Assembly (NCBI GenBank): GCA_903935175.1
Contig: CAIZQQ010000223.1
Location: forward strand, 1-63,486
Source: an uncultured Micrococcales bacterium
GTDB lineage: Bacteria > Actinomycetota > Actinomycetes > Actinomycetales > Microbacteriaceae
DNA: 63,486 nucleotides
Direction: 5' to 3'
Below the pieces are notes generated by a model. It saw only the letters and a list, made by a program, of their open reading frames with translations. It was not told the origin of the DNA and did not search any database. Positions within the stretch are counted from its first letter, which is position 1. The number at the start of each line of letters is the position of its first letter. The position numbers and the translations under genes were made by a program. Below are positions 1-63,486 of this stretch, one piece after another.

Positions 1-932
1 ACGGTGTCAACGAACTGCGCGATGATCTCGCCGCAGCCAAAGAGTTTGCCAAAGAAGACGAATCGTTTGCGGCAGAAGTGCCAGGTCTCGAAGAGAAGCT
101 GGTTGCTAACACCGAAAAGCTCCGTCGCCTGCTGATTCCTCGTGACCCAGATGATGGCCGCGATGTAATCATGGAAATCAAGGCAGGTGAAGGTGGTGCC
201 GAGTCGGCACTGTTCGCCGCCGACCTACTTCGCATGTACATCCAGTACGCCAACTCAAAGGGTTGGAAGACCGAGATTCTCGACAAAAACGAGAGCGATC
301 TCGGTGGCTACAAGGATGTTCAGCTGGCGATCAAGTCAAACACCACCGACCCCGCTCAGGGCGTTTGGGCTCACCTGAAGTATGAGGGTGGCGTGCACCG
401 TGTTCAGCGTGTTCCGGTCACCGAAACTCAGGGACGCATTCACACTTCGGCCGCCGGCGTTCTGATTTTTCCAGAAGTTGACGCACCAGAAGAAGTCGAG
501 ATCAGCCAAAACGACCTTCGCATCGACGTCTACCGTTCATCTGGCCCTGGTGGTCAGTCGGTAAACACCACCGACTCTGCCGTTCGCATCACCCACCTTC
601 CAACCGGAATCACTGTGGCGATGCAGAACGAAAAGTCTCAGCTGCAGAACCGCGAAGCTGCCATGCGAGTGCTGCGTGCGCGCATCCTCGCTGCCCAGCA
701 AGAGGCCATCGACGCCGAGCAGAGCGCAGCCCGCAAGTCACAGGTTCGTTCGGTCGACCGCTCAGAGCGAATTCGCACCTACAACTTTCCCGAAAACCGC
801 ATCGCCGATCACCGCACCGGCTACAAGTCGTACAACCTTGACCAGGTCATGGATGGCGCGCTTGAGCCGGTAGTTCAGTCGGCAATCACCGTTGACGAAG
901 AAGCTCGTCTGGCGGCTCTCGGAAACAAGTAA
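1..932 (+). CDS. prfA: Peptide chain release factor 1 (5'-truncated by window start)
   Basis: Frame open from base 3; contains the GGQ motif ([24 protein letters not shown]); followed by prmC. Confidence 0.97.
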
Positions 933-935
933 CCG

Positions 936-1799
936 ATGTCGCTGGCCAGTTTGCTCGACCGCGCCGAAGCCGCCTTCACCAATGCCGGCATCGAAACTCC
1001 TCGAGTCGACGCCGAACTTTTAGCCGCGTGGATGCTCGGCATCAGCCGTGGCGAATTGCAAAGTGGTCTGATCACCGACTCGATCGCGTTCGACGAAGCG
1101 CAAACCCTGCAGTTTGAAACCCTGGCCGCTCGCCGTGCCGAGCGTGAACCGTTGCAGCACTTGACCGGCGTCGCTCACTTTCGCAACATCACCCTCCAAG
1201 TTGGCAAAGGCGTTTTCGTGCCCCGCCCAGAAACCGAGTGGGTCACCGGCCTCGCCATCGACGCGGTCAAAGCCTGCGCCAATCCCGAGCCGATTGTGTT
1301 CGACCTATGTGCCGGTTCAGGAGCCATCGGTCTTGCAATCGCCACCGAGATTCCAAACGCGCAGGTTATCGGCGTCGAAAAATCAGCGGATGCCTTCGGC
1401 TACACAAGCCGCAACTACGCCAAGCTTGCTCCGACCAACGGCCGCGCCATTCTCGCCGATGTTGCCGATACCCCAAACGATCTCGACGGCAAGGTTGACG
1501 TTGTGATTAGCAACCCGCCGTACATCCCCGCTCAAATGGTGCCGATCTACCCTGAGGTAGCACTTCACGACCCAGGGCTGGCACTGTATGGGGGAGAAGA
1601 CGGGCTTGATGTGGTTCGCGTGGTGGCCGATGTTGCCGCTCGCCTGCTTCACCCGGGCGGAACCCTAATCATTGAGCACGCCGACATGCAGGGCGAAGCG
1701 GTTCGCCATTTACTATTAGATAAGGGTTGGACGCAGGTTCGAACCCACCAAGATTTCAACTCGAGAGATCGCTCGGTTTCGGCAGTTCGAAGCCACTAG
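936..1799 (+). CDS. prmC: Release factor glutamine N5-methyltransferase
   Basis: NPPYIP motif, FVPRPETEW, SAM-binding DLCAGSGAIGLA; follows prfA. Confidence 0.96.
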   Translation: MSLASLLDRAEAAFTNAGIETPRVDAELLAAWMLGISRGELQSGLITDSIAFDEAQTLQFETLAARRAEREPLQHLTGVAHFRNITLQVGKGVFVPRPETEWVTGLAIDAVKACANPEPIVFDLCAGSGAIGLAIATEIPNAQVIGVEKSADAFGYTSRNYAKLAPTNGRAILADVADTPNDLDGKVDVVISNPPYIPAQMVPIYPEVALHDPGLALYGGEDGLDVVRVVADVAARLLHPGGTLIIEHADMQGEAVRHLLLDKGWTQVRTHQDFNSRDRSVSAVRSH

Positions 1800-1816
1800 T
1801 GACACGAAAGGCAGCC

Positions 1817-2512
1817 ATGGAACGCATTTATGACTGCTCGGTAGACACCGACCTTCTCACCGGCATGAGGCTGGCAAAAGCCTCGCTCGGCCGACACGAA
1901 CTTGTTGTGCTTCCAACCGACACCGTCTATGGGCTCGGCTGCGACGCATTCTCTGCCAAGGGCGTTGCGGCACTGCTTGCCGCCAAGGGCCGCGGTCGTC
2001 AGTCGCCCCCGCCGGTGCTCATTCCAAACATCGCCACCATGCGTGCGCTCGCCGAAACCGTTCCAGACGCTGCCCTAGCCCTTGCCAACACCTTCTGGCC
2101 TGGCGCGCTAACCATGATTCTTCGTTCACAGCCCTCACTCACCTGGGATCTAGGCGAGACCCAAGGCACCGTGGCTCTTCGCATGCCAGACCACAAGATT
2201 GCGCTCGCCCTTCTCGAAGAGGTTGGCCCGCTAGCGGTATCGAGCGCTAACCTCACCGGTGAACCGGCTGCTGTCACCTGCGCACAGGCCGAAGCCTATC
2301 TAGGCAAGAGCGTGAAGGTTTACTTGGATGGTGGGCCAAGCCCGAAGGGTGAAGCGTCAACCATCGTTGACCTAACCGACCTTCGCTACGAAACCGATGC
2401 CAAAGGCAACCAGGTTGAAGTTGGCAAGATTCGAATCGTGCGCAAAGGTGCCCTTTCGACCGCAAAGATTCGGTCTGTGGTTGGCGACCTTCTCGAGAGC
2501 GATGCCAGCTAG
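1817..2512 (+). CDS. tsaC: L-threonylcarbamoyladenylate synthase (Sua5/YrdC family)
   Basis: PTDTVYGLGCDAF, SSANLTGEPA; ATG at 1817 preceded by an AAAGG-like SD, preferred over the upstream ORF start at 1727. Confidence 0.92.
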   Translation: MERIYDCSVDTDLLTGMRLAKASLGRHELVVLPTDTVYGLGCDAFSAKGVAALLAAKGRGRQSPPPVLIPNIATMRALAETVPDAALALANTFWPGALTMILRSQPSLTWDLGETQGTVALRMPDHKIALALLEEVGPLAVSSANLTGEPAAVTCAQAEAYLGKSVKVYLDGGPSPKGEASTIVDLTDLRYETDAKGNQVEVGKIRIVRKGALSTAKIRSVVGDLLESDAS

Positions 2513-3625
2513 GTGCGCGCCTATTTTCTAATGTTTTTGGTCGCCACCGTGGTGACCTACCTCGCGACTCACTTGGTGCGACGGGTTGCCGCTAAGCGCA
2601 ACCTGCACCTCGAAATTCGCGAACGCGATGTGCACAAGGTTCCGACCCCGCGCCTCGGCGGGCTTGCCATGTATGTCGGGTTTATGGTCACCATGCTGGT
2701 GGCGTGGCCACTCGGTTGGTTCTCAACCGTTTTCGCCAATCCGGGTCAGGTTTTTGCCATCCTCGGTGCCATAACCCTCATGACTGCAGTCGGCGTGCTC
2801 GACGACCTGTTCGACCTCGACTGGACACTGAAGCTGGCCGCCCAGTTCATCGTGGCCGGCCTCATCGCCTGGCAGGGCGTGCAAATCGTCTCACTACCAA
2901 TCTCAGGCCTAACCATCGGCTCGTTCGGCATTAGCCTGATTGCCACCGTGTTTTTGACCGTTCTCATCATGAACGCGGTGAACTTTATCGATGGGCTCGA
3001 CGGACTAGTTGCCGGCGTGGTCTTCATTGGAACATCCGTGTTCTTCGCCTACAGCTACCTGCTTGCGCAGCAAACCTCACCAACCAACTACTTCAGCCTG
3101 GCTGGTCTGATTTCGGCCATCGTGCTTGGCATGTGCGCCGGCTTTTTGCCCCACAACTGGCACAAGGCCAAAATTTTCATGGGCGACAGCGGCGCATATC
3201 AACTTGGCCTTCTCATGTCGATCTCAGCTCTTGCCGTCACCGGCCAGGTTGACCCAGGCACGGTAACCCGAAACGATCTGATCCCGGCGCTGATTCCGCT
3301 GATCCTGCCGCTGAGCATCCTCGTTCTGCCACTGCTCGACTTCTCACTCGCCGTGGTGCGCCGCCTTCGCGCCGGCAAGTCGCCGTTCTCGGCAGACCGC
3401 AAACACCTGCACCACAGACTGCAAGACTTTGGCCACAGCCATCTCGGCTCGGTTCTGGTCTTCTATTTCTGGACCGCACTGGTTTCGATTACCTGCCTAC
3501 TTTTTTTCTGGCTGCCGAGCATTCAGGTTCTGCTCTGGTTCTCGCTCGGTCTTCTAGCCACCTGCCTCTACACCTTCTGGCCGGGTATCGCCCGGCGTCA
3601 ACAAAAGAAAGCTGCCGATGTCTAA
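2513..3625 (+). CDS. wecA: Undecaprenyl-phosphate GlcNAc-1-phosphate transferase (MraY/WecA family)
   Basis: Polytopic; NFIDGLDGL, MGDSGAYQLG and DRKHLHHRL motifs; GTG start abutting the tsaC stop. Confidence 0.9.
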   Translation: MRAYFLMFLVATVVTYLATHLVRRVAAKRNLHLEIRERDVHKVPTPRLGGLAMYVGFMVTMLVAWPLGWFSTVFANPGQVFAILGAITLMTAVGVLDDLFDLDWTLKLAAQFIVAGLIAWQGVQIVSLPISGLTIGSFGISLIATVFLTVLIMNAVNFIDGLDGLVAGVVFIGTSVFFAYSYLLAQQTSPTNYFSLAGLISAIVLGMCAGFLPHNWHKAKIFMGDSGAYQLGLLMSISALAVTGQVDPGTVTRNDLIPALIPLILPLSILVLPLLDFSLAVVRRLRAGKSPFSADRKHLHHRLQDFGHSHLGSVLVFYFWTALVSITCLLFFWLPSIQVLLWFSLGLLATCLYTFWPGIARRQQKKAADV

Positions 3626-4040
3626 GCCAAACTCTCGCCCAACGAACGTCAACGAACTTTTCAAGCAGGTGCTGCTTCAGGGAACCCTGCTAGGTGCGGC
3701 TATCGCCACCTTCGGCGTGACGATCGGCTTCATCGTGGCCGGTGAGCCAGGCTCGGCAAGTGCTCTTATCGGTGCCGCCATCGCCATCGTTTTCAACGGG
3801 ATGACCGCACTCAGCGTTTGGATCGGTGGCAAGTTGCCGCTCGGCGGTTTCTACGGTGTGGTGCTCGGCGGCTGGATTGTCAAAATCGTGCTGTTCATCA
3901 TCGTCATCGGTGTGCTTCGCGACGTCGAATTCATTCATGGACCAACGCTTTTCTTCACCCTGGTCGCATCGATTCTCGGTGGCCTAACCATCGACGCTTT
4001 GGCCGTTCTGAGAGCCCGCATTCCGACCTTCGACGAGTAA
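3618..4040 (+). CDS. AtpI-like small membrane protein upstream of the ATP synthase operon
   Basis: Four predicted TM segments, 140 aa, overlaps wecA by 8 nt, position typical of actinobacterial atpI-like genes. Confidence 0.6.
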   Translation: MSKPNSRPTNVNELFKQVLLQGTLLGAAIATFGVTIGFIVAGEPGSASALIGAAIAIVFNGMTALSVWIGGKLPLGGFYGVVLGGWIVKIVLFIIVIGVLRDVEFIHGPTLFFTLVASILGGLTIDALAVLRARIPTFDE

Positions 4041-4069
4041 GTTTTTACCCTTTCGAAAGAGGCGGCGCA

Positions 4070-4116
4070 AGCCAAGTAAAAAAGTTACCGAAATCGGCTA
4101 ACTCTGGCTTTTTTAC
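4070..4116 (+). terminator. Terminator/attenuator-like structured element between the atpI-like gene and atpB
   Basis: GTTACCGA-AA-TCGG(C)TAAC hairpin nested inside AGCCA...TGGCT followed by TTTTTT; also a perfect 9-bp inverted repeat GTAAAAAAG/CTTTTTTAC. Confidence 0.55.
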
Positions 4117-4248
4117 GGGATTTTTCTGAGATTTTTGCTGTTAGACTTTTCGTAATCACCCAGCGAATTTTCGGGTGAACCACACTGTAAATCGCCGCAA
4201 GGGTGAACCTTGCCCCGAAACAGGAGTTGCAAGCTGCTTACTAACGCC

Positions 4249-5076
4249 ATGAGCCTGCTCATTACGGCTTCGTCATCCGAAGAGTCTGACGGTGGCTTTC
4301 ACGCTCCTTCAATCGACGAGTTCTACCCAGAAATCATTGCGTTTGCAGACACCCCATTTGCCCTGAACCGCATCATGCTCATCCGCTTGATCGTGGTTAC
4401 CGTTCTGATCGTTCTCTTCTCGATTTTGGTTAGCCACTTCAAGAAGGCTCAGGCCACTCAAAACTTCGTACCAAGCCGCTTCCAGTTGATGGGTGAAATC
4501 GCGCTGAACTTCGTGCGAACCAACATCGCTCACGAACAGCTCGGCAAAAAAGACGGCGACCGCTTCTTGCCGCTGCTGACCACCATTTTCTTCACCGTGC
4601 TCGGCATGAACATCACGGGTATCATCCCGGGTTTCAACATTTCTGGAACCTCGGTAATCGGTCTGCCGATCGTTTTGGCCCTTGCGGCCTATGTGACCTT
4701 CATCTACGCGGGTGTGCGCCACCACGGCATCCGCTTTTTCAAGGTGGCAACGATTCCAGCCGGTGTGCCGGGTGCCTTCTTGCCGTTGGTGTTCGTCATC
4801 GAGGTTCTCTCGACCTTCATTCTTCGCCCAGTCACCCTGGCTCTGCGTTTGACCATGAACATGATCGCTGGCCACTTGCTGCTCGTGCTCTGTTTCTCGG
4901 CAACCCAGTTCTTCTTCTTCAGCTCCGAGGGCATTTTCAAGCTCTTCGGTGCCGGCACACTCCTGTTTGGCTTTGCCTTCACTCTCTTCGAGATTTTGGT
5001 GGCATTCCTACAGGCCTACGTTTTCACTCTGCTAACTACCGTCTACATTCAGTTGTCGTTGGCAGATGATCACTAA
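4249..5076 (+). CDS. atpB: F0F1 ATP synthase subunit a
   Basis: Polytopic subunit a with LALRLTMNMIAGHLLL; ATG at 4249 preferred. Confidence 0.95.
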   Translation: MSLLITASSSEESDGGFHAPSIDEFYPEIIAFADTPFALNRIMLIRLIVVTVLIVLFSILVSHFKKAQATQNFVPSRFQLMGEIALNFVRTNIAHEQLGKKDGDRFLPLLTTIFFTVLGMNITGIIPGFNISGTSVIGLPIVLALAAYVTFIYAGVRHHGIRFFKVATIPAGVPGAFLPLVFVIEVLSTFILRPVTLALRLTMNMIAGHLLLVLCFSATQFFFFSSEGIFKLFGAGTLLFGFAFTLFEILVAFLQAYVFTLLTTVYIQLSLADDH

Positions 5077-5119
5077 AGAGACTGGCAACCGCCAAGCTCT
5101 TACTCCAGAAGGGAAATAA

Positions 5120-5341
<222 letters not shown>

Positions 5342-5369
5342 TCTCTAAACCAAGTAGAGGATTCACAGC

Positions 5370-5939
5370 GTGATTACAAACATTCTTCTGGCTGCAGAGG
5401 GCGAGACTAAAAACCCGCTCTTGCCAGCAGACTACGACCTAGTTTGGTCGTCTGTCGTATTTGTGATCTTGCTCACCTTCTTCTGGTTCCGAGTTCTTCC
5501 TAATTTCAAGAAGACCTTGGATGAGCGCACCGAAGCTATCGAAGGGCGCTTGGCTTCTGCCGAGCGTGCTCAGGCCGAAGTCGCTGAGAAGACTGCCGAA
5601 ATTGAGAAAGCTCAAGAAAACTCACGTGCAGAAGCATCTGAGATTCGCGAGCAGGCTCGTGCCGAAGGTGTCGCCATCTTGACTGAACTCAAGGAACTGG
5701 CTAACCAGGAGGCCGCTCGAATCACCGCAACCGCCAAGGCTCAGATCGAAGCAGAGCGCCAAGCCGCTCTAGTTTCGCTTCGTGCCGAGGTTGGCGCACT
5801 GGCCATCGACCTTGCTTCGCAAGTTGTTGGTGCCAGCCTGAAGAACGACAAGGTCGCTACCGGCGTTGTCGACAGCTTCTTGAGCGAACTCGAGTCGAGT
5901 GATGTGCCGGCAAAGGCAAAGGGCAAGGCTAAGAAATAA
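5370..5939 (+). CDS. atpF: F0F1 ATP synthase subunit b
   Basis: N-terminal TM plus long charged coiled coil; operon position. Confidence 0.95.
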   Translation: MITNILLAAEGETKNPLLPADYDLVWSSVVFVILLTFFWFRVLPNFKKTLDERTEAIEGRLASAERAQAEVAEKTAEIEKAQENSRAEASEIREQARAEGVAILTELKELANQEAARITATAKAQIEAERQAALVSLRAEVGALAIDLASQVVGASLKNDKVATGVVDSFLSELESSDVPAKAKGKAKK

Positions 5940-6742
5940 TGGCAAGCTCCACCAGACAAGCGTTGGCCGCAGCCAAAGAAGCGATTTCCCCGCTTCTTGG
6001 CAAAGCCGACCTGCTATTCGCAGAGGAATTGTTCACCATCGGTGCAGCAATCGCCTCTTCGATTCAGTTGCGCAACCTTCTCTCTGACCCTTCTGGAGAA
6101 GAGAAGTCAAAGCAGGGTGCCCTCGCCGCAGTTTTCGGCAAGGCCATTTCTAAAGACGCTTTGACATTTGCCAACAAGTTGTCTGGTTTGCGTTGGTCGA
6201 AGGGTTCAGACCTCGTGTCTGCCTTCGAGCAAATGGGTGTTTATGTCGTGGCTTCGATCGCAAGCCGCGACAAGACCCTGGACGAGCTAGAAGACCAACT
6301 CTTCGCAGCCCGAAGCGTGGTCGACTCAAGCCAAGACCTACAGCAGGCGCTTTCATCGCGTCAGGCTTCGGTCGAGAGCAAGGTTGAGCTCGTCTCGGCT
6401 CTGTTCAAGGGCAAGTTGAGCGCAGCATCCGCCCTGTTGGTGCGTTTTGCGGTCATCGGCTCTCGTCAGCACAAGCTGAGCGAGGTTTTAGAAGGCTTCG
6501 GCAAACTGGTTTCTGCCGTCGCCGATCGCCTAGTTGCCACCGTAACCGTGGCTGCTCCTTTGAGCGCAGCCCAGCAAAACCGCCTGGAGGCGGCACTTTC
6601 GGCCTCTTACGGTACTGAACTAAACCTAAATGTCGAGATCGACCCAAGCATCCTCGGTGGTGTGAAGGTTCAGGTTTCGGGAGAAATCATCGACGGCAGC
6701 GTGGCTGCTCGTCTAAACCAAGCAAAGTTGCAACTCGCCTAG
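5939..6742 (+). CDS. atpH: F0F1 ATP synthase subunit delta
   Basis: C-terminal [28 protein letters not shown] signature; operon position. Confidence 0.96.
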
Positions 6743-6788
6743 GCGAACTAAGACCAACCGGGTTTCGGCCCAGAAGATGAGGAACGAG

Positions 6789-8426
<1,638 letters not shown>

Positions 8427-8449
8427 CGATCGAATACGAAAGGTAAGTC

Positions 8450-9355
8450 ATGGGAGCGCAACTTCGGGTCTATAGGCAGAAAATTAAGTCTGCCCAGACG
8501 ACCAAGAAGATCACTCGCGCTATGGAGTTGATCTCGGCGTCACGCATTGCCAAAGCGCAACAGCGTGTAGCCGCATCGACCCCATACTCGCGTGCAGTAA
8601 CCCGTGCCGTTTCGGCCGTTGCAACCTTCTCGAACATCGACCACCCGCTAACTACCGAGCCAGAGCGCATTGAGCGCGCTGCAGTGGTTATCTTCACCAG
8701 CGACCGTGGTCTTGCCGGTGCCTTCTCGTCAAACGTTCTTCGCGAGGCCGAGCAGCTATCTGCTCTACTTCGCGAACAGGGCAAAGACGTGGTCTACTAC
8801 CTGGTCGGTCGCAAGGCGGTTGGTTTCTTCAACTTCCGTCGTCGCACCGCAACCCAGCAGTGGATCGGCGGCACCGACCTTCCGCAGTTTGACACCGCGA
8901 AAGAGATTGCCGACGCAGTTGTTGCAGCATTCAACACTCCAGCCAGCGAGGGTGGTGTAGACGAGATTCACATGGTCTACAACCGCTTCGTTTCGATGAT
9001 CGCCCAGGTACCAGAAGTTGTTCGACTACTTCCACTAGAAGTTGTTGAAGGCGTCGAAGCACCTAGCGACAGCGAAGTTTTCCCGCTCTACGAGTTCGAG
9101 CCAGATGTGAACAAGGTGCTGGATGCTCTGCTTCCGGTTTACATCGAAAGCCGTATCTTCAACGCGATGCTGCAGAGCGCAGCATCCGAGCACGCAGCCC
9201 GTCAAAAGGCTATGAAGTCGGCAACCGACAACGCCGACAAGCTAATCAAGAACTACACCCGATTGAGCAACGCTGCTCGTCAGGCCGAAATTACCCAACA
9301 GATTTCTGAAATCGTTGGTGGCGCAGACGCTCTGGCCACTAGCGACGAAGACTAA
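8450..9355 (+). CDS. atpG: F0F1 ATP synthase subunit gamma
   Basis: [32 protein letters not shown]; operon position. Confidence 0.98.
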
Positions 9356-10819
<1,464 letters not shown>

Positions 10820-10821
10820 CA

Positions 10822-11082
10822 ATGGCAACTCTTCGTGTCGAACTTGTAGCAGCCGACCGCGCAATCTGGGCTGGCGAGGCCAAAATGGTCGTCGCCAAAA
10901 CCGTAGAGGGCGAGATTGGTTTGCTACCTGGTCACGAGCCTATGCTTGCCATCTTGGCTTCTGGTGAGGTTCGCATCACGCTCGAAGACGGAGCCGGCAT
11001 CAAGGCAAGCGCCGAAGATGGCTTTCTCTCGATCGAGCACGACGTGGTCACCATCGTGGCTCGTCATGCCGAGCTGGTCTAA
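10822..11082 (+). CDS. atpC: F0F1 ATP synthase subunit epsilon
   Basis: Small epsilon N-terminal domain, GEIGLLPGHEPML; end of atp operon. Confidence 0.96.
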   Translation: MATLRVELVAADRAIWAGEAKMVVAKTVEGEIGLLPGHEPMLAILASGEVRITLEDGAGIKASAEDGFLSIEHDVVTIVARHAELV

Positions 11083-11100
11083 ACACAACTTCAAAAGTAA

Positions 11101-11129
11101 AAACCCCGTCCGGTTGGGCGGGGTTTTTC
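11101..11129 (+). terminator. Rho-independent terminator of the atp operon
   Basis: AACCCCGTCCGGTTGGGCGGGGTTTTT. Confidence 0.92.
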
Positions 11130-11144
11130 TTGTTTTTGGAGTGC

Positions 11145-11792
11145 TTAGTCTTGCTCGGGGCGACGCTTGGCAGGTGCTTCGCGTCGGTTAGCGGCCGGAA
11201 CCCACTTGACGTCTCCGCCGTGGTTGATGTTCGCGTAGCGGGCTAGCACGAATAGTAGGTCGCTTAGGCGGTTTAGGTACTTCACCGCGAGGATGCTCAC
11301 ACCGCCGTCTTTGTGGCCTTTCTTAGCTGGCTCGGTGCCGTGTTCTTCGATGGCGTGCCAGGTGGCGCGCTCTGCGCGGCGAACAACCGTGCGGGCAAGG
11401 TGCAGCCCGGCTGCAACGCCTGATCCACCAGGAATGATGAAAGAGTCGAGCTTCTCGAGCTTCGAGTTGTAATAGTCGATGGCCTCTTCGAGTGCGTCGA
11501 TCCAGGCTGAATCCACGCGAAGTGGCTCGTACTCGTAGTGTTCGTTCAGTGGGTTCGAGAGGTCTGCGCCAAGGTCGAAGAGTTCGTTCTGAATCTGTGA
11601 CAGCAGGCCAAGGGTTTTCTCATCGAACTCACCGTGTGCCAGCGAAACAGCAACACCGATCGCGCTGTTTGCCTCATCGACATCGGCATAGGCCTCGATG
11701 CGAGGGTCGGTTTTGCGCACTCTCGAAAAGTCGCTCAAACCGGTCATACCTTCGTCGCCGGTGCGGGTGTAAATCTTGGTTAGTTTGACCAT
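11145..11792 (-). CDS. Cob(I)yrinic acid a,c-diamide adenosyltransferase (PduO/ATR type)
   Basis: KIYTRTGDEGMTGL N-terminus; ARTVVRRAER and LNRLSDLLFVLAR motifs. Confidence 0.92.
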   Translation of the reverse strand: MVKLTKIYTRTGDEGMTGLSDFSRVRKTDPRIEAYADVDEANSAIGVAVSLAHGEFDEKTLGLLSQIQNELFDLGADLSNPLNEHYEYEPLRVDSAWIDALEEAIDYYNSKLEKLDSFIIPGGSGVAAGLHLARTVVRRAERATWHAIEEHGTEPAKKGHKDGGVSILAVKYLNRLSDLLFVLARYANINHGGDVKWVPAANRREAPAKRRPEQD

Positions 11793-11815
11793 GTCTCAAG
11801 TTTAGGCTTGTAATC
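11793..11815. promoter_or_regulatory. Candidate bidirectional leaderless promoter
   Basis: + strand TAGGCT (11803-11808) 7 nt before ATG; - strand TAAACT (11804-11799) 6 nt before ATG; the hexamers overlap by 2 bp. Confidence 0.6.
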
Positions 11816-12598
11816 ATGTTGTTCCTTCTGCCACCCTCCGAGACCAAGCAAATTGGCGGCAAACCGCTGAACATTGGCCAGGTGGCGCTGACCTTCGGGC
11901 AACTAAACGAGGCTCGCGACCAGGTTTACGCGGCGCTCAAGTCTCTGTGTGAAGGCGAAGCGGATGTCGCTACCAAGGTTCTTGGCTTAGGTCAAAAGCA
12001 GCTGGGCGATCTGCAGGTGAATCTTGAGGTTCAGACATCCCCAATCATGCCGGCGCTAGATCGCTACACGGGCACGTTATTCGATGGCCTGCACGGCAGG
12101 GGGCTCAAGGGTTCGGCCACCGAGTTTGCCTCTTTGGGTGAGTCTCAGCGAGAGCGAGCCAATGACAGTCTGTTGATTCAGTCGGCCCTTTTTGGATTGA
12201 TCCCGGCCATGAACCTGATTCCGAACTATCGCCTCTCGGCCACCACTCGTTTGCCCGGTTTATCTCTCAAGGATGTCTGGACCGAAGCCCACGATCGGGT
12301 CTGGCCTCGCCTCGAAGATTCGCCGTTGATCGACCTTCGTTCGAAGTCTTATGCCGAACTGGCACCAATTCCTGCTTCTGTGGCGAGCTTTTGGGTTGAG
12401 GTAGTTGCCGAAGGTGCCGATGGTCAACGTAGGGCCTTGAACCACTTCAACAAGAAGGCCAAGGGAGAGTTTGTTCGCGCTGTGCTTTCGCTTAAGTCAA
12501 CGGCATCGAGCATCGCCGACCTAAAGCGCGCGGCTAAAACAGTGGGCCTCCGACTCGAGGAGTCGAAGGCCCAACTGGTTTTGATTACTAAAGAGTAA
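11816..12598 (+). CDS. yaaA: YaaA family peroxide stress protein
   Basis: MLFLLPPSETK start, DLRSKSYAEL, NHFNKKAKGEFVRA. Confidence 0.88.
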   Translation: MLFLLPPSETKQIGGKPLNIGQVALTFGQLNEARDQVYAALKSLCEGEADVATKVLGLGQKQLGDLQVNLEVQTSPIMPALDRYTGTLFDGLHGRGLKGSATEFASLGESQRERANDSLLIQSALFGLIPAMNLIPNYRLSATTRLPGLSLKDVWTEAHDRVWPRLEDSPLIDLRSKSYAELAPIPASVASFWVEVVAEGADGQRRALNHFNKKAKGEFVRAVLSLKSTASSIADLKRAAKTVGLRLEESKAQLVLITKE

Positions 12599-13912
12599 TT
12601 ACTTGTTTACCTCGGTTTTGCCCAGTGGTTCAATAATGTCGTCTTGTGGCCACACAATTGGCTCTGGAAACTTGATGACACCATCTTCTACCGAAACGTA
12701 TACCCGTGCGTAGTCTTCGTTTTCGGCATAGAGGGCGTAGCTCGGAACCGAGAACATCTTGCCGTTGGCGTCATAGATGATTCCCCGAGTCTCGGTTGCC
12801 TTGACCACCAGAATCTTCTGGATCTCACCTTCGGTTGGCATTACTTCGGCGCTCATGCGAGATGAGATGGTCGAAGCGGTTTGATACAGCTCAGCGCTGC
12901 CAGAGGCCATCCAGCGGTAGTCGTTCATGCGCTTCACGGTGTCTTTGGCAGAGATGGTTGACACGTCAGCCACCTTGACTGCATCGACAGCGTAGCCATT
13001 CATGCTGCTGATTTTGCCGGTGTTTCCCCAAGCGATGTCCCACGAGAGGCCGGTTGACTTGCCATCTACCTTGATCGGGGCAAAGGCGTAGAGGCTGTCG
13101 TCAGCACGGTTTAGGGTGATGTCAGCAGGTGTAGTTTCAAGACCTAACCCACTGAAGAGTTCGAGCGCCTGCTCGATTGCTTCTTTGTCACTTGGCAGGT
13201 CCGCTTTCACAGGCGCATTCTTGACACAGTAGGTCACGTCAGGCATTTCTGCGGATGTCTCTTCTTTGACACATTCGCCCATTACCCAGGCGTTGCCGTT
13301 TGAGTAGTTGAAGCTGAGTGCACCGTTGGTGTCGCTGATATAAACATTGACTGCGCCAGACTGCAGGTTGAAATAGGTGACTTTTTCGGTGCCGTTAGGG
13401 GTTTCGACGTCGTAGGTTTCGGTGACGAAGCCTCCGCTAATCTTTAGTGCCCGCTTGATTGCAGCAGAGAGCTCTTTGGCTGTGGTGTTGTTTACAAATT
13501 CGTAGATCGAACCAGTGCCGGCGTTAGTGCCTAGGTCTTCGCCTGCAAGGTATTCGATTTCAATCGGAGTCGGCCAGTAGCGCAAGCCGCCAATCTTTGA
13601 ATCTGCAGCCTCACCCATGAGCGACTTATTCGAGCCCTGCGGCGCGTTCGCTCCCATCTCGAGGGTGAAGGTTGGCTGTGGGTTCAGGGCGCCGCCCAGC
13701 ACGACCGCTGCAACTGCAACCGAGGCGGCTGCACCTGCCAGGCTGAAGCCGGCTAGTTTGCGGTTCAGGCCGAGGCGCTCGAGCAAGCTTGGCTTGGCGG
13801 CTACCTTGGTGGCGTTTTCTAGGATGCTCTCATCGAGCTTTGGAGCGCGAACGCTCTTGGCGGCTTTTTGCAGTGCTTCGACTGCTTGGTCTGATTCGAA
13901 TTTTTCGTTCAT
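12599..13912 (-). CDS. Single-pass membrane protein with large extracytoplasmic domain, encoded downstream of an ECF sigma factor (candidate anti-sigma/sensor)
   Basis: Cytoplasmic N-terminus, one TM (LAGFSLAGAAASVAVAAVVLGGAL), about 380-aa outer domain; co-directional with the sigma gene. Confidence 0.65.
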   Translation of the reverse strand: MNEKFESDQAVEALQKAAKSVRAPKLDESILENATKVAAKPSLLERLGLNRKLAGFSLAGAAASVAVAAVVLGGALNPQPTFTLEMGANAPQGSNKSLMGEAADSKIGGLRYWPTPIEIEYLAGEDLGTNAGTGSIYEFVNNTTAKELSAAIKRALKISGGFVTETYDVETPNGTEKVTYFNLQSGAVNVYISDTNGALSFNYSNGNAWVMGECVKEETSAEMPDVTYCVKNAPVKADLPSDKEAIEQALELFSGLGLETTPADITLNRADDSLYAFAPIKVDGKSTGLSWDIAWGNTGKISSMNGYAVDAVKVADVSTISAKDTVKRMNDYRWMASGSAELYQTASTISSRMSAEVMPTEGEIQKILVVKATETRGIIYDANGKMFSVPSYALYAENEDYARVYVSVEDGVIKFPEPIVWPQDDIIEPLGKTEVNK

Positions 13913-13951
13913 GTCAGGTTTATGTTCGCCTTTTCGGCAATCTGACAAAAG

Positions 13952-14422
13952 TTAGTCGAGTTTTTCGGCGAAATTCTTGCGGGCGCGCCCAAGTCGTTGG
14001 CTGGCCGTGTTGGGGGTGATCTCTAGCGCTACTGCCAACTCATTCACCGAGAGCCCATCGAAGGCGCTCAATGCGAGGATGTTGCGTTCGGCAGGTTTTA
14101 GCGCTCCCCACGCCTGTGCGATCGAAACATTGGCGATTCCGAGTGACTCGGCCGATGGTGCCGATGCGTCGGTGTCGAGAAGTGGCAACCAGGCACCGCG
14201 TTTGGTTTCTTTGCGACGGTGATTGGCGATCACATAGCCGCCGATTCGATAGAGCCAGGCAAGCTCAGAACCTTGCTTGAAGCTGCTTCGCTTGCGCCAA
14301 GCAATCTCAAAAATCTCGCTGGCAAGGTCGTCGACCTCATCACGAGCAACGCGTCGGACCAAGAATTTTGAAACTGCCGGCAGGTGTTGGCGAAAGGTAG
14401 CGACGTACTGTTCTTCGTTCAT
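13952..14422 (-). CDS. RNA polymerase sigma-70 factor, ECF type
   Basis: Sigma-70 region 2 (DLASEIFEIAWRKRSSF...AWLYRIGGYVIANHRR) and region 4 (LKPAERNILALSAFDGLSVNELAVALEITPNTASQRLGRARK). Confidence 0.9.
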   Translation of the reverse strand: MNEEQYVATFRQHLPAVSKFLVRRVARDEVDDLASEIFEIAWRKRSSFKQGSELAWLYRIGGYVIANHRRKETKRGAWLPLLDTDASAPSAESLGIANVSIAQAWGALKPAERNILALSAFDGLSVNELAVALEITPNTASQRLGRARKNFAEKLD

Positions 14423-14527
14423 GTCACTTCGCTTTCTTCAAATGCCGAACGCTCGTCGGTCGCACTGCTCCTGAATAGGTTATGTCGATTGCTCACTCAA
14501 TGTGACATCGGCGTGAACCGCCCTCAT

Positions 14528-15079
14528 TTAGTCGGCGCTGGCCAAGTAACAGCCGGGGGAGTGGTCGGCAATCATTCCAGTGGCCTGCATCAGTGCGTGC
14601 ATGGTGGTTGGGCCAACAAACCCAAAACCCAGTTTGCGCAGAGCCTTACTCAAGGAGGCAGACTCGGGGCTTTGGGTAAGGCCGCGCCGGTCATCCGCTG
14701 GTTTGAACTCTAGGATGAACCGCTCAAGCCCGCCGTCAAGCTCGAGTGCCAAGCGCGCATTGCGAATGGTGGCCTCGATCTTTCCGCGGTGTCGAATGAT
14801 GCCTTCGAACTGCAACAATCGCTCGACGTCGGATTCGTTCATGGCTGAAACGCGCTGCATGTCAAAGCCGTGAAACGCCTCGCGAAAACCTTCGCGTCGC
14901 TTGAGAATGGTGAGCCAGGAGAGCCCAGCCTGAAAACCTTCGAGTGATAAACGCTCGAACATCGCTTGATCGCCGGCAAGTGGAGTACCCCACTCGTTGT
15001 CGTGATAGCTGACATAGAGTTCGTCGTCATTTAGCCAACCGCATCTGGCCAAGCCGTCAGGGTGAACGCGAACGGTCAT
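14528..15079 (-). CDS. tag: DNA-3-methyladenine glycosylase I
   Basis: CGW...YHDNEWG, LEGFQAGLSWLTILKRREGFR, Zn-ligand HSPGC; ATG overlaps the ogt stop (TAATG). Confidence 0.93.
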   Translation of the reverse strand: MTVRVHPDGLARCGWLNDDELYVSYHDNEWGTPLAGDQAMFERLSLEGFQAGLSWLTILKRREGFREAFHGFDMQRVSAMNESDVERLLQFEGIIRHRGKIEATIRNARLALELDGGLERFILEFKPADDRRGLTQSPESASLSKALRKLGFGFVGPTTMHALMQATGMIADHSPGCYLASAD

Positions 15080-15564
15080 TAGTCGCGGTAGTCGATCGAC
15101 TCGTGCGCCAGCAACCACTTCTTGGTAGGTATGCCGTCACCACCCGAGTAGCCGGTGATCTGACCAGAGGCACCCATCACGCGGTGACAACCGACTACAA
15201 GGGGAACGGGGTTAGCCCCAACAGCGCCGCCTACCGCACGCACAGCCTTCGGGTTTCCAATGGCGTTGGCAATATCGGCATAACTAGCCGTTTGCCCCCA
15301 GCCCAAGGAGGCAATCTGCTGCCAGACGGCCTCTTGAAAAGCGGTGCCATGTAGCTCAACCGCAAAGTCGAGCACCTTGCTTTTACCTTTGAAGTAGTCG
15401 GTCAGTTGTTTCTTGGCAATACCCAGCACCTTTGCGCGGCCGGTAGTCTCGCAAGGCGCTTCGCCCATGTTGAGAAACACCACGCGCTCACCACGCGCAT
15501 AGACATTGATGTTGCCGACGGGGCTGTCAAAGGACACGCTCGAATCAAACTGCGGAATCTTCAT
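15079..15564 (-). CDS. ogt: Methylated-DNA--[protein]-cysteine S-methyltransferase (acceptor motif GCHRV)
   Basis: AVGGAVGANPVPLVVGCHRVMGASGQITGYSGG...KKWLLAHE; overall MGMT-family layout. Confidence 0.92.
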   Translation of the reverse strand: MKIPQFDSSVSFDSPVGNINVYARGERVVFLNMGEAPCETTGRAKVLGIAKKQLTDYFKGKSKVLDFAVELHGTAFQEAVWQQIASLGWGQTASYADIANAIGNPKAVRAVGGAVGANPVPLVVGCHRVMGASGQITGYSGGDGIPTKKWLLAHESIDYRD

Positions 15565-15644
15565 TTGCCTAGGCTACCGCTGGGCGCAAAGCCTGAGCGC
15601 AGCATCCGCCAAGATGTTGATAACCCGTTATTCGCGCCAAAGGT

Positions 15645-15677
15645 AAAACCCCGAGCAACCAAAGTCACTCGGGGTTT
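15645..15677 (-). terminator. Rho-independent terminator downstream of class-III aminotransferase
   Basis: AAACCCCGAG-N12-CTCGGGGTTT with U-tract on the minus strand. Confidence 0.88.
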
Positions 15678-15698
15678 CGCCAATCAGTTAGCGCGGTT

Positions 15699-17204
15699 CT
15701 AGAACAGGTCCCAAGCTTTCGTCAAAGACGAGCGCAGGGTCTGCTCAAGGTAGTCGAACTCCTTCTGACCGATGGTCAGAGGTGGAGCCAACTGAACAAC
15801 GGGGTCGCCACGGTCGTCTGAGCGACAGTAGAGGCCGGCGTTGTAGAGGTCGGTCGAGAGGAACCCGCGAAGCAGCTTCTCAGACTCAGCGTCGTTGAAG
15901 GTTTCGCGAGTGGTCTTGTCTTTCACCAACTCGATCGCATAGAAATAGCCCTCGCCTCGAACGTCGCCAACAATCGGCAGGTCCTTCAATTTCTCGAGAG
16001 TCGATCTAAAGGCAGGGGCGTTACGACGCACGTTGCCAACCAGATCTTCTTCTTCGAAAATGTTCAGGTTCTCGAGAGCAACAGCACATGCAACCGGATG
16101 CCCGGCAAATGTGTAGCCGTGCGGGAAGATTGCCGTGCCCTTCTTGAAAGGCTCAAACAATTTCTCACTGAGGAGCAGCGCACCAAGTGGCTGGTAGGCC
16201 GAGGTGATTCCCTTGGCGCAAACCAGCATGTCTGGCTCGAACTCATAGAGCTCTGAGGCGAACATGGTTCCGATGCGACCAAAGCCGTCGATGGTTTCAT
16301 CGGCAATCAGCAGCACGTCGTACTTGTCGCAGATTTCGCGAACACGCTTGAAGTACGACTTAGGTGCGGTAAAGCATCCGCCCGAGTTTTGAACTGGCTC
16401 GAGAATGAAGGCCGCAACGGTGTCTGGGTCTTCAAACAGAATCATTTCTTCGACGCGGTTGGCTGCCCACATGGCGAATTCTTCTTCGGTGGCGAAGTCG
16501 TCTTGAGCGCGGTACCAGTTGGTGTTCGGCACACGGAACGTGGTTGGCACCAGCGGCTCAAACATTTTCTTCATCGCAGCAATACCGGTGAGCGAAAGGG
16601 CTCCGTGCGAGGTGCCGTGGTAGGCAGTCATGCGCGAAATCATTTTGTGCTTCAGCGGTTTGCCGGTCATCTTGAAGTATTGCTTTGCCAGCTTCCAAGC
16701 GGTTTCGTTGGCCTCGCCACCTCCGGTGGTGAAAAACACTCGGCTGAGTGACTTGGGCGCGTACGAAAGCACGCGCTCCGAGAGCTCGATAGCCGGAGCG
16801 TGAAGGTTCGACCAAATCGGGAAGTAGTCGAGTTGCTTCATCTGCTTTGCGGCAGCCTCGGCAAGGCGCTCACGGCCGTGACCTATGTTCACGGCAAAAA
16901 GTGACGAGATTCCGTCGAAGTATTTTTTGCCGTTTTGGTCCCAGAAGTAGTGACCTTCTGCTTTGGTGATGATCGGTATTGCGCTCTCATCAAACTGACT
17001 GTGTCGGGTGAAGTGCATAAACACGTTCTGGCGTGCAGCGTGTTCGAGCAACTTTACGGTTGGTTCAAGTCCGGCCTTGCGGGCGTCTTGAATTGGTGTT
17101 GGGCGTTCAGTGCTGGCTTTGGCCGGCGCCGCTGGGGTCTTTCGACCCAGAACCTTTTTGAGGCTCTTGCCCAGCTTGCTTCCTCTGCTTTCCTGGATTG
17201 CCAT
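15699..17204 (-). CDS. Class-III PLP aminotransferase, SpuC-like (putrescine/omega-amino acid:pyruvate)
   Basis: HFTRHSQF, TTGGGEANETAWKLAK, ADETIDGFGRIG, AKGITSAYQPLGALLLS; about 50-aa Lys/Ala/Pro-rich N-terminal extension. Confidence 0.85.
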   Translation of the reverse strand: MAIQESRGSKLGKSLKKVLGRKTPAAPAKASTERPTPIQDARKAGLEPTVKLLEHAARQNVFMHFTRHSQFDESAIPIITKAEGHYFWDQNGKKYFDGISSLFAVNIGHGRERLAEAAAKQMKQLDYFPIWSNLHAPAIELSERVLSYAPKSLSRVFFTTGGGEANETAWKLAKQYFKMTGKPLKHKMISRMTAYHGTSHGALSLTGIAAMKKMFEPLVPTTFRVPNTNWYRAQDDFATEEEFAMWAANRVEEMILFEDPDTVAAFILEPVQNSGGCFTAPKSYFKRVREICDKYDVLLIADETIDGFGRIGTMFASELYEFEPDMLVCAKGITSAYQPLGALLLSEKLFEPFKKGTAIFPHGYTFAGHPVACAVALENLNIFEEEDLVGNVRRNAPAFRSTLEKLKDLPIVGDVRGEGYFYAIELVKDKTTRETFNDAESEKLLRGFLSTDLYNAGLYCRSDDRGDPVVQLAPPLTIGQKEFDYLEQTLRSSLTKAWDLF

Positions 17205-17246
17205 GAAATATCACTCTTTACATTGTTTTGTTTGGCTGGAGACGCA

Positions 17247-17720
17247 TCATCGCGTTCCCCAGTTGTAGAGCTGCTTGTGCAGTTTGAGATAGACAAAGGT
17301 CTCTGTCTCTACTACTCCGGGCAGCGTCCGGATTTTTGAATGCAGCAGTTCAATGAGTTCGTCATCGTCCTCACAAACCACCTCAACCAAAATGTCAAAA
17401 CTTCCTGCGGTCAAAACCACGTAGTCAACCTCACGCATCTCGGTGAGCAATTCAACCAACGCGCGTGAGTCACCGCTGGTTCGAATTCCGATCATCGCCT
17501 GACGGTTGAACCCCATTTGCAGCGGGTCGGTTACGGCTACAACCTGAAGCACTCCCGAGTCGGTGAGCTTTTGCACGCGCTGACGCACGGCGGCTTCGCT
17601 AAGCCCTACGGCCTTGCCGATTTCTGAATAAGAACGACGCCCGTCAATTTGCAATTGCTGAACGATGGCCTTGGCCGTGTCATCCAGGTGCACCGCTTTG
17701 GTGCGAGGCGTCTTAGTCAT
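17247..17720 (-). CDS. Lrp/AsnC family transcriptional regulator
   Basis: N-terminal HTH (QLQIDGRRSYSEIGKAVGLSEAAVRQRVQKL) plus RAM domain. Confidence 0.93.
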   Translation of the reverse strand: MTKTPRTKAVHLDDTAKAIVQQLQIDGRRSYSEIGKAVGLSEAAVRQRVQKLTDSGVLQVVAVTDPLQMGFNRQAMIGIRTSGDSRALVELLTEMREVDYVVLTAGSFDILVEVVCEDDDELIELLHSKIRTLPGVVETETFVYLKLHKQLYNWGTR

Positions 17721-17773
17721 GCATTCGATTCTGCCAGTGTTTTAGCAATTTTTCTGCGATTTGGTTCGATTTT

Positions 17774-17786
17774 TTGCGTTTCGCAA
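17774..17786. promoter_or_regulatory. Candidate Lrp-type operator
   Basis: Perfect inverted repeat TTGCG-TTT-CGCAA between divergent lrp and aldehyde dehydrogenase genes. Confidence 0.4.
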
Positions 17787-17923
17787 CTAATTTGTGATAA
17801 TTCGAGCCGATTTTGCTACGAAATCATTACTAGGATGCTTGTAGCCGAGGTTTCTATTAGGCTAAAACCACCGATTTCGTTTGAGTGCGAATGGTCGGTA
17901 ACAACTCAAAGAGGAGTAATCGC

Positions 17924-19360
17924 ATGTCGGTTCAAGAACTTAAAAACTTTGTCAATGGTGAGAAGGTTTCGGCTTCATCTGGTGAAACCCTCGACATCAT
18001 CGACCCGTCAACCGGTGAGGTCTACGCAACCTCACCAAAATCAAACGCGGCAGACATCGACGCGGCCTACAAGGTAGCCGACAAGGCCTTTGATGTTTGG
18101 GGCAACATGACCCCTAAAGACCGTCAGCTCGCACTCTTTCGCATCGCCGACGCACTGGAGGCTCGCGCCGAAGAAATGGCCGATGTCGAAAGCCAGAACA
18201 CCGGAAAGCCTCGCCCGACGCTCGTCGAGTATGAAGTTCTGGTCTCGGTTGACCAGATCCGCTTCTTTGCCGGTGCCGCCCGCAACCTAGAGGGCCGTGC
18301 CACCGCCGAATACTCAACCTCACACACTTCTTCGATTCGCCGTGAACCAATCGGCGTGATCGGTCAGGTCACCCCTTGGAACTACCCGTTGAACATGGCC
18401 ACCTGGAAGTTTGCTCCTGCCTTGGCAGCCGGTAACACCATCGTGCTCAAGCCGTCTGACACCACCCCGGCTTCGACCCTGCTGCTTGCCGAGATCGCTC
18501 AGGAGTTCTTGCCTAAGGGCGTGTTCAACGTTGTGACGGGTGACCGCGACACCGGCCGTGCGCTGGTCGAACATCCGACCCCACAAATGGTTGCCATCAC
18601 CGGTTCAGTTCGTGCCGGTATGGAAGTTGCCAAGAGTGCCGCTTCTGACCTCAAGCGCGTTCACCTAGAGCTAGGTGGCAAGGCTCCGGTAATCATCTTC
18701 GCCGACGCCGACCTAGACCGCGCAGCCGAAACCCTAGTGGTCGCCGGATTCTTCAACGCCGGTCAAGACTGCACCGCAGCAACCAGAATTTTGGTTCACC
18801 GCGATGTTCACGACGAGTTCGTGGCCAAGTTGGTTGCCAAGGTCAAGACGGATGCTCTAACCGGCGCACCGCACCGTGACGACATTCTCTTCGGCCCGGT
18901 TAACAACGCCGGCCAGCTCGACCGAGTCAAGGGCTTCATCGAGCGCTTGCCAGATCACGCGAGCATCGCGGTTGGCGGAAACGCCATCGCGGGTGCCGGT
19001 TACTTCCACGAGGCAACCGTACTCACCGGACTCAAGCAAAAAGACGAGCACATACAGAGCGAAATCTTTGGCCCTGTGGTCACCGTTCAGTCATTCAGCA
19101 CCGACGACGAGGCAATGACTTGGGCGAACGACGTCAACTACGGTCTTGCGTCTTCGGTCTGGACTTCGAACCACACCCGCGCCATGCGTTTTGCCAAGGG
19201 CCTCAACTTTGGTTGCGTGTGGATCAACGACCACATTCCACTGGTTGCCGAAATGCCACACGGTGGTTTCAAGCACTCGGGTTACGGAAAAGACCTTTCG
19301 ATGTATGGCTTCGAGGACTACACCCGCGTCAAGCACGTCATGCACTACATCGGCGACTAG
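17924..19360 (+). CDS. NAD-dependent aldehyde dehydrogenase, gamma-aminobutyraldehyde dehydrogenase type
   Basis: LELGGKAPVIIFADADLD, catalytic FFNAGQDCTAATR; ATG at 17924 after GAGGAG SD; polyamine gene context. Confidence 0.87.
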   Translation: MSVQELKNFVNGEKVSASSGETLDIIDPSTGEVYATSPKSNAADIDAAYKVADKAFDVWGNMTPKDRQLALFRIADALEARAEEMADVESQNTGKPRPTLVEYEVLVSVDQIRFFAGAARNLEGRATAEYSTSHTSSIRREPIGVIGQVTPWNYPLNMATWKFAPALAAGNTIVLKPSDTTPASTLLLAEIAQEFLPKGVFNVVTGDRDTGRALVEHPTPQMVAITGSVRAGMEVAKSAASDLKRVHLELGGKAPVIIFADADLDRAAETLVVAGFFNAGQDCTAATRILVHRDVHDEFVAKLVAKVKTDALTGAPHRDDILFGPVNNAGQLDRVKGFIERLPDHASIAVGGNAIAGAGYFHEATVLTGLKQKDEHIQSEIFGPVVTVQSFSTDDEAMTWANDVNYGLASSVWTSNHTRAMRFAKGLNFGCVWINDHIPLVAEMPHGGFKHSGYGKDLSMYGFEDYTRVKHVMHYIGD

Positions 19361-19382
19361 TTCTACACAGGTTCAAAGGTTA

Positions 19383-19419
19383 GAGGCTCCGGGCGTTGCT
19401 CGGGGCCTCAAACTTTTTT
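19383..19419 (+). terminator. Rho-independent terminator after the aldehyde dehydrogenase gene
   Basis: GAGGCTCCGGGCGTTGCTCGGGGCCTC hairpin then AAACTTTTTT; ends 1 nt before the next ATG. Confidence 0.88.
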
Positions 19420-19420
19420 C

Positions 19421-20425
19421 ATGGCCGCAATCTGGATGCTCCCCTCGCTTGTTCTTGGCCTCTACCTTGGTTTCTCGACAGGCATGTGGCAGCTCGCGCT
19501 GATGTCGTTTGGTTCGGCGCTAATTGCGGTGGTGGTGTCTAGGGTTCGTCGGCCTGGTTCCAGCGAAACCGCCACCGGTGGCAACTCTTTCACCAGCGTC
19601 GGCAAGAAAATCTTCTATCTCAATAAACCGTTGACTAGATGGCGATGGATGCTCTCGCCAAAGCTGCGCGCCTCGGCAAGGTCGCTTGTTGCCGAGAGCC
19701 AACGCGAGCAGAACCTGCAACTCGTGCTGCCTCGACTCTTGGGTCGAGGGTTTCGAGCATCCATGCCTGGCGAACTTTGCGCGGTGCTGGGCGAAGCGCA
19801 AGGTGCCGCGATCGAGGTAGATCTCACCACCGCCCCGCATGTGTTTGTGGTCGGGCCAACGGGTTCTGGCAAGAGTCAACTGTTGCGCATCCTCGCCAAG
19901 TCACTCACCAACCGCTATCTACCAACCGAACTACAACTCATGCTGGTCGATTTCAAAGGGGGAGGGTTGCTCGATGGTTTAGGTCTCGAGCCTTGGAAAG
20001 TGGCGAGTTTGTCTGATCTTGACGGTGACCGGTCGACTTTCTGGGTCGAGCTGCACGCCCTTTTGCAGCAGCGCGAGCGCGACCCAACGCTTTTGAAACC
20101 GAGGGTGGTCATCATCGTGGATGAACTTGCCGAAGTTTTGCGAGACCAAGCCGCCTGCGTTGCACTGACGTCGGTTGCTGCTCGTGGCCGGTCGCTTGGC
20201 GTGCATCTGGTGCTTGCCAACCAAGGCCTGTCGGGTGTGCCGAGGGATCTTCTGCTCAACCTTCGTTTGCGAATAGCACTCGCCGGAGTCGATCAGGTTG
20301 AGCTCGTTCAGTTGGGTGGCAAGGCATCGCCGCTAACGAGTGGGCAGCATCCGCTGATTGCGGCACGACTACTTCAGCACCAAGCGCCCGACCGCGATTT
20401 CAATTTTGCCGTTGGACTGGTTTGA
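19421..20425 (+). CDS. Orphan single-domain FtsK/SpoIIIE (EccC-like) membrane ATPase
   Basis: Two N-terminal TM helices; Walker A GPTGSGKS, LMLVDFKGGG, Walker B RVVIIVDELAEVL, ARGRSLGVHLVLANQ; no gamma domain. Confidence 0.85.
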   Translation: MAAIWMLPSLVLGLYLGFSTGMWQLALMSFGSALIAVVVSRVRRPGSSETATGGNSFTSVGKKIFYLNKPLTRWRWMLSPKLRASARSLVAESQREQNLQLVLPRLLGRGFRASMPGELCAVLGEAQGAAIEVDLTTAPHVFVVGPTGSGKSQLLRILAKSLTNRYLPTELQLMLVDFKGGGLLDGLGLEPWKVASLSDLDGDRSTFWVELHALLQQRERDPTLLKPRVVIIVDELAEVLRDQAACVALTSVAARGRSLGVHLVLANQGLSGVPRDLLLNLRLRIALAGVDQVELVQLGGKASPLTSGQHPLIAARLLQHQAPDRDFNFAVGLV

Positions 20426-20429
20426 AACC

Positions 20430-21545
20430 TTAGGCCAGCACGCTCTCTAGCGAAACGCTTGAGATTCCGTGAGCTGCACCAACAGGTTCGTTCACCAATA
20501 GGCCACCGTGGGTGTTTAGACCCAGTGCCAGAGCTGCGTCTGCTTGGCAGGCTGCGGACCATCCCTTGCCTGCCAGTGCCTTTGCGTAGGGCAAGGTGGC
20601 ATTGGTTAGGGCGTAGGTAGAGGTGTGAGGCACGGCACCAGGCATGTTTGCCACGCAATAGAACACGGTGTCATGAACCGTATAGGTCGGTTCAGCATGG
20701 GTGGTGGCGTGCGAGTCGGCGAAGCATCCGCCTTGATCGATAGCGATGTCAACCAAGACTGTGCCCGGGCGCATTGCCTTGACGTGGTCGTTGGTAACCA
20801 GCTTTGGTGCCTTCGCGCCAGGAATCAGAACTGAACCAATCACAAGGTCGGCGTCGGTCACCGCCCGCTCGATTTCAAACGTGTTGCTCACGATGGTGCG
20901 AAGACGACCGGCGTAGTGGTGGTCGAGTTCACGAAGTCTTGAAATGTTGGTGTCAAGAACCGTGACTTCGGCTCCTAGGCCAACGGCCATGGCGATTGCA
21001 TTGGTTCCGGCCACGCCGCCACCCAGCACAACGACCTTGGCTGGGCGGGTGCCTGGCACACCACCGAGTAGGGTTCCGTTGCCGCCGTTGTGGCGCATGA
21101 GGGTTTGAGCTCCGACCAGAACCGACAGTCGGCCAGCAACCTCACTCATCGGTGCGAGCAGTGGCAGTTGGCGGTTCGGCAGCTGAACGGTCTCGTAGGC
21201 GATGGCCGTCACTTGGTTCTTGATCAGTTGCTCGGTGAGCTCTAGATCAGCGGCTAGGTGCAGGTAGGTAAAGAGCACGAGCCCTGGTCGAAGGTACTGG
21301 TATTCGGATTCGATTGGCTCTTTGACCTTTAGAACCAAGTCTCCTGCTGCCCAAGTACTAGCGGCATCGGGGGTAATGGTTGCGCCTGCTTTGGCATACT
21401 CTTGGTCGCTGATCGAAGAGCCTTTACCAGCACCTGCCTGAACTGAAACCTGGTGCCCGGCAGTGGTGAGTTCGTGAACACCGGCGGGGGTTATGGCAAC
21501 TCTAAATTCGTTGTTCTTTATCTCGCTAGGTACTGATACCCGCAT
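20430..21545 (-). CDS. ald: Alanine dehydrogenase
   Basis: [34 protein letters not shown]-binding [37 protein letters not shown] before ATG 21545. Confidence 0.96.
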
Positions 21546-21561
21546 GATTCTCCTTTGGGCG

Positions 21562-21619
21562 ACTCCTTCGTCGCACACAAGTTACAGCCTAGCGTTTTTA
21601 TAAGTGGTCGCGAAGGAGT
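21562..21619. promoter_or_regulatory. Long-spaced 9-bp inverted repeat in the ald/pot divergent region
   Basis: ACTCCTTCG (21562-21570) and CGAAGGAGT (21611-21619) are perfect reverse complements. Confidence 0.4.
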
Positions 21620-21769
21620 AGCAGATTGGTCAAAGAAGAAAAGTAAATTTTGGGTACCACTATTGAAAAATGGTCCCGTTGCGCAGGTTTATGTGGCAGT
21701 ATTTTTCTGTGCGACATGCACCCCTTGTTGGTCGGGCTATGAAAGCCCACTAGTTTAAGGAGCCGGCCA

Positions 21770-23011
21770 GTGACTAAGCCACTTCCGCAAGACCCAATGA
21801 TGCTCGAGCTGATCAAGCAGGCTCGACGTCACCAAATGACTAGACGTGCAGCCCTTGCCGGTGCAGGAGCAACTGCCGCGGCAGTTGCCTTGGCCGCATG
21901 TGCACCAGGCGGAGACACTCAGCTGACTCCAGCCACCGATGTGTCTGACTCTGAAAAGACACTCGTCTGGCACAACTGGTCGCTCTACATGGATGAGGTC
22001 GAGACCGACGGTGCCGTGACCTACCCGACCCTCGAAAAGTTCACTGCCGAGACCGGCATTGAGGTCGAGTACAAGATCGAAATTGAAGACAACGACACCT
22101 ACTACGGCAAGGTCAAAGACCAGTTGGCACAGGGTGCCGACATTGGCGCTGACGTAGCCTGCCCAACCGAGTGGATGGCCGCTCGTTGGGTCAACAACGG
22201 ATACGTTCAGAAGATGGATGCAGCGAACATCCCGAACAAAAAGAACATCGCTCCTGCATACATGGGTGCTGCGTTCGACCCAGAGCGTGACTACACAGTT
22301 CCTTACCAGGGCATCTTGGCTGGAATCACCTACAACAAAGAGGCTTTCAAAGAGGCAACCGGCAAAGACGCACCTGCTTCACTCGAAGACCTTTGGGATC
22401 CATCGCTGAAGGGTCGCGTTGGCGTTCTATCAGAAATGCGCGACACCATCGGTCTAATCTTGCTGGCAAACGGCGTTGACATTGCAGATGCAAACAGCCT
22501 CACCGAAGATGCGTACATGAACGCTATCGACTTCTTTGCTGGCAAGGTATCTGACGGTCAGATTGCTCGCATCAAGGGCAACTCATACAGCGAAGACCTA
22601 GAAAACGGCGACACCATTGCCGCTATCGCTTGGTCTGGCGACACCGTGCAGTTGAACCTAAGCGCTGGCACCGAGAAGTACGGCTTCTTCATTCCAGACT
22701 CGGGTACCACCATCTCGGCAGACCTTTTCACCGTTCCTATGGGTGCAACCCACAAGAAGAACGTTGAAGAACTGATCAACTTCTACTACGACCCAGCCAA
22801 CGCAGCGATGCTGGCCGCTTGGGTGAACTATGTAACCCCAGTAGTTGGCGCGAAAGAAGAGGCGATGAAGATCGACCCGGCTCTCGCAGAGAACCAGCTC
22901 ATTTTCCCTTCGGAAGAATTCTTGAAGAACGCCTACGGCTTCCGCTCACTGACCGGTCAAGAGGAACTTACGTTCACCAAGGCATTCCAAGAAGTATTGC
23001 TGGGTGCATAA
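21770..23011 (+). CDS. Polyamine ABC transporter substrate-binding protein (PotD/PotF-like; Tat/lipoprotein-like signal)
   Basis: TRRAALAGAGATAAAVALAAC signal with twin Arg and lipobox; HNWSLYMD, PYQGILAGITYN; followed by potABC-like genes. Confidence 0.88.
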   Translation: MTKPLPQDPMMLELIKQARRHQMTRRAALAGAGATAAAVALAACAPGGDTQLTPATDVSDSEKTLVWHNWSLYMDEVETDGAVTYPTLEKFTAETGIEVEYKIEIEDNDTYYGKVKDQLAQGADIGADVACPTEWMAARWVNNGYVQKMDAANIPNKKNIAPAYMGAAFDPERDYTVPYQGILAGITYNKEAFKEATGKDAPASLEDLWDPSLKGRVGVLSEMRDTIGLILLANGVDIADANSLTEDAYMNAIDFFAGKVSDGQIARIKGNSYSEDLENGDTIAAIAWSGDTVQLNLSAGTEKYGFFIPDSGTTISADLFTVPMGATHKKNVEELINFYYDPANAAMLAAWVNYVTPVVGAKEEAMKIDPALAENQLIFPSEEFLKNAYGFRSLTGQEELTFTKAFQEVLLGA

Positions 23012-24136
23012 GTGGCAACAGAATTTGTTGCCCGAGGTTCAAATCTAGATTTAGTAGGAATTCGAAAAGAATTTCCTGGCTTCACCGCAATTGATGACCT
23101 TGACCTTCACATTCCAGCGGGCGAGTTCTTCGCCCTTCTAGGGCCTTCGGGTTGCGGTAAAACCACAACCCTTCGCCTGGTAGCCGGTCTAGAAGAACCG
23201 ACCAGCGGCCAGATTCTCATCGGCGGCAAGGATGTCTCGCACACCAAGCCCCACGAACGCCCGGTCAACACCGTCTTTCAGTCATACGCACTCTTTCCGC
23301 ACATGTCGGTGCTCGAGAATGTTGCGTTCGGTCTGAAACAGCGCAAGATTGCCGACCCGCTCAAGCGAGCATCCGAGGCTCTTGACCTAGTTCAACTCGG
23401 TCACCTCGCCGGTCGTCGCCCTCAGCAGCTCTCGGGTGGTCAGCAGCAGCGTGTGGCACTGGCTCGCGCACTGGTAAACCGCCCGTCGCTATTGCTACTA
23501 GACGAGCCACTCGGTGCACTCGACCTCAAGCTTCGCCGCGAAATGCAGATTGAGCTCAAAGCCATTCAGATCGAAGTCGGCCTGACCTTCTTGCACGTGA
23601 CCCACGACCAAGAAGAAGCCATGGACATGGCCGACACCGTTGCCGTTATGAACAAGGGTCACATCGAGCAGATGGGTGCACCCGAGAAGCTCTACGACCG
23701 ACCAAAGACCGTTTTCGTTTCGAAATTCTTGGGTCAGTCGAACCTGTTTATTGGCAAGATTGTCGAGACCAGCGCCAACTCGCTGAGCATCGACGTAGTT
23801 GGCTACAAGATTTCTGTGCCAAAAGACCGTGCCGAAAAGCACACCGGCAAGATTGCCATCGGTGTTCGTCCAGAAAAGGCAGATCTCTTTCAGACCAAGC
23901 CGGCCGACAGTTCTAGCCAGAACTTAATTGGCCCGGGCGAGGTCAAAGACATTCGTTTTACGGGCGTCAGCAACCAATTTTTGGTGGATGTACCGAACAT
24001 CGGTCTGGTTACCGTGTTCGAGCAGAACGAGGGCAATAGCACGGTCGAATTGGGCGATCAGGTTTGGATTTCTTGGAAGGTTGAGCACTCGTTTGGGCTT
24101 GCCGACCTGCCAGCCGACACTCTCGACGAGGAGTAG
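23012..24136 (+). CDS. potA: Spermidine/putrescine ABC transporter ATP-binding protein
   Basis: Walker A GPSGCGKTT, signature LSGGQQQRVALARAL, C-terminal TOBE region. Confidence 0.94.
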   Translation: MATEFVARGSNLDLVGIRKEFPGFTAIDDLDLHIPAGEFFALLGPSGCGKTTTLRLVAGLEEPTSGQILIGGKDVSHTKPHERPVNTVFQSYALFPHMSVLENVAFGLKQRKIADPLKRASEALDLVQLGHLAGRRPQQLSGGQQQRVALARALVNRPSLLLLDEPLGALDLKLRREMQIELKAIQIEVGLTFLHVTHDQEEAMDMADTVAVMNKGHIEQMGAPEKLYDRPKTVFVSKFLGQSNLFIGKIVETSANSLSIDVVGYKISVPKDRAEKHTGKIAIGVRPEKADLFQTKPADSSSQNLIGPGEVKDIRFTGVSNQFLVDVPNIGLVTVFEQNEGNSTVELGDQVWISWKVEHSFGLADLPADTLDEE

Positions 24137-24139
24137 GCC

Positions 24140-25063
24140 ATGGCTTTCGCGGCATTTGGCCACAGTGGCGGCTCGAAGAGTGATTTCAAGACACCTCGAA
24201 AAACCTCAGTAAAAGTTGCCATGGCATTGCTCATTCCGGGCATGCTCTACCTAGGCCTTTTCTTCATCACTCCATTGGTTTCGCTCGTCGTGACCTCGCT
24301 CGAGGTGCCAGACGGTTCGGGCGAAATCGGTCGATACGCATACGGTTTTGAAATTGCCAACTACTGGACGGTCATTGAAACCTATTGGCCGCACATTGCT
24401 CGATCTTTCTTTTACGCGCTCATGGCGACCATCCTCGGCCTTCTCATTTCGTATCCGCTGGCTTACTTCATTGGCGTAAAGGCACGTCGCTGGCCGATTC
24501 TTCAGGGCCTCATGCTCACCTTGGTGATCGCACCTTTCTTCATCTCCTTCCTGCTTCGAACCTTTGCCTGGAAGCAAATGTTTGCCAACGAATCGCTGAT
24601 TGTCACCACGTTGCAGTCCTGGGGTGTTTTAGCACCTGACCAGTACCTCGTCGGCACCGATTTCATGGTCATTTTTGGACTGACCTACAACTTCATTCCG
24701 TTCATGACACTGCCGCTCTACACATCGCTCGAGCGCTTAGACATTCGCCTGCTTGAAGCTGGCTCCGACCTGTACGCCAACCCAGCCAAGGTGTTCGCAA
24801 GGGTCACGTTGCCGCTGTCGATGCCGGGCATCATCTCGGGAACCCTCATGACGTTCATCCCGATTGCGGGTGATTACGTAAACGCGAGCAGCCAATTCTT
24901 GGGATCTTCTGAAACGGCCATGATCGGTAACGTGGTCGAGGCAAACTTCTTGAGAATCAACGACTACCCGAGTGCATCCGCGCTTTCGGTGCTTTTGATG
25001 GCAGCCATCTTGGCGCTCGTCACGTTCTACGTTCGTCGAAGTGGAACGGAGGACCTACTGTGA
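24140..25063 (+). CDS. potB: Spermidine/putrescine ABC transporter permease
   Basis: Six-TM permease with EAGSDLYANPAKVFARVTLPLSMPGI. Confidence 0.92.
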   Translation: MAFAAFGHSGGSKSDFKTPRKTSVKVAMALLIPGMLYLGLFFITPLVSLVVTSLEVPDGSGEIGRYAYGFEIANYWTVIETYWPHIARSFFYALMATILGLLISYPLAYFIGVKARRWPILQGLMLTLVIAPFFISFLLRTFAWKQMFANESLIVTTLQSWGVLAPDQYLVGTDFMVIFGLTYNFIPFMTLPLYTSLERLDIRLLEAGSDLYANPAKVFARVTLPLSMPGIISGTLMTFIPIAGDYVNASSQFLGSSETAMIGNVVEANFLRINDYPSASALSVLLMAAILALVTFYVRRSGTEDLL

Positions 25064-25860
25064 GATTTGCACTCGGAAAGTGGGCGCTGCCGCTCTACAC
25101 CGTGTTGGCCTTTATTTATCTACTTATTCCAATTGCCTACACCTTCGTGTTCTCGTTCAACGACAGCTTCAAGTCGAACATTTCTTGGCGCGGATTCACG
25201 TTCAATAACTGGCTAAACGTTTGTGGCGAGCCAGGTGTGTGTGATGCGTTCGGCACATCGGTGCTAATCGGCGTTGTTTCGACGGTGCTCGCCACCATAC
25301 TCGGCACCATGATTGCCATTGCGCTGGTGCGTTACGAATTCAAGGCCCGCTCGCAAGTTAGCCTGCTGCTCTTCTTGCCAATGGCTACGCCCGAAATTGT
25401 TCTCGGTGCCGGTTTGGCATCGCAGTTTTTCAACATGGGTGTAACCAAGGGTCTCGGCACCGTAATCGTGGCCCACGTCATGTTCTGTCTGTCATTTGTG
25501 GTGGTCACCGTCAAGGCTCGTGTTGCCAGCCTCGACCCAGCCCTCGAAGAAGCCGGCTCTGACCTATATGCAACCCCGGCCCAGGTTTTCCGCAAGGTAA
25601 CTTTGCCGCTACTGACCCCTGGCATCATGTCGGCTGCACTTCTAGCTTTCGCGCTGTCGTTCGATGACTTCATCATCACTAACTTCAACGCTGGCCCGGT
25701 CGACACCTTCCCGAAGTTTGTCTACACCGCTGCTGCGAAGGGCATCCCTGCTGAGGCGAACGTGATTGGTTCGGCCGTGTTCCTGGTAGCAATCATCGCC
25801 GTTGTGCTGGTGCAACTCAACTCAGCCCGCAAGCAAAAGCGCTTGCTAGCTGGCAAATAG
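25060..25860 (+). CDS. potC: Spermidine/putrescine ABC transporter permease
   Basis: EAGSDLYATPAQVFRKVTLPLLTPGI; overlaps potB by 4 nt. Confidence 0.92.
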   Translation: MRFALGKWALPLYTVLAFIYLLIPIAYTFVFSFNDSFKSNISWRGFTFNNWLNVCGEPGVCDAFGTSVLIGVVSTVLATILGTMIAIALVRYEFKARSQVSLLLFLPMATPEIVLGAGLASQFFNMGVTKGLGTVIVAHVMFCLSFVVVTVKARVASLDPALEEAGSDLYATPAQVFRKVTLPLLTPGIMSAALLAFALSFDDFIITNFNAGPVDTFPKFVYTAAAKGIPAEANVIGSAVFLVAIIAVVLVQLNSARKQKRLLAGK

Positions 25861-25866
25861 AACCCC

Positions 25867-27231
25867 TTAGGCAAACAAAGCAACAACCGCTTCGCGGAAG
25901 TGCTCGGTGTGACGCTTCACGTCTTCGATCGTGTGCGCTGGCGACATGAGTGCCATGTTGTGGAATGGCGTCATCAAAATGCCGCGGTTCAGCGCGTGTA
26001 GGTGCAAGAACTGCTGAAGTTCAAAGTCGTCTGCGTCGGCGGCCTCGCGACCGGTGCGCGGCGCGGTTTCGCGGAATGAGTATTCAGAGCGACATCCGAG
26101 CTGAGACACCTGCCAAGGCACGTTGTATTCGTCGATGATCGCCTGCACGTCTGTGGTCCAGACGTCGCACAACGCCTCCATACGCTCGAAAGCCTCTGGG
26201 GTCAGAACCTGGGTCAGCGTGGCGGCTACGGCGGCCATAGAGAGCGCGTTTCCGGCGAGGGTTCCGCCGACACCACCAACGTCGATGTGCTCGAGGTGGA
26301 TGCTGTCTGAAACTCGCTTGGTGAGTTCTTCACTCATGCCAAAAGCGCCGGCTGGGATGCCCGCACCAATGGTCTTACCCAAAACAACTGCATCGGGGTG
26401 AAGGTGGCGACGCGCGGTCATGCCACCGACTCCCTCAGAGAGCGTGTGGGTTTCGTCGTGAATCAAGATGACGCCGTACTTGGTGGCCAGCTCGCGAAGC
26501 CCTTCGAGGTAGCCAGGCTCTGGCAAAACAATTCCGATGTTGGTCATGGCTGGCTCAATCAGGGCTGCGGCAACGTCTCCGGTAGCGAATGCTCGCTCAG
26601 CAGCATCCAAGTCGTTGAACGGAACCACGATGGTGGTCTCGGCTGGGTCAACCTGAGGGCCGATGTTGTTTTGACGCGAGACGGTGTTGCCGTTGTCGTC
26701 AAGGTTTGCAAAAGTCTCGTCAACAGTGCCGTGGTAGCAGTAATCGTGCACCAAAATCTTCGAGCGACCGGTCACGTGACGGGCGTAGCGCAAAATGTGG
26801 CGGTTGGCGTCGGTTGCGGTGAGTGTGAACTGCCACTTCGGCACTCCAAAGCGCTCGGCGAGGGTGGCGGCGGCAACGGTTGCGTCATCGGTTGGCAGCA
26901 TGAATGTAATGCCTTGGGCTAGCTGTTTGGCGATCGCGGCGACGGATGCGTCGGGGGAGTGCCCGACCATTGCGCCCGTGTCACCGAGACAGAAGTCGAC
27001 GTATTCGATGCCGTCGACGTCGGTGAAGCGCGAACCCTTGGCGTGGGCGACATAGACCGGATATCCGCCAGGCCACTTCGCCATCCAAGACATCGGCACG
27101 CCGCCCATCATCGGCCCGAGTGCCTTTTGGTGACGAGTGAAAGAGCCAGGATGCTTCGCCTTGAAGGTCTCGACCTCCTTAGCGAACAGTGCTGCTAGCT
27201 TGGTGCGATCTGCGTATGGCAAAGGAATCAC
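25867..27231 (-). CDS. Class-III PLP aminotransferase, glutamate-1-semialdehyde aminomutase-like, probably catabolic
   Basis: VLGKTIGAGIPAGAFG PLP-lysine region, ILIHDETHTL; in gabT transcription unit; start may be GTG 27231 or TTG 27222. Confidence 0.8.
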   Translation of the reverse strand: MIPLPYADRTKLAALFAKEVETFKAKHPGSFTRHQKALGPMMGGVPMSWMAKWPGGYPVYVAHAKGSRFTDVDGIEYVDFCLGDTGAMVGHSPDASVAAIAKQLAQGITFMLPTDDATVAAATLAERFGVPKWQFTLTATDANRHILRYARHVTGRSKILVHDYCYHGTVDETFANLDDNGNTVSRQNNIGPQVDPAETTIVVPFNDLDAAERAFATGDVAAALIEPAMTNIGIVLPEPGYLEGLRELATKYGVILIHDETHTLSEGVGGMTARRHLHPDAVVLGKTIGAGIPAGAFGMSEELTKRVSDSIHLEHIDVGGVGGTLAGNALSMAAVAATLTQVLTPEAFERMEALCDVWTTDVQAIIDEYNVPWQVSQLGCRSEYSFRETAPRTGREAADADDFELQQFLHLHALNRGILMTPFHNMALMSPAHTIEDVKRHTEHFREAVVALFA

Positions 27232-27276
27232 CCTTGATTCTTGAGTTGAGTTTTGTTGTGGGGTTTGGTGGGGCGA

Positions 27277-28611
27277 CTAGAGGTTGGCGAGGCCGGCTTC
27301 TAGAACATCCAAGGCGTCGTGCAGTTGCTCGTCGCTGATGACAAGCGGAGGCAAGAAACGAATCACGTTGGCGTATGTTCCAGCGTTGAGCACGAGCACG
27401 CCATTTTGGTGGCAGTGCTTGACCAGCGCGTCGACTGCACTCGAGTTTGGGTTGTGGGTGCCAGGCTCAACAAACTCGATGGCGATCATTGCACCGCGGC
27501 CGCGAACTTCACCGATGACTGGGAATTTAGCCTTCATCGCGCCCAGGCGAGAGGTCAGAACCGACTCGATGCGCATGGCCTGCTCTAGAACGCCGCCAGC
27601 TTCGATCTGCTTTAGAACTGCAACCGCCGCTGCGGCAGCAACCGGGTTACCACCGTACGTGCCGCCGATTCCACCCGCGTGCGATGAGTCCATGATTTCC
27701 GCGCGACCGGTAACTGCCGAGATAGGCATACCGCCGGCAATACCCTTGGCGATCGTGAATAGGTCTGGCTCGAAACCTTCTTCGTAGTGCGAAGCAAACC
27801 ACTTACCGGTTCTAGCAATACCGGCCTGAACCTCGTCGGCAACCATGACGATGCCGTTGGCTTTTGCCCAGATGCCGAGAGTTCGCAAGAAGCCAGGTGC
27901 TGGCACGATGAAACCACCCTCACCCTGAATCGGCTCAATGACAATCGCCGCGAGGTTCGAAGCTCCGACGCGCTTTTCCATGTAGGTGATGGCGCGGGCC
28001 GCTGCCTGCTCGCCGGTCATACCCTCTGGGTCGCGGAACGGGTAAGACATCGGCACGTGGTGCACACCAGGTGCAAACGGCCCGAAGCCCGAGTTGTAAG
28101 GCATGGCCTTGAAGTTCATGGCCATGGTGAGGTTGGTGCGGCCGTGGTAGCCGTGGTCAAATACGGCGATTTCGCCGCGACCGGTGAACTTGCGGGCAAA
28201 CTTCACAGCATTTTCAACCGCTTCGGCACCCGAGTTGAACAGCGCCGAGCGCTTCTCGAAGTTGCCCGGGGTGTACTTGTTCAGTAGTTCACAGACATCC
28301 ACGTATGGGGTGTACGGGGTGACGGTGAAAAGTGTGTGGGTGAGTTTGGCTACCTGCTCTTGAACGGCAGCGACAACCGCGTCGTTGGTGTGGCCGATTG
28401 TGACTACACCGATGCCCGAACCGAGGTCGGTGAACTGGTTACCGTCGACGTCGATCAGGGTTGCACCGTGTGCTCGGTCGATGTAGACCGGCAACGCGGC
28501 ACCAACACCGTGCGAAACCTCTTTGAGTCGCTTGGCGTGCAGCTCTTGCGACTTTGGTCCTGGAATAGCGGTTACGATTTTGCGCTCTAGCGCCACTGTT
28601 TGCTCGCTCAT
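27277..28611 (-). CDS. gabT: 4-aminobutyrate--2-oxoglutarate transaminase
   Basis: LFNSGAEAVENAVKFAR, VADEVQAGIARTGKWFA, IAKGIAGGMPISAVTGRAEIMD. Confidence 0.92.
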   Translation of the reverse strand: MSEQTVALERKIVTAIPGPKSQELHAKRLKEVSHGVGAALPVYIDRAHGATLIDVDGNQFTDLGSGIGVVTIGHTNDAVVAAVQEQVAKLTHTLFTVTPYTPYVDVCELLNKYTPGNFEKRSALFNSGAEAVENAVKFARKFTGRGEIAVFDHGYHGRTNLTMAMNFKAMPYNSGFGPFAPGVHHVPMSYPFRDPEGMTGEQAAARAITYMEKRVGASNLAAIVIEPIQGEGGFIVPAPGFLRTLGIWAKANGIVMVADEVQAGIARTGKWFASHYEEGFEPDLFTIAKGIAGGMPISAVTGRAEIMDSSHAGGIGGTYGGNPVAAAAAVAVLKQIEAGGVLEQAMRIESVLTSRLGAMKAKFPVIGEVRGRGAMIAIEFVEPGTHNPNSSAVDALVKHCHQNGVLVLNAGTYANVIRFLPPLVISDEQLHDALDVLEAGLANL

Positions 28612-28723
28612 GTTTCCATCCTACGCCCGCTCGCTTTTCGTTAGTAAGCGAACGGTTGGCGAGTTTCGAAAAGGCGGCGCGTGCTCGATTGGTGGTTCAT
28701 CGGGTCAATGGCAAGATGGTTAG

Positions 28724-29815
28724 GTGCGTCGCGTAATCATCCTCGGTTCCACCGGCTCAATCGGCACCCAAGCCATTGAGGTCATTCAAGCCAACCCCGA
28801 CCTGTTCAAGGTGGTCGGGCTAGCCGCAGGTTCGAACTCGGAGTTGTTGAACGCGCAAGCTGAGCTGCTAGGGGTCGAAGCATCCAAGGCGGTTCTAGGG
28901 GCGCAGGCGGCAACCGAGTTGGTCGAAAACACCGAGGCCGACGTGGTGGTCAACGGCATCACTGGCTCGATCGGCTTGGCACCGACTTTGGCCACGCTCG
29001 CCACCGGCAAAACCCTGGCTTTGGCCAACAAAGAGTCTCTAATCGTTGGCGGTCGTTTAGTCACGGATGCTGCGCGCCCAGGTCAAATCGTGCCGGTCGA
29101 CTCAGAGCACTCAGCTTTGGCCCAGTGTTTGCTGGGTGGCACCGCTGCCGAGGTGCGAAAACTCATTCTTACCGCTTCTGGTGGGCCTTTCCGTGGCTGG
29201 TCTCGTGAGCAATTGGACTCGGTGACTCCGGCTCAGGCCCTTGCGCACCCAACCTGGGTGATGGGCAAAGTGGTCACCACCAATTCGGCGACGCTGGTGA
29301 ACAAAGGTCTTGAACTCATCGAAGCTCACCTGCTGTTCGACGTGCCATTTGACCGAATTGATGTGACCGTGCACCCGCAGTCGGTGGTTCACTCGATGGT
29401 TGAGTTCGTTGATGGCTCGGTTTTGGCTCAGTGCTCACCGCCCAACATGAAGTTACCGATTGCGCTCGGCATGTCTTGGCCGGATCGCCTTGACTCGGTT
29501 GCCCCGGCATGCGACTGGACCCAAGCGGCCACCTGGACTTTCGAGCCGTTGAACGAGAGCGTTTTCGGAGCCGTACGTCTCGCCCGTCAAGTGGGTTCGG
29601 CTGGCCTTACCTATCCGGCCGTCTACAACGCCGCCAACGAGCAGGCTGTCGAAGCTTTCCACGATGGCAGAATCGGATTCAACCAAATCGTGGACCTGAT
29701 CGAACGCATTGTCGAAGCCCATGAACCAGAGCCAGAGCTCAACCTAGATTCGGTGCTTCGGGCCGAGATTTGGGCAAGAGACCGTGCCGACGCGCAGATT
29801 GCAACCGCCTGTTAG
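28724..29815 (+). CDS. dxr: 1-deoxy-D-xylulose-5-phosphate reductoisomerase
   Basis: [55 protein letters not shown]. Confidence 0.97.
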
Positions 29816-29858
29816 CAACATCCAGCATTTTGTCAGAAGCGCTAGTTAGGTTTGCAGC

Positions 29859-31178
29859 ATGAACGAAACACTGCTCTACATTCTCGGAATCGTAATCATG
29901 GTGTTTGGTTTAGCACTCTCGATTGGCTTGCACGAATTTGGCCACCTCATTCCCGCAAAACTCTTCGGCGTTAGGGTTCCTCACTGGGCGGTAGGTTTCG
30001 GTCCTCGGCTGTTCGCAAAAAAGTTCGGTGAAACCGAATACTCGATCAGGCTCATCCCGCTGGGTGGTTTCATAACTCTGATCGGCATGTACCCACCGGC
30101 AAAACCGGGCACGGATGACTCACGCCGCTGGTTCTCGAACGCAATCAGTTCCGCGAGGCAAGCTCACAGTGAGCACATTCAACCCGGCGACGAAGGTCGC
30201 ATGCTCTATCAACTGCCGGCGTATAAGCGCATCATCGTGATGGCCGGCGGCCCGCTCGTCAACCTGTTGCTGGGGCTAGTACTTATCTCAATCGCACTAT
30301 CCGGAATTGGGCCAAACGCGCGAGTGGCCAAAATCGACGAAGTGGTTCAGTGCGTCGATCAGATGGTCGATTCCAACGCGGTGTGCAACGCCAATTCTCT
30401 GCCAACGCCGTCAAAGCTAGCCGGCCTCGAATCGAACGATGTCGTTAAGTCGGTAGACGGGGTTGCAATCAACTATCAATCTGACCCTTTCACCGCGGTC
30501 GTTCAGGCTCCAGACGTGGCTCACCAAGTGGTTGTTGTGCGCAATGGCAAAGAGGTTGAGCTCACTCTCAAGGCGGGCCTGGCCGAGCTACCATACGCCG
30601 ATGCCAGTGGAAAACTTGCCGTCGATTCATCGGGCCAGCCGCTTCTCAAAGAGCGTGCCTTCGTTGGTGTGCGCTACGCAGTTGAGCGTGCACCGCTGTC
30701 AATCGGTGGTTCGTTTGCCGCGGCCGGTCAGATGACCACCGACACTCTCGGGTTCATAGTCCAGTTTCCTGTTCAGGTTTACGATTCGGTAGCTGGGCTA
30801 GTCACAGGGTCAGAGCGCTCGCCGAATTCGGCAGTGTCAATCCTCGGAATCACGCAGTTTGCTGGCACAGTTACAGCCGACGAAAACTCCGACTTCGCCG
30901 ATCGCGCATTCAGCAACCTGATGCTGCTCGGTTCACTCAACCTGGCACTGTTCGCCTTCAACATGATTCCGCTGCCACCGCTCGACGGAGGGCACATTGC
31001 CGGCGGTGTCTATGAATACCTCAAGCGAGGTCTTTACCGAGTGCTTGGCAAACCAGACCCTGGCTATGCCGACACGGCTTTGCTGGCTCCCGTCGCGAAC
31101 GTAATGTTCCTTCTTCTGCTGTTTGCTGGTCTGGCGATGATTCTTGTCGACATACTTAATCCGCTGAGCCTTGGCTAA
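29859..31178 (+). CDS. rseP: Site-2 intramembrane zinc metalloprotease (RseP/Rip1 family)
   Basis: HEFGH zinc motif, PDZ region, MIPLPPLDGGHI. Confidence 0.94.
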   Translation: MNETLLYILGIVIMVFGLALSIGLHEFGHLIPAKLFGVRVPHWAVGFGPRLFAKKFGETEYSIRLIPLGGFITLIGMYPPAKPGTDDSRRWFSNAISSARQAHSEHIQPGDEGRMLYQLPAYKRIIVMAGGPLVNLLLGLVLISIALSGIGPNARVAKIDEVVQCVDQMVDSNAVCNANSLPTPSKLAGLESNDVVKSVDGVAINYQSDPFTAVVQAPDVAHQVVVVRNGKEVELTLKAGLAELPYADASGKLAVDSSGQPLLKERAFVGVRYAVERAPLSIGGSFAAAGQMTTDTLGFIVQFPVQVYDSVAGLVTGSERSPNSAVSILGITQFAGTVTADENSDFADRAFSNLMLLGSLNLALFAFNMIPLPPLDGGHIAGGVYEYLKRGLYRVLGKPDPGYADTALLAPVANVMFLLLLFAGLAMILVDILNPLSLG

Positions 31179-31240
31179 GGAACATTCGCGCGGCTTTTAT
31201 GCTTGTAAGCGTTAGTTAGACCGAAAGCGAGCAATAACAA

Positions 31241-32398
31241 GTGGCTGCTATAAATCTGGGACTCCCTAAAGGCCCACCGCCGACCGTTGCACCTCGCCGT
31301 AAGACGCGACAAATCATGGTGGGCAAGGTTGCCGTTGGTGGTGATGCCCCGATCTCGGTGCAGTCGATGTGCACCACTCAGACCACAGATGTGAACGCCA
31401 CGCTTCAGCAGATCGCCGAGTTGACCGCATCCGGTTGCGACATTGTGCGTGTTGCCGTGCCAAGCCAAGACGACGCCGACCGTTTGCACCTGATTGCTCG
31501 AAAGTCTCAGATTCCGGTAATCGCCGACATTCACTTTCAGCCGAAGTATGTTTTTCAAGCTATCGACGCCGGTTGCGGCGCGGTTCGCGTAAACCCCGGC
31601 AACATTCGCCAGTTCGACGACCAGGTTGGCCCAATCGCGAAGGCGGCTAAAGAGGCGGGCGTTTCGATTCGAATCGGTGTAAACGCCGGCTCACTCGACC
31701 CACGTCTGCTTCAGAAATACGGCAAGGCAACACCAGAAGCACTGGTTGAATCCGCCGTGTGGGAGGCCTCGCTGTTCGAAGAACACGACTTTCACGACTT
31801 CAAGATTTCGGTAAAGCACAACGACCCGGTCGTAATGATCAAGGCCTACGAAATGCTGGCCGAACGCGGCGACTGGCCACTTCACCTCGGTGTTACCGAG
31901 GCCGGCCCTGCTTTTCAGGGAACCATCAAGTCTTCGGTTGCCTTCGGCGCGCTTCTTGCCAAGGGCATCGGTGACACCATCCGCGTTTCGCTTTCGGCAC
32001 CGCCGGTTGAAGAAATCAAGGTTGGTTCGCAGATTCTTGAGTCGCTCAACCTGCGACCTCGCAAACTCGAAATCGTTTCTTGCCCATCATGTGGTCGCGC
32101 TCAGGTAGACGTTTACACGCTAGCCAACGACGTAACCAAGGGGCTAGAGAAGCTAACCGTGCCGCTTCGCGTAGCCGTAATGGGTTGCGTTGTGAACGGT
32201 CCGGGTGAAGCTCGAGAGGCTGACCTAGGTGTTGCATCCGGTAACGGCAAGGGTCAGATTTTCGTCAAGGGTGAGGTCATCAAGACCGTTCCCGAGAGCG
32301 AGATTGTTGCCACGCTTATCGAAGAAGCAAACCGCCTCGCAGCCGAAATGGACCCAACACTAGTTGGTAGCCCACAGGTTCTAGTAGCCGAGAAGTAA
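31241..32398 (+). CDS. ispG: 4-hydroxy-3-methylbut-2-enyl diphosphate synthase
   Basis: [50 protein letters not shown]. Confidence 0.97.
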
Positions 32399-32424
32399 AC
32401 CGCTTCGCTGCTAACCTAGGCGTT

Positions 32425-34188
32425 ATGCCTATTCGCCTGTCATCGCTGTTTTTGCGAACCCTCAGAGAAGATCCAGCTGAGGCCGAAGTCGCCAGCCACA
32501 AACTGCTGCTTCGCGCCGGATACATTCGTCGCGCAGCCCCCGGTGTTTACACCTGGCTGCCGCTAGGGCTGGCCGTAAAGGCAAAAATCGAGCAGGTCGT
32601 GCGCGAAGAAATGGCGAACGCCGGCGCACAAGAAGTTTTCTTTCCGGCACTTTTACCACGCGAACCGTTTGAGACAACCGGTCGCTGGACCGAGTACGGC
32701 GACAACCTGTTTAGGCTCCAAGACCGCAAGAAGGCCGATTACCTTCTAGCCCCAACACACGAAGAGATGTTCACCCTTCTGGTGAAAGACCTCTACTCGT
32801 CATACAAAGACTTGCCACTGGCGCTGTATCAGATTCAAAACAAGTACCGCGACGAGGCTAGACCTCGCGCCGGTCTCCTTCGTGGCCGCGAGTTTGTCAT
32901 GAAAGACGCTTACTCGTTTGATGTCACCGACGAAGGTCTGGCCAAGGCCTACCAAGCCCAGCGCGACGCCTACGAGCGCATTTTCACCCGACTGGGTGTC
33001 GACTATGTGATCGTGAAAGCGGATGCTGGTGCCATGGGTGGCTCCGCATCCGAGGAGTTCTTGAGCCCGAGCCCGATTGGTGAAGACACCTTCGTTCGCT
33101 CTGCTGGCGGTTTTGCGGCCAACGTCGAAGCGGTCAAGACCCCCACCCCGGCGGCCCTGCCGACCGAAGGATTGCCGGCTGCGGTAGTTCACGACTCACC
33201 AAACACGCCGACCATCGCTACCCTGGTTGACCTTGCCAACGCCTCGGTTAAGCGCGGGGATGGTCGCGAGTGGACCGCCGCCGACACCCTGAAGAACGTG
33301 GTTTTGGCACTCATCTCGCCAGAGGGCAAGCGCTCGCTGGTTGTAGTTGGTCTGCCTGGCGACCGTGAGGTCGACGCCAAGCGCGCCGAAGTTGCCTTCG
33401 CCCCGAACGATGTCGAACAGGCAACCGAAGCCGACTTCGCCGCCAATCCTGGCCTGGTCAAGGGCTACATCGGCCCAGTCAAAGACGGCCAGGCAGTGCT
33501 CGGCTCAAAGTCATCGACAGGCATTCGCTACCTGCTAGACCCTCGCGTGGTCGACGGCACCGCCTGGATTACCGGCGCTAACGTCAGCGAAAAGCACGTT
33601 TTCGACCTCGTCAAAGGTCGTGACTTCGACGCCGACGGCACTGCCGACATCGCCGAGGTTCGCGCTGGCGACCAGGCTCCAGATGGTTCGGGGCCGCTCG
33701 AACTGGCTCGCGGCATCGAAATCGGACACGTCTTTCAGCTCGGTCGCAAGTACGCCGAGGCGCTAGACCTCAAGGTTCTCGACGAAAACGGCAAGCTCGT
33801 GACCGTAACCATGGGGTCTTATGGAATCGGCGTTACCCGTCTAGTTGCCGTGCTCGCCGAGGCGAACCACGACGACAAGGGCATCATTTGGCCGGCCGCA
33901 GTTTCGCCAGCCGATGTATACGTTGTCGCCGCCGGCAAAGACGAAGCCGTTTATGAAGCAGCCGAGAAGTTGGCTGCCGAGTTCGAGGCAGCAGGCAAGT
34001 CGGTGATCTTGGATGACCGTGCCAAGGTGAGCCCTGGCGTCAAGTTTGGCGATGCCGAACTTATCGGTGTTCCGCAGATTGTCATCGTCGGTAAGGGCCT
34101 TGAAACCGGTGAAGTTGACCTGTGGAACCGCCGCACAGGCGAACGCCGCTCGGTCAAGGTAGAATCGGCTCTAGCAGAACTTGGCTAA
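32425..34188 (+). CDS. proS: Prolyl-tRNA synthetase (bacterial type with editing insertion)
   Basis: [56 protein letters not shown]. Confidence 0.97.
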
Positions 34189-34240
34189 CCATCAGGTTTC
34201 GCTCAATTAAAAACTAACTAGTGGCCGAGGAGGCGTCTTC

Positions 34241-35251
34241 ATGGACATCGATTTGAGAGTTCTAAAGGCCCTTGAAAGCGAAAAAGAGATTCCGTTCGGT
34301 GAACTCGTCGAGATCATCGAAGGTGCAATTCTTGCCGCCTACCAAAAGACCGTGGGCGTAATCCCGAAGCGCGACAGCCCGGTCACCACTCGTGCCCAAC
34401 TAGACCGCAAGACCGGCCAGGTCACGATTTACGACCGCCCGATAGCCGAAGACGGCACCATCGCCGATGAAGAAATCGATGTAACCCCAGAAAACTTCGG
34501 TCGAATCGCCGCTTATTCGGCAAAACAGGTAATCACCACCAGACTCCGCGCCATCGCTGACGAGGGTTTGATGGGGGAGTTTGCCGGCAAAGTTGGCGAT
34601 ATCGTTATGGGCACCATTCAACAGGGCACACGCCCGCACATGATTGCAATCGACCTTGGCCCACTTGAGGCCCAGTTGCCAGCTGAAGAGCAGGTTCCTG
34701 GCGAAGACTACAGCCACGGCAAGAAGATTCGCGTCTACATCACCAAGGTTGAAAAAGGCAATCGAGGCGGCCCAATGATCACCGTTTCGCGTCGCCACAA
34801 GATGTTGGTTCGCAAGCTTTTCGCCCTCGAGGTTCCAGAAATCGCCAGCGGCGTTGTCGAAATCATGCAGGTTGCCCGTGAAGCCGGTCACCGCACCAAG
34901 CTTGCCGTTCGAGCCACTGAGTCTGGCGTAAATGCCAAGGGTTCGTGCATCGGCCCGCTCGGTCAGCGTGTTCGTGCGGTATCGGCAGAGTTGAACGAAG
35001 AAAAGATCGACATCGTCGACTGGAACGAAGACGTCGCCAAGTTTGTGGCCCAGGCTTTGTCTCCAGCCAAGGTTTCGAGCGCATACGTGATTCCATCAGA
35101 CGTGGATGGTCGACCTCACGTTCGTGCTTTAGTGCCCGACTACCAGTTCTCTCTTGCCATCGGCAAAGAGGGTCAGAATGTGCGATTGGCTGCCGATCTA
35201 ACCGGTGCCAAGATCGACATTCAGCCCGAGAGCATTCTCGACGGCGAGTAG
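34241..35251 (+). CDS. nusA: Transcription termination/antitermination factor NusA
   Basis: S1 and KH regions (CIGPLGQRVRAVSAELNEEKIDIVDW, LAIGKEGQNVRLAADLTGAKIDI). Confidence 0.96.
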   Translation: MDIDLRVLKALESEKEIPFGELVEIIEGAILAAYQKTVGVIPKRDSPVTTRAQLDRKTGQVTIYDRPIAEDGTIADEEIDVTPENFGRIAAYSAKQVITTRLRAIADEGLMGEFAGKVGDIVMGTIQQGTRPHMIAIDLGPLEAQLPAEEQVPGEDYSHGKKIRVYITKVEKGNRGGPMITVSRRHKMLVRKLFALEVPEIASGVVEIMQVAREAGHRTKLAVRATESGVNAKGSCIGPLGQRVRAVSAELNEEKIDIVDWNEDVAKFVAQALSPAKVSSAYVIPSDVDGRPHVRALVPDYQFSLAIGKEGQNVRLAADLTGAKIDIQPESILDGE

Positions 35252-35281
35252 TTCTAGCCCAAACGAACGCGAAGGGCTAGA

Positions 35282-35554
35282 ATGAAACCTGTTAGAACCT
35301 GCGTTGGTTGTCGCCAACGTGCTTCCCAAACCGAACTCCTTCGAGTTGTTTGTGTCGATTTTCGAATCGAACCAGACCCGCAAGGTGTTTTGTTAGGCAG
35401 AGGCGCGTGGGTGCATCCGAGTTCAAACTGCACAAAAACCGCGATAGAGCGCCGAGCTTTTGCCCGAGCCTTTCGAGTTTCGGTTCAGTTAGATGCGACG
35501 GGTCTGATCACATTCATAGAACAGGCAGAAACGATGTTGGCAACAAATGAGTAG
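35282..35554 (+). CDS. ylxR: YlxR family RNA-binding protein
   Basis: MKPVRTCVGCRQRASQTELLRVV, GRGAWVHPSSNC; nusA-infB context. Confidence 0.92.
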   Translation: MKPVRTCVGCRQRASQTELLRVVCVDFRIEPDPQGVLLGRGAWVHPSSNCTKTAIERRAFARAFRVSVQLDATGLITFIEQAETMLATNE

Positions 35555-35624
35555 CTCGAAATGAGAGCCCAACAGCTTTAACGGCCTGCCCTGCTCGGGG
35601 TAGGCCCCCGAACAGAGGAAATTA

Positions 35625-38303
35625 ATGGCGCTTCGCGTTTATGACATCGCCAAAGAGCTTGGTATCGATACCAAGGATGCTTTGGCCAAACTGGAACAAC
35701 TTGGCGAGTACGTCAAGAGTGGTTCATCAACAATTGCCCCACCGGTTGCAAAGAAACTTCGCGACGCGTTTCCGAACGCCAAGCCGAAGGACGAACCGAA
35801 GGCTGCTCCTGCAAAGCCAGTAGCAGAAAAGGTTGAAGCGCCGGTCGCCCCGGCCGCGCCAAAGGACGAGCCAGCCGCCCCGGCTGCGCAGGCTCCAGCA
35901 GCTGAAGTCAAAAAAGACACCAAGCCAGAAGGCGGCGCTCCGGCAGCACCTACCGCTCCAGCCGCTCCGTCTTCTACCTCGGGCATTCCACGCCCAGGTA
36001 ACAACCCATTCGCTTCAGCCCAGGGCATGGGCATTCCACGCCCGGTTGCACGCCCGGGAAACAACCCATTCTCTTCATCACAGGGCATGGGTCGCCCAGG
36101 CGCTCCTCGCCCAGCTGGTGCTGGTCGTCCGGCTGGTGCCGGTGGTCCAGGTCGTCCGGCTGGTGCCGGTGGTCCAGGTCGTCCGGCTGGTGCCGGTGGT
36201 CCAGGTCGTCCAGGTGGCGCTGGTCGCCCAGCTGGTGCTGGCTTTGGCGGTCAACGCCCAGGCTTCGGCGGCGGCGCTGGTGCAGGTGCCGGAGCAGGCA
36301 CTGGTTTCAGTGCACCTCGCCCAGGCGGTGGCCCAGGTGCCGGTCGCGGACGCGGTGTCGGTGGTGGAACCTCGGGTGCATTCGGTAAGGGTGGCCCGCG
36401 CGGAAACTCAAAGGCCCGCAAATCCAAGCGCGCAAAACGCGAGGAATTCGAACAAAGAACCGCGCCGAGCCTAGGTGGAGCGGTAGTTCCACGTGGCGAC
36501 GGCAGCACGGTCATTCGCCTGCGCCGCGGCGCGAGCATCCAAGATTTTGCCGACAAGATTGATGCCAACGCCGGTCAGCTAATCACCGTTCTGTTCCACC
36601 TCGGTCAGATGGCTACCGCAACTGCATCGCTAGACGAAGACACCTTCCAGATTCTCGGTGTTGAGCTCGGCTACAAGATCGAAGTTGTTTCGCCAGAAGA
36701 CGAAGAGCGCGAGCTATTCGAAGGCTTCGGTCTCGACATCTCGGCCGACTACGAAGACGAAGAAGACGAGCTCGAAGCTCGCCCACCTGTTGTCACCGTT
36801 ATGGGTCACGTCGACCACGGTAAAACCCGCTTGCTCGACACCATTCGTAACGCCAACGTCATCGCTGGCGAAGCCGGTGGAATCACCCAGCACATCGGTG
36901 CCTACCAGGTACACGTTGAGCACGAGGGTGTCAACCGCGCAATCACGTTTATCGACACCCCGGGTCACGAGGCGTTCACCGCCATGCGTGCACGTGGTGC
37001 TCAGGTCACCGACCTTGCGATTCTGGTTGTTGCAGCCGACGATGGCGTCATGCCTCAGACGATCGAAGCGTTGAACCACGCTCAGTCGGCTGGAGTTCCG
37101 ATTGTTGTTGCAGTGAACAAGACCGATAAAGAGGGCGCAAACCCTGCCAAGATTCGCCAGCAGCTCACCGAGTTCAACCTCGTTGCTGAAGAATACGGTG
37201 GCGATGTCATGTTCGTCGACGTTTCGGCACTGACCGGCAAGGGCATCCCAGAATTGCTAGATGCTGTGCTGCTAACTGCAGACGCCGCTCTAGACATGCG
37301 AGCAAACCCGAACAAGGATGCTCGTGGTGTTGCCATCGAGGCAAACCTCGACAAGGGCCGCGGTTCGGTTGCAACCGTTCTGATTCAGTCTGGAACCCTA
37401 GAGGTTGGAGACTCGATCGTTGCGGGTGCTGCTCACGGTCGTGTGCGTGCCATGTTTGACGAAGACGGCAACTCCGTTCAGTCAGCTGGACCATCGCGTC
37501 CGGTTCAGGTTCTTGGTCTACAGTCTGTTCCTCGCGCCGGTGACACCTTCGTGGTCACCGACGACGAGCGTCAGGCTCGCCAGATTGCCGAGAAGCGCGA
37601 AGCTGCCGACCGCAACGCCCTGCTTGCTAAGACTCGCAAGCGCGTTAGCCTCGAAGACTTCACCAAGGCGCTCGAAGAGGGCAAGGTTGAGTCACTCAAC
37701 TTGGTCATCAAGGGTGACGTATCGGGTGCTGTTGAAGCTCTCGAAGACTCGTTGCTCAAAATCGAGGTCGATGACAGTGTGCAGTTGCGCATCATCCACC
37801 GCGGTGTTGGTGCCATTACCGAGTCTGACGTCAACCTAGCAACCGTTGACAACGCCATCATCATCGGCTTCAACGTTCGCCCTGACAACAAGGCAAAAGA
37901 GCGCGCCGACCGTGAGGGTGTCGACATTCGTCACTACTCGGTCATCTACTCGGCTCTTGACGACATCGAGCAGGCTCTCAAGGGCATGCTCAAGCCAGAG
38001 TACGAAGAAGTTCAGCTCGGCACCGCCGAAGTTCGCGACATCTTCAAATCTTCGAAGGTTGGAACCATCGCTGGTTCTTACGTTCGCAGCGGTTCGATCA
38101 AGCGCAACTCGCTTGCTCGAGTTTTGCGTGGCGGAGAAGTTATTGTCGACAACGTCAAAATCGAGTCGCTCAAGCGCTTCAAGGATGACGCAACCGAAGT
38201 CAAGACCGACTACGAGTGTGGTATCGGACTCGCAGGTTTCAACGACATCCAGATTGATGACGTCATCGAAACCTTCGAGATGCGCGAGAAGCCAAGGGTT
38301 TAG
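35625..38303 (+). CDS. infB: Translation initiation factor IF-2
   Basis: G1 [20 protein letters not shown]; Ala/Pro/Gly-rich N-terminal linker. Confidence 0.98.
36123..36230 (+). repeat. In-frame 27-bp tandem repeat in infB linker (three perfect copies plus one degenerate)
   Basis: GGTCGTCCGGCTGGTGCCGGTGGTCCA x3 encoding (GRPAGAGGP)3, then GRPGGAGRP. Confidence 0.95.
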
Positions 38304-38305
38304 TT

Positions 38306-38740
38306 ATGGCAGATGTTGCACGCGCCAGGAGGCTGGCCGAACGAATCAAGGTTCTCATCGCCGAATCGCTTGATCGGGTTATCAAAAACCCAGATCTCGG
38401 TATGGTGACGATTACCGACGTTCGAGTCACGCCCGACCTGGCGCATGCGACCGTCTTCTACACCGTCTACGGCTCGACCGATGAGGTCAATACGACCATC
38501 GAAATCATGGCTCGCAACACCGGCCGAATTCGCGGTGAAGTGGGTCGACACCTGCAGATTCGCGTCACACCAACCCTTGAGTTTGTAATCGACGAGGTGC
38601 CAGCCACGGCTGCTAGCCTGGCTGCTCTTCTGGCCGAGGCGAAGGCGCGTGACGCCGAAGTTGCACGCCTTGCGGCCGAGGCTAAGTACGCTGGCGAAGA
38701 AAACCCTTACCGCGAACCAAAAACCGACGACGAAGAGTAA
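38306..38740 (+). CDS. rbfA: Ribosome-binding factor A
   Basis: ARARRLAERIKVLIAESL, VTITDVRVTPDLAHATVFYTV. Confidence 0.95.
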   Translation: MADVARARRLAERIKVLIAESLDRVIKNPDLGMVTITDVRVTPDLAHATVFYTVYGSTDEVNTTIEIMARNTGRIRGEVGRHLQIRVTPTLEFVIDEVPATAASLAALLAEAKARDAEVARLAAEAKYAGEENPYREPKTDDEE

Positions 38741-38743
38741 ATC

Positions 38744-39676
38744 TTGACCACCGCCAGCGGCCTTCTTCTGGTTGACAAGCCAGAGGGGTTCACCAGCCAC
38801 GATGTGGTTGCAAAACTTCGAGGTATTGTTGGCACCCGCAAGATTGGCCACGCAGGCACGCTAGACCCGATGGCCACCGGCCTTCTCGTAATCGGCGTGA
38901 ACAGCGCCACCAAGTTGCTTACTTTTTTGGTCGGCGAAGACAAAACCTACATCGCAACGATTAGGCTCGGCGCTTCTACCATCACAGACGACCGCGAGAG
39001 CGAGTACTTGAGCGTCGCCTCCAGTGGCGACGTGGATGCTCTCACCGAGCTCGACATCACCAACGCCATCCGCCCACTGACCGGCGAAATCATGCAAGTG
39101 CCGTCTTCTGTGAGTGCCATCAAGGTCGATGGCGAACGAGCCTATGCCAAAGTTCGCGGGGGTGACGAGGTGAAGCTCGCCGCTCGCCCGGTAACCATCG
39201 CAAGATTCGAGGTTCTAGGCGAAATGCGTCGCGAAACGGTTGGCGACCAGCACTTCATCGACCTCGACGTCATCATTGACTGTTCGTCTGGCACGTACAT
39301 CCGCGCACTGGCCCGCGACCTTGGCGTTGCGCTCGAAGTTGGCGGCCACCTAACCGCACTGCGCCGAACCCGCGTCGGTGCTTACCAGGTGACCGATTCA
39401 CAGGCACTTGCCGACCTGAAAAAGGGCGAGGTAGAGCTTTTGCCAATCGCCGATGCTGCAAGAGAAGCCTTTGATGTGCGTGAGCTTTCGGCCGACGAGG
39501 TTGTCGACCTTCGCCACGGCAAGCGAATCGAAGTGGGCGTTATCGCCGAAAATGCAACTGCTAAAGATCGTGTGATTGCAGCCTTCGCACCAACCGGCGA
39601 GCTCATCGCCATGCTCACCAAAGCTGGCTCAACTCTCAAGTCACTAGTGGTTTTCGCCGAGGTGCCAAATGGTTGA
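38744..39676 (+). CDS. truB: tRNA pseudouridine(55) synthase
   Basis: LLLVDKPEGFTSHDVV, KIGHAGTLDPMATGLL, CSSGTYIRALARDLG; TTG start. Confidence 0.96.
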   Translation: MTTASGLLLVDKPEGFTSHDVVAKLRGIVGTRKIGHAGTLDPMATGLLVIGVNSATKLLTFLVGEDKTYIATIRLGASTITDDRESEYLSVASSGDVDALTELDITNAIRPLTGEIMQVPSSVSAIKVDGERAYAKVRGGDEVKLAARPVTIARFEVLGEMRRETVGDQHFIDLDVIIDCSSGTYIRALARDLGVALEVGGHLTALRRTRVGAYQVTDSQALADLKKGEVELLPIADAAREAFDVRELSADEVVDLRHGKRIEVGVIAENATAKDRVIAAFAPTGELIAMLTKAGSTLKSLVVFAEVPNG

Positions 39677-40031
39677 TTGGCTGTATTACTCGCTTCTTGC
39701 GGTATCGTTCGGCAGCGCATCCGTGTGCCTTATTGCGGGGATGTTCGGACGCAAACCGTCTCTGCTAACCATGGGTTCGGCTGTGCTGACCGAGGTGGCT
39801 CTGGTGGTTCAGCTAATCGCCACGATCGTTCTTTTATTCATGGGCGCGCAGAGCAAAGGCGATGTGGTCGAGTTTTTCGGCTATGTCTTGGTGGCCATGA
39901 TGGTTCCGGCCGGAGCAGTGGTTTGGGCACTGGCTGAACGCAATCGTTTTTCGACACTGGTGCTTGCTGTATCCGGGCTAACCGTGGCGATTATGGCGGC
40001 TCGAATGGCCCAAATCTGGGGGCTGGCTTGA
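39669..40031 (+). CDS. Hypothetical small membrane protein
   Basis: Four hydrophobic segments, 120 aa, overlaps truB by 8 nt. Confidence 0.7.
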   Translation: MVDWLYYSLLAVSFGSASVCLIAGMFGRKPSLLTMGSAVLTEVALVVQLIATIVLLFMGAQSKGDVVEFFGYVLVAMMVPAGAVVWALAERNRFSTLVLAVSGLTVAIMAARMAQIWGLA

Positions 40032-40061
40032 ACCACTTTCACAATCTTCTAGGCTTGAGCC

Positions 40062-40451
40062 ATGTCTGAAAAACCTGGCCTAGGTGTCGGCCGCCTGCTT
40101 ATCGCGGTTTATGCGGTTTTCGCACTGTCGGCCACCGCTCGGGCTAGCTATCAGCTGTTTCGAGAGTTCGATGAAGCGCCGGTTGCCTACACGCTGTCTC
40201 TAGTCAGTGCGCTCACGTACATCCTCGTCACAGTCGCCCTCACCAAAACGGGCGACAAGTGGGCCAAAATCGCTCGCTTCACGGTTTGGTTTGAACTCTT
40301 TGGCGTGATTGCCGTTGGCATCGCCTCGTTCACCCTTCCGAGCCTGTTCAACCATCCTTCGGTTTGGAGCGGATTCGGCATCGGTTACGGCTTCTTGCCA
40401 CTGGTTCTGCCGATTTTGGGCCTCATCTGGCTAGCACGGAGGCAGAAATGA
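40062..40451 (+). CDS. Hypothetical membrane protein
   Basis: Four hydrophobic segments; leaderless-type promoter; overlaps ribF start (ATGA). Confidence 0.75.
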   Translation: MSEKPGLGVGRLLIAVYAVFALSATARASYQLFREFDEAPVAYTLSLVSALTYILVTVALTKTGDKWAKIARFTVWFELFGVIAVGIASFTLPSLFNHPSVWSGFGIGYGFLPLVLPILGLIWLARRQK

Positions 40452-41377
40452 ACACCTGGCTCAAAGTAAGTGATATTCCGGCCGATCTAGTCGAAACCGC
40501 CGTGACCATCGGCAAGTTTGATGCCATTCACCTCGGGCATCAGGCCTTATTGGCCGAATTGCTCGATGTTGCCGAAGACGCCATGCTTGCCCCAGTGGTG
40601 CTCAGTTTCGCCAACCACCCAAACTCGGTGCTTAGCCCCGAAAACGTGCCGCTACCGGTCATCGGACCGAATCAAAGGGCTTACCTGCTCGAAGAGGCAG
40701 GTGTCGAGGGTGTGCTTTCGCTCGAATTCGATGCCGAACTCGCCGCACTTTCGGCCGAAGCCTTTGTGACCCGCTATTTGGTAGACGCACTAAAAGCCAA
40801 GGCGGTAATCGTTGGTCAAGGCTTCAAGTTTGGGTCGGGGGGAGCGGGCACCGTGGAGACACTGCGTGAGCTTGGCTCGAAACACGGTTTCACCGTGCGT
40901 GAAGTTGCCCCGGTATTGCTCGATGGTGCAGTGGTTTCAACCACGCTGGTTCGAAACGCCTTGGATGCTGGTGACGTCGTTTTGGCAAGCGAAATGCTCG
41001 GTCGCAACCACACCACCATGGGCCACATCGAACACGGTCTCAAGATTGGTCGCCAGATCGGTTTTCCAACTGCCAATATGGAGCGTTCTGCCGAAGGCTA
41101 CCTTCCGCTAGACGGCGTCTATGCGGGCTGGCTCTACGTCGGCACCGAGCGCTATCCTGCAGCTTTGTCGGTAGGTATCAACGAGACTTTCCAGGCCGTG
41201 CCCCGTTTGATCGAAGCTCACATTCTCGACCGCGATGACGTCGATTTATACGACAAGTTGGTGACGCTCGAGTATGTAGATTTCGTTCGGCCGTCGGCAA
41301 AATTCGATGGAGTCGAGTCGCTGGTTGCTGAGATCAATCGCGACCTCGACAAAATTCGCCTTCGGTTGGACCTCTAG
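40448..41377 (+). CDS. ribF: Bifunctional riboflavin kinase/FAD synthetase
   Basis: IGKFDAIHLGHQALL, GRQIGFPTANM, PLDGVYAGWL. Confidence 0.95.
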   Translation: MNTWLKVSDIPADLVETAVTIGKFDAIHLGHQALLAELLDVAEDAMLAPVVLSFANHPNSVLSPENVPLPVIGPNQRAYLLEEAGVEGVLSLEFDAELAALSAEAFVTRYLVDALKAKAVIVGQGFKFGSGGAGTVETLRELGSKHGFTVREVAPVLLDGAVVSTTLVRNALDAGDVVLASEMLGRNHTTMGHIEHGLKIGRQIGFPTANMERSAEGYLPLDGVYAGWLYVGTERYPAALSVGINETFQAVPRLIEAHILDRDDVDLYDKLVTLEYVDFVRPSAKFDGVESLVAEINRDLDKIRLRLDL

Positions 41378-41453
41378 CCCAATAGCATTCTCTAGACTTT
41401 GGTTTAGCGGGCAATTGCTCGAAACGTATTCAAAAAGAGTAAGGGGACGCCTC

Positions 41454-42050
41454 GTGCAGTTCGGTGAAGCAATCAAAAATGGTTTTCAAAACTACGCAAA
41501 CTTTCGTGGAGTAGCTTCTCGCTCAGAGTTTTGGTACTGGACCCTCTTCACAGTCCTCGTCTCACTTGGCACGTCCATCGTCGACAGCGCAATCGGGTTG
41601 GCGCTCGACATGCAGGCGTTCACTCTGGTGAACACCCTCGGATCCCTTGCGCTGTTGCTTCCTGGTCTGGCTGTAGCCGTTAGACGTTTTCACGACGCCG
41701 GTTTCAGCGCTTGGTGGTACTCGATACCCCAGGTTGCAACCTTTATCGTGCTCATGTGGTTCATGATTGCCCTGATTACTTTCATTTTCGAAAACATGTC
41801 TTCGCTGCTTGACCCAGCTGCGCTTGAGGCATGGCTCATTTCAATCGCCGACCCAAGCTCCACCGCGGCCGGTGACTTCGCCTACATGCTGGTGGCGAGC
41901 AACGTGCTTCCGTCGTTCATCGCGCTGTTGCTAGTTGGTTTGGGAACTTTTGTTTTCAACATAGTCATCTATGTCTTGCCTACGCGCTCGGTCGAGGCGG
42001 GCAACCGTCACAACAAGCCGCAGGTGGCTCCTTTCACAATCGCCGGTTAG
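41454..42050 (+). CDS. DUF805 family membrane protein
   Basis: FGEAIKNGFQNYANFRGVASRSEFWYWTLF N-terminus and AVAVRRFHDAGFSAWW; GTG start at 41454. Confidence 0.85.
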   Translation: MQFGEAIKNGFQNYANFRGVASRSEFWYWTLFTVLVSLGTSIVDSAIGLALDMQAFTLVNTLGSLALLLPGLAVAVRRFHDAGFSAWWYSIPQVATFIVLMWFMIALITFIFENMSSLLDPAALEAWLISIADPSSTAAGDFAYMLVASNVLPSFIALLLVGLGTFVFNIVIYVLPTRSVEAGNRHNKPQVAPFTIAG

Positions 42051-42193
42051 AACATCCGCTGATTTCTAGTTGCTCTGGCGGGATCGCGCGTTTTTCGCTA
42101 TGCTTGTGAAGTTGCCGTGTATCGGCCGCGGATAAATAGAGCTTGAGCAATACTGCTGCAAGCGCCGCGCAGCGAGAGAATGAGAGGCCCGTT

Positions 42194-42463
42194 ATGGCAC
42201 TAGAAGCATCGGTTAAGACCGCAATTATCAACGAGTTCGCAACCCACCCTGGCGACACCGGGTCTCCTGAAGTTCAGATTGCAGTTCTGACTCAGCGAAT
42301 CAAAGACCTCACTGAACACCTCAAAGAGCACAAGCACGACCACCACAGCCGTCGTGGCCTGCTTCTTCTTGTTGGTCAGCGTCGTCGCCTTCTTGGTTAC
42401 CTGCAGAACGTTGACATCGCCCGCTACCGTGCGCTCATCGAGCGTCTAGGTCTGCGCCGCTAA
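42194..42463 (+). CDS. rpsO: 30S ribosomal protein S15
   Basis: [49 protein letters not shown]. Confidence 0.98.
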
Positions 42464-42477
42464 GGTCTTTTTCGAAA

Positions 42478-42515
42478 AGTCGCCTCAATCGATCCGTCGG
42501 TTGGGGCGATTTTCT
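42478..42515 (+). terminator. Probable rpsO terminator
   Basis: CGCCTCAA...TTGGGGCG stem followed by ATTTTCTTTT. Confidence 0.65.
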
Positions 42516-42584
42516 TTTCCTACGGTTCCTAGCCTTTGTCGGCACCCTCTGCTAGCCTTGAGCCTGAGCGATGAAGCGAGTTTG

Positions 42585-42639
42585 CTGGTCTTCGGTCGTG
42601 AGTCTTGGAATCAATCCAAGGTTTTCAACTGCAGACCAG
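42585..42639 (+). promoter_or_regulatory. Structured pnp leader hairpin (candidate RNase III processing/autoregulation site)
   Basis: Outer stem CTGGTCT/AGACCAG enclosing inner hairpin CTTGGA-ATCAA-TCCAAG. Confidence 0.5.
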
Positions 42640-42742
42640 GGCAGCCCTCTCCGATGTGGGCCCGTTTATTCACCTCATACGCACACGCGCGCATTCTAGG
42701 CGTTTTGCTTTTGCGCGCATCGAAGAATAAAGAGGAGGGACC

Positions 42743-45004
42743 ATGGTAGGTCCAGACAATTACGAAGCAATGGATGGCACTCAAGTTGAGTACGCCATCA
42801 TCGACAACGGCAAGCACGGTAAGCGTGTCATCCGTTTCGAAACCGGGCGTCTAGCCCAGCAGGCACAGGGTGCCGCCGCCGTCTACATCGATGGCGAAAC
42901 CATGCTGTTCTCGGCAACCACCGCGAGCAAGCAGCCAAAAGATCAGTTTGACTTCTTCCCATTGACCATCGATGTCGAAGAGAAGATGTATGCAGCTGGT
43001 CGCATTCCAGGATCGTTCTTCCGTCGTGAAGGCCGCCCATCAACCGAAGCAATCTTGGCCTGTCGTCTAATCGACCGCCCACTACGCCCTTCGTTCGAAG
43101 ATGGTCTGCGTAACGAAATTCAGGTAGTCGTCACCGTTATGGCGATTCACCCAGACGAGCTATACGACGTTGTTGCCATTAACGCAGCTTCGATCTCAAC
43201 CCAGCTTGCCGGTCTACCATTCTCTGGCCCGGTTGGTGGCGTTCGCGTTGCATTGATCGACGGTCAGTGGGTTGCATTCCCTAAGCACTCTCAGCTAGTT
43301 CGCGCAGTGTTCGACATGGTCGTTGCTGGTCGCGTAGTTGTCGAGAACGGTAAAGAAGACGTCGCAATCATGATGGTTGAGGCAGAGGCTACCGACGCAG
43401 CTTGGAACCTAATCAAGCACGAGGGCGCTCAGGCTCCAACCGAAGAAATCGTGGCCCAGGGCCTAGAGGCCGCAAAGCCATTCATCAAAGAACTTTGCGA
43501 AGCTCAGAGCCGCCTTGCCGCTAAGTCGGCTAAGCCACTCACCGAGTACCCACTGTTCCCGCCATACAGCGACGAGGTTTTCGCCGCGGTTGCAGAGTTG
43601 GCAGAAGCAGAGCTCGGTCGCATCTACCTAATCGCCGACAAGCAGGCCCGCCAAGACGCCGACGACGCACTCAAGGCTTCGGTCAAAGAGCAGCTAGTTG
43701 CCAAGCTTGACGAGTCACTGCACAGCCAGATTTCGGCTGCGTACAAGTCGGTTACCAAGAAGGTAGTTCGCACCCGCGTGCTAAAAGAGAAGATTCGTAT
43801 CGATGGTCGCGGCCTAAGCGACATTCGCCCGCTGGACGCCGAGGTTTCGGTTCTTCCACGCGTGCACGGTTCGGCTATCTTCCAGCGCGGAGAGACCCAG
43901 ATTCTTGGTGTCACCACTCTGAACATGCTCAAGATGGAGCAGCAGATTGACTCCCTAAGCCCTGAGACCAGCAAGCGCTACATGCACAACTACAACTTCC
44001 CTCCTTACTCAACTGGTGAAGTTGGTCGTGTTGGCACCCCTAAGCGTCGCGAAATCGGTCACGGTGCTCTTGCCGAGCGCGCACTGGTTCCAGTGCTACC
44101 TGCTCGTGACGAGTTCCCGTATGCCATTCGCCAGGTTTCTGAGGCTCTTGGCTCAAACGGTTCAACCTCGATGGGTTCTGTCTGCGCATCCACCCTGTCG
44201 CTACTAAACGCTGGTGTGCCACTGCGCGCTCCGGTTGCTGGTATCGCAATGGGTCTGATCTCTGACACCGTCGACGGAAAGACCGAGTATGCGGCTCTAA
44301 CCGACATTCTCGGTGCCGAAGACGCTCTTGGTGACATGGACTTCAAGGTTGCCGGAACTCCAGAGTTCATCACCGCGATTCAGCTAGACACCAAGCTCGA
44401 TGGAATTCCATCAGAGGTTCTAGCCGGCGCACTGACCCAGGCTCGCGACGCACGTCTTCGCATTCTCTCGGTCATGACTCAGGCAATCAACGAGCCAGAC
44501 GAAATGGCTCCGACTGCTCCTCGCGTTATCGCCGTCAAGATTCCTGTCGACAAGATTGGTGAGGTCATTGGCCCTAAGGGCAAGATGATCAACCAGATTC
44601 AAGAAGACACCGGCGCTGACATCTCGATCGAAGACGACGGAACCGTTTACATCGGTGCTACCGACGGCCCTTCGGCTGAAGCTGCCAAGGCTGCCATCAA
44701 CGCAATCGCCAACCCTCACGTACCTGAGATTGGCGAGCGCTTCCTTGGAACCGTAGTGAAACTAGCCACCTTCGGTGCCTTCATTTCGCTGGTTCCTGGC
44801 AAGGATGGTCTGTTGCACGTTTCAGAACTGAAGAAGATCTCGGGCGGCAAGCGCGTTGAGAACGTTGAAGACGTTCTCTCGGTTGGCCAGAAGATTCAGG
44901 TCGAAATCACCAAGATCGATGACCGCGGCAAGCTATCGCTAGCCCCAGTTGTCGAAGGTGAAGAAGGCGCTTCGAACGAGTCAAACGACTCAGACGAAGA
45001 ATAA
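42743..45004 (+). CDS. pnp: Polyribonucleotide nucleotidyltransferase
   Basis: [43 protein letters not shown] and S1 domains; AGGAGG SD. Confidence 0.98.
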
Positions 45005-45031
45005 GCAACGCTCGTTTAGGTTTAGCAAAAC

Positions 45032-46366
45032 ATGACTGAAGTTATCTTTCCGCTAGACCAAAACGAACTCTCGTTCACCGCTTCGGACGGCAGTGTGATT
45101 CGTCGCACTGTCCTCCCAAGCGGTGTTCGTGTTTTAACCGAGGCGGTACCGGGCGTGCAAAGCGCTTCGGTGTCGTTCTCGGTAGGTGTCGGTAGCCGCG
45201 ATGAAACCAACGGTCACTTTGGCTCGACTCACTTTCTCGAACACCTATTGTTCAAGGGCACCGCAAAGCGCTCCGCGCTAGACATCGCCATCGCATTTGA
45301 CTCGGTTGGCGGGTCTTCGAATGCCTCAACTGGGAAAGAGCACACGTCTTATTACGCCAGGGTGCAAGAATCTGCCGTGCCGCTGGCCATCGACGTCATC
45401 GCCGACATGCTCACTTCTTCGGTGCTAGACGAACACGAGTTCAATAACGAACGCACCGTGATTCTTGAAGAGCTCGCCATGAACGAGGATGACCCACAAG
45501 ACGTGGCTCACGAGGCCTTCTTCGAGCAGGTTCTCGGCGAACACGAACTCGGTCGCCCAATCGGCGGCACCAACGAAACCATAACCAACGTCACTCGCGA
45601 TGCCGTTTGGGAGCACTACAAGGCTCACTACCGCCCGCAAGACATTGTCATCGCGGTTGCCGGCAAACTCGAGCACGAAAAAATCATCGAGCTGACCGAA
45701 GCCGGTTTTGGGTCGGCGGGCTGGGATCTCAGCGTCAAGGCTTCGCCGCGCGAACGCCGCTCGCTGGCGTCGGCCGACATCGTTCCGATGGGCTCGCTTC
45801 GAGTCATCCACGAAGAAAATTCGCAGGCAAACATCCTGATTGGCACCGAGGGCATTGTCGGCAACGACTACCGCCGCTATGCCATGGCAGTTTTGAACAC
45901 CGTGCTCGGTGGCGGAATGTCATCGCGTCTGTTCCAAGAAATCCGCGAAAAGCGCGGGCTTGCCTACTCAACCTACTCTTTCAACCAGGGCTACTCAGAC
46001 GCTGGCGTGTTCGGTCTTTATGCCGGATGCTCGCCCGCGAAGGCCCGCGAAGTTGCCGAACTTATGCTCGCCGAACTACAAAAAGTCGCCACCGATGGAA
46101 TCACGGCAGCCGAACTCGAACTTGCCTTTGGCAACGTGTCTGGTGGCCTCGCATTGAAATTCGAGAGCACCCAGGCTCGCATGAGCCGACTTTCGGGAAC
46201 CGAGCTCTCCACGGGTGAATTCGTTCCGCTCGATGAGGCTTTGCGTCGATTCCGCGAGGTAACGGTTGCAGACGTTCGAGACTTGGCTGCCGATATCGCC
46301 GGCCGCGCGATGAACATTGTTGCAGTCGGTGACCTAACCGAAGACACCTTCGCCGGGCTGGTCTAA
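45032..46366 (+). CDS. M16 family zinc metallopeptidase
   Basis: Inverted zinc motif HFLEH (THFLEHLLFKGT), processing peptidase-like. Confidence 0.95.
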   Translation: MTEVIFPLDQNELSFTASDGSVIRRTVLPSGVRVLTEAVPGVQSASVSFSVGVGSRDETNGHFGSTHFLEHLLFKGTAKRSALDIAIAFDSVGGSSNASTGKEHTSYYARVQESAVPLAIDVIADMLTSSVLDEHEFNNERTVILEELAMNEDDPQDVAHEAFFEQVLGEHELGRPIGGTNETITNVTRDAVWEHYKAHYRPQDIVIAVAGKLEHEKIIELTEAGFGSAGWDLSVKASPRERRSLASADIVPMGSLRVIHEENSQANILIGTEGIVGNDYRRYAMAVLNTVLGGGMSSRLFQEIREKRGLAYSTYSFNQGYSDAGVFGLYAGCSPAKAREVAELMLAELQKVATDGITAAELELAFGNVSGGLALKFESTQARMSRLSGTELSTGEFVPLDEALRRFREVTVADVRDLAADIAGRAMNIVAVGDLTEDTFAGLV

Positions 46367-46375
46367 TCTAGAGCA

Positions 46376-47083
46376 ATGGCAATCAAGGTATCTGTAGTCG
46401 GCGCAACCGGGCGCATGGGCAGGTTGGCGCTCGAACTAATCGACGCCGCCAACGACCTTGAGCTGCATTCTGCGCTTGACAGTCGAAGCGACGCCTCGCT
46501 GAGCGATGGCGCAGAGGTCATTTTTGACGTGACTCGACTCGAAGTGAGCCAACAGGTTGTAGCCAAGGCCATCGCAGCCGGCCAAAAGATCGTGGTCGGC
46601 ACCAGTGGCTGGAGTGCTGCCAAACTCGCAGAACTCAGCGATATCGGTCAGGCCGCGGTTGTGGTCATTCCAAACTTTTCGGTTGGCTCAATGCTGGCCA
46701 CTCGTTTCGCCGCCGAAGCTGGCAAGTTTTTCGACAGCATCGAGATCGTCGAGACCCACCAAGCCGGCAAACTTGACTCACCTTCGGGCACGGCCGTTCG
46801 CACCGCAGAGCTGATTGCAGCAAACCGAACTACCCCCGTGACCGCTCCAGCCGCCGACCAGGATGCCCGCGGGCAGCTTGTCGCAGGCATCCCCGTTCAC
46901 AGCCTTCGTTTGGCAGGCGTGAGTGCAAAGCAAGACGTGCATTTCGGGGGAGTCAGCGAGCTGCTCACGATCAGCCACGAAACCTCTTCGGTCAGCGCAT
47001 ACTCGGCAGGCATTCTGGCAGCTATTCGCTTCGCAGCCAAGGCGCAGGGTCTGCACGTTGGGCTAGACGCCGTATTCAAATGA
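46376..47083 (+). CDS. dapB: 4-hydroxy-tetrahydrodipicolinate reductase
   Basis: VSVVGATGRMGRLALE, ETHQAGKLDSPSGTA. Confidence 0.96.
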   Translation: MAIKVSVVGATGRMGRLALELIDAANDLELHSALDSRSDASLSDGAEVIFDVTRLEVSQQVVAKAIAAGQKIVVGTSGWSAAKLAELSDIGQAAVVVIPNFSVGSMLATRFAAEAGKFFDSIEIVETHQAGKLDSPSGTAVRTAELIAANRTTPVTAPAADQDARGQLVAGIPVHSLRLAGVSAKQDVHFGGVSELLTISHETSSVSAYSAGILAAIRFAAKAQGLHVGLDAVFK

Positions 47084-47517
47084 CCGGCGCAAAGATTGGC
47101 GCAATAGTCACAAGCGCCCTTGTGATCATGTACGTGGCCCTGCTCGGTAACACCGCGATTATTCTCATCGGTTCTGGTTCACTACTGCCGGCTTTGCTCG
47201 GCGGGCTGCTGATGATCTTTCCGGTGTTGGCGATTTGGGCAATCGTCGCCGAACTCAGATTCGGACTGAAGGTCGAAAAGCTCGCCAAGAAGCTCGAGCA
47301 ATCGGGGCAGTGGCCGCACTTCGAATATGAATTGCGCCCGAGCGGCCGCCCAACCAGAGCAAGCGCCGATGCAGAGTTCGGTAAGTTTCGCGACGCCGCC
47401 TATGCCGACCCAGATAACTGGACGCGTTGGTTTGCCCTAGGTCTTGCCTACGATGCCGCGAGTGATCGACGCAGGGCTCGAGCCTGCATGCGCAAGGCTA
47501 TAAAACTTAGCGAATAA
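47080..47517 (+). CDS. Hypothetical membrane protein with C-terminal TPR-like segment
   Basis: Two TM segments then WTRWFALGLAYDAASDRRRARACMRKAIKL; overlaps dapB by 4 nt. Confidence 0.75.
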   Translation: MTGAKIGAIVTSALVIMYVALLGNTAIILIGSGSLLPALLGGLLMIFPVLAIWAIVAELRFGLKVEKLAKKLEQSGQWPHFEYELRPSGRPTRASADAEFGKFRDAAYADPDNWTRWFALGLAYDAASDRRRARACMRKAIKLSE

Positions 47518-47953
47518 CCTTTAGGCGCTTTAGGCCTAGGTATATCTGGCAGCCGAGGCAGTAGTTGAACACCGAGTTCAAGAACGAAGCCACGAAGGCC
47601 GCAGCCGCGGCGGCAACCAAACCATACTCAACACCGGCCAGGTGCAACACAACGCCAACGCCGGCCACAAACAGGCCAACGGCCTGAGCAAACTGAGGTG
47701 GAGCAGCGTCTTCAAGTTCCGCCGGTGCACCCAAGCGTGGGCGAACAAAGGTCTTGAACAACCAGGCGTAAGGGTGCTTGCTGGTGCCGAAAATCGCACC
47801 AATCGCAAACAAGGCGGTCAGCACGAGAAGCAGTGTGAACGCGGCGGCCTCGGTCGAAGCATCCAAGCCCAGATAAATGGTCACGGCGAGCGCGGTTGCG
47901 GTGATTGCGGCGCCAAAGCGCGGGCCTCTTGGGTCAATCTGTGGTTTTGCCAT
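47507..47953 (-). CDS. DUF4395 family membrane protein
   Basis: IDPRGPRFGAAITA N-terminus, FNYCLGCQIYL C-terminus; paired with thioredoxin-like gene. Confidence 0.85.
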   Translation of the reverse strand: MAKPQIDPRGPRFGAAITATALAVTIYLGLDASTEAAAFTLLLVLTALFAIGAIFGTSKHPYAWLFKTFVRPRLGAPAELEDAAPPQFAQAVGLFVAGVGVVLHLAGVEYGLVAAAAAAFVASFLNSVFNYCLGCQIYLGLKRLKVIR

Positions 47954-48396
47954 TAGATAACGAAGGTTCCTAACTGTTCTTCTAGGGTGTTCTGTTTCGG
48001 TGCCCCTCCAATTCGCGACTGAACTACGCCGCGCCTATCGAGCACCAGGGTGGTTGGGGTTTGCAAAATGTTGTACTTGTTGGCCAAATCGAGGCGATCG
48101 GTGATGTCTACTTCGATGTGCAGCACGTCGCTCGAGTGACTTTCGAGCTCACCGAATACCCGAGCGGTCGATTTGCAGGTGGCGCAGAATTCGCTCGAAA
48201 ATTGCAAAAACGTGATGCGCTCGCCAAAAGCGGTTACCGGCACACCATTTTTGATTGCTCCAAGCTCTTTCAAATCGACCTGAAGGCCCGACTTCAAAAG
48301 CTTGGCTCGCCCCTGAGTGGTTCGCCAAATCAAACCGAGGATGCCCGCCAGGGTGATAACACCCAAAACGAGTAGCAAGCGCGAGGTCTGATCCAT
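47953..48396 (-). CDS. Membrane-anchored thioredoxin-like protein
   Basis: N-terminal TM; FSSEFCATCKSTARVFGEL active-site region; LQTPTTLVLDRRGVV. Confidence 0.87.
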   Translation of the reverse strand: MDQTSRLLLVLGVITLAGILGLIWRTTQGRAKLLKSGLQVDLKELGAIKNGVPVTAFGERITFLQFSSEFCATCKSTARVFGELESHSSDVLHIEVDITDRLDLANKYNILQTPTTLVLDRRGVVQSRIGGAPKQNTLEEQLGTFVI

Positions 48397-48478
48397 GTCT
48401 CTAGGCTAGGTTCGCTCGCCCGCCTGCGCTCTAGTGTTTCGCATTCTTACGCCGCCTCAAGACCACTAACATTGAGTG

Positions 48479-49204
48479 GTGTCCGATATCATTTTCCGCA
48501 GCGATGTAACCGTAGAGCTAGTGCGTTCAAGCGCTAGCGACTCAGACGTGCTTTTTGCCGCCCGTGTGTCTACCCAAGGTGAGCAAACCCTTGAGTCAGC
48601 CAGCGCCGGTACCGAAGCCTCAGCCCGAGACATGGGGCTGATCAACTACCTCATGCGCGACCGCCACGGTTCACCATTCGAGCACAACTCGATGACTTTC
48701 TACGTTCAAGCCCCAATCTTCGTGTTCCGCGAGTTCATGCGTCACCGCATCGCCTCGTACAACGAAGAATCAGGTCGATACAAGGAGCTCAGCCCGGTGT
48801 TCTATGTGCCAGGCCCAGAGCGCAACCTTGTTCAGATCGGAAAAACCGGTCACTACGAGTTCATTCCGGGCACAGCCGAGCAAACCGCTTTGGTTGAGCA
48901 AGAAACCCGCACCGTGAGCCTTCAGGCTTATGAGTCATACCAGCGGATGCTCGAAGCCGGAGTAGCTCGCGAGGTTGCCCGCATCGTGCTGCCCCTAAAC
49001 ATTTACTCGAGCATGTACGTCACCATGAACTCTCGTGCGCTGATGAACTTCTTGAGCCTCCGTACCAAGCGCGAAGGCACCCACTTTCCGTCATTCCCAC
49101 AGCGTGAAATCGAAATGTGCGCCGAGAAGATGGAAGACGCCTGGGCCAAGCTCATGCCTTTCACCTACGAGGCATTTAACAAGAACGGTCGCGTAGCCCC
49201 ATAA
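48479..49204 (+). CDS. thyX: FAD-dependent thymidylate synthase
   Basis: RHRIASYNEESGRY motif (RHRX7S); between dapB and dapA. GTG 48479 preferred over GTG 48476. Confidence 0.97.
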   Translation: MSDIIFRSDVTVELVRSSASDSDVLFAARVSTQGEQTLESASAGTEASARDMGLINYLMRDRHGSPFEHNSMTFYVQAPIFVFREFMRHRIASYNEESGRYKELSPVFYVPGPERNLVQIGKTGHYEFIPGTAEQTALVEQETRTVSLQAYESYQRMLEAGVAREVARIVLPLNIYSSMYVTMNSRALMNFLSLRTKREGTHFPSFPQREIEMCAEKMEDAWAKLMPFTYEAFNKNGRVAP

Positions 49205-49230
49205 GGCTCACGGACTCAAGGTAAGAAACC

Positions 49231-50208
49231 ATGTCACAGCAACGTAATCTCTTCGGTCAACTGCTAGTTGCGCTTGTCACGCCGATGAATGCCGATGGCG
49301 AAGTTGACTGGGCTGCTACCGAGAAGCACATCGATTATGTGATTTCAAACGGCGCGGATGGCGTTGTGGTTACCGGCACTACTGGCGAAACATCCACGCT
49401 CACCGACAAAGAGAAGCTGAAGCTTGTCGAGGTTGGCAAGTCGGTTGCTGCCGGTCGCGCGAAAATCATTACCGGCGGTGGTTCTAACGAAACCGCTCAC
49501 GCGATGGAGCTCTACAAGGCTTCTGAAAAGGCCGGGGCAGACGGCGTAATGATCGTCACCCCTTACTACAACAAGCCGACTCAGGCCGGTGTGCTCACTC
49601 ACTTCAGAATGATTGCTGACGCCACCGACCTGCCGGTGATTCTCTATGACATCCCAGGTCGCGCGGGCATTCCGATCAACTTCGAAACCATTCTTCGCGC
49701 CGCCAAGCACCCGAACATCGTTGCGGTCAAAGACGCCAAGGGCGACTTTGCGCAGGCTTCGCGCGTGATGAATGAAACCGACCTGCTCTATTTCTCGGGT
49801 GATGACGGCAACGTTCTACCGCACCTTTCGATCGGTGCGACCGGCTTGATAGGCGTAACCGCAAACATCGCGCCAGCCGCCTACCGTGAATTGGTTGACG
49901 CCACCAACCGCAATGATTTTCACCAGGCGCTAAAGGTGCACAACTCGCTTGAGCCTCTAGTTCGCGCGGCCATGAACCACGTGCCGGGCACCGTGGCATC
50001 GAAATACATCTTGCACGGGCTCGGTCTCATCGACAGCCCGCGCGTTCGTCTACCACTGGTCGGCCCAGAAGAATCTGAAGCCGCCCGCATCGAGGCCGAC
50101 ATTGACCTGGTCAAACAGATCACCGGCTTGTCATTCGAAAACTTCCGCCCAGACCGCAACGCAGCAGCCGGTGGTGCTCTGCCGAAGGTGGCTGGCACTA
50201 CTCGCTAG
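49231..50208 (+). CDS. dapA: 4-hydroxy-tetrahydrodipicolinate synthase
   Basis: GTTGETSTLT, YYNKPTQAGVLTHF, YDIPGRAGI, AVKDAKGD. Confidence 0.96.
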   Translation: MSQQRNLFGQLLVALVTPMNADGEVDWAATEKHIDYVISNGADGVVVTGTTGETSTLTDKEKLKLVEVGKSVAAGRAKIITGGGSNETAHAMELYKASEKAGADGVMIVTPYYNKPTQAGVLTHFRMIADATDLPVILYDIPGRAGIPINFETILRAAKHPNIVAVKDAKGDFAQASRVMNETDLLYFSGDDGNVLPHLSIGATGLIGVTANIAPAAYRELVDATNRNDFHQALKVHNSLEPLVRAAMNHVPGTVASKYILHGLGLIDSPRVRLPLVGPEESEAARIEADIDLVKQITGLSFENFRPDRNAAAGGALPKVAGTTR

Positions 50209-50219
50209 AAAAGAGCCCA

Positions 50220-51896
50220 ATGGTTCAGACCCTCCCGCAACCTGCCCCGCTGAAGCCTGGTGTGCTTCGCATCATCCCGCTGGGTGGAATCGGAGAGATC
50301 GGTCGAAACATGACCGTCTTCGAAATCGACTCCAAGCTACTCATCGTTGACTGCGGGGTGCTCTTTCCTGAAGAGCACCAGCCGGGCATCGACGTAATCT
50401 TGCCCGACTTTGGTTACCTGCGTGACCGACTAGACGACATCATTGGCCTGGTGCTCACCCACGGCCATGAAGACCACATTGGTGGCGTGCCCTATCTGCT
50501 GAAGCTCAAAGCCGACATTCCGCTGCTCGGTTCGGCTTTAACCCTCGCCTTCGTTGAGGCAAAACTAAAAGAACACCGCATCACCCCCTACTCGATGGTG
50601 GTAAGCGAGGGGCAGCACGAAACCCTCGGCGGCTTCAACCTCGAGTTCATTGCGGTAAACCACTCGATTCCAGATGCTCTGGCCGTCGCCATCCGCACCA
50701 AAGCCGGCTCGGTGCTTCACACCGGTGACTTCAAAATGGATCAAATTCCCTTGGATGGTCGCCTGACCGACCTGCGCGCCTTTGCGCGTATTGGCGAAGA
50801 GGGTCTCGACCTGTTCATGAGCGACAGCACCAATGCCGACGTTCCGGGTTTCACTCCGCTTGAAAAAGACATTGGCCCGGTGATCGAGAATGTGATTGCT
50901 CGTTCTAAGGGCAAAGTAGTGGTGGCTTCGTTCTCAAGTCACGTGCACCGCGTTCAGCAGGTTATCGATGCAGCACTGGCCAACGACCGCAAGGTTGTCT
51001 TGGTGGGTCGCTCCATGGTTCGCAACATGCAGATTGCCCTCGAAATGGGTTATCTCACGGCTCCGCTGGATGTTTTCGTAGATCTAGCCAAGGCGACTAG
51101 CTACCCAGAAAACAAGTTGGTCTACATGTGCACCGGCTCGCAGGGTGAACCGATGGCGGTTTTGGCGCGCATGGTCAATCTTGACCACCAGATTACGATC
51201 GGCGAGGGCGACACGGTCATCCTGGCTTCGTCTTTGATTCCTGGTAACGAAAACGCGGTTTATCGCGTGATTGACGGCCTAACCAAGCTCGGTGCCAACG
51301 TGGTTCACAAGGGCAATGCCAAGGTTCACGTTTCGGGCCACGCGGCCGCTGGCGAACTGCTTTACTGCTACAACATCTTGAAGCCCAAGAACGTGATGCC
51401 GGTGCACGGTGAATACCGTCACCTGATTGCCAACGGAAAGCTAGCAGAGCAAACCGGTGTTCCTCACGAGCGCGTGCTCATCACCGAAGACGGCTGGGTT
51501 GTCGACCTAGTTGACGGCATCGCCCAGGTTGTCGGCGGTGTCGAGTGCGGACTTCTGTTTGTTGACGGCAAAACCGTTGGCAAAGTTACCGAAGAAGACC
51601 TCAAAGACCGCCGCGTGCTGGCCGAAGAGGGTTTCATCTCGATCTTCTGTGTCATCGATGCCAAGGATGGCCGCGTAAAGATCGGGCCAGAAATTCGTGC
51701 TCGAGCCTTTGCCGAAGAAGACAATGTTTTCAATGACGTGAAGCCACTTATCGAACGAGCGCTCGCCGAAGCCGCTGGTGAGGGTGTTCGTGACCCTTAT
51801 GCCCTTCAGCAGGTTATTCGTCGCACCATCGGTACCTGGGTGAACAAGGCTCACCGCCGTCGCCCAATGATCATTCCGGTGGTCATCGCCGAGTAA
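50220..51896 (+). CDS. rnj: Ribonuclease J
   Basis: LTHGHEDHIGG metallo-beta-lactamase motif, beta-CASP region, MPVHGEYRHL. Confidence 0.97.
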   Translation: MVQTLPQPAPLKPGVLRIIPLGGIGEIGRNMTVFEIDSKLLIVDCGVLFPEEHQPGIDVILPDFGYLRDRLDDIIGLVLTHGHEDHIGGVPYLLKLKADIPLLGSALTLAFVEAKLKEHRITPYSMVVSEGQHETLGGFNLEFIAVNHSIPDALAVAIRTKAGSVLHTGDFKMDQIPLDGRLTDLRAFARIGEEGLDLFMSDSTNADVPGFTPLEKDIGPVIENVIARSKGKVVVASFSSHVHRVQQVIDAALANDRKVVLVGRSMVRNMQIALEMGYLTAPLDVFVDLAKATSYPENKLVYMCTGSQGEPMAVLARMVNLDHQITIGEGDTVILASSLIPGNENAVYRVIDGLTKLGANVVHKGNAKVHVSGHAAAGELLYCYNILKPKNVMPVHGEYRHLIANGKLAEQTGVPHERVLITEDGWVVDLVDGIAQVVGGVECGLLFVDGKTVGKVTEEDLKDRRVLAEEGFISIFCVIDAKDGRVKIGPEIRARAFAEEDNVFNDVKPLIERALAEAAGEGVRDPYALQQVIRRTIGTWVNKAHRRRPMIIPVVIAE

Positions 51897-51970
51897 TCGG
51901 CCACTCGGATGCTCAAATCGGGTCGCCGTGCCTACCCGAACTTGTCGCTGGTCGCTGTTACTTTTGACGC

Positions 51971-54610
51971 ATGGCTACGCGTCGCCCTGCAACATCACGC
52001 GCGAGAAAATCTTCTTCGCGCCCAACTTCTCGCACCCAGCCAAAGGCACGTGCACCTCGAGCCCGCAAAGAATCCCCAAGCTCAGACTCACCGCTTTTGG
52101 TGCGCATTTACCGCTGGTTTGCTACCGGATTCGGCAACACGGTTCGCTACTTTGGTCGCCAAGACGAAATCGTTGATCAGCGCAGCGACAGCATCCCGTT
52201 TTCTTTTGTTCTTCTAGGCATCGTTGGAGCGGTGTTTGCCTGGTTCCTAACCCCTGATAACCCCGCCTACCTTGCTCACACTTGGACTTTTGGGCTTCTC
52301 TTCGGTCAAGTAGCCTCGGCTCTGCCGGTGGTCTTTATTGTTTTTGCTGTCTACCTGATGCGTCACCCTTCGGGCCAAAAAGACAACAGCCGCATCGGCC
52401 TCGGGCTACTTTTGCTTCTGGTCTCGATTTCTGGCTTCTTTCACTGGGCAGGCGGCACTCCAGCTCCATCAGATGCGGGCTTTGAGAAAACCCTTTCGGC
52501 AGCCGGCGGCGTTTTCGGTTGGCTAATTTCGGTGCCGTTTGTGCCACTGACCATCTGGGGCGCAATTCCGGCTCTGGTTTTGGTCACCTTGGGTTCGCTT
52601 CTAATCATGACCAAAACCGCACCAAACCGAATCGCTGCCCGACTTCGCGAACTTGGTGAAGCCCTATTTGGTGAACCAACCGAGAAGCCAGAGCGAATAG
52701 TTGAAGACGACGACGTACTCGATGCCTTCGACGGAACCAAGGTGCCATGGTGGCGCAGAGACAAGACCAAAGACCCTGCCTTTGACACACCGGTGGTCGA
52801 CACCACTTCTGCCGAAGAGCGTGAGCAAGCACTAGAAGACCTTTTCGAAGACCAGAACCAAGACATCGAGTCGGTCGATTCAGAAGATTTCGACCTCACC
52901 GAACCGGTCGAGATTGTGACGCCGTCGGCATTGGTCGACCCAGATCCAGCGAGCGAAGAGCCAGCGGCCGCAACTCCGGCAGCCAGACCAGCTCGGGTTT
53001 ACAAAATGCCTCCGCTGAACATCCTCGCGCCAGGCACGCCGCCAAAAGCTAAGAGTGCCGCTAACGACCAAATCGTTGCCGCCATCACCTCGGTTTTCAA
53101 AGAATTCAGCGTGGATGCCACGGTGGTCGGTTTCTCGCGTGGGCCAACAGTCACCCGCTACGAGGTTGAACTCGCTCCAGGCGTAAAAGTTGAGGCGGTT
53201 ACCCGTCTGGCCAGCAACATTTCTTACGCTGTCGCCAGCAACGAAGTGCGCATCCTTGCGCCGATTCCTGGCAAGTCGCTCATCGGCATCGAGATTCCGA
53301 ACACCGACCGCGAGATTGTTTCACTCGGTGACGTGCTGCGTTCGCAAGTTGCAACCCAGAGCCAGCATCCGCTCACCATCGGCATCGGTAAAGATGTCGA
53401 AGGTGGCTACGTGGTGGCAAACCTAGCCAAGATGCCTCACCTTTTGGTAGCTGGTGCAACCGGTGCGGGTAAGTCTTCGTTCGTCAACGCGATGATTACC
53501 TCGATTTTGATGCGCGCCAAGCCCGCCGAGGTTCGTCTCGTGCTGATCGACCCTAAGCGCGTCGAGCTTGCCGCCTACCAAGGTGTGCCGCACCTCATCA
53601 CGCCAATCATTACCAACGCCAAGAAGGCCGCCGAGGCACTTCAATGGGTGGTCAAAGAGATGGATGCTCGCTATGACGACCTCGCCTCGTTCGGGTTCAA
53701 GCACGTAGACGACTTCAACCGCGCAATCGTGGCTGGCACTTTGACCGCAAAAGAGGGCACCAACCGCGTCATGCAGCCTTACCCTTACCTTCTGGTCGTC
53801 GTTGACGAGCTAGCCGACCTTATGATCGTGGCCCCACGCGATGTCGAAGATTCAATCGTTCGCATCACCCAGTTGGCTCGAGCCGCGGGTATTCACCTGG
53901 TGCTGGCCACCCAGCGCCCTTCGGTGGACGTCGTCACCGGTTTGATCAAAGCCAACGTTCCGAGCCGCCTGGCCTTCTCGGTTTCTTCGGTCACCGACTC
54001 TCGAGTGATTCTCGACCAGCCCGGTGCCGAGAAGCTCATCGGTCAAGGTGACGCACTGTTTTCTCCGATGGGCACCAACAAGCCGATGCGTGTTCAGGGT
54101 GCCTGGCTCGCCGAAGACGAATTGCACAAGATTGTCGATCACGTCAAAGCTCAAATGTCACCTGAATACCGCGCGGATGTGGCAGAGGTTCACATTCAAA
54201 AAGTGGTTGATGCCGACATCGGTGACGATCTCGAACTTTTGCTTCAGGCTTGCGAACTAATCGTCTCGTCACAGTTTGGTTCTACCTCGATGCTGCAGCG
54301 AAAGTTGCGCGTTGGGTTCGCCAAAGCCGGTCGCCTGATGGACCTCCTCGAGTCGCGCAACATAGTTGGCCCTTCTGAGGGCTCAAAGGCGCGTGACGTC
54401 TTGGTCAAGCTAGAAGACCTACCAACCGTTCTAGCCTCGCTGCGCGGTGAGCCAGGAGCCGTGTCATCGCAGCCCGTGCAGGCCGCTGCCACGGTTGCCG
54501 ATGCACCGGTGAGCAACCTCGCCGCAGGAGATTTTGACGATTTCATTCCGAGTGGCACCGATGACGACGAAGGTGACGAAGACGCCTGGCAACTAACAGG
54601 GCGCAACTAG
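51971..54610 (+). CDS. ftsK: DNA translocase FtsK
   Basis: Four N-terminal TM segments, [55 protein letters not shown]-terminal gamma domain. Confidence 0.98.
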
Positions 54611-55164
54611 TGAAAAGTGATTGGCTCAATCTGCCAAACACCATCACTCTGGCAAGAGTCGCAACGGTTCCATTCTTCGTCTGGGTGCTTCTCGAAGTTT
54701 CTAAAGACAACCCTTGGCGCTGGGCGGCGGTAGCACTTTTTGTTGCTGCAATAGCAACCGACGGCGTTGACGGAGCTATCGCTAGGTCTCGCGGTCTGGT
54801 CACCGACCTAGGCAAACTGCTCGACCCGATCGCCGACAAGATTCTCATAGGTGGCGCGCTGGTCACGCTATCGGTGCTTGGTGAGGTTGACTGGATTTTC
54901 ACCCTGCTCATCATGGGCCGCGAAGTCGGCATCACCGTCTACCGCATGCTGGTTCTCAAAAACCGCGTCGTGCCTGCGAATGCCGGGGGCAAAACCAAGA
55001 CCATCATGCAAGGCATCACCCTTGGCTTTCTTCTGTCGCCACTCGATCTCTACTTCGCTTGGCTTGCACCCATTGAGTTGGTGGCGCTCTACCTGACCAC
55101 TGCGGTTACATTGGTCACGGGCATCCACTACCTAGTTGTCGCAGCCCGAAAGAGCGCTAAATGA
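54610..55164 (+). CDS. pgsA: CDP-diacylglycerol--glycerol-3-phosphate 3-phosphatidyltransferase
   Basis: CDP-alcohol phosphatidyltransferase motif DGVDGAIARSRGLVTDLGKLLDPIADK. Confidence 0.95.
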   Translation: MKSDWLNLPNTITLARVATVPFFVWVLLEVSKDNPWRWAAVALFVAAIATDGVDGAIARSRGLVTDLGKLLDPIADKILIGGALVTLSVLGEVDWIFTLLIMGREVGITVYRMLVLKNRVVPANAGGKTKTIMQGITLGFLLSPLDLYFAWLAPIELVALYLTTAVTLVTGIHYLVVAARKSAK

Positions 55165-55664
55165 CCGAGCCTCTGCTCGCTGAATCTCTCATAGAATCCC
55201 TGCGCTCACGCGGCCTAAAGGTGGCGGTTGCCGAATCGCTCACCGGTGGTCAAATCGCCTCCACCATCGTCGATGTTCCCGGAGCTTCTGATGTGTTCCT
55301 CGGGGGAGTGGTTGCCTATGCCACTGCTGCCAAAACGGGGATGCTCGGCCTCTCGCCCGCGCTGCTAGAAAGTCGTGGCGCGGTTGACGCGGATGTCGCT
55401 GCCGAGCTGGCTCGCGCTTGCGCCGAACGTTTCGCCACCAGCTGCGGTGTCTCGCAAGACATTGTTTTGGGTGTTTCAAGCACCGGAGTCGCCGGCCCGG
55501 CTGCGCAAGATGGCAAGCCGGCCGGAACCGTTTATGTTGCGGCGTGCCTTGGTGAGAGCATCCGAGTACTTGAATTTCACTTTGCCGGCGATCGCGCTGA
55601 CGTTCGTAAACAGGCGACAGTTGAGGCACTGAAGCTAGCCGACTCTCTTCTCAGCCAACTCTAA
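55161..55664 (+). CDS. cinA: CinA C-terminal domain nicotinamide-nucleotide amidohydrolase
   Basis: VAVAESLTGGQIASTIVDVPGASDVFLGGVVAYA, GVSSTGVAGP. Confidence 0.94.
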   Translation: MTEPLLAESLIESLRSRGLKVAVAESLTGGQIASTIVDVPGASDVFLGGVVAYATAAKTGMLGLSPALLESRGAVDADVAAELARACAERFATSCGVSQDIVLGVSSTGVAGPAAQDGKPAGTVYVAACLGESIRVLEFHFAGDRADVRKQATVEALKLADSLLSQL

Positions 55665-55770
55665 GGTTGGTACGGAAATAAGTGTCACCCCAAACGGGTA
55701 TCTTATTCATACGAAGTCAAAAAACTTCTAGATCTGCACTCGCAGGTCAACCGCAGATAAGGAGGCCAAC

Positions 55771-56082
55771 ATGCTTTTAGTTCGTCGAGAAATTGGTGAC
55801 GTACTGCGAGAGCTTCGCCTTCAGAAGGGTCACACCCTTCGTCAGGTAGCAGGCCGAGCCAGTGTGGCTCTGGGCTATCTAAGCGAAATCGAGCGTGGGC
55901 AAAAAGAAGCATCGAGCGAGATTCTCTACTCGATTGCCGAGGCGTTAGATGTTCCTATTTCGCAGATCATGCGCGATGTGAGCGACCGTCTTGCTGCAAT
56001 CGAGAATGTCTCGATTCCAGACACGGTTCCAGCAGAGTTCCTCATTTCTTACACTTCTCAGGTTCAGCCCGTTAGCAACTAA
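55771..56082 (+). CDS. clgR: XRE family regulator, ClgR-like
   Basis: LRELRLQKGHTLRQVAGRASVALGYLSEIERGQKEASSEIL; cinA-clgR-recA context. Confidence 0.9.
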   Translation: MLLVRREIGDVLRELRLQKGHTLRQVAGRASVALGYLSEIERGQKEASSEILYSIAEALDVPISQIMRDVSDRLAAIENVSIPDTVPAEFLISYTSQVQPVSN

Positions 56083-56095
56083 CCAAACCTGTTCG

Positions 56096-56127
56096 AAACC
56101 CCGTCACTTCGGTGGCGGGGTTTTGCT
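56096..56127 (+). terminator. Rho-independent terminator after clgR
   Basis: AAACCCCGTCACTTCGGTGGCGGGGTTTT. Confidence 0.92.
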
Positions 56128-56140
56128 TTAACCTTGACGA

Positions 56141-56362
56141 ATGCGACTCAGTAAATTCCGCGAACTCATGGCCGATGAGTTTGGCGCCGAATACGCCGCG
56201 GTGGTTGCCAGAGACCTGGTTCTCGGTGAGTTTGGCGACCGCACTGCCGAGCAGTGCATTGCTTCCGGAGAAGACCTTCGAGAGGTGTGGCTGGCAATCT
56301 GCAAATCGCAATCGGTTCCCATTGAGCGCTGGCACGGCTTGAACAAAAATACGAAAAAGTGA
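56141..56362 (+). CDS. DUF3046 family protein
   Basis: MRLSKFRELMADEFG...WLAICKSQSVPIERWHGL; typical position upstream of recA. Confidence 0.87.
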   Translation: MRLSKFRELMADEFGAEYAAVVARDLVLGEFGDRTAEQCIASGEDLREVWLAICKSQSVPIERWHGLNKNTKK

Positions 56363-56381
56363 CACGCCGCGAATAATTTAT

Positions 56382-56397
56382 TCGAAAAGTTGTTCGA
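56382..56397 (+). promoter_or_regulatory. LexA (SOS) box of recA
   Basis: TCGAAA-AGTT-GTTCGA, one mismatch to the actinobacterial consensus TCGAAC-N4-GTTCGA; TATGCT -10 at 56405. Confidence 0.82.
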
Positions 56398-56568
56398 ATA
56401 TTGGTATGCTCGCTTTGTGAGCAACTGAAGAGTCGATTTGAATCGCTGAAGCGGTGCAAAAGTTCTCCACAGATGTTTCGCCACAGTGTTTCAATGTCAG
56501 CAGTTAGCCATAGTGTCAAAGCAAAATGAATCTAGCGACGTGAAAGCGTCAGAAACCAAGAGGATCAA

Positions 56569-57654
56569 ATGCCATCTCCAGCAGAACGTGAAAAGGCTCT
56601 AGACACTGCCTTAGCTCAAATCGACCGCCAGTTTGGTAAGGGTTCGGTTATGCGACTCGGCTCAGACGAGCGCGCACCGGTCGAGGTAATCCCAACCGGG
56701 TCGATTGCTCTTGACTCAGCACTCGGTATCGGCGGGTTGCCTCGTGGCCGAATCGTAGAAATCTACGGCCCAGAATCTTCGGGTAAAACCACCGTCACAC
56801 TGCACGCGATTGCCAATGCGCAGCGTAACGGCGGAGTCGCCGCCTTTATCGATGCCGAGCACGCACTCGACCCTGAATACGCGAAGGCTCTCGGTGTCGA
56901 CATCGACGCGCTTTTGGTCAGCCAGCCAGATACTGGTGAGCAGGCGCTCGAAATCGCAGACATGCTTATTCGCTCTGGTGCAATCGACTTGATTGTCATC
57001 GACTCGGTTGCAGCCCTGGTTCCAAGAGCCGAAATTGAAGGCGAGATGGGTGACTCACACGTCGGTCTTCAAGCCAGACTCATGTCGCAGGCTCTTCGCA
57101 AGCTAACCGGTGCTTTGAGCACCACCAACACCACCATGATTTTCATCAACCAGCTACGTGAAAAGATCGGTGTCTTCTTCGGAAGCCCAGAAACCACCGC
57201 CGGTGGTAAAGCGCTCAAGTTCTATGCATCGGTACGTCTAGACATCCGTCGAATCGAAACCTTGAAAGATGGCCAAGACGCAGTCGGTAACCGCACTCGC
57301 GTGAAGGTAGTCAAGAACAAGATGGCTGCCCCGTTCAAGCAGGCAGAGTTCGACATTCTGTACGGCGTCGGAATCTCAAGAGAAGGCAGCCTGATCGACT
57401 TCGGTGTCGAGCACGAAATCGTAAAGAAGTCTGGCGCTTGGTACACCTACGAAGGCGACCAGCTTGGCCAGGGTAAAGAGAATTCAAGAAACTATCTACT
57501 AGCAAACGCCAAGGTAGCCGACGAAATCGAGAAGAAGATCAAGTCCAAGCTTGGCATCGGTGTTCCACGTGCAGTGGCCGACCTGCCAATCGAAGACGAA
57601 GTCATTCTCGACGAAGTAACCGAGGTAGTAGCTCCAAAGGCAGCAAACGCCTAA
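56569..57654 (+). CDS. recA: Recombinase RecA
   Basis: [62 protein letters not shown]. Confidence 0.99.
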
Positions 57655-57655
57655 A

Positions 57656-58207
57656 TTGGCTTTTCAAAAGCGTCGAGCCGCATCTGGTCAATCAGAGACT
57701 AAAGATGCGGCTCGTCCGCTTTCTCCGGAGCGATTAGAAAAGCGGGCCCGCAACGTCTTGCTGCACCAGTTAGCTCGCAGTGCTAAATCGAAACACCAAC
57801 TGGCCCAGGTCATGATTCAGCGAGAAATCCCTGCAGAAATCTACGAACCTCTTCTAGATCGGTTCGAAGAGGCCGGCTTGATCAATGACCTGACCTTTGC
57901 AGAGACAATCGTCGCCAGCAGAAGAGCCGGCCGGGGTTTGAGTGCATCGTCTATCAAACGAGAGCTGAGAACCAAAGGCATAAGTGAGGCGCTCATTGAA
58001 CAGGTAACCGAGTCGATTACCGCCGAAGAAGAGGTCACCTTGGCAACCTCTTTGGCCGTCCGGCGAGCACGCTCAATGACCAAACTCGCACCCGAAGTTC
58101 GCAAACGCAGGCTAGTTGGATTCCTGCAACGCAAAGGTTACGGACAGCACGCGGTATTCACCGCCATAAAGGCTGCCGAGCTAGAGGCGGTAAAATCGGA
58201 GTTCTAA
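57656..58207 (+). CDS. recX: Regulatory protein RecX
   Basis: Helical RecX architecture, follows recA; TTG start. Confidence 0.92.
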
Positions 58208-59706
58208 TGAACACCAACACACTCCAGCGCTCATACGAGGTGCGAACCTACGGTTGCCAGATGAACGTTCACGATTCTGAACGTCTTGCGGGCATCCTAG
58301 AAGATGCCGGCTACGTGGTTGGCGAAGCTGGTGCTAGCGACGTGATTGTGTTCAACACCTGTGCCGTGCGCGAGAACGCCGACAACAAACTTTACGGAAA
58401 CCTAGGCATGCTGTTGCCTAAGAAAACCGAGAATCCAAATCTGCAGATAGCCGTTGGTGGCTGCCTAGCCCAAAAAGATCGCGACACTATTCTCAAAAAG
58501 GCACCTTGGGTTGATGTTGTTTTTGGCACACACAACATCGGCTCGCTGCCGGCTTTGCTCGAACGAGCTCGACACAACGAAGAAGCCGCGATTGAGATTG
58601 TCGAGTCACTCGAAACCTTCCCGAGCAACCTTCCTACCAAGCGCGACAGCACATACGCGGCCTGGGTGTCGATCTCTGTGGGTTGCAATAACACCTGTAC
58701 TTTCTGCATCGTTCCGTCATTGCGCGGTAAAGAGCGTGACCGCCGACCAGGCGAGATTTTGGCCGAGATCGAGGCTCTCGTGGCCGATGGCGTCATTGAA
58801 ATCACCCTGCTAGGTCAAAACGTCAACACCTACGGTGTGGAATTCGGCGATAAAGGCGCGTTTGCAAAGCTGCTGCGCTCTTGTGGGCAGATCGAAGGGC
58901 TTGAGCGTGTGAGGTTCACGAGCCCGCATCCAGCCGCGTTCACCGACGACGTCATTGAGGCTATGGCCGAGACTCCAAATGTTATGCCGAGCCTTCACAT
59001 GCCGCTTCAGTCTGGCTCGGATCGCATACTCAAAGAAATGCGCCGCAGCTACCGCAGTGAGAAATTCTTAGGCATCATCGACCGTGTTCGTGATGCGATT
59101 CCTGATGCGGCCATCACCACCGACATCATCGTTGGGTTCCCGGGTGAAACCGAAGAAGACTTTCTTGAAACCATGCGCGTTGCCGAAAGCTCACGTTTTG
59201 CAGCGGCGTACACCTTTCAGTATTCGATTCGCCCCGGTACCCCAGCCGCGACAATGCCTAACCAGGTACCCAAAGAAATCGTCCAGGAGCGTTTCGAACG
59301 CCTAATCGCCAGCTTGAACCACATTGCTTGGAAAGAAAACGAAGCCATGATCGGCAAGCGAGTCGAGGTGTTAGTGGCAAACGAGGGCCGCAAGGACGCC
59401 GCAACCCTGAGAATGTCAGGCCGTAGTCGCTGCAACCGCTTGGTTCACTTCACCGTTCCACAAGGAGCACCAGCGCCCAGACCCGGTGACATAGTCGAAG
59501 TCACCGTTACAGAGGCTGCTCCGTACCACCTGATTGCCGACCCCGCGCGTGTCGAAGAGTATGCGATGCGGCGCACCCGTGCTGGCGATGCCTGGGATCG
59601 TGCCGAGGCTGCTTCATGCGGGGTTCCGCCGATAGCGCCATCTGGAAAAAAGGTTCTGTCACTAACCCCGAAAACAACACCTATCGACTTCGAACTCGAT
59701 GACTAG
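58207..59706 (+). CDS. miaB: tRNA-2-methylthio-N6-dimethylallyladenosine synthase
   Basis: [11 protein letters not shown], radical-SAM [21 protein letters not shown] domain. Confidence 0.97.
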
Positions 59707-60652
59707 GCTCATCTCGATTGTCGGCCCAACCGGCACCGGAAAATCAGATCTAGGTCTTGCAATAGCGGGCGCTCTGTCTGAAGAAGGTCAAGCGGCCGAA
59801 ATCGTAAACACAGACTCGATGCAGTTCTATCGCGGCATGAACATCGGCACCGCGAAGTTGGCCGAAGATGAGCGTGGTGGTGTCACTCACCACCTAATCG
59901 ACTGGCTCGAGGTCACCGACGAGTCGACGGCAGCTGAATACCAACTGAAGGCCCGCGAAGTCATCGAAGGAATTCAGTCACGGGGAGCCGTGCCGATTCT
60001 GGTCGGGGGTTCGATGCTTTACATCGCGGCTGTGCTGAACACCTTCGAGTTTCCTGGTCAAGACGAAGAATTGCGCGCCAAGCTAGAGCAAGAGCTGATC
60101 GAGATCGGCCCGGGTTTGATGCACCGCAAGCTACAGCAGCTCGACCCCGTGGCCGCAAGTCGCATAGACCCGCTAAACGGGCGACGCATAGTTCGCGCAA
60201 TCGAGATTGTTTCGGTGACCGGTGAGCCTTTTGCCGCGAGCCTCCCAGACGAGCCAGAGTCTTGGAAGCCTGTTCTCGAAATTGGTCTCAACTCTGAGCG
60301 GGCGCATTTGGTTGGCCGACTAAATCAGAGGGTTGAGCAAATGTGGCAGCAGGGTCTCGTAGCAGAGGTTGAACAGCTCATCGGGCACGGTTTGCGTGAG
60401 GCAAAGACATCCAAGCGTGCGATCGGCTACGCGCAGGCACTGGCCCAACTCGATGGCGAGCTGATTGAGGCAGAGGCAATCGAACAAACCAAGTTGCTAA
60501 CCGCGCGCTATGCACGCCGACAAATGTCATGGTTTCGCCGCGACAAACGCATTAACTGGCTCGATTATCAAGATTCACAAGCTCAAGGCAAGGCCATCGA
60601 GATGAGCCTCCGCTGGGTGGCTTCGGGTGAACAGCCGACGCTTGGCGAATAG
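59699..60652 (+). CDS. miaA: tRNA dimethylallyltransferase
   Basis: [47 protein letters not shown]. Confidence 0.97.
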
Positions 60653-60661
60653 GCTTATCTA

Positions 60662-61543
60662 ATGGCGCAGCTCATCAACTTCACCAAGGGTCACGGTACC
60701 GGCAATGACTTCGTTCTGATTTTTGACCCTGAAGACCAGCTTGCCCTCACCTCTAGACAAATAGCGAAACTCTGTGACCGCCATTTTGGCATCGGTGCCG
60801 ACGGTCTCATTCGCATCGTGCCAAGTTCGAAACTTGCTGCTGGCCGCGACTGCCTTGAGGCTGAGCCGAATGCAACCTGGTTCATGGACTACTACAACGC
60901 AGACGGTTCGTCGGCCGAGATGTGCGGCAACGGAACTCGGGTTTTCGCTCGCTATCTCACCGAGCGTGTGCTCAAGCTCGACGACGGTGAAACACTCTCC
61001 ATTGGCACTCGCGACGGAGTAAAAGACTTGCAGCGCAACATGGCTGGCTTTGCGGTCAATATGGGGCGTTGGCGACTAGCTGGCGAACACACGGTGAGCG
61101 CTACTTCTCTAGATGTCGCGAGACCTGGCCTAGGCATCAACGTTGGTAACCCGCACGTGGTCGTGGCACTCGCATCAGACGAGGAACTCTCTGAACTCTC
61201 GCTTCACGATGCTCCAGTAATCGAGCCACGACTCGAATCTGGGGCAAACGTCGAATTCGTTGTACCGGCTGAGCCGATGGTCAAAGAAGGCGTTGGTTAC
61301 ATCAGCATGCGCGTTCACGAACGCGGGGTTGGTGAGACGCTGTCTTGCGGTACTGGCATTGTGGCCGCGGCTCTGGCCACACGTCATTGGGCTGGCCCAG
61401 GCGCACCAAATCAGTGGCAGGTCAAAGTTCCGGGTGGCACACTCGGTGTGCGCATGTTCGCAGCTGAAGACGGTGAGATGGTTGGCTTGAGCGGTGCTGC
61501 CGAACTGGTCTTCGATGGTCAGGTAGACCTAGAGCAGCTCTAG
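60662..61543 (+). CDS. dapF: Diaminopimelate epimerase
   Basis: [37 protein letters not shown]. Confidence 0.97.
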
Positions 61544-62151
61544 CCTCGGTTCTTGACTCGAAAAACCCTGAATGCCTTAGCGGTATCAACGCGGATGGTG
61601 CTGAACTCATCGGGTAGCGTCGCATCAAGCCACCGTTGCAAAGAATCGGCACCCAAGTTTTTCTGAACCACGAGGTAGCTTTCCGCTCCGACCGCCAGAC
61701 GAGGAAGCCAAGTTAGCAAAATCTCGTGCAGAGCATCCTTGCCCACCCGAATTGGCGGGTTAGACCAGATTCCGTTGAACTCGAGCTCGTCTGGCACTTC
61801 GTCAGGTTTGCAGACGCGAATGTTGGTAACTCCGGCGAGCTCTGCGTTGCGCTTGGTTAGAGCTAGCGAACGCTCGTTGACATCGATAGCCCAAATCGTT
61901 GCTCTAGGTGCTTGCAGGGCAAGGCTGATAGCAATTGGCCCCCAGCCGCAGCCAACGTCGAGCAGGTTTCCGCCGACCGGTGCGTGAGAAAGTTGCTCAA
62001 GCAGCACGGCCGTGCCCTGGTCGATGTGATCTGGAGAGAACACCCCGCCAGCGGTTTCCAAGCGCAGTTCTCGCCCACACAGAGTGACGTGAATCTGCTT
62101 TGGTTTGTATTCGGTTGCGGGGGTCTCCGAGAAATAATGCTCTGAAGACAT
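61540..62151 (-). CDS. Class I SAM-dependent methyltransferase, RsmC/RsmG-like (16S rRNA G methyltransferase type)
   Basis: [33 protein letters not shown] (NPP motif). Confidence 0.87.
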
Positions 62152-62193
62152 AGCGTCAATCTATACCCGTTTGCCCCGTTAGTGTTAGTTGCA

Positions 62194-63486
62194 ATGAGTC
62201 AAAACAGTCCCTTGATTCCCGATGAGGAAGCAACCGCTCAGCCAGCCAATCAGGGTGAGGCGGTCATCGATCGTATTCTGCGGCGCGGTGCTCGGGCGGC
62301 GGCTCTGGGAGCAGATGCAGACCACGGCCACAGCGACACCGATGGCGATCAGTTCGACCTCGAAGACCGTTCGGCCCTCCGCCGTGTATCCGGTTTGTCA
62401 ACCGAACTCCAAGACATCACCGAAGTCGAATACCGCCAACTCCGCCTAGAAAAGGTGCTGCTGATTGGTCTATGGGGTGAGCAAACCCTCCAGGATGCTG
62501 AAAACTCGTTGCGCGAACTCGCCGCCCTTGCCGAAACCGCCGGCTCTGAGGTTCTCGATGGTCTGTTGCAGCGTCGAGCACACCCAGACCCAGCCACCTA
62601 CCTAGGTAAAGGCAAGACCCAGGAATTGCGCCAAATGGTCATCGCCACTGGTGCCGACACCGTTATCGCCGACACCGAACTAGCACCATCGCAAAGACGA
62701 GCCCTAGAAGATGTGGTCAAGGTAAAGGTCATCGACCGAACCGCAGTGATTCTCGACATTTTCGCCCAGCACGCCAAGAGCCGTGAGGGTAAGGCCCAGG
62801 TAGAGCTAGCCCAGCTCGAATACCTATTGCCTCGACTTCGCGGTTGGGGTGAGTCGATGTCACGTCAAGCCGGTGGTCAGGCTGCCGGTGGTGTTGGTAT
62901 GGGTTCGCGTGGTCCGGGTGAAACCAAGATTGAGCTCGATCGCCGCCGCATCAACACGCGTATGGCTAAGTTGCGCAAGCAGATCATCGCCATGAAGCCG
63001 GCTCGCGAAACCAAACGCGCCAACCGCAAGAAAAACTCGGTTCCGTCGGTGGCAATCGCGGGCTACACCAACGCGGGCAAATCCTCCCTGCTAAACCGCA
63101 TGACCTCGGCCGGCGTTTTGGTAGAGAATGCTCTGTTTGCCACGCTTGACCCCACGGTGCGCAAAACTCAAACTCCTGACGGACGCGAATACACACTGGC
63201 CGACACCGTGGGCTTTGTGAGAAACCTGCCGCACCAGTTGGTTGAGGCGTTTCGGTCAACACTCGAAGAAATCGGCGACTCAGACCTGATCGTGCACGTG
63301 GTTGATGCATCGCACCCAGACCCGGCAAGTCAGATAGCCACGGTGCGCGATGTGATTGGCGAAGTCGGGGCCAGCGACATCCCAGAGTTGATCGTTTTCA
63401 ACAAGATCGATCTAGCCGACGAAACGATGCGTTTGGCGCTGCGCGGGCTCGAGCCAACCAGCATTTTCGTTTCGGCTCGTTCTGGC
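62194..63486 (+). CDS. hflX: GTPase HflX (3'-truncated by window end)
   Basis: GYTNAGKSSLLNRM, GGVGMGSRGPGETKIELDRRRI, DTVGFVRNLPHQLVEAF, NKIDL; no stop before window end. Confidence 0.95.
   Translation, partial: MSQNSPLIPDEEATAQPANQGEAVIDRILRRGARAAALGADADHGHSDTDGDQFDLEDRSALRRVSGLSTELQDITEVEYRQLRLEKVLLIGLWGEQTLQDAENSLRELAALAETAGSEVLDGLLQRRAHPDPATYLGKGKTQELRQMVIATGADTVIADTELAPSQRRALEDVVKVKVIDRTAVILDIFAQHAKSREGKAQVELAQLEYLLPRLRGWGESMSRQAGGQAAGGVGMGSRGPGETKIELDRRRINTRMAKLRKQIIAMKPARETKRANRKKNSVPSVAIAGYTNAGKSSLLNRMTSAGVLVENALFATLDPTVRKTQTPDGREYTLADTVGFVRNLPHQLVEAFRSTLEEIGDSDLIVHVVDASHPDPASQIATVRDVIGEVGASDIPELIVFNKIDLADETMRLALRGLEPTSIFVSARSG

What the first reader, a model, noticed from the sequence alone, without database searches (positions are those of the whole stretch)
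19383..20425. Orphan single-domain FtsK/EccC-like membrane ATPase within polyamine catabolism genes
The 334-aa protein has two TM helices then one complete FtsK/SpoIIIE-type ATPase core (GPTGSGKS, LMLVDFKGGG, RVVIIVDELAEVL, HLVLANQ). It lacks the translocase gamma domain, FHA domains and multiple ATPase modules. The canonical 879-aa FtsK is at 51971-54610, so this is not the chromosome translocase. No WXG100, EccB/D/E or mycosin-like gene is adjacent. It could be a minimal type VII-like secretion motor, a DNA or peptide pump, or a reduced remnant of a larger protein. This is the best candidate in the window for uncharacterised function.
Basis: partly seen in the sequence, partly recalled or inferred. 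Interest (0 to 1): 0.6.

Follow-up and report, generated by a model that had tools for sequence, protein, structure and literature searches.

The report
Pared-down type VII secretion motor
This gene encodes a stripped-down, apparently working version of the motor protein (EccC) of type VII secretion, kept in nearly all sampled species of a tiny freshwater bacterium genus together with a single matching secreted-type protein encoded elsewhere in the genome, so it may show how little of this secretion machine is needed.

Summary
The ORF is real: 19421-20425 (+), 334 aa. The reported start, 19383, is the stem of the upstream gene's terminator. It is not an FtsK paralogue. Sequence and fold match EccC/EssC best, and it retains two TM helices and one intact ATPase domain. 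The window belongs to a Rhodoluna MAG (Microbacteriaceae); 32 of 35 other genus genomes have a single-copy homologue, with intact motifs and dN/dS about 0.12-0.14. It is not an orphan. The genome has one WXG100 gene on another contig (RR-HK-WXG100, convergent with groEL), as do 54 of 60 genus genomes, and all 22 family loci examined keep WxG and a C-terminal YxxxE. Synteny (alanine dehydrogenase, polyamine genes) and the tree indicate it is the reduced orthologue of a ~900-1100-aa EccC found across Microbacteriaceae; intermediates of 525-860 aa exist. YukD/EccD-like and EccB genes were not found in the genus, and there is no separate EccCb. Best reading: the motor of a pared-down WXG100 export system, reduced to the one ATPase domain that was indispensable in mycobacterial EccC5. 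Secretion itself, and whether other membrane subunits exist, is untested. The polyamine genes are conserved neighbours, not evident partners.

The parts
19421..20425 (+). 334-aa single-domain EccC-like membrane ATPase gene
   Evidence: ORF; Pfam FtsK_SpoIIIE 8e-18; NCBIfam EssC 1.1e-22, EccCa 1.4e-21, FtsK 1.3e-6, all below equivalog cut-offs; PDB best hit T. curvata EccC 9.2e-34; dN/dS 0.12-0.14
19424..19480 (+). transmembrane helix 1 (residues 2-20)
   Evidence: AF2 helix 2-20; hydropathy 1-19; residues 1-40 have no nonsynonymous difference from L003 or L032
19487..19549 (+). transmembrane helix 2 (residues 23-43)
   Evidence: AF2 helix 23-43; hydropathy 21-40
19778..20410 (+). single ATPase domain, D1/NBD1-like (about residues 120-330)
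   Evidence: AF2 RecA-like fold, pLDDT about 69-95 by block; Foldseek best match EccC 4nh0, E 2.2e-13
19853..19876 (+). Walker A GPTGSGKS
   Evidence: G145, T147, G148, G150, K151 invariant in 31 genus homologues
19949..19966 (+). DFKGGG motif (EccC-type)
   Evidence: D177, K179, G180 invariant
20120..20125 (+). Walker B Asp-Glu (D234 E235)
   Evidence: invariant in 31/31 and in 29/29 family D1 domains
19383..19418 (+). intrinsic terminator of the upstream aldehyde dehydrogenase gene (stem 19383-19409 plus T-run), not part of the ATPase ORF
   Evidence: sequence
17885..19360 (+). aldehyde dehydrogenase; conserved syntenic neighbour, not an evident functional partner
   Evidence: PF00171 2.3e-160; synteny
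20430..21578 (-). alanine dehydrogenase; conserved syntenic neighbour, tail to tail with the ATPase gene
   Evidence: PF01262/PF05222; next to the long EccC in L092, L111, L115, L122-L125, L127

Best explanation
The gene is the Rhodoluna orthologue of the ~900-1100-aa EccC-type membrane ATPase common in Microbacteriaceae. It has been shortened to the TM hairpin, a short linker and ATPase domain 1. It most likely energises export of the genome's single WXG100 protein across the membrane: the ATPase assembles as an oligomer around its TM hairpins, hydrolyses ATP through D1 and pushes out a homodimeric WXG100 substrate carrying a C-terminal YxxxE motif. Shown by computation: orthology, intact catalytic motifs, purifying selection, presence beside WXG100 in most genus genomes, and absence of detected YukD/EccD-like, EccB and EccCb genes. 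Inferred: oligomerisation, physical pairing with the WXG100 protein, and secretion. Unknown: how the YxxxE motif is read without the D3 domain that binds the signal peptide in T. curvata EccC, and whether an unrecognised membrane partner exists.
For: EccC/EssC rather than FtsK by profile and structure. Single copy in 32 of 35 other genus genomes (two of the other three are 67-70% complete and the third is in 250 contigs). Catalytic residues invariant in 31/31; dN/dS 0.117 and 0.138, TM hairpin unchanged at the protein level. Same locus as the ~1000-aa EccC in other genera, whereas the ~1500-aa EccC lies elsewhere. The L010-type 526-aa homologues keep a D2 remnant alignable to the long form's D2 (E 1e-7). 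WXG100 gene in own genome (59.5 bits), in 54/60 genus genomes, at a conserved RR-HK-WXG100/groEL locus with WxG and YxxxE in 22/22 loci. Among 179 good family genomes, EccC is missing in 5, WXG100 in 5 and both in 3 (hand count; Fisher p = 1e-4). In M. marinum EccC5 the NBD1 Walker mutant is not viable while NBD2/NBD3 mutants are tolerated with defects (PMC4418733), consistent with D1 being what survives.
Against: The two genes are never adjacent. No secretion, binding or expression data. The known substrate-binding domain (D3) and the DUF/stalk region that contacts EccD are missing. The ATPase diverges fast (29-47% identity to most genus homologues, versus about 70-92% for neighbouring enzymes), which could mean relaxed constraint outside the core. 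The co-absence test has few events, ignores phylogeny, and two WXG100-negative genomes (G132, G201) keep a 1460-1472-aa EccC while two EccC-negative genomes (G147, G243) keep WXG100.
Confidence: 0.72

Rival explanations
1. It is the motor of a larger type VII-like complex whose other membrane subunits are too diverged or unknown to be recognised; the ATPase is short but the system is not minimal. (This is a narrower question inside the best explanation, so the confidences overlap.)
For: All characterised T7SSs need several membrane proteins (EccBCDE in T7SSa, PMC8131196; EssA, EssB, EssC, EsaA in S. aureus, PMC4949537 abstract). Only YukD and EccB were searched genome-wide.
Against: No YukD/EccD-like or EccB gene in 60 genus genomes; the EccB model rings in 42 of 148 class genomes, so it works. 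YukD is found in only 33 of 200 family genomes although EccC and WXG100 are near-universal. No candidate subunit is linked to either locus.
Confidence: 0.4
2. It moves DNA (chromosome, conjugation or uptake coupling ATPase) and the WXG100 protein is unrelated to it.
For: Shared FtsK/HerA fold; the FtsK motor and TcpA coupling protein are among the top structural matches.
Against: Profile scores prefer EssC/EccC by about 15 orders of magnitude over FtsK; no gamma domain; a complete FtsK is present; orthology by synteny to long EccC proteins; no conjugation genes recognised nearby.
Confidence: 0.08
3. It is a decaying remnant of EccC without function.
For: Length and second-domain content vary widely inside the genus (about 315-560 aa); fast divergence.
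Against: Catalytic residues invariant in 31/31, no internal stops in the listed matches, dN/dS 0.12-0.14, unchanged TM hairpin, genus-wide single copy.
Confidence: 0.04
4. The ATPase is active but serves the neighbouring polyamine or alanine genes, for example as a transport or regulatory accessory.
For: Conserved position beside aldH, alaDH and potABCD in Rhodoluna.
Against: In genera g34 and g102 it sits away from aldH, between an aminotransferase or lrp gene and ogt; in L101 and L113 the pot genes are not detected nearby; a terminator separates it from aldH; complete ABC transporter genes are already present.
Confidence: 0.05

Closest known systems
EccC of type VIIa secretion (Thermomonospora curvata EccC 4nh0; mycobacterial EccC5 and the EccCa1/EccCb1 split form)
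   Same: N-terminal TM pair plus D1/NBD1-type ATPase with Walker A, DFKGG and Walker B DE; best sequence and fold matches; paired in the genome with a WXG100 protein
   Different: One ATPase domain instead of three plus the DUF; no EccCb gene; no EccB or YukD/EccD-like genes found; WXG100 is monocistronic and unlinked, whereas a 2014 survey found actinobacterial WXG100 genes always in CFP-10/ESAT-6 pairs (PMC3935865)
EssC/YukB of type VIIb secretion (Firmicutes)
   Same: Membrane FtsK/SpoIIIE ATPase with WXG100 substrate; single WXG100 gene as in sagEsxA-like monocistronic proteins
   Different: No FHA domains, no D2/D3, no YukD; EssA/EssB/EsaA equivalents not searched
Microbacteriaceae ~900-1100-aa EccC-like protein (e.g. 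L092, 990 aa)
   Same: Orthologue by position and tree; same WXG100/groEL partner locus in the family
   Different: The long form keeps a ~300-aa stalk region, D2 and a C-terminal domain, all missing here
FtsK/SpoIIIE DNA translocase and TcpA coupling protein
   Same: ATPase fold
   Different: Weaker profile match (FtsK 1.3e-6); no gamma domain; separate FtsK present in the window

Membership tests
EccC/EssC ATPase family (type VII secretion motor) | N-terminal pair of TM helices followed by an FtsK/SpoIIIE-type ATPase domain 1 with EccC-type motifs | tested here: met
EccC/EssC ATPase family (type VII secretion motor) | Two or three tandem ATPase domains (D1-D3), or D1 plus a separate EccCb | tested here: not met
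   One P-loop; FtsK is the only other strong PF01580 protein in the genome; further hits are weak P-loops below cut-off. The full-length EccC/EssC equivalog models are not reached
EccC/EssC ATPase family (type VII secretion motor) | Orthology to a full-length EccC | tested here: met
   Synteny and intermediates and tree neighbours
Type VII secretion system | At least one WXG100 substrate with WxG turn and C-terminal YxxxD/E | tested here: met
Type VII secretion system | EccC and WXG100 genes in one cluster | tested here: not met
   447 kb vs 1057 kb in complete genome G006, 384 vs 1016 kb in G017
Type VIIa secretion system | EccB | tested here: not met
   PF05108 0/60 in genus; the same model rings in 42/148 class genomes
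Type VIIa/VIIb secretion system | EccD / YukD ubiquitin-like component | tested here: not met
   PF08817 0/60 in genus; rings in 33/200 family genomes
Type VIIa/VIIb secretion system | EccE, MycP, EssA, EssB, EsaA | not tested
Type VII secretion system | ATPase-dependent export of the WXG100 protein | not testable with these tools
   needs a mutant and secretome assay
FtsK/SpoIIIE DNA translocase | C-terminal gamma (winged-helix) domain | tested here: not met
   No residues beyond the ATPase core

The most novel reading that the evidence does not exclude
One single-domain EccC and one homodimeric WXG100 protein form a complete two-gene export machine without EccB, EccD, EccE or D2/D3, with the TM hairpins of the ATPase oligomer themselves forming the channel and D1 reading the export motif. 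Streamlined Microbacteriaceae reached it by shortening EccC in at least two lineages.
Probability: 0.3. Interest if true: 0.78.

Novelty: new variant of a known kind. Interest (0 to 1): 0.52.

Why it matters
It is unsettled which parts of the very large type VII machines are the core exporter and which are regulators or envelope adaptors. Rhodoluna offers a natural deletion series: ~1000 aa in other genera, 525-860 aa intermediates, then ~320-aa motors that keep only the TM pair and the one ATPase domain whose mutation is not tolerated in mycobacterial EccC5, while the substrate and its YxxxE motif stay conserved. It also runs against the published statement that the streamlined relative Pontimonas has no type VII systems (PMC6106888): a genome of exactly the published size (G111) carries both genes. 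If export is confirmed, it gives a small system in non-pathogenic aquatic bacteria for structural and reconstitution work.

Tried and rejected
FtsK paralogue or DNA pump: rejected on profile scores, absent gamma domain and orthology to long EccC. Decaying pseudogene: rejected on dN/dS, invariant motifs and genus-wide single copy. Function with the polyamine genes: rejected as unsupported, because neighbourhoods rearrange while the gene stays. True orphan: rejected once a WXG100 gene was found. Many repeated losses of domain 2 inside Rhodoluna, suggested by a first tree, could not be upheld: a single clade of Rhodoluna single-domain proteins is not rejected (p-AU 0.317); at least two losses (Rhodoluna single-domain lineage and g34/g102) remain likely because the 525-aa Rhodoluna clade keeps D2. 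A first co-absence count at E 1e-12 (Fisher p 7e-4) was redone with a family profile, since many 'absent' genomes had a diverged EccC (p 1e-4). Weak genome-contig hits in Clostridia, WWE3 and Desulfomonile (25-41% identity) were not pursued. One literature search had an illegal term; a search for Microbacteriaceae with WXG100 found no paper.

Full report
The gene. The ORF runs from 19421 to 20425 on the + strand, 334 aa with an ATG start. The protein has two hydrophobic helices (predicted at residues 2-20 and 23-43), a short linker and one RecA-like ATPase domain; AlphaFold2 gives mean pLDDT 82.6, with ten-residue block means of about 69-95 in the ATPase part.

What family it belongs to. Pfam places it in FtsK_SpoIIIE (8e-18). 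Among finer models, EssC (1.1e-22) and EccCa (1.4e-21) score far above FtsK (1.3e-6), though all lie under the equivalog cut-offs, as expected for a single-domain protein. The best solved relative is Thermomonospora curvata EccC by sequence (9e-34) and by fold (Foldseek 2.2e-13, ahead of the FtsK motor and TcpA). The catalytic residues K151, D234 and E235 and the D-x-K-G motif are invariant in 31 genus homologues.

Where it occurs. The window lies in a 1.5-Mb MAG of 228 contigs; the nearest named relative, 88% identical, is a Rhodoluna record. 32 of 35 other same-genus genomes searched carry a single-copy homologue (one, G023, is split into two hits in one frame); the three without are 67%, 85% (250 contigs) and 70% complete. 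Against the two closest relatives dN/dS is 0.117 and 0.138, and residues 1-40 show no nonsynonymous change. Decay is therefore rejected.

Not an orphan. The genome encodes one WXG100 protein (G000:C37:5426-5680, Pfam 59.5 bits against a cut-off of 27.3). 54 of 60 genus genomes have exactly one. The gene sits downstream of a response regulator and histidine kinase and convergent with groEL, and this arrangement holds across the family loci fetched (one, L134, lacks a detected RR-HK pair); all 22 listed proteins keep WxG and a C-terminal YxxxE. In complete genomes the ATPase and WXG100 genes are about 0.6 Mb apart. In 200 Microbacteriaceae genomes WXG100 is present in 192 and an EccC-type relative in 176 at a strict cut-off, more with a family profile. 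Counting by hand over 179 good genomes, EccC is missing in G096, G147, G230, G233 and G243, WXG100 in G096, G132, G201, G230 and G233, both in three (Fisher p = 1e-4). G233 has one weak 62-bit match that I did not count as EccC. The events are few and phylogeny was not corrected for, so this is supporting evidence only.

Origin by reduction. In other genera the EccC-type gene at the same place, beside alanine dehydrogenase, potABCD and often aldH or dxr, encodes about 900-1100 aa with TM helices, a ~300-aa stalk region, D1, D2 and a C-terminal domain; a separate ~1500-aa FHA-bearing EccC in some genomes lies elsewhere. Intermediates exist: 810-860 aa (L101, L102), 712 (L095), 647 (L094), and six Rhodoluna homologues of 523-527 aa whose C-terminal part aligns with the D2 of L092 (E 1e-7) but lacks the usual Walker B stretch. 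The short proteins of Rhodoluna, g34 and g102 group together. I first read the tree as many independent losses of D2; a test did not reject a single Rhodoluna single-domain clade (p-AU 0.317), so I claim only that at least two losses are likely.

What is missing. YukD (PF08817) is absent in 60/60 genus genomes and present in 33/200 of the family. EccB is absent in 60/60; the model rings in 42/148 genomes of the class, so the absence is meaningful. No EccCb-like second protein is present. EccE, MycP, EssA, EssB and EsaA could not be searched.

How it most likely works. ESX systems have been described as defined by an FtsK/SpoIIIE ATPase plus WXG100 substrates (PMC4010439, abstract). In M. marinum EccC5, the NBD1 Walker A mutant gave no viable exchange and abolished secretion, while NBD2 and NBD3 mutants were tolerated with defects (PMC4418733). 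In ESX-5 the DUF domain next to the membrane contacts EccD (PMC8131196); here both the DUF-sized region and YukD/EccD-like genes are missing. The reduced protein keeps the TM pair and D1, the part that cannot be spared. I infer that it assembles through the TM hairpins, hydrolyses ATP and exports the WXG100 dimer. How YxxxE is read without D3, the domain that (from established knowledge of EccC; structure 4n1a holds ATPases 2 and 3 with a signal peptide) binds the signal peptide in T. curvata EccC, is open. None of this is shown by experiment.

Novelty. The parts are known; a single-domain EccC paired with one unlinked monocistronic WXG100 in an actinobacterium is, as far as the searched open literature shows, undescribed. 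A 2014 survey held that actinobacterial WXG100 genes always come in pairs (PMC3935865), and the Pontimonas genome paper states that this streamlined relative has no type VII systems (PMC6106888), while a genome of identical size here (G111, 1,760,810 bp) carries both genes. I rate it a new variant of a known kind.

Noticed in passing
G000:C37 (L078:5399-7927) and L103-L109, L130-L144: The single WXG100 gene lies immediately downstream of a response regulator-histidine kinase pair and convergent with groEL, an arrangement conserved across Microbacteriaceae; regulation or co-transcription by this two-component system is possible.
   Followed up: partly
L127 (G111:C1:1375000-1388000): A genome of exactly the published Pontimonas salivibrio size (1,760,810 bp) has an EccC-type gene (1026-aa frame) near alanine dehydrogenase and one WXG100 gene, although its genome paper states it has no type VII systems.
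   Followed up: partly
window 19383-19421: The terminator T-run ends 2 nt before the ATPase ATG with no clear Shine-Dalgarno sequence, and the frame across it is conserved in the closest relatives; the message may be leaderless or arise by read-through.
   Followed up: no
G096 (0.9-Mb complete genome, genus g36): The smallest complete family genome sampled lacks both the EccC-type ATPase and WXG100, a candidate end point of reduction.
   Followed up: partly
G038:C1:375063-375698 and G055:C16:77925-78557: Another family of the same order (f4) has EccC-like frames of only 645-661 aa, perhaps a separate case of shortening.
   Followed up: no
G162 and G224 (genus g102), G094, G175, G236 (genus g34): Other small-genome genera also carry 334-363-aa single-domain EccC-type frames, with a single WXG100 gene in each genome.
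   Followed up: partly
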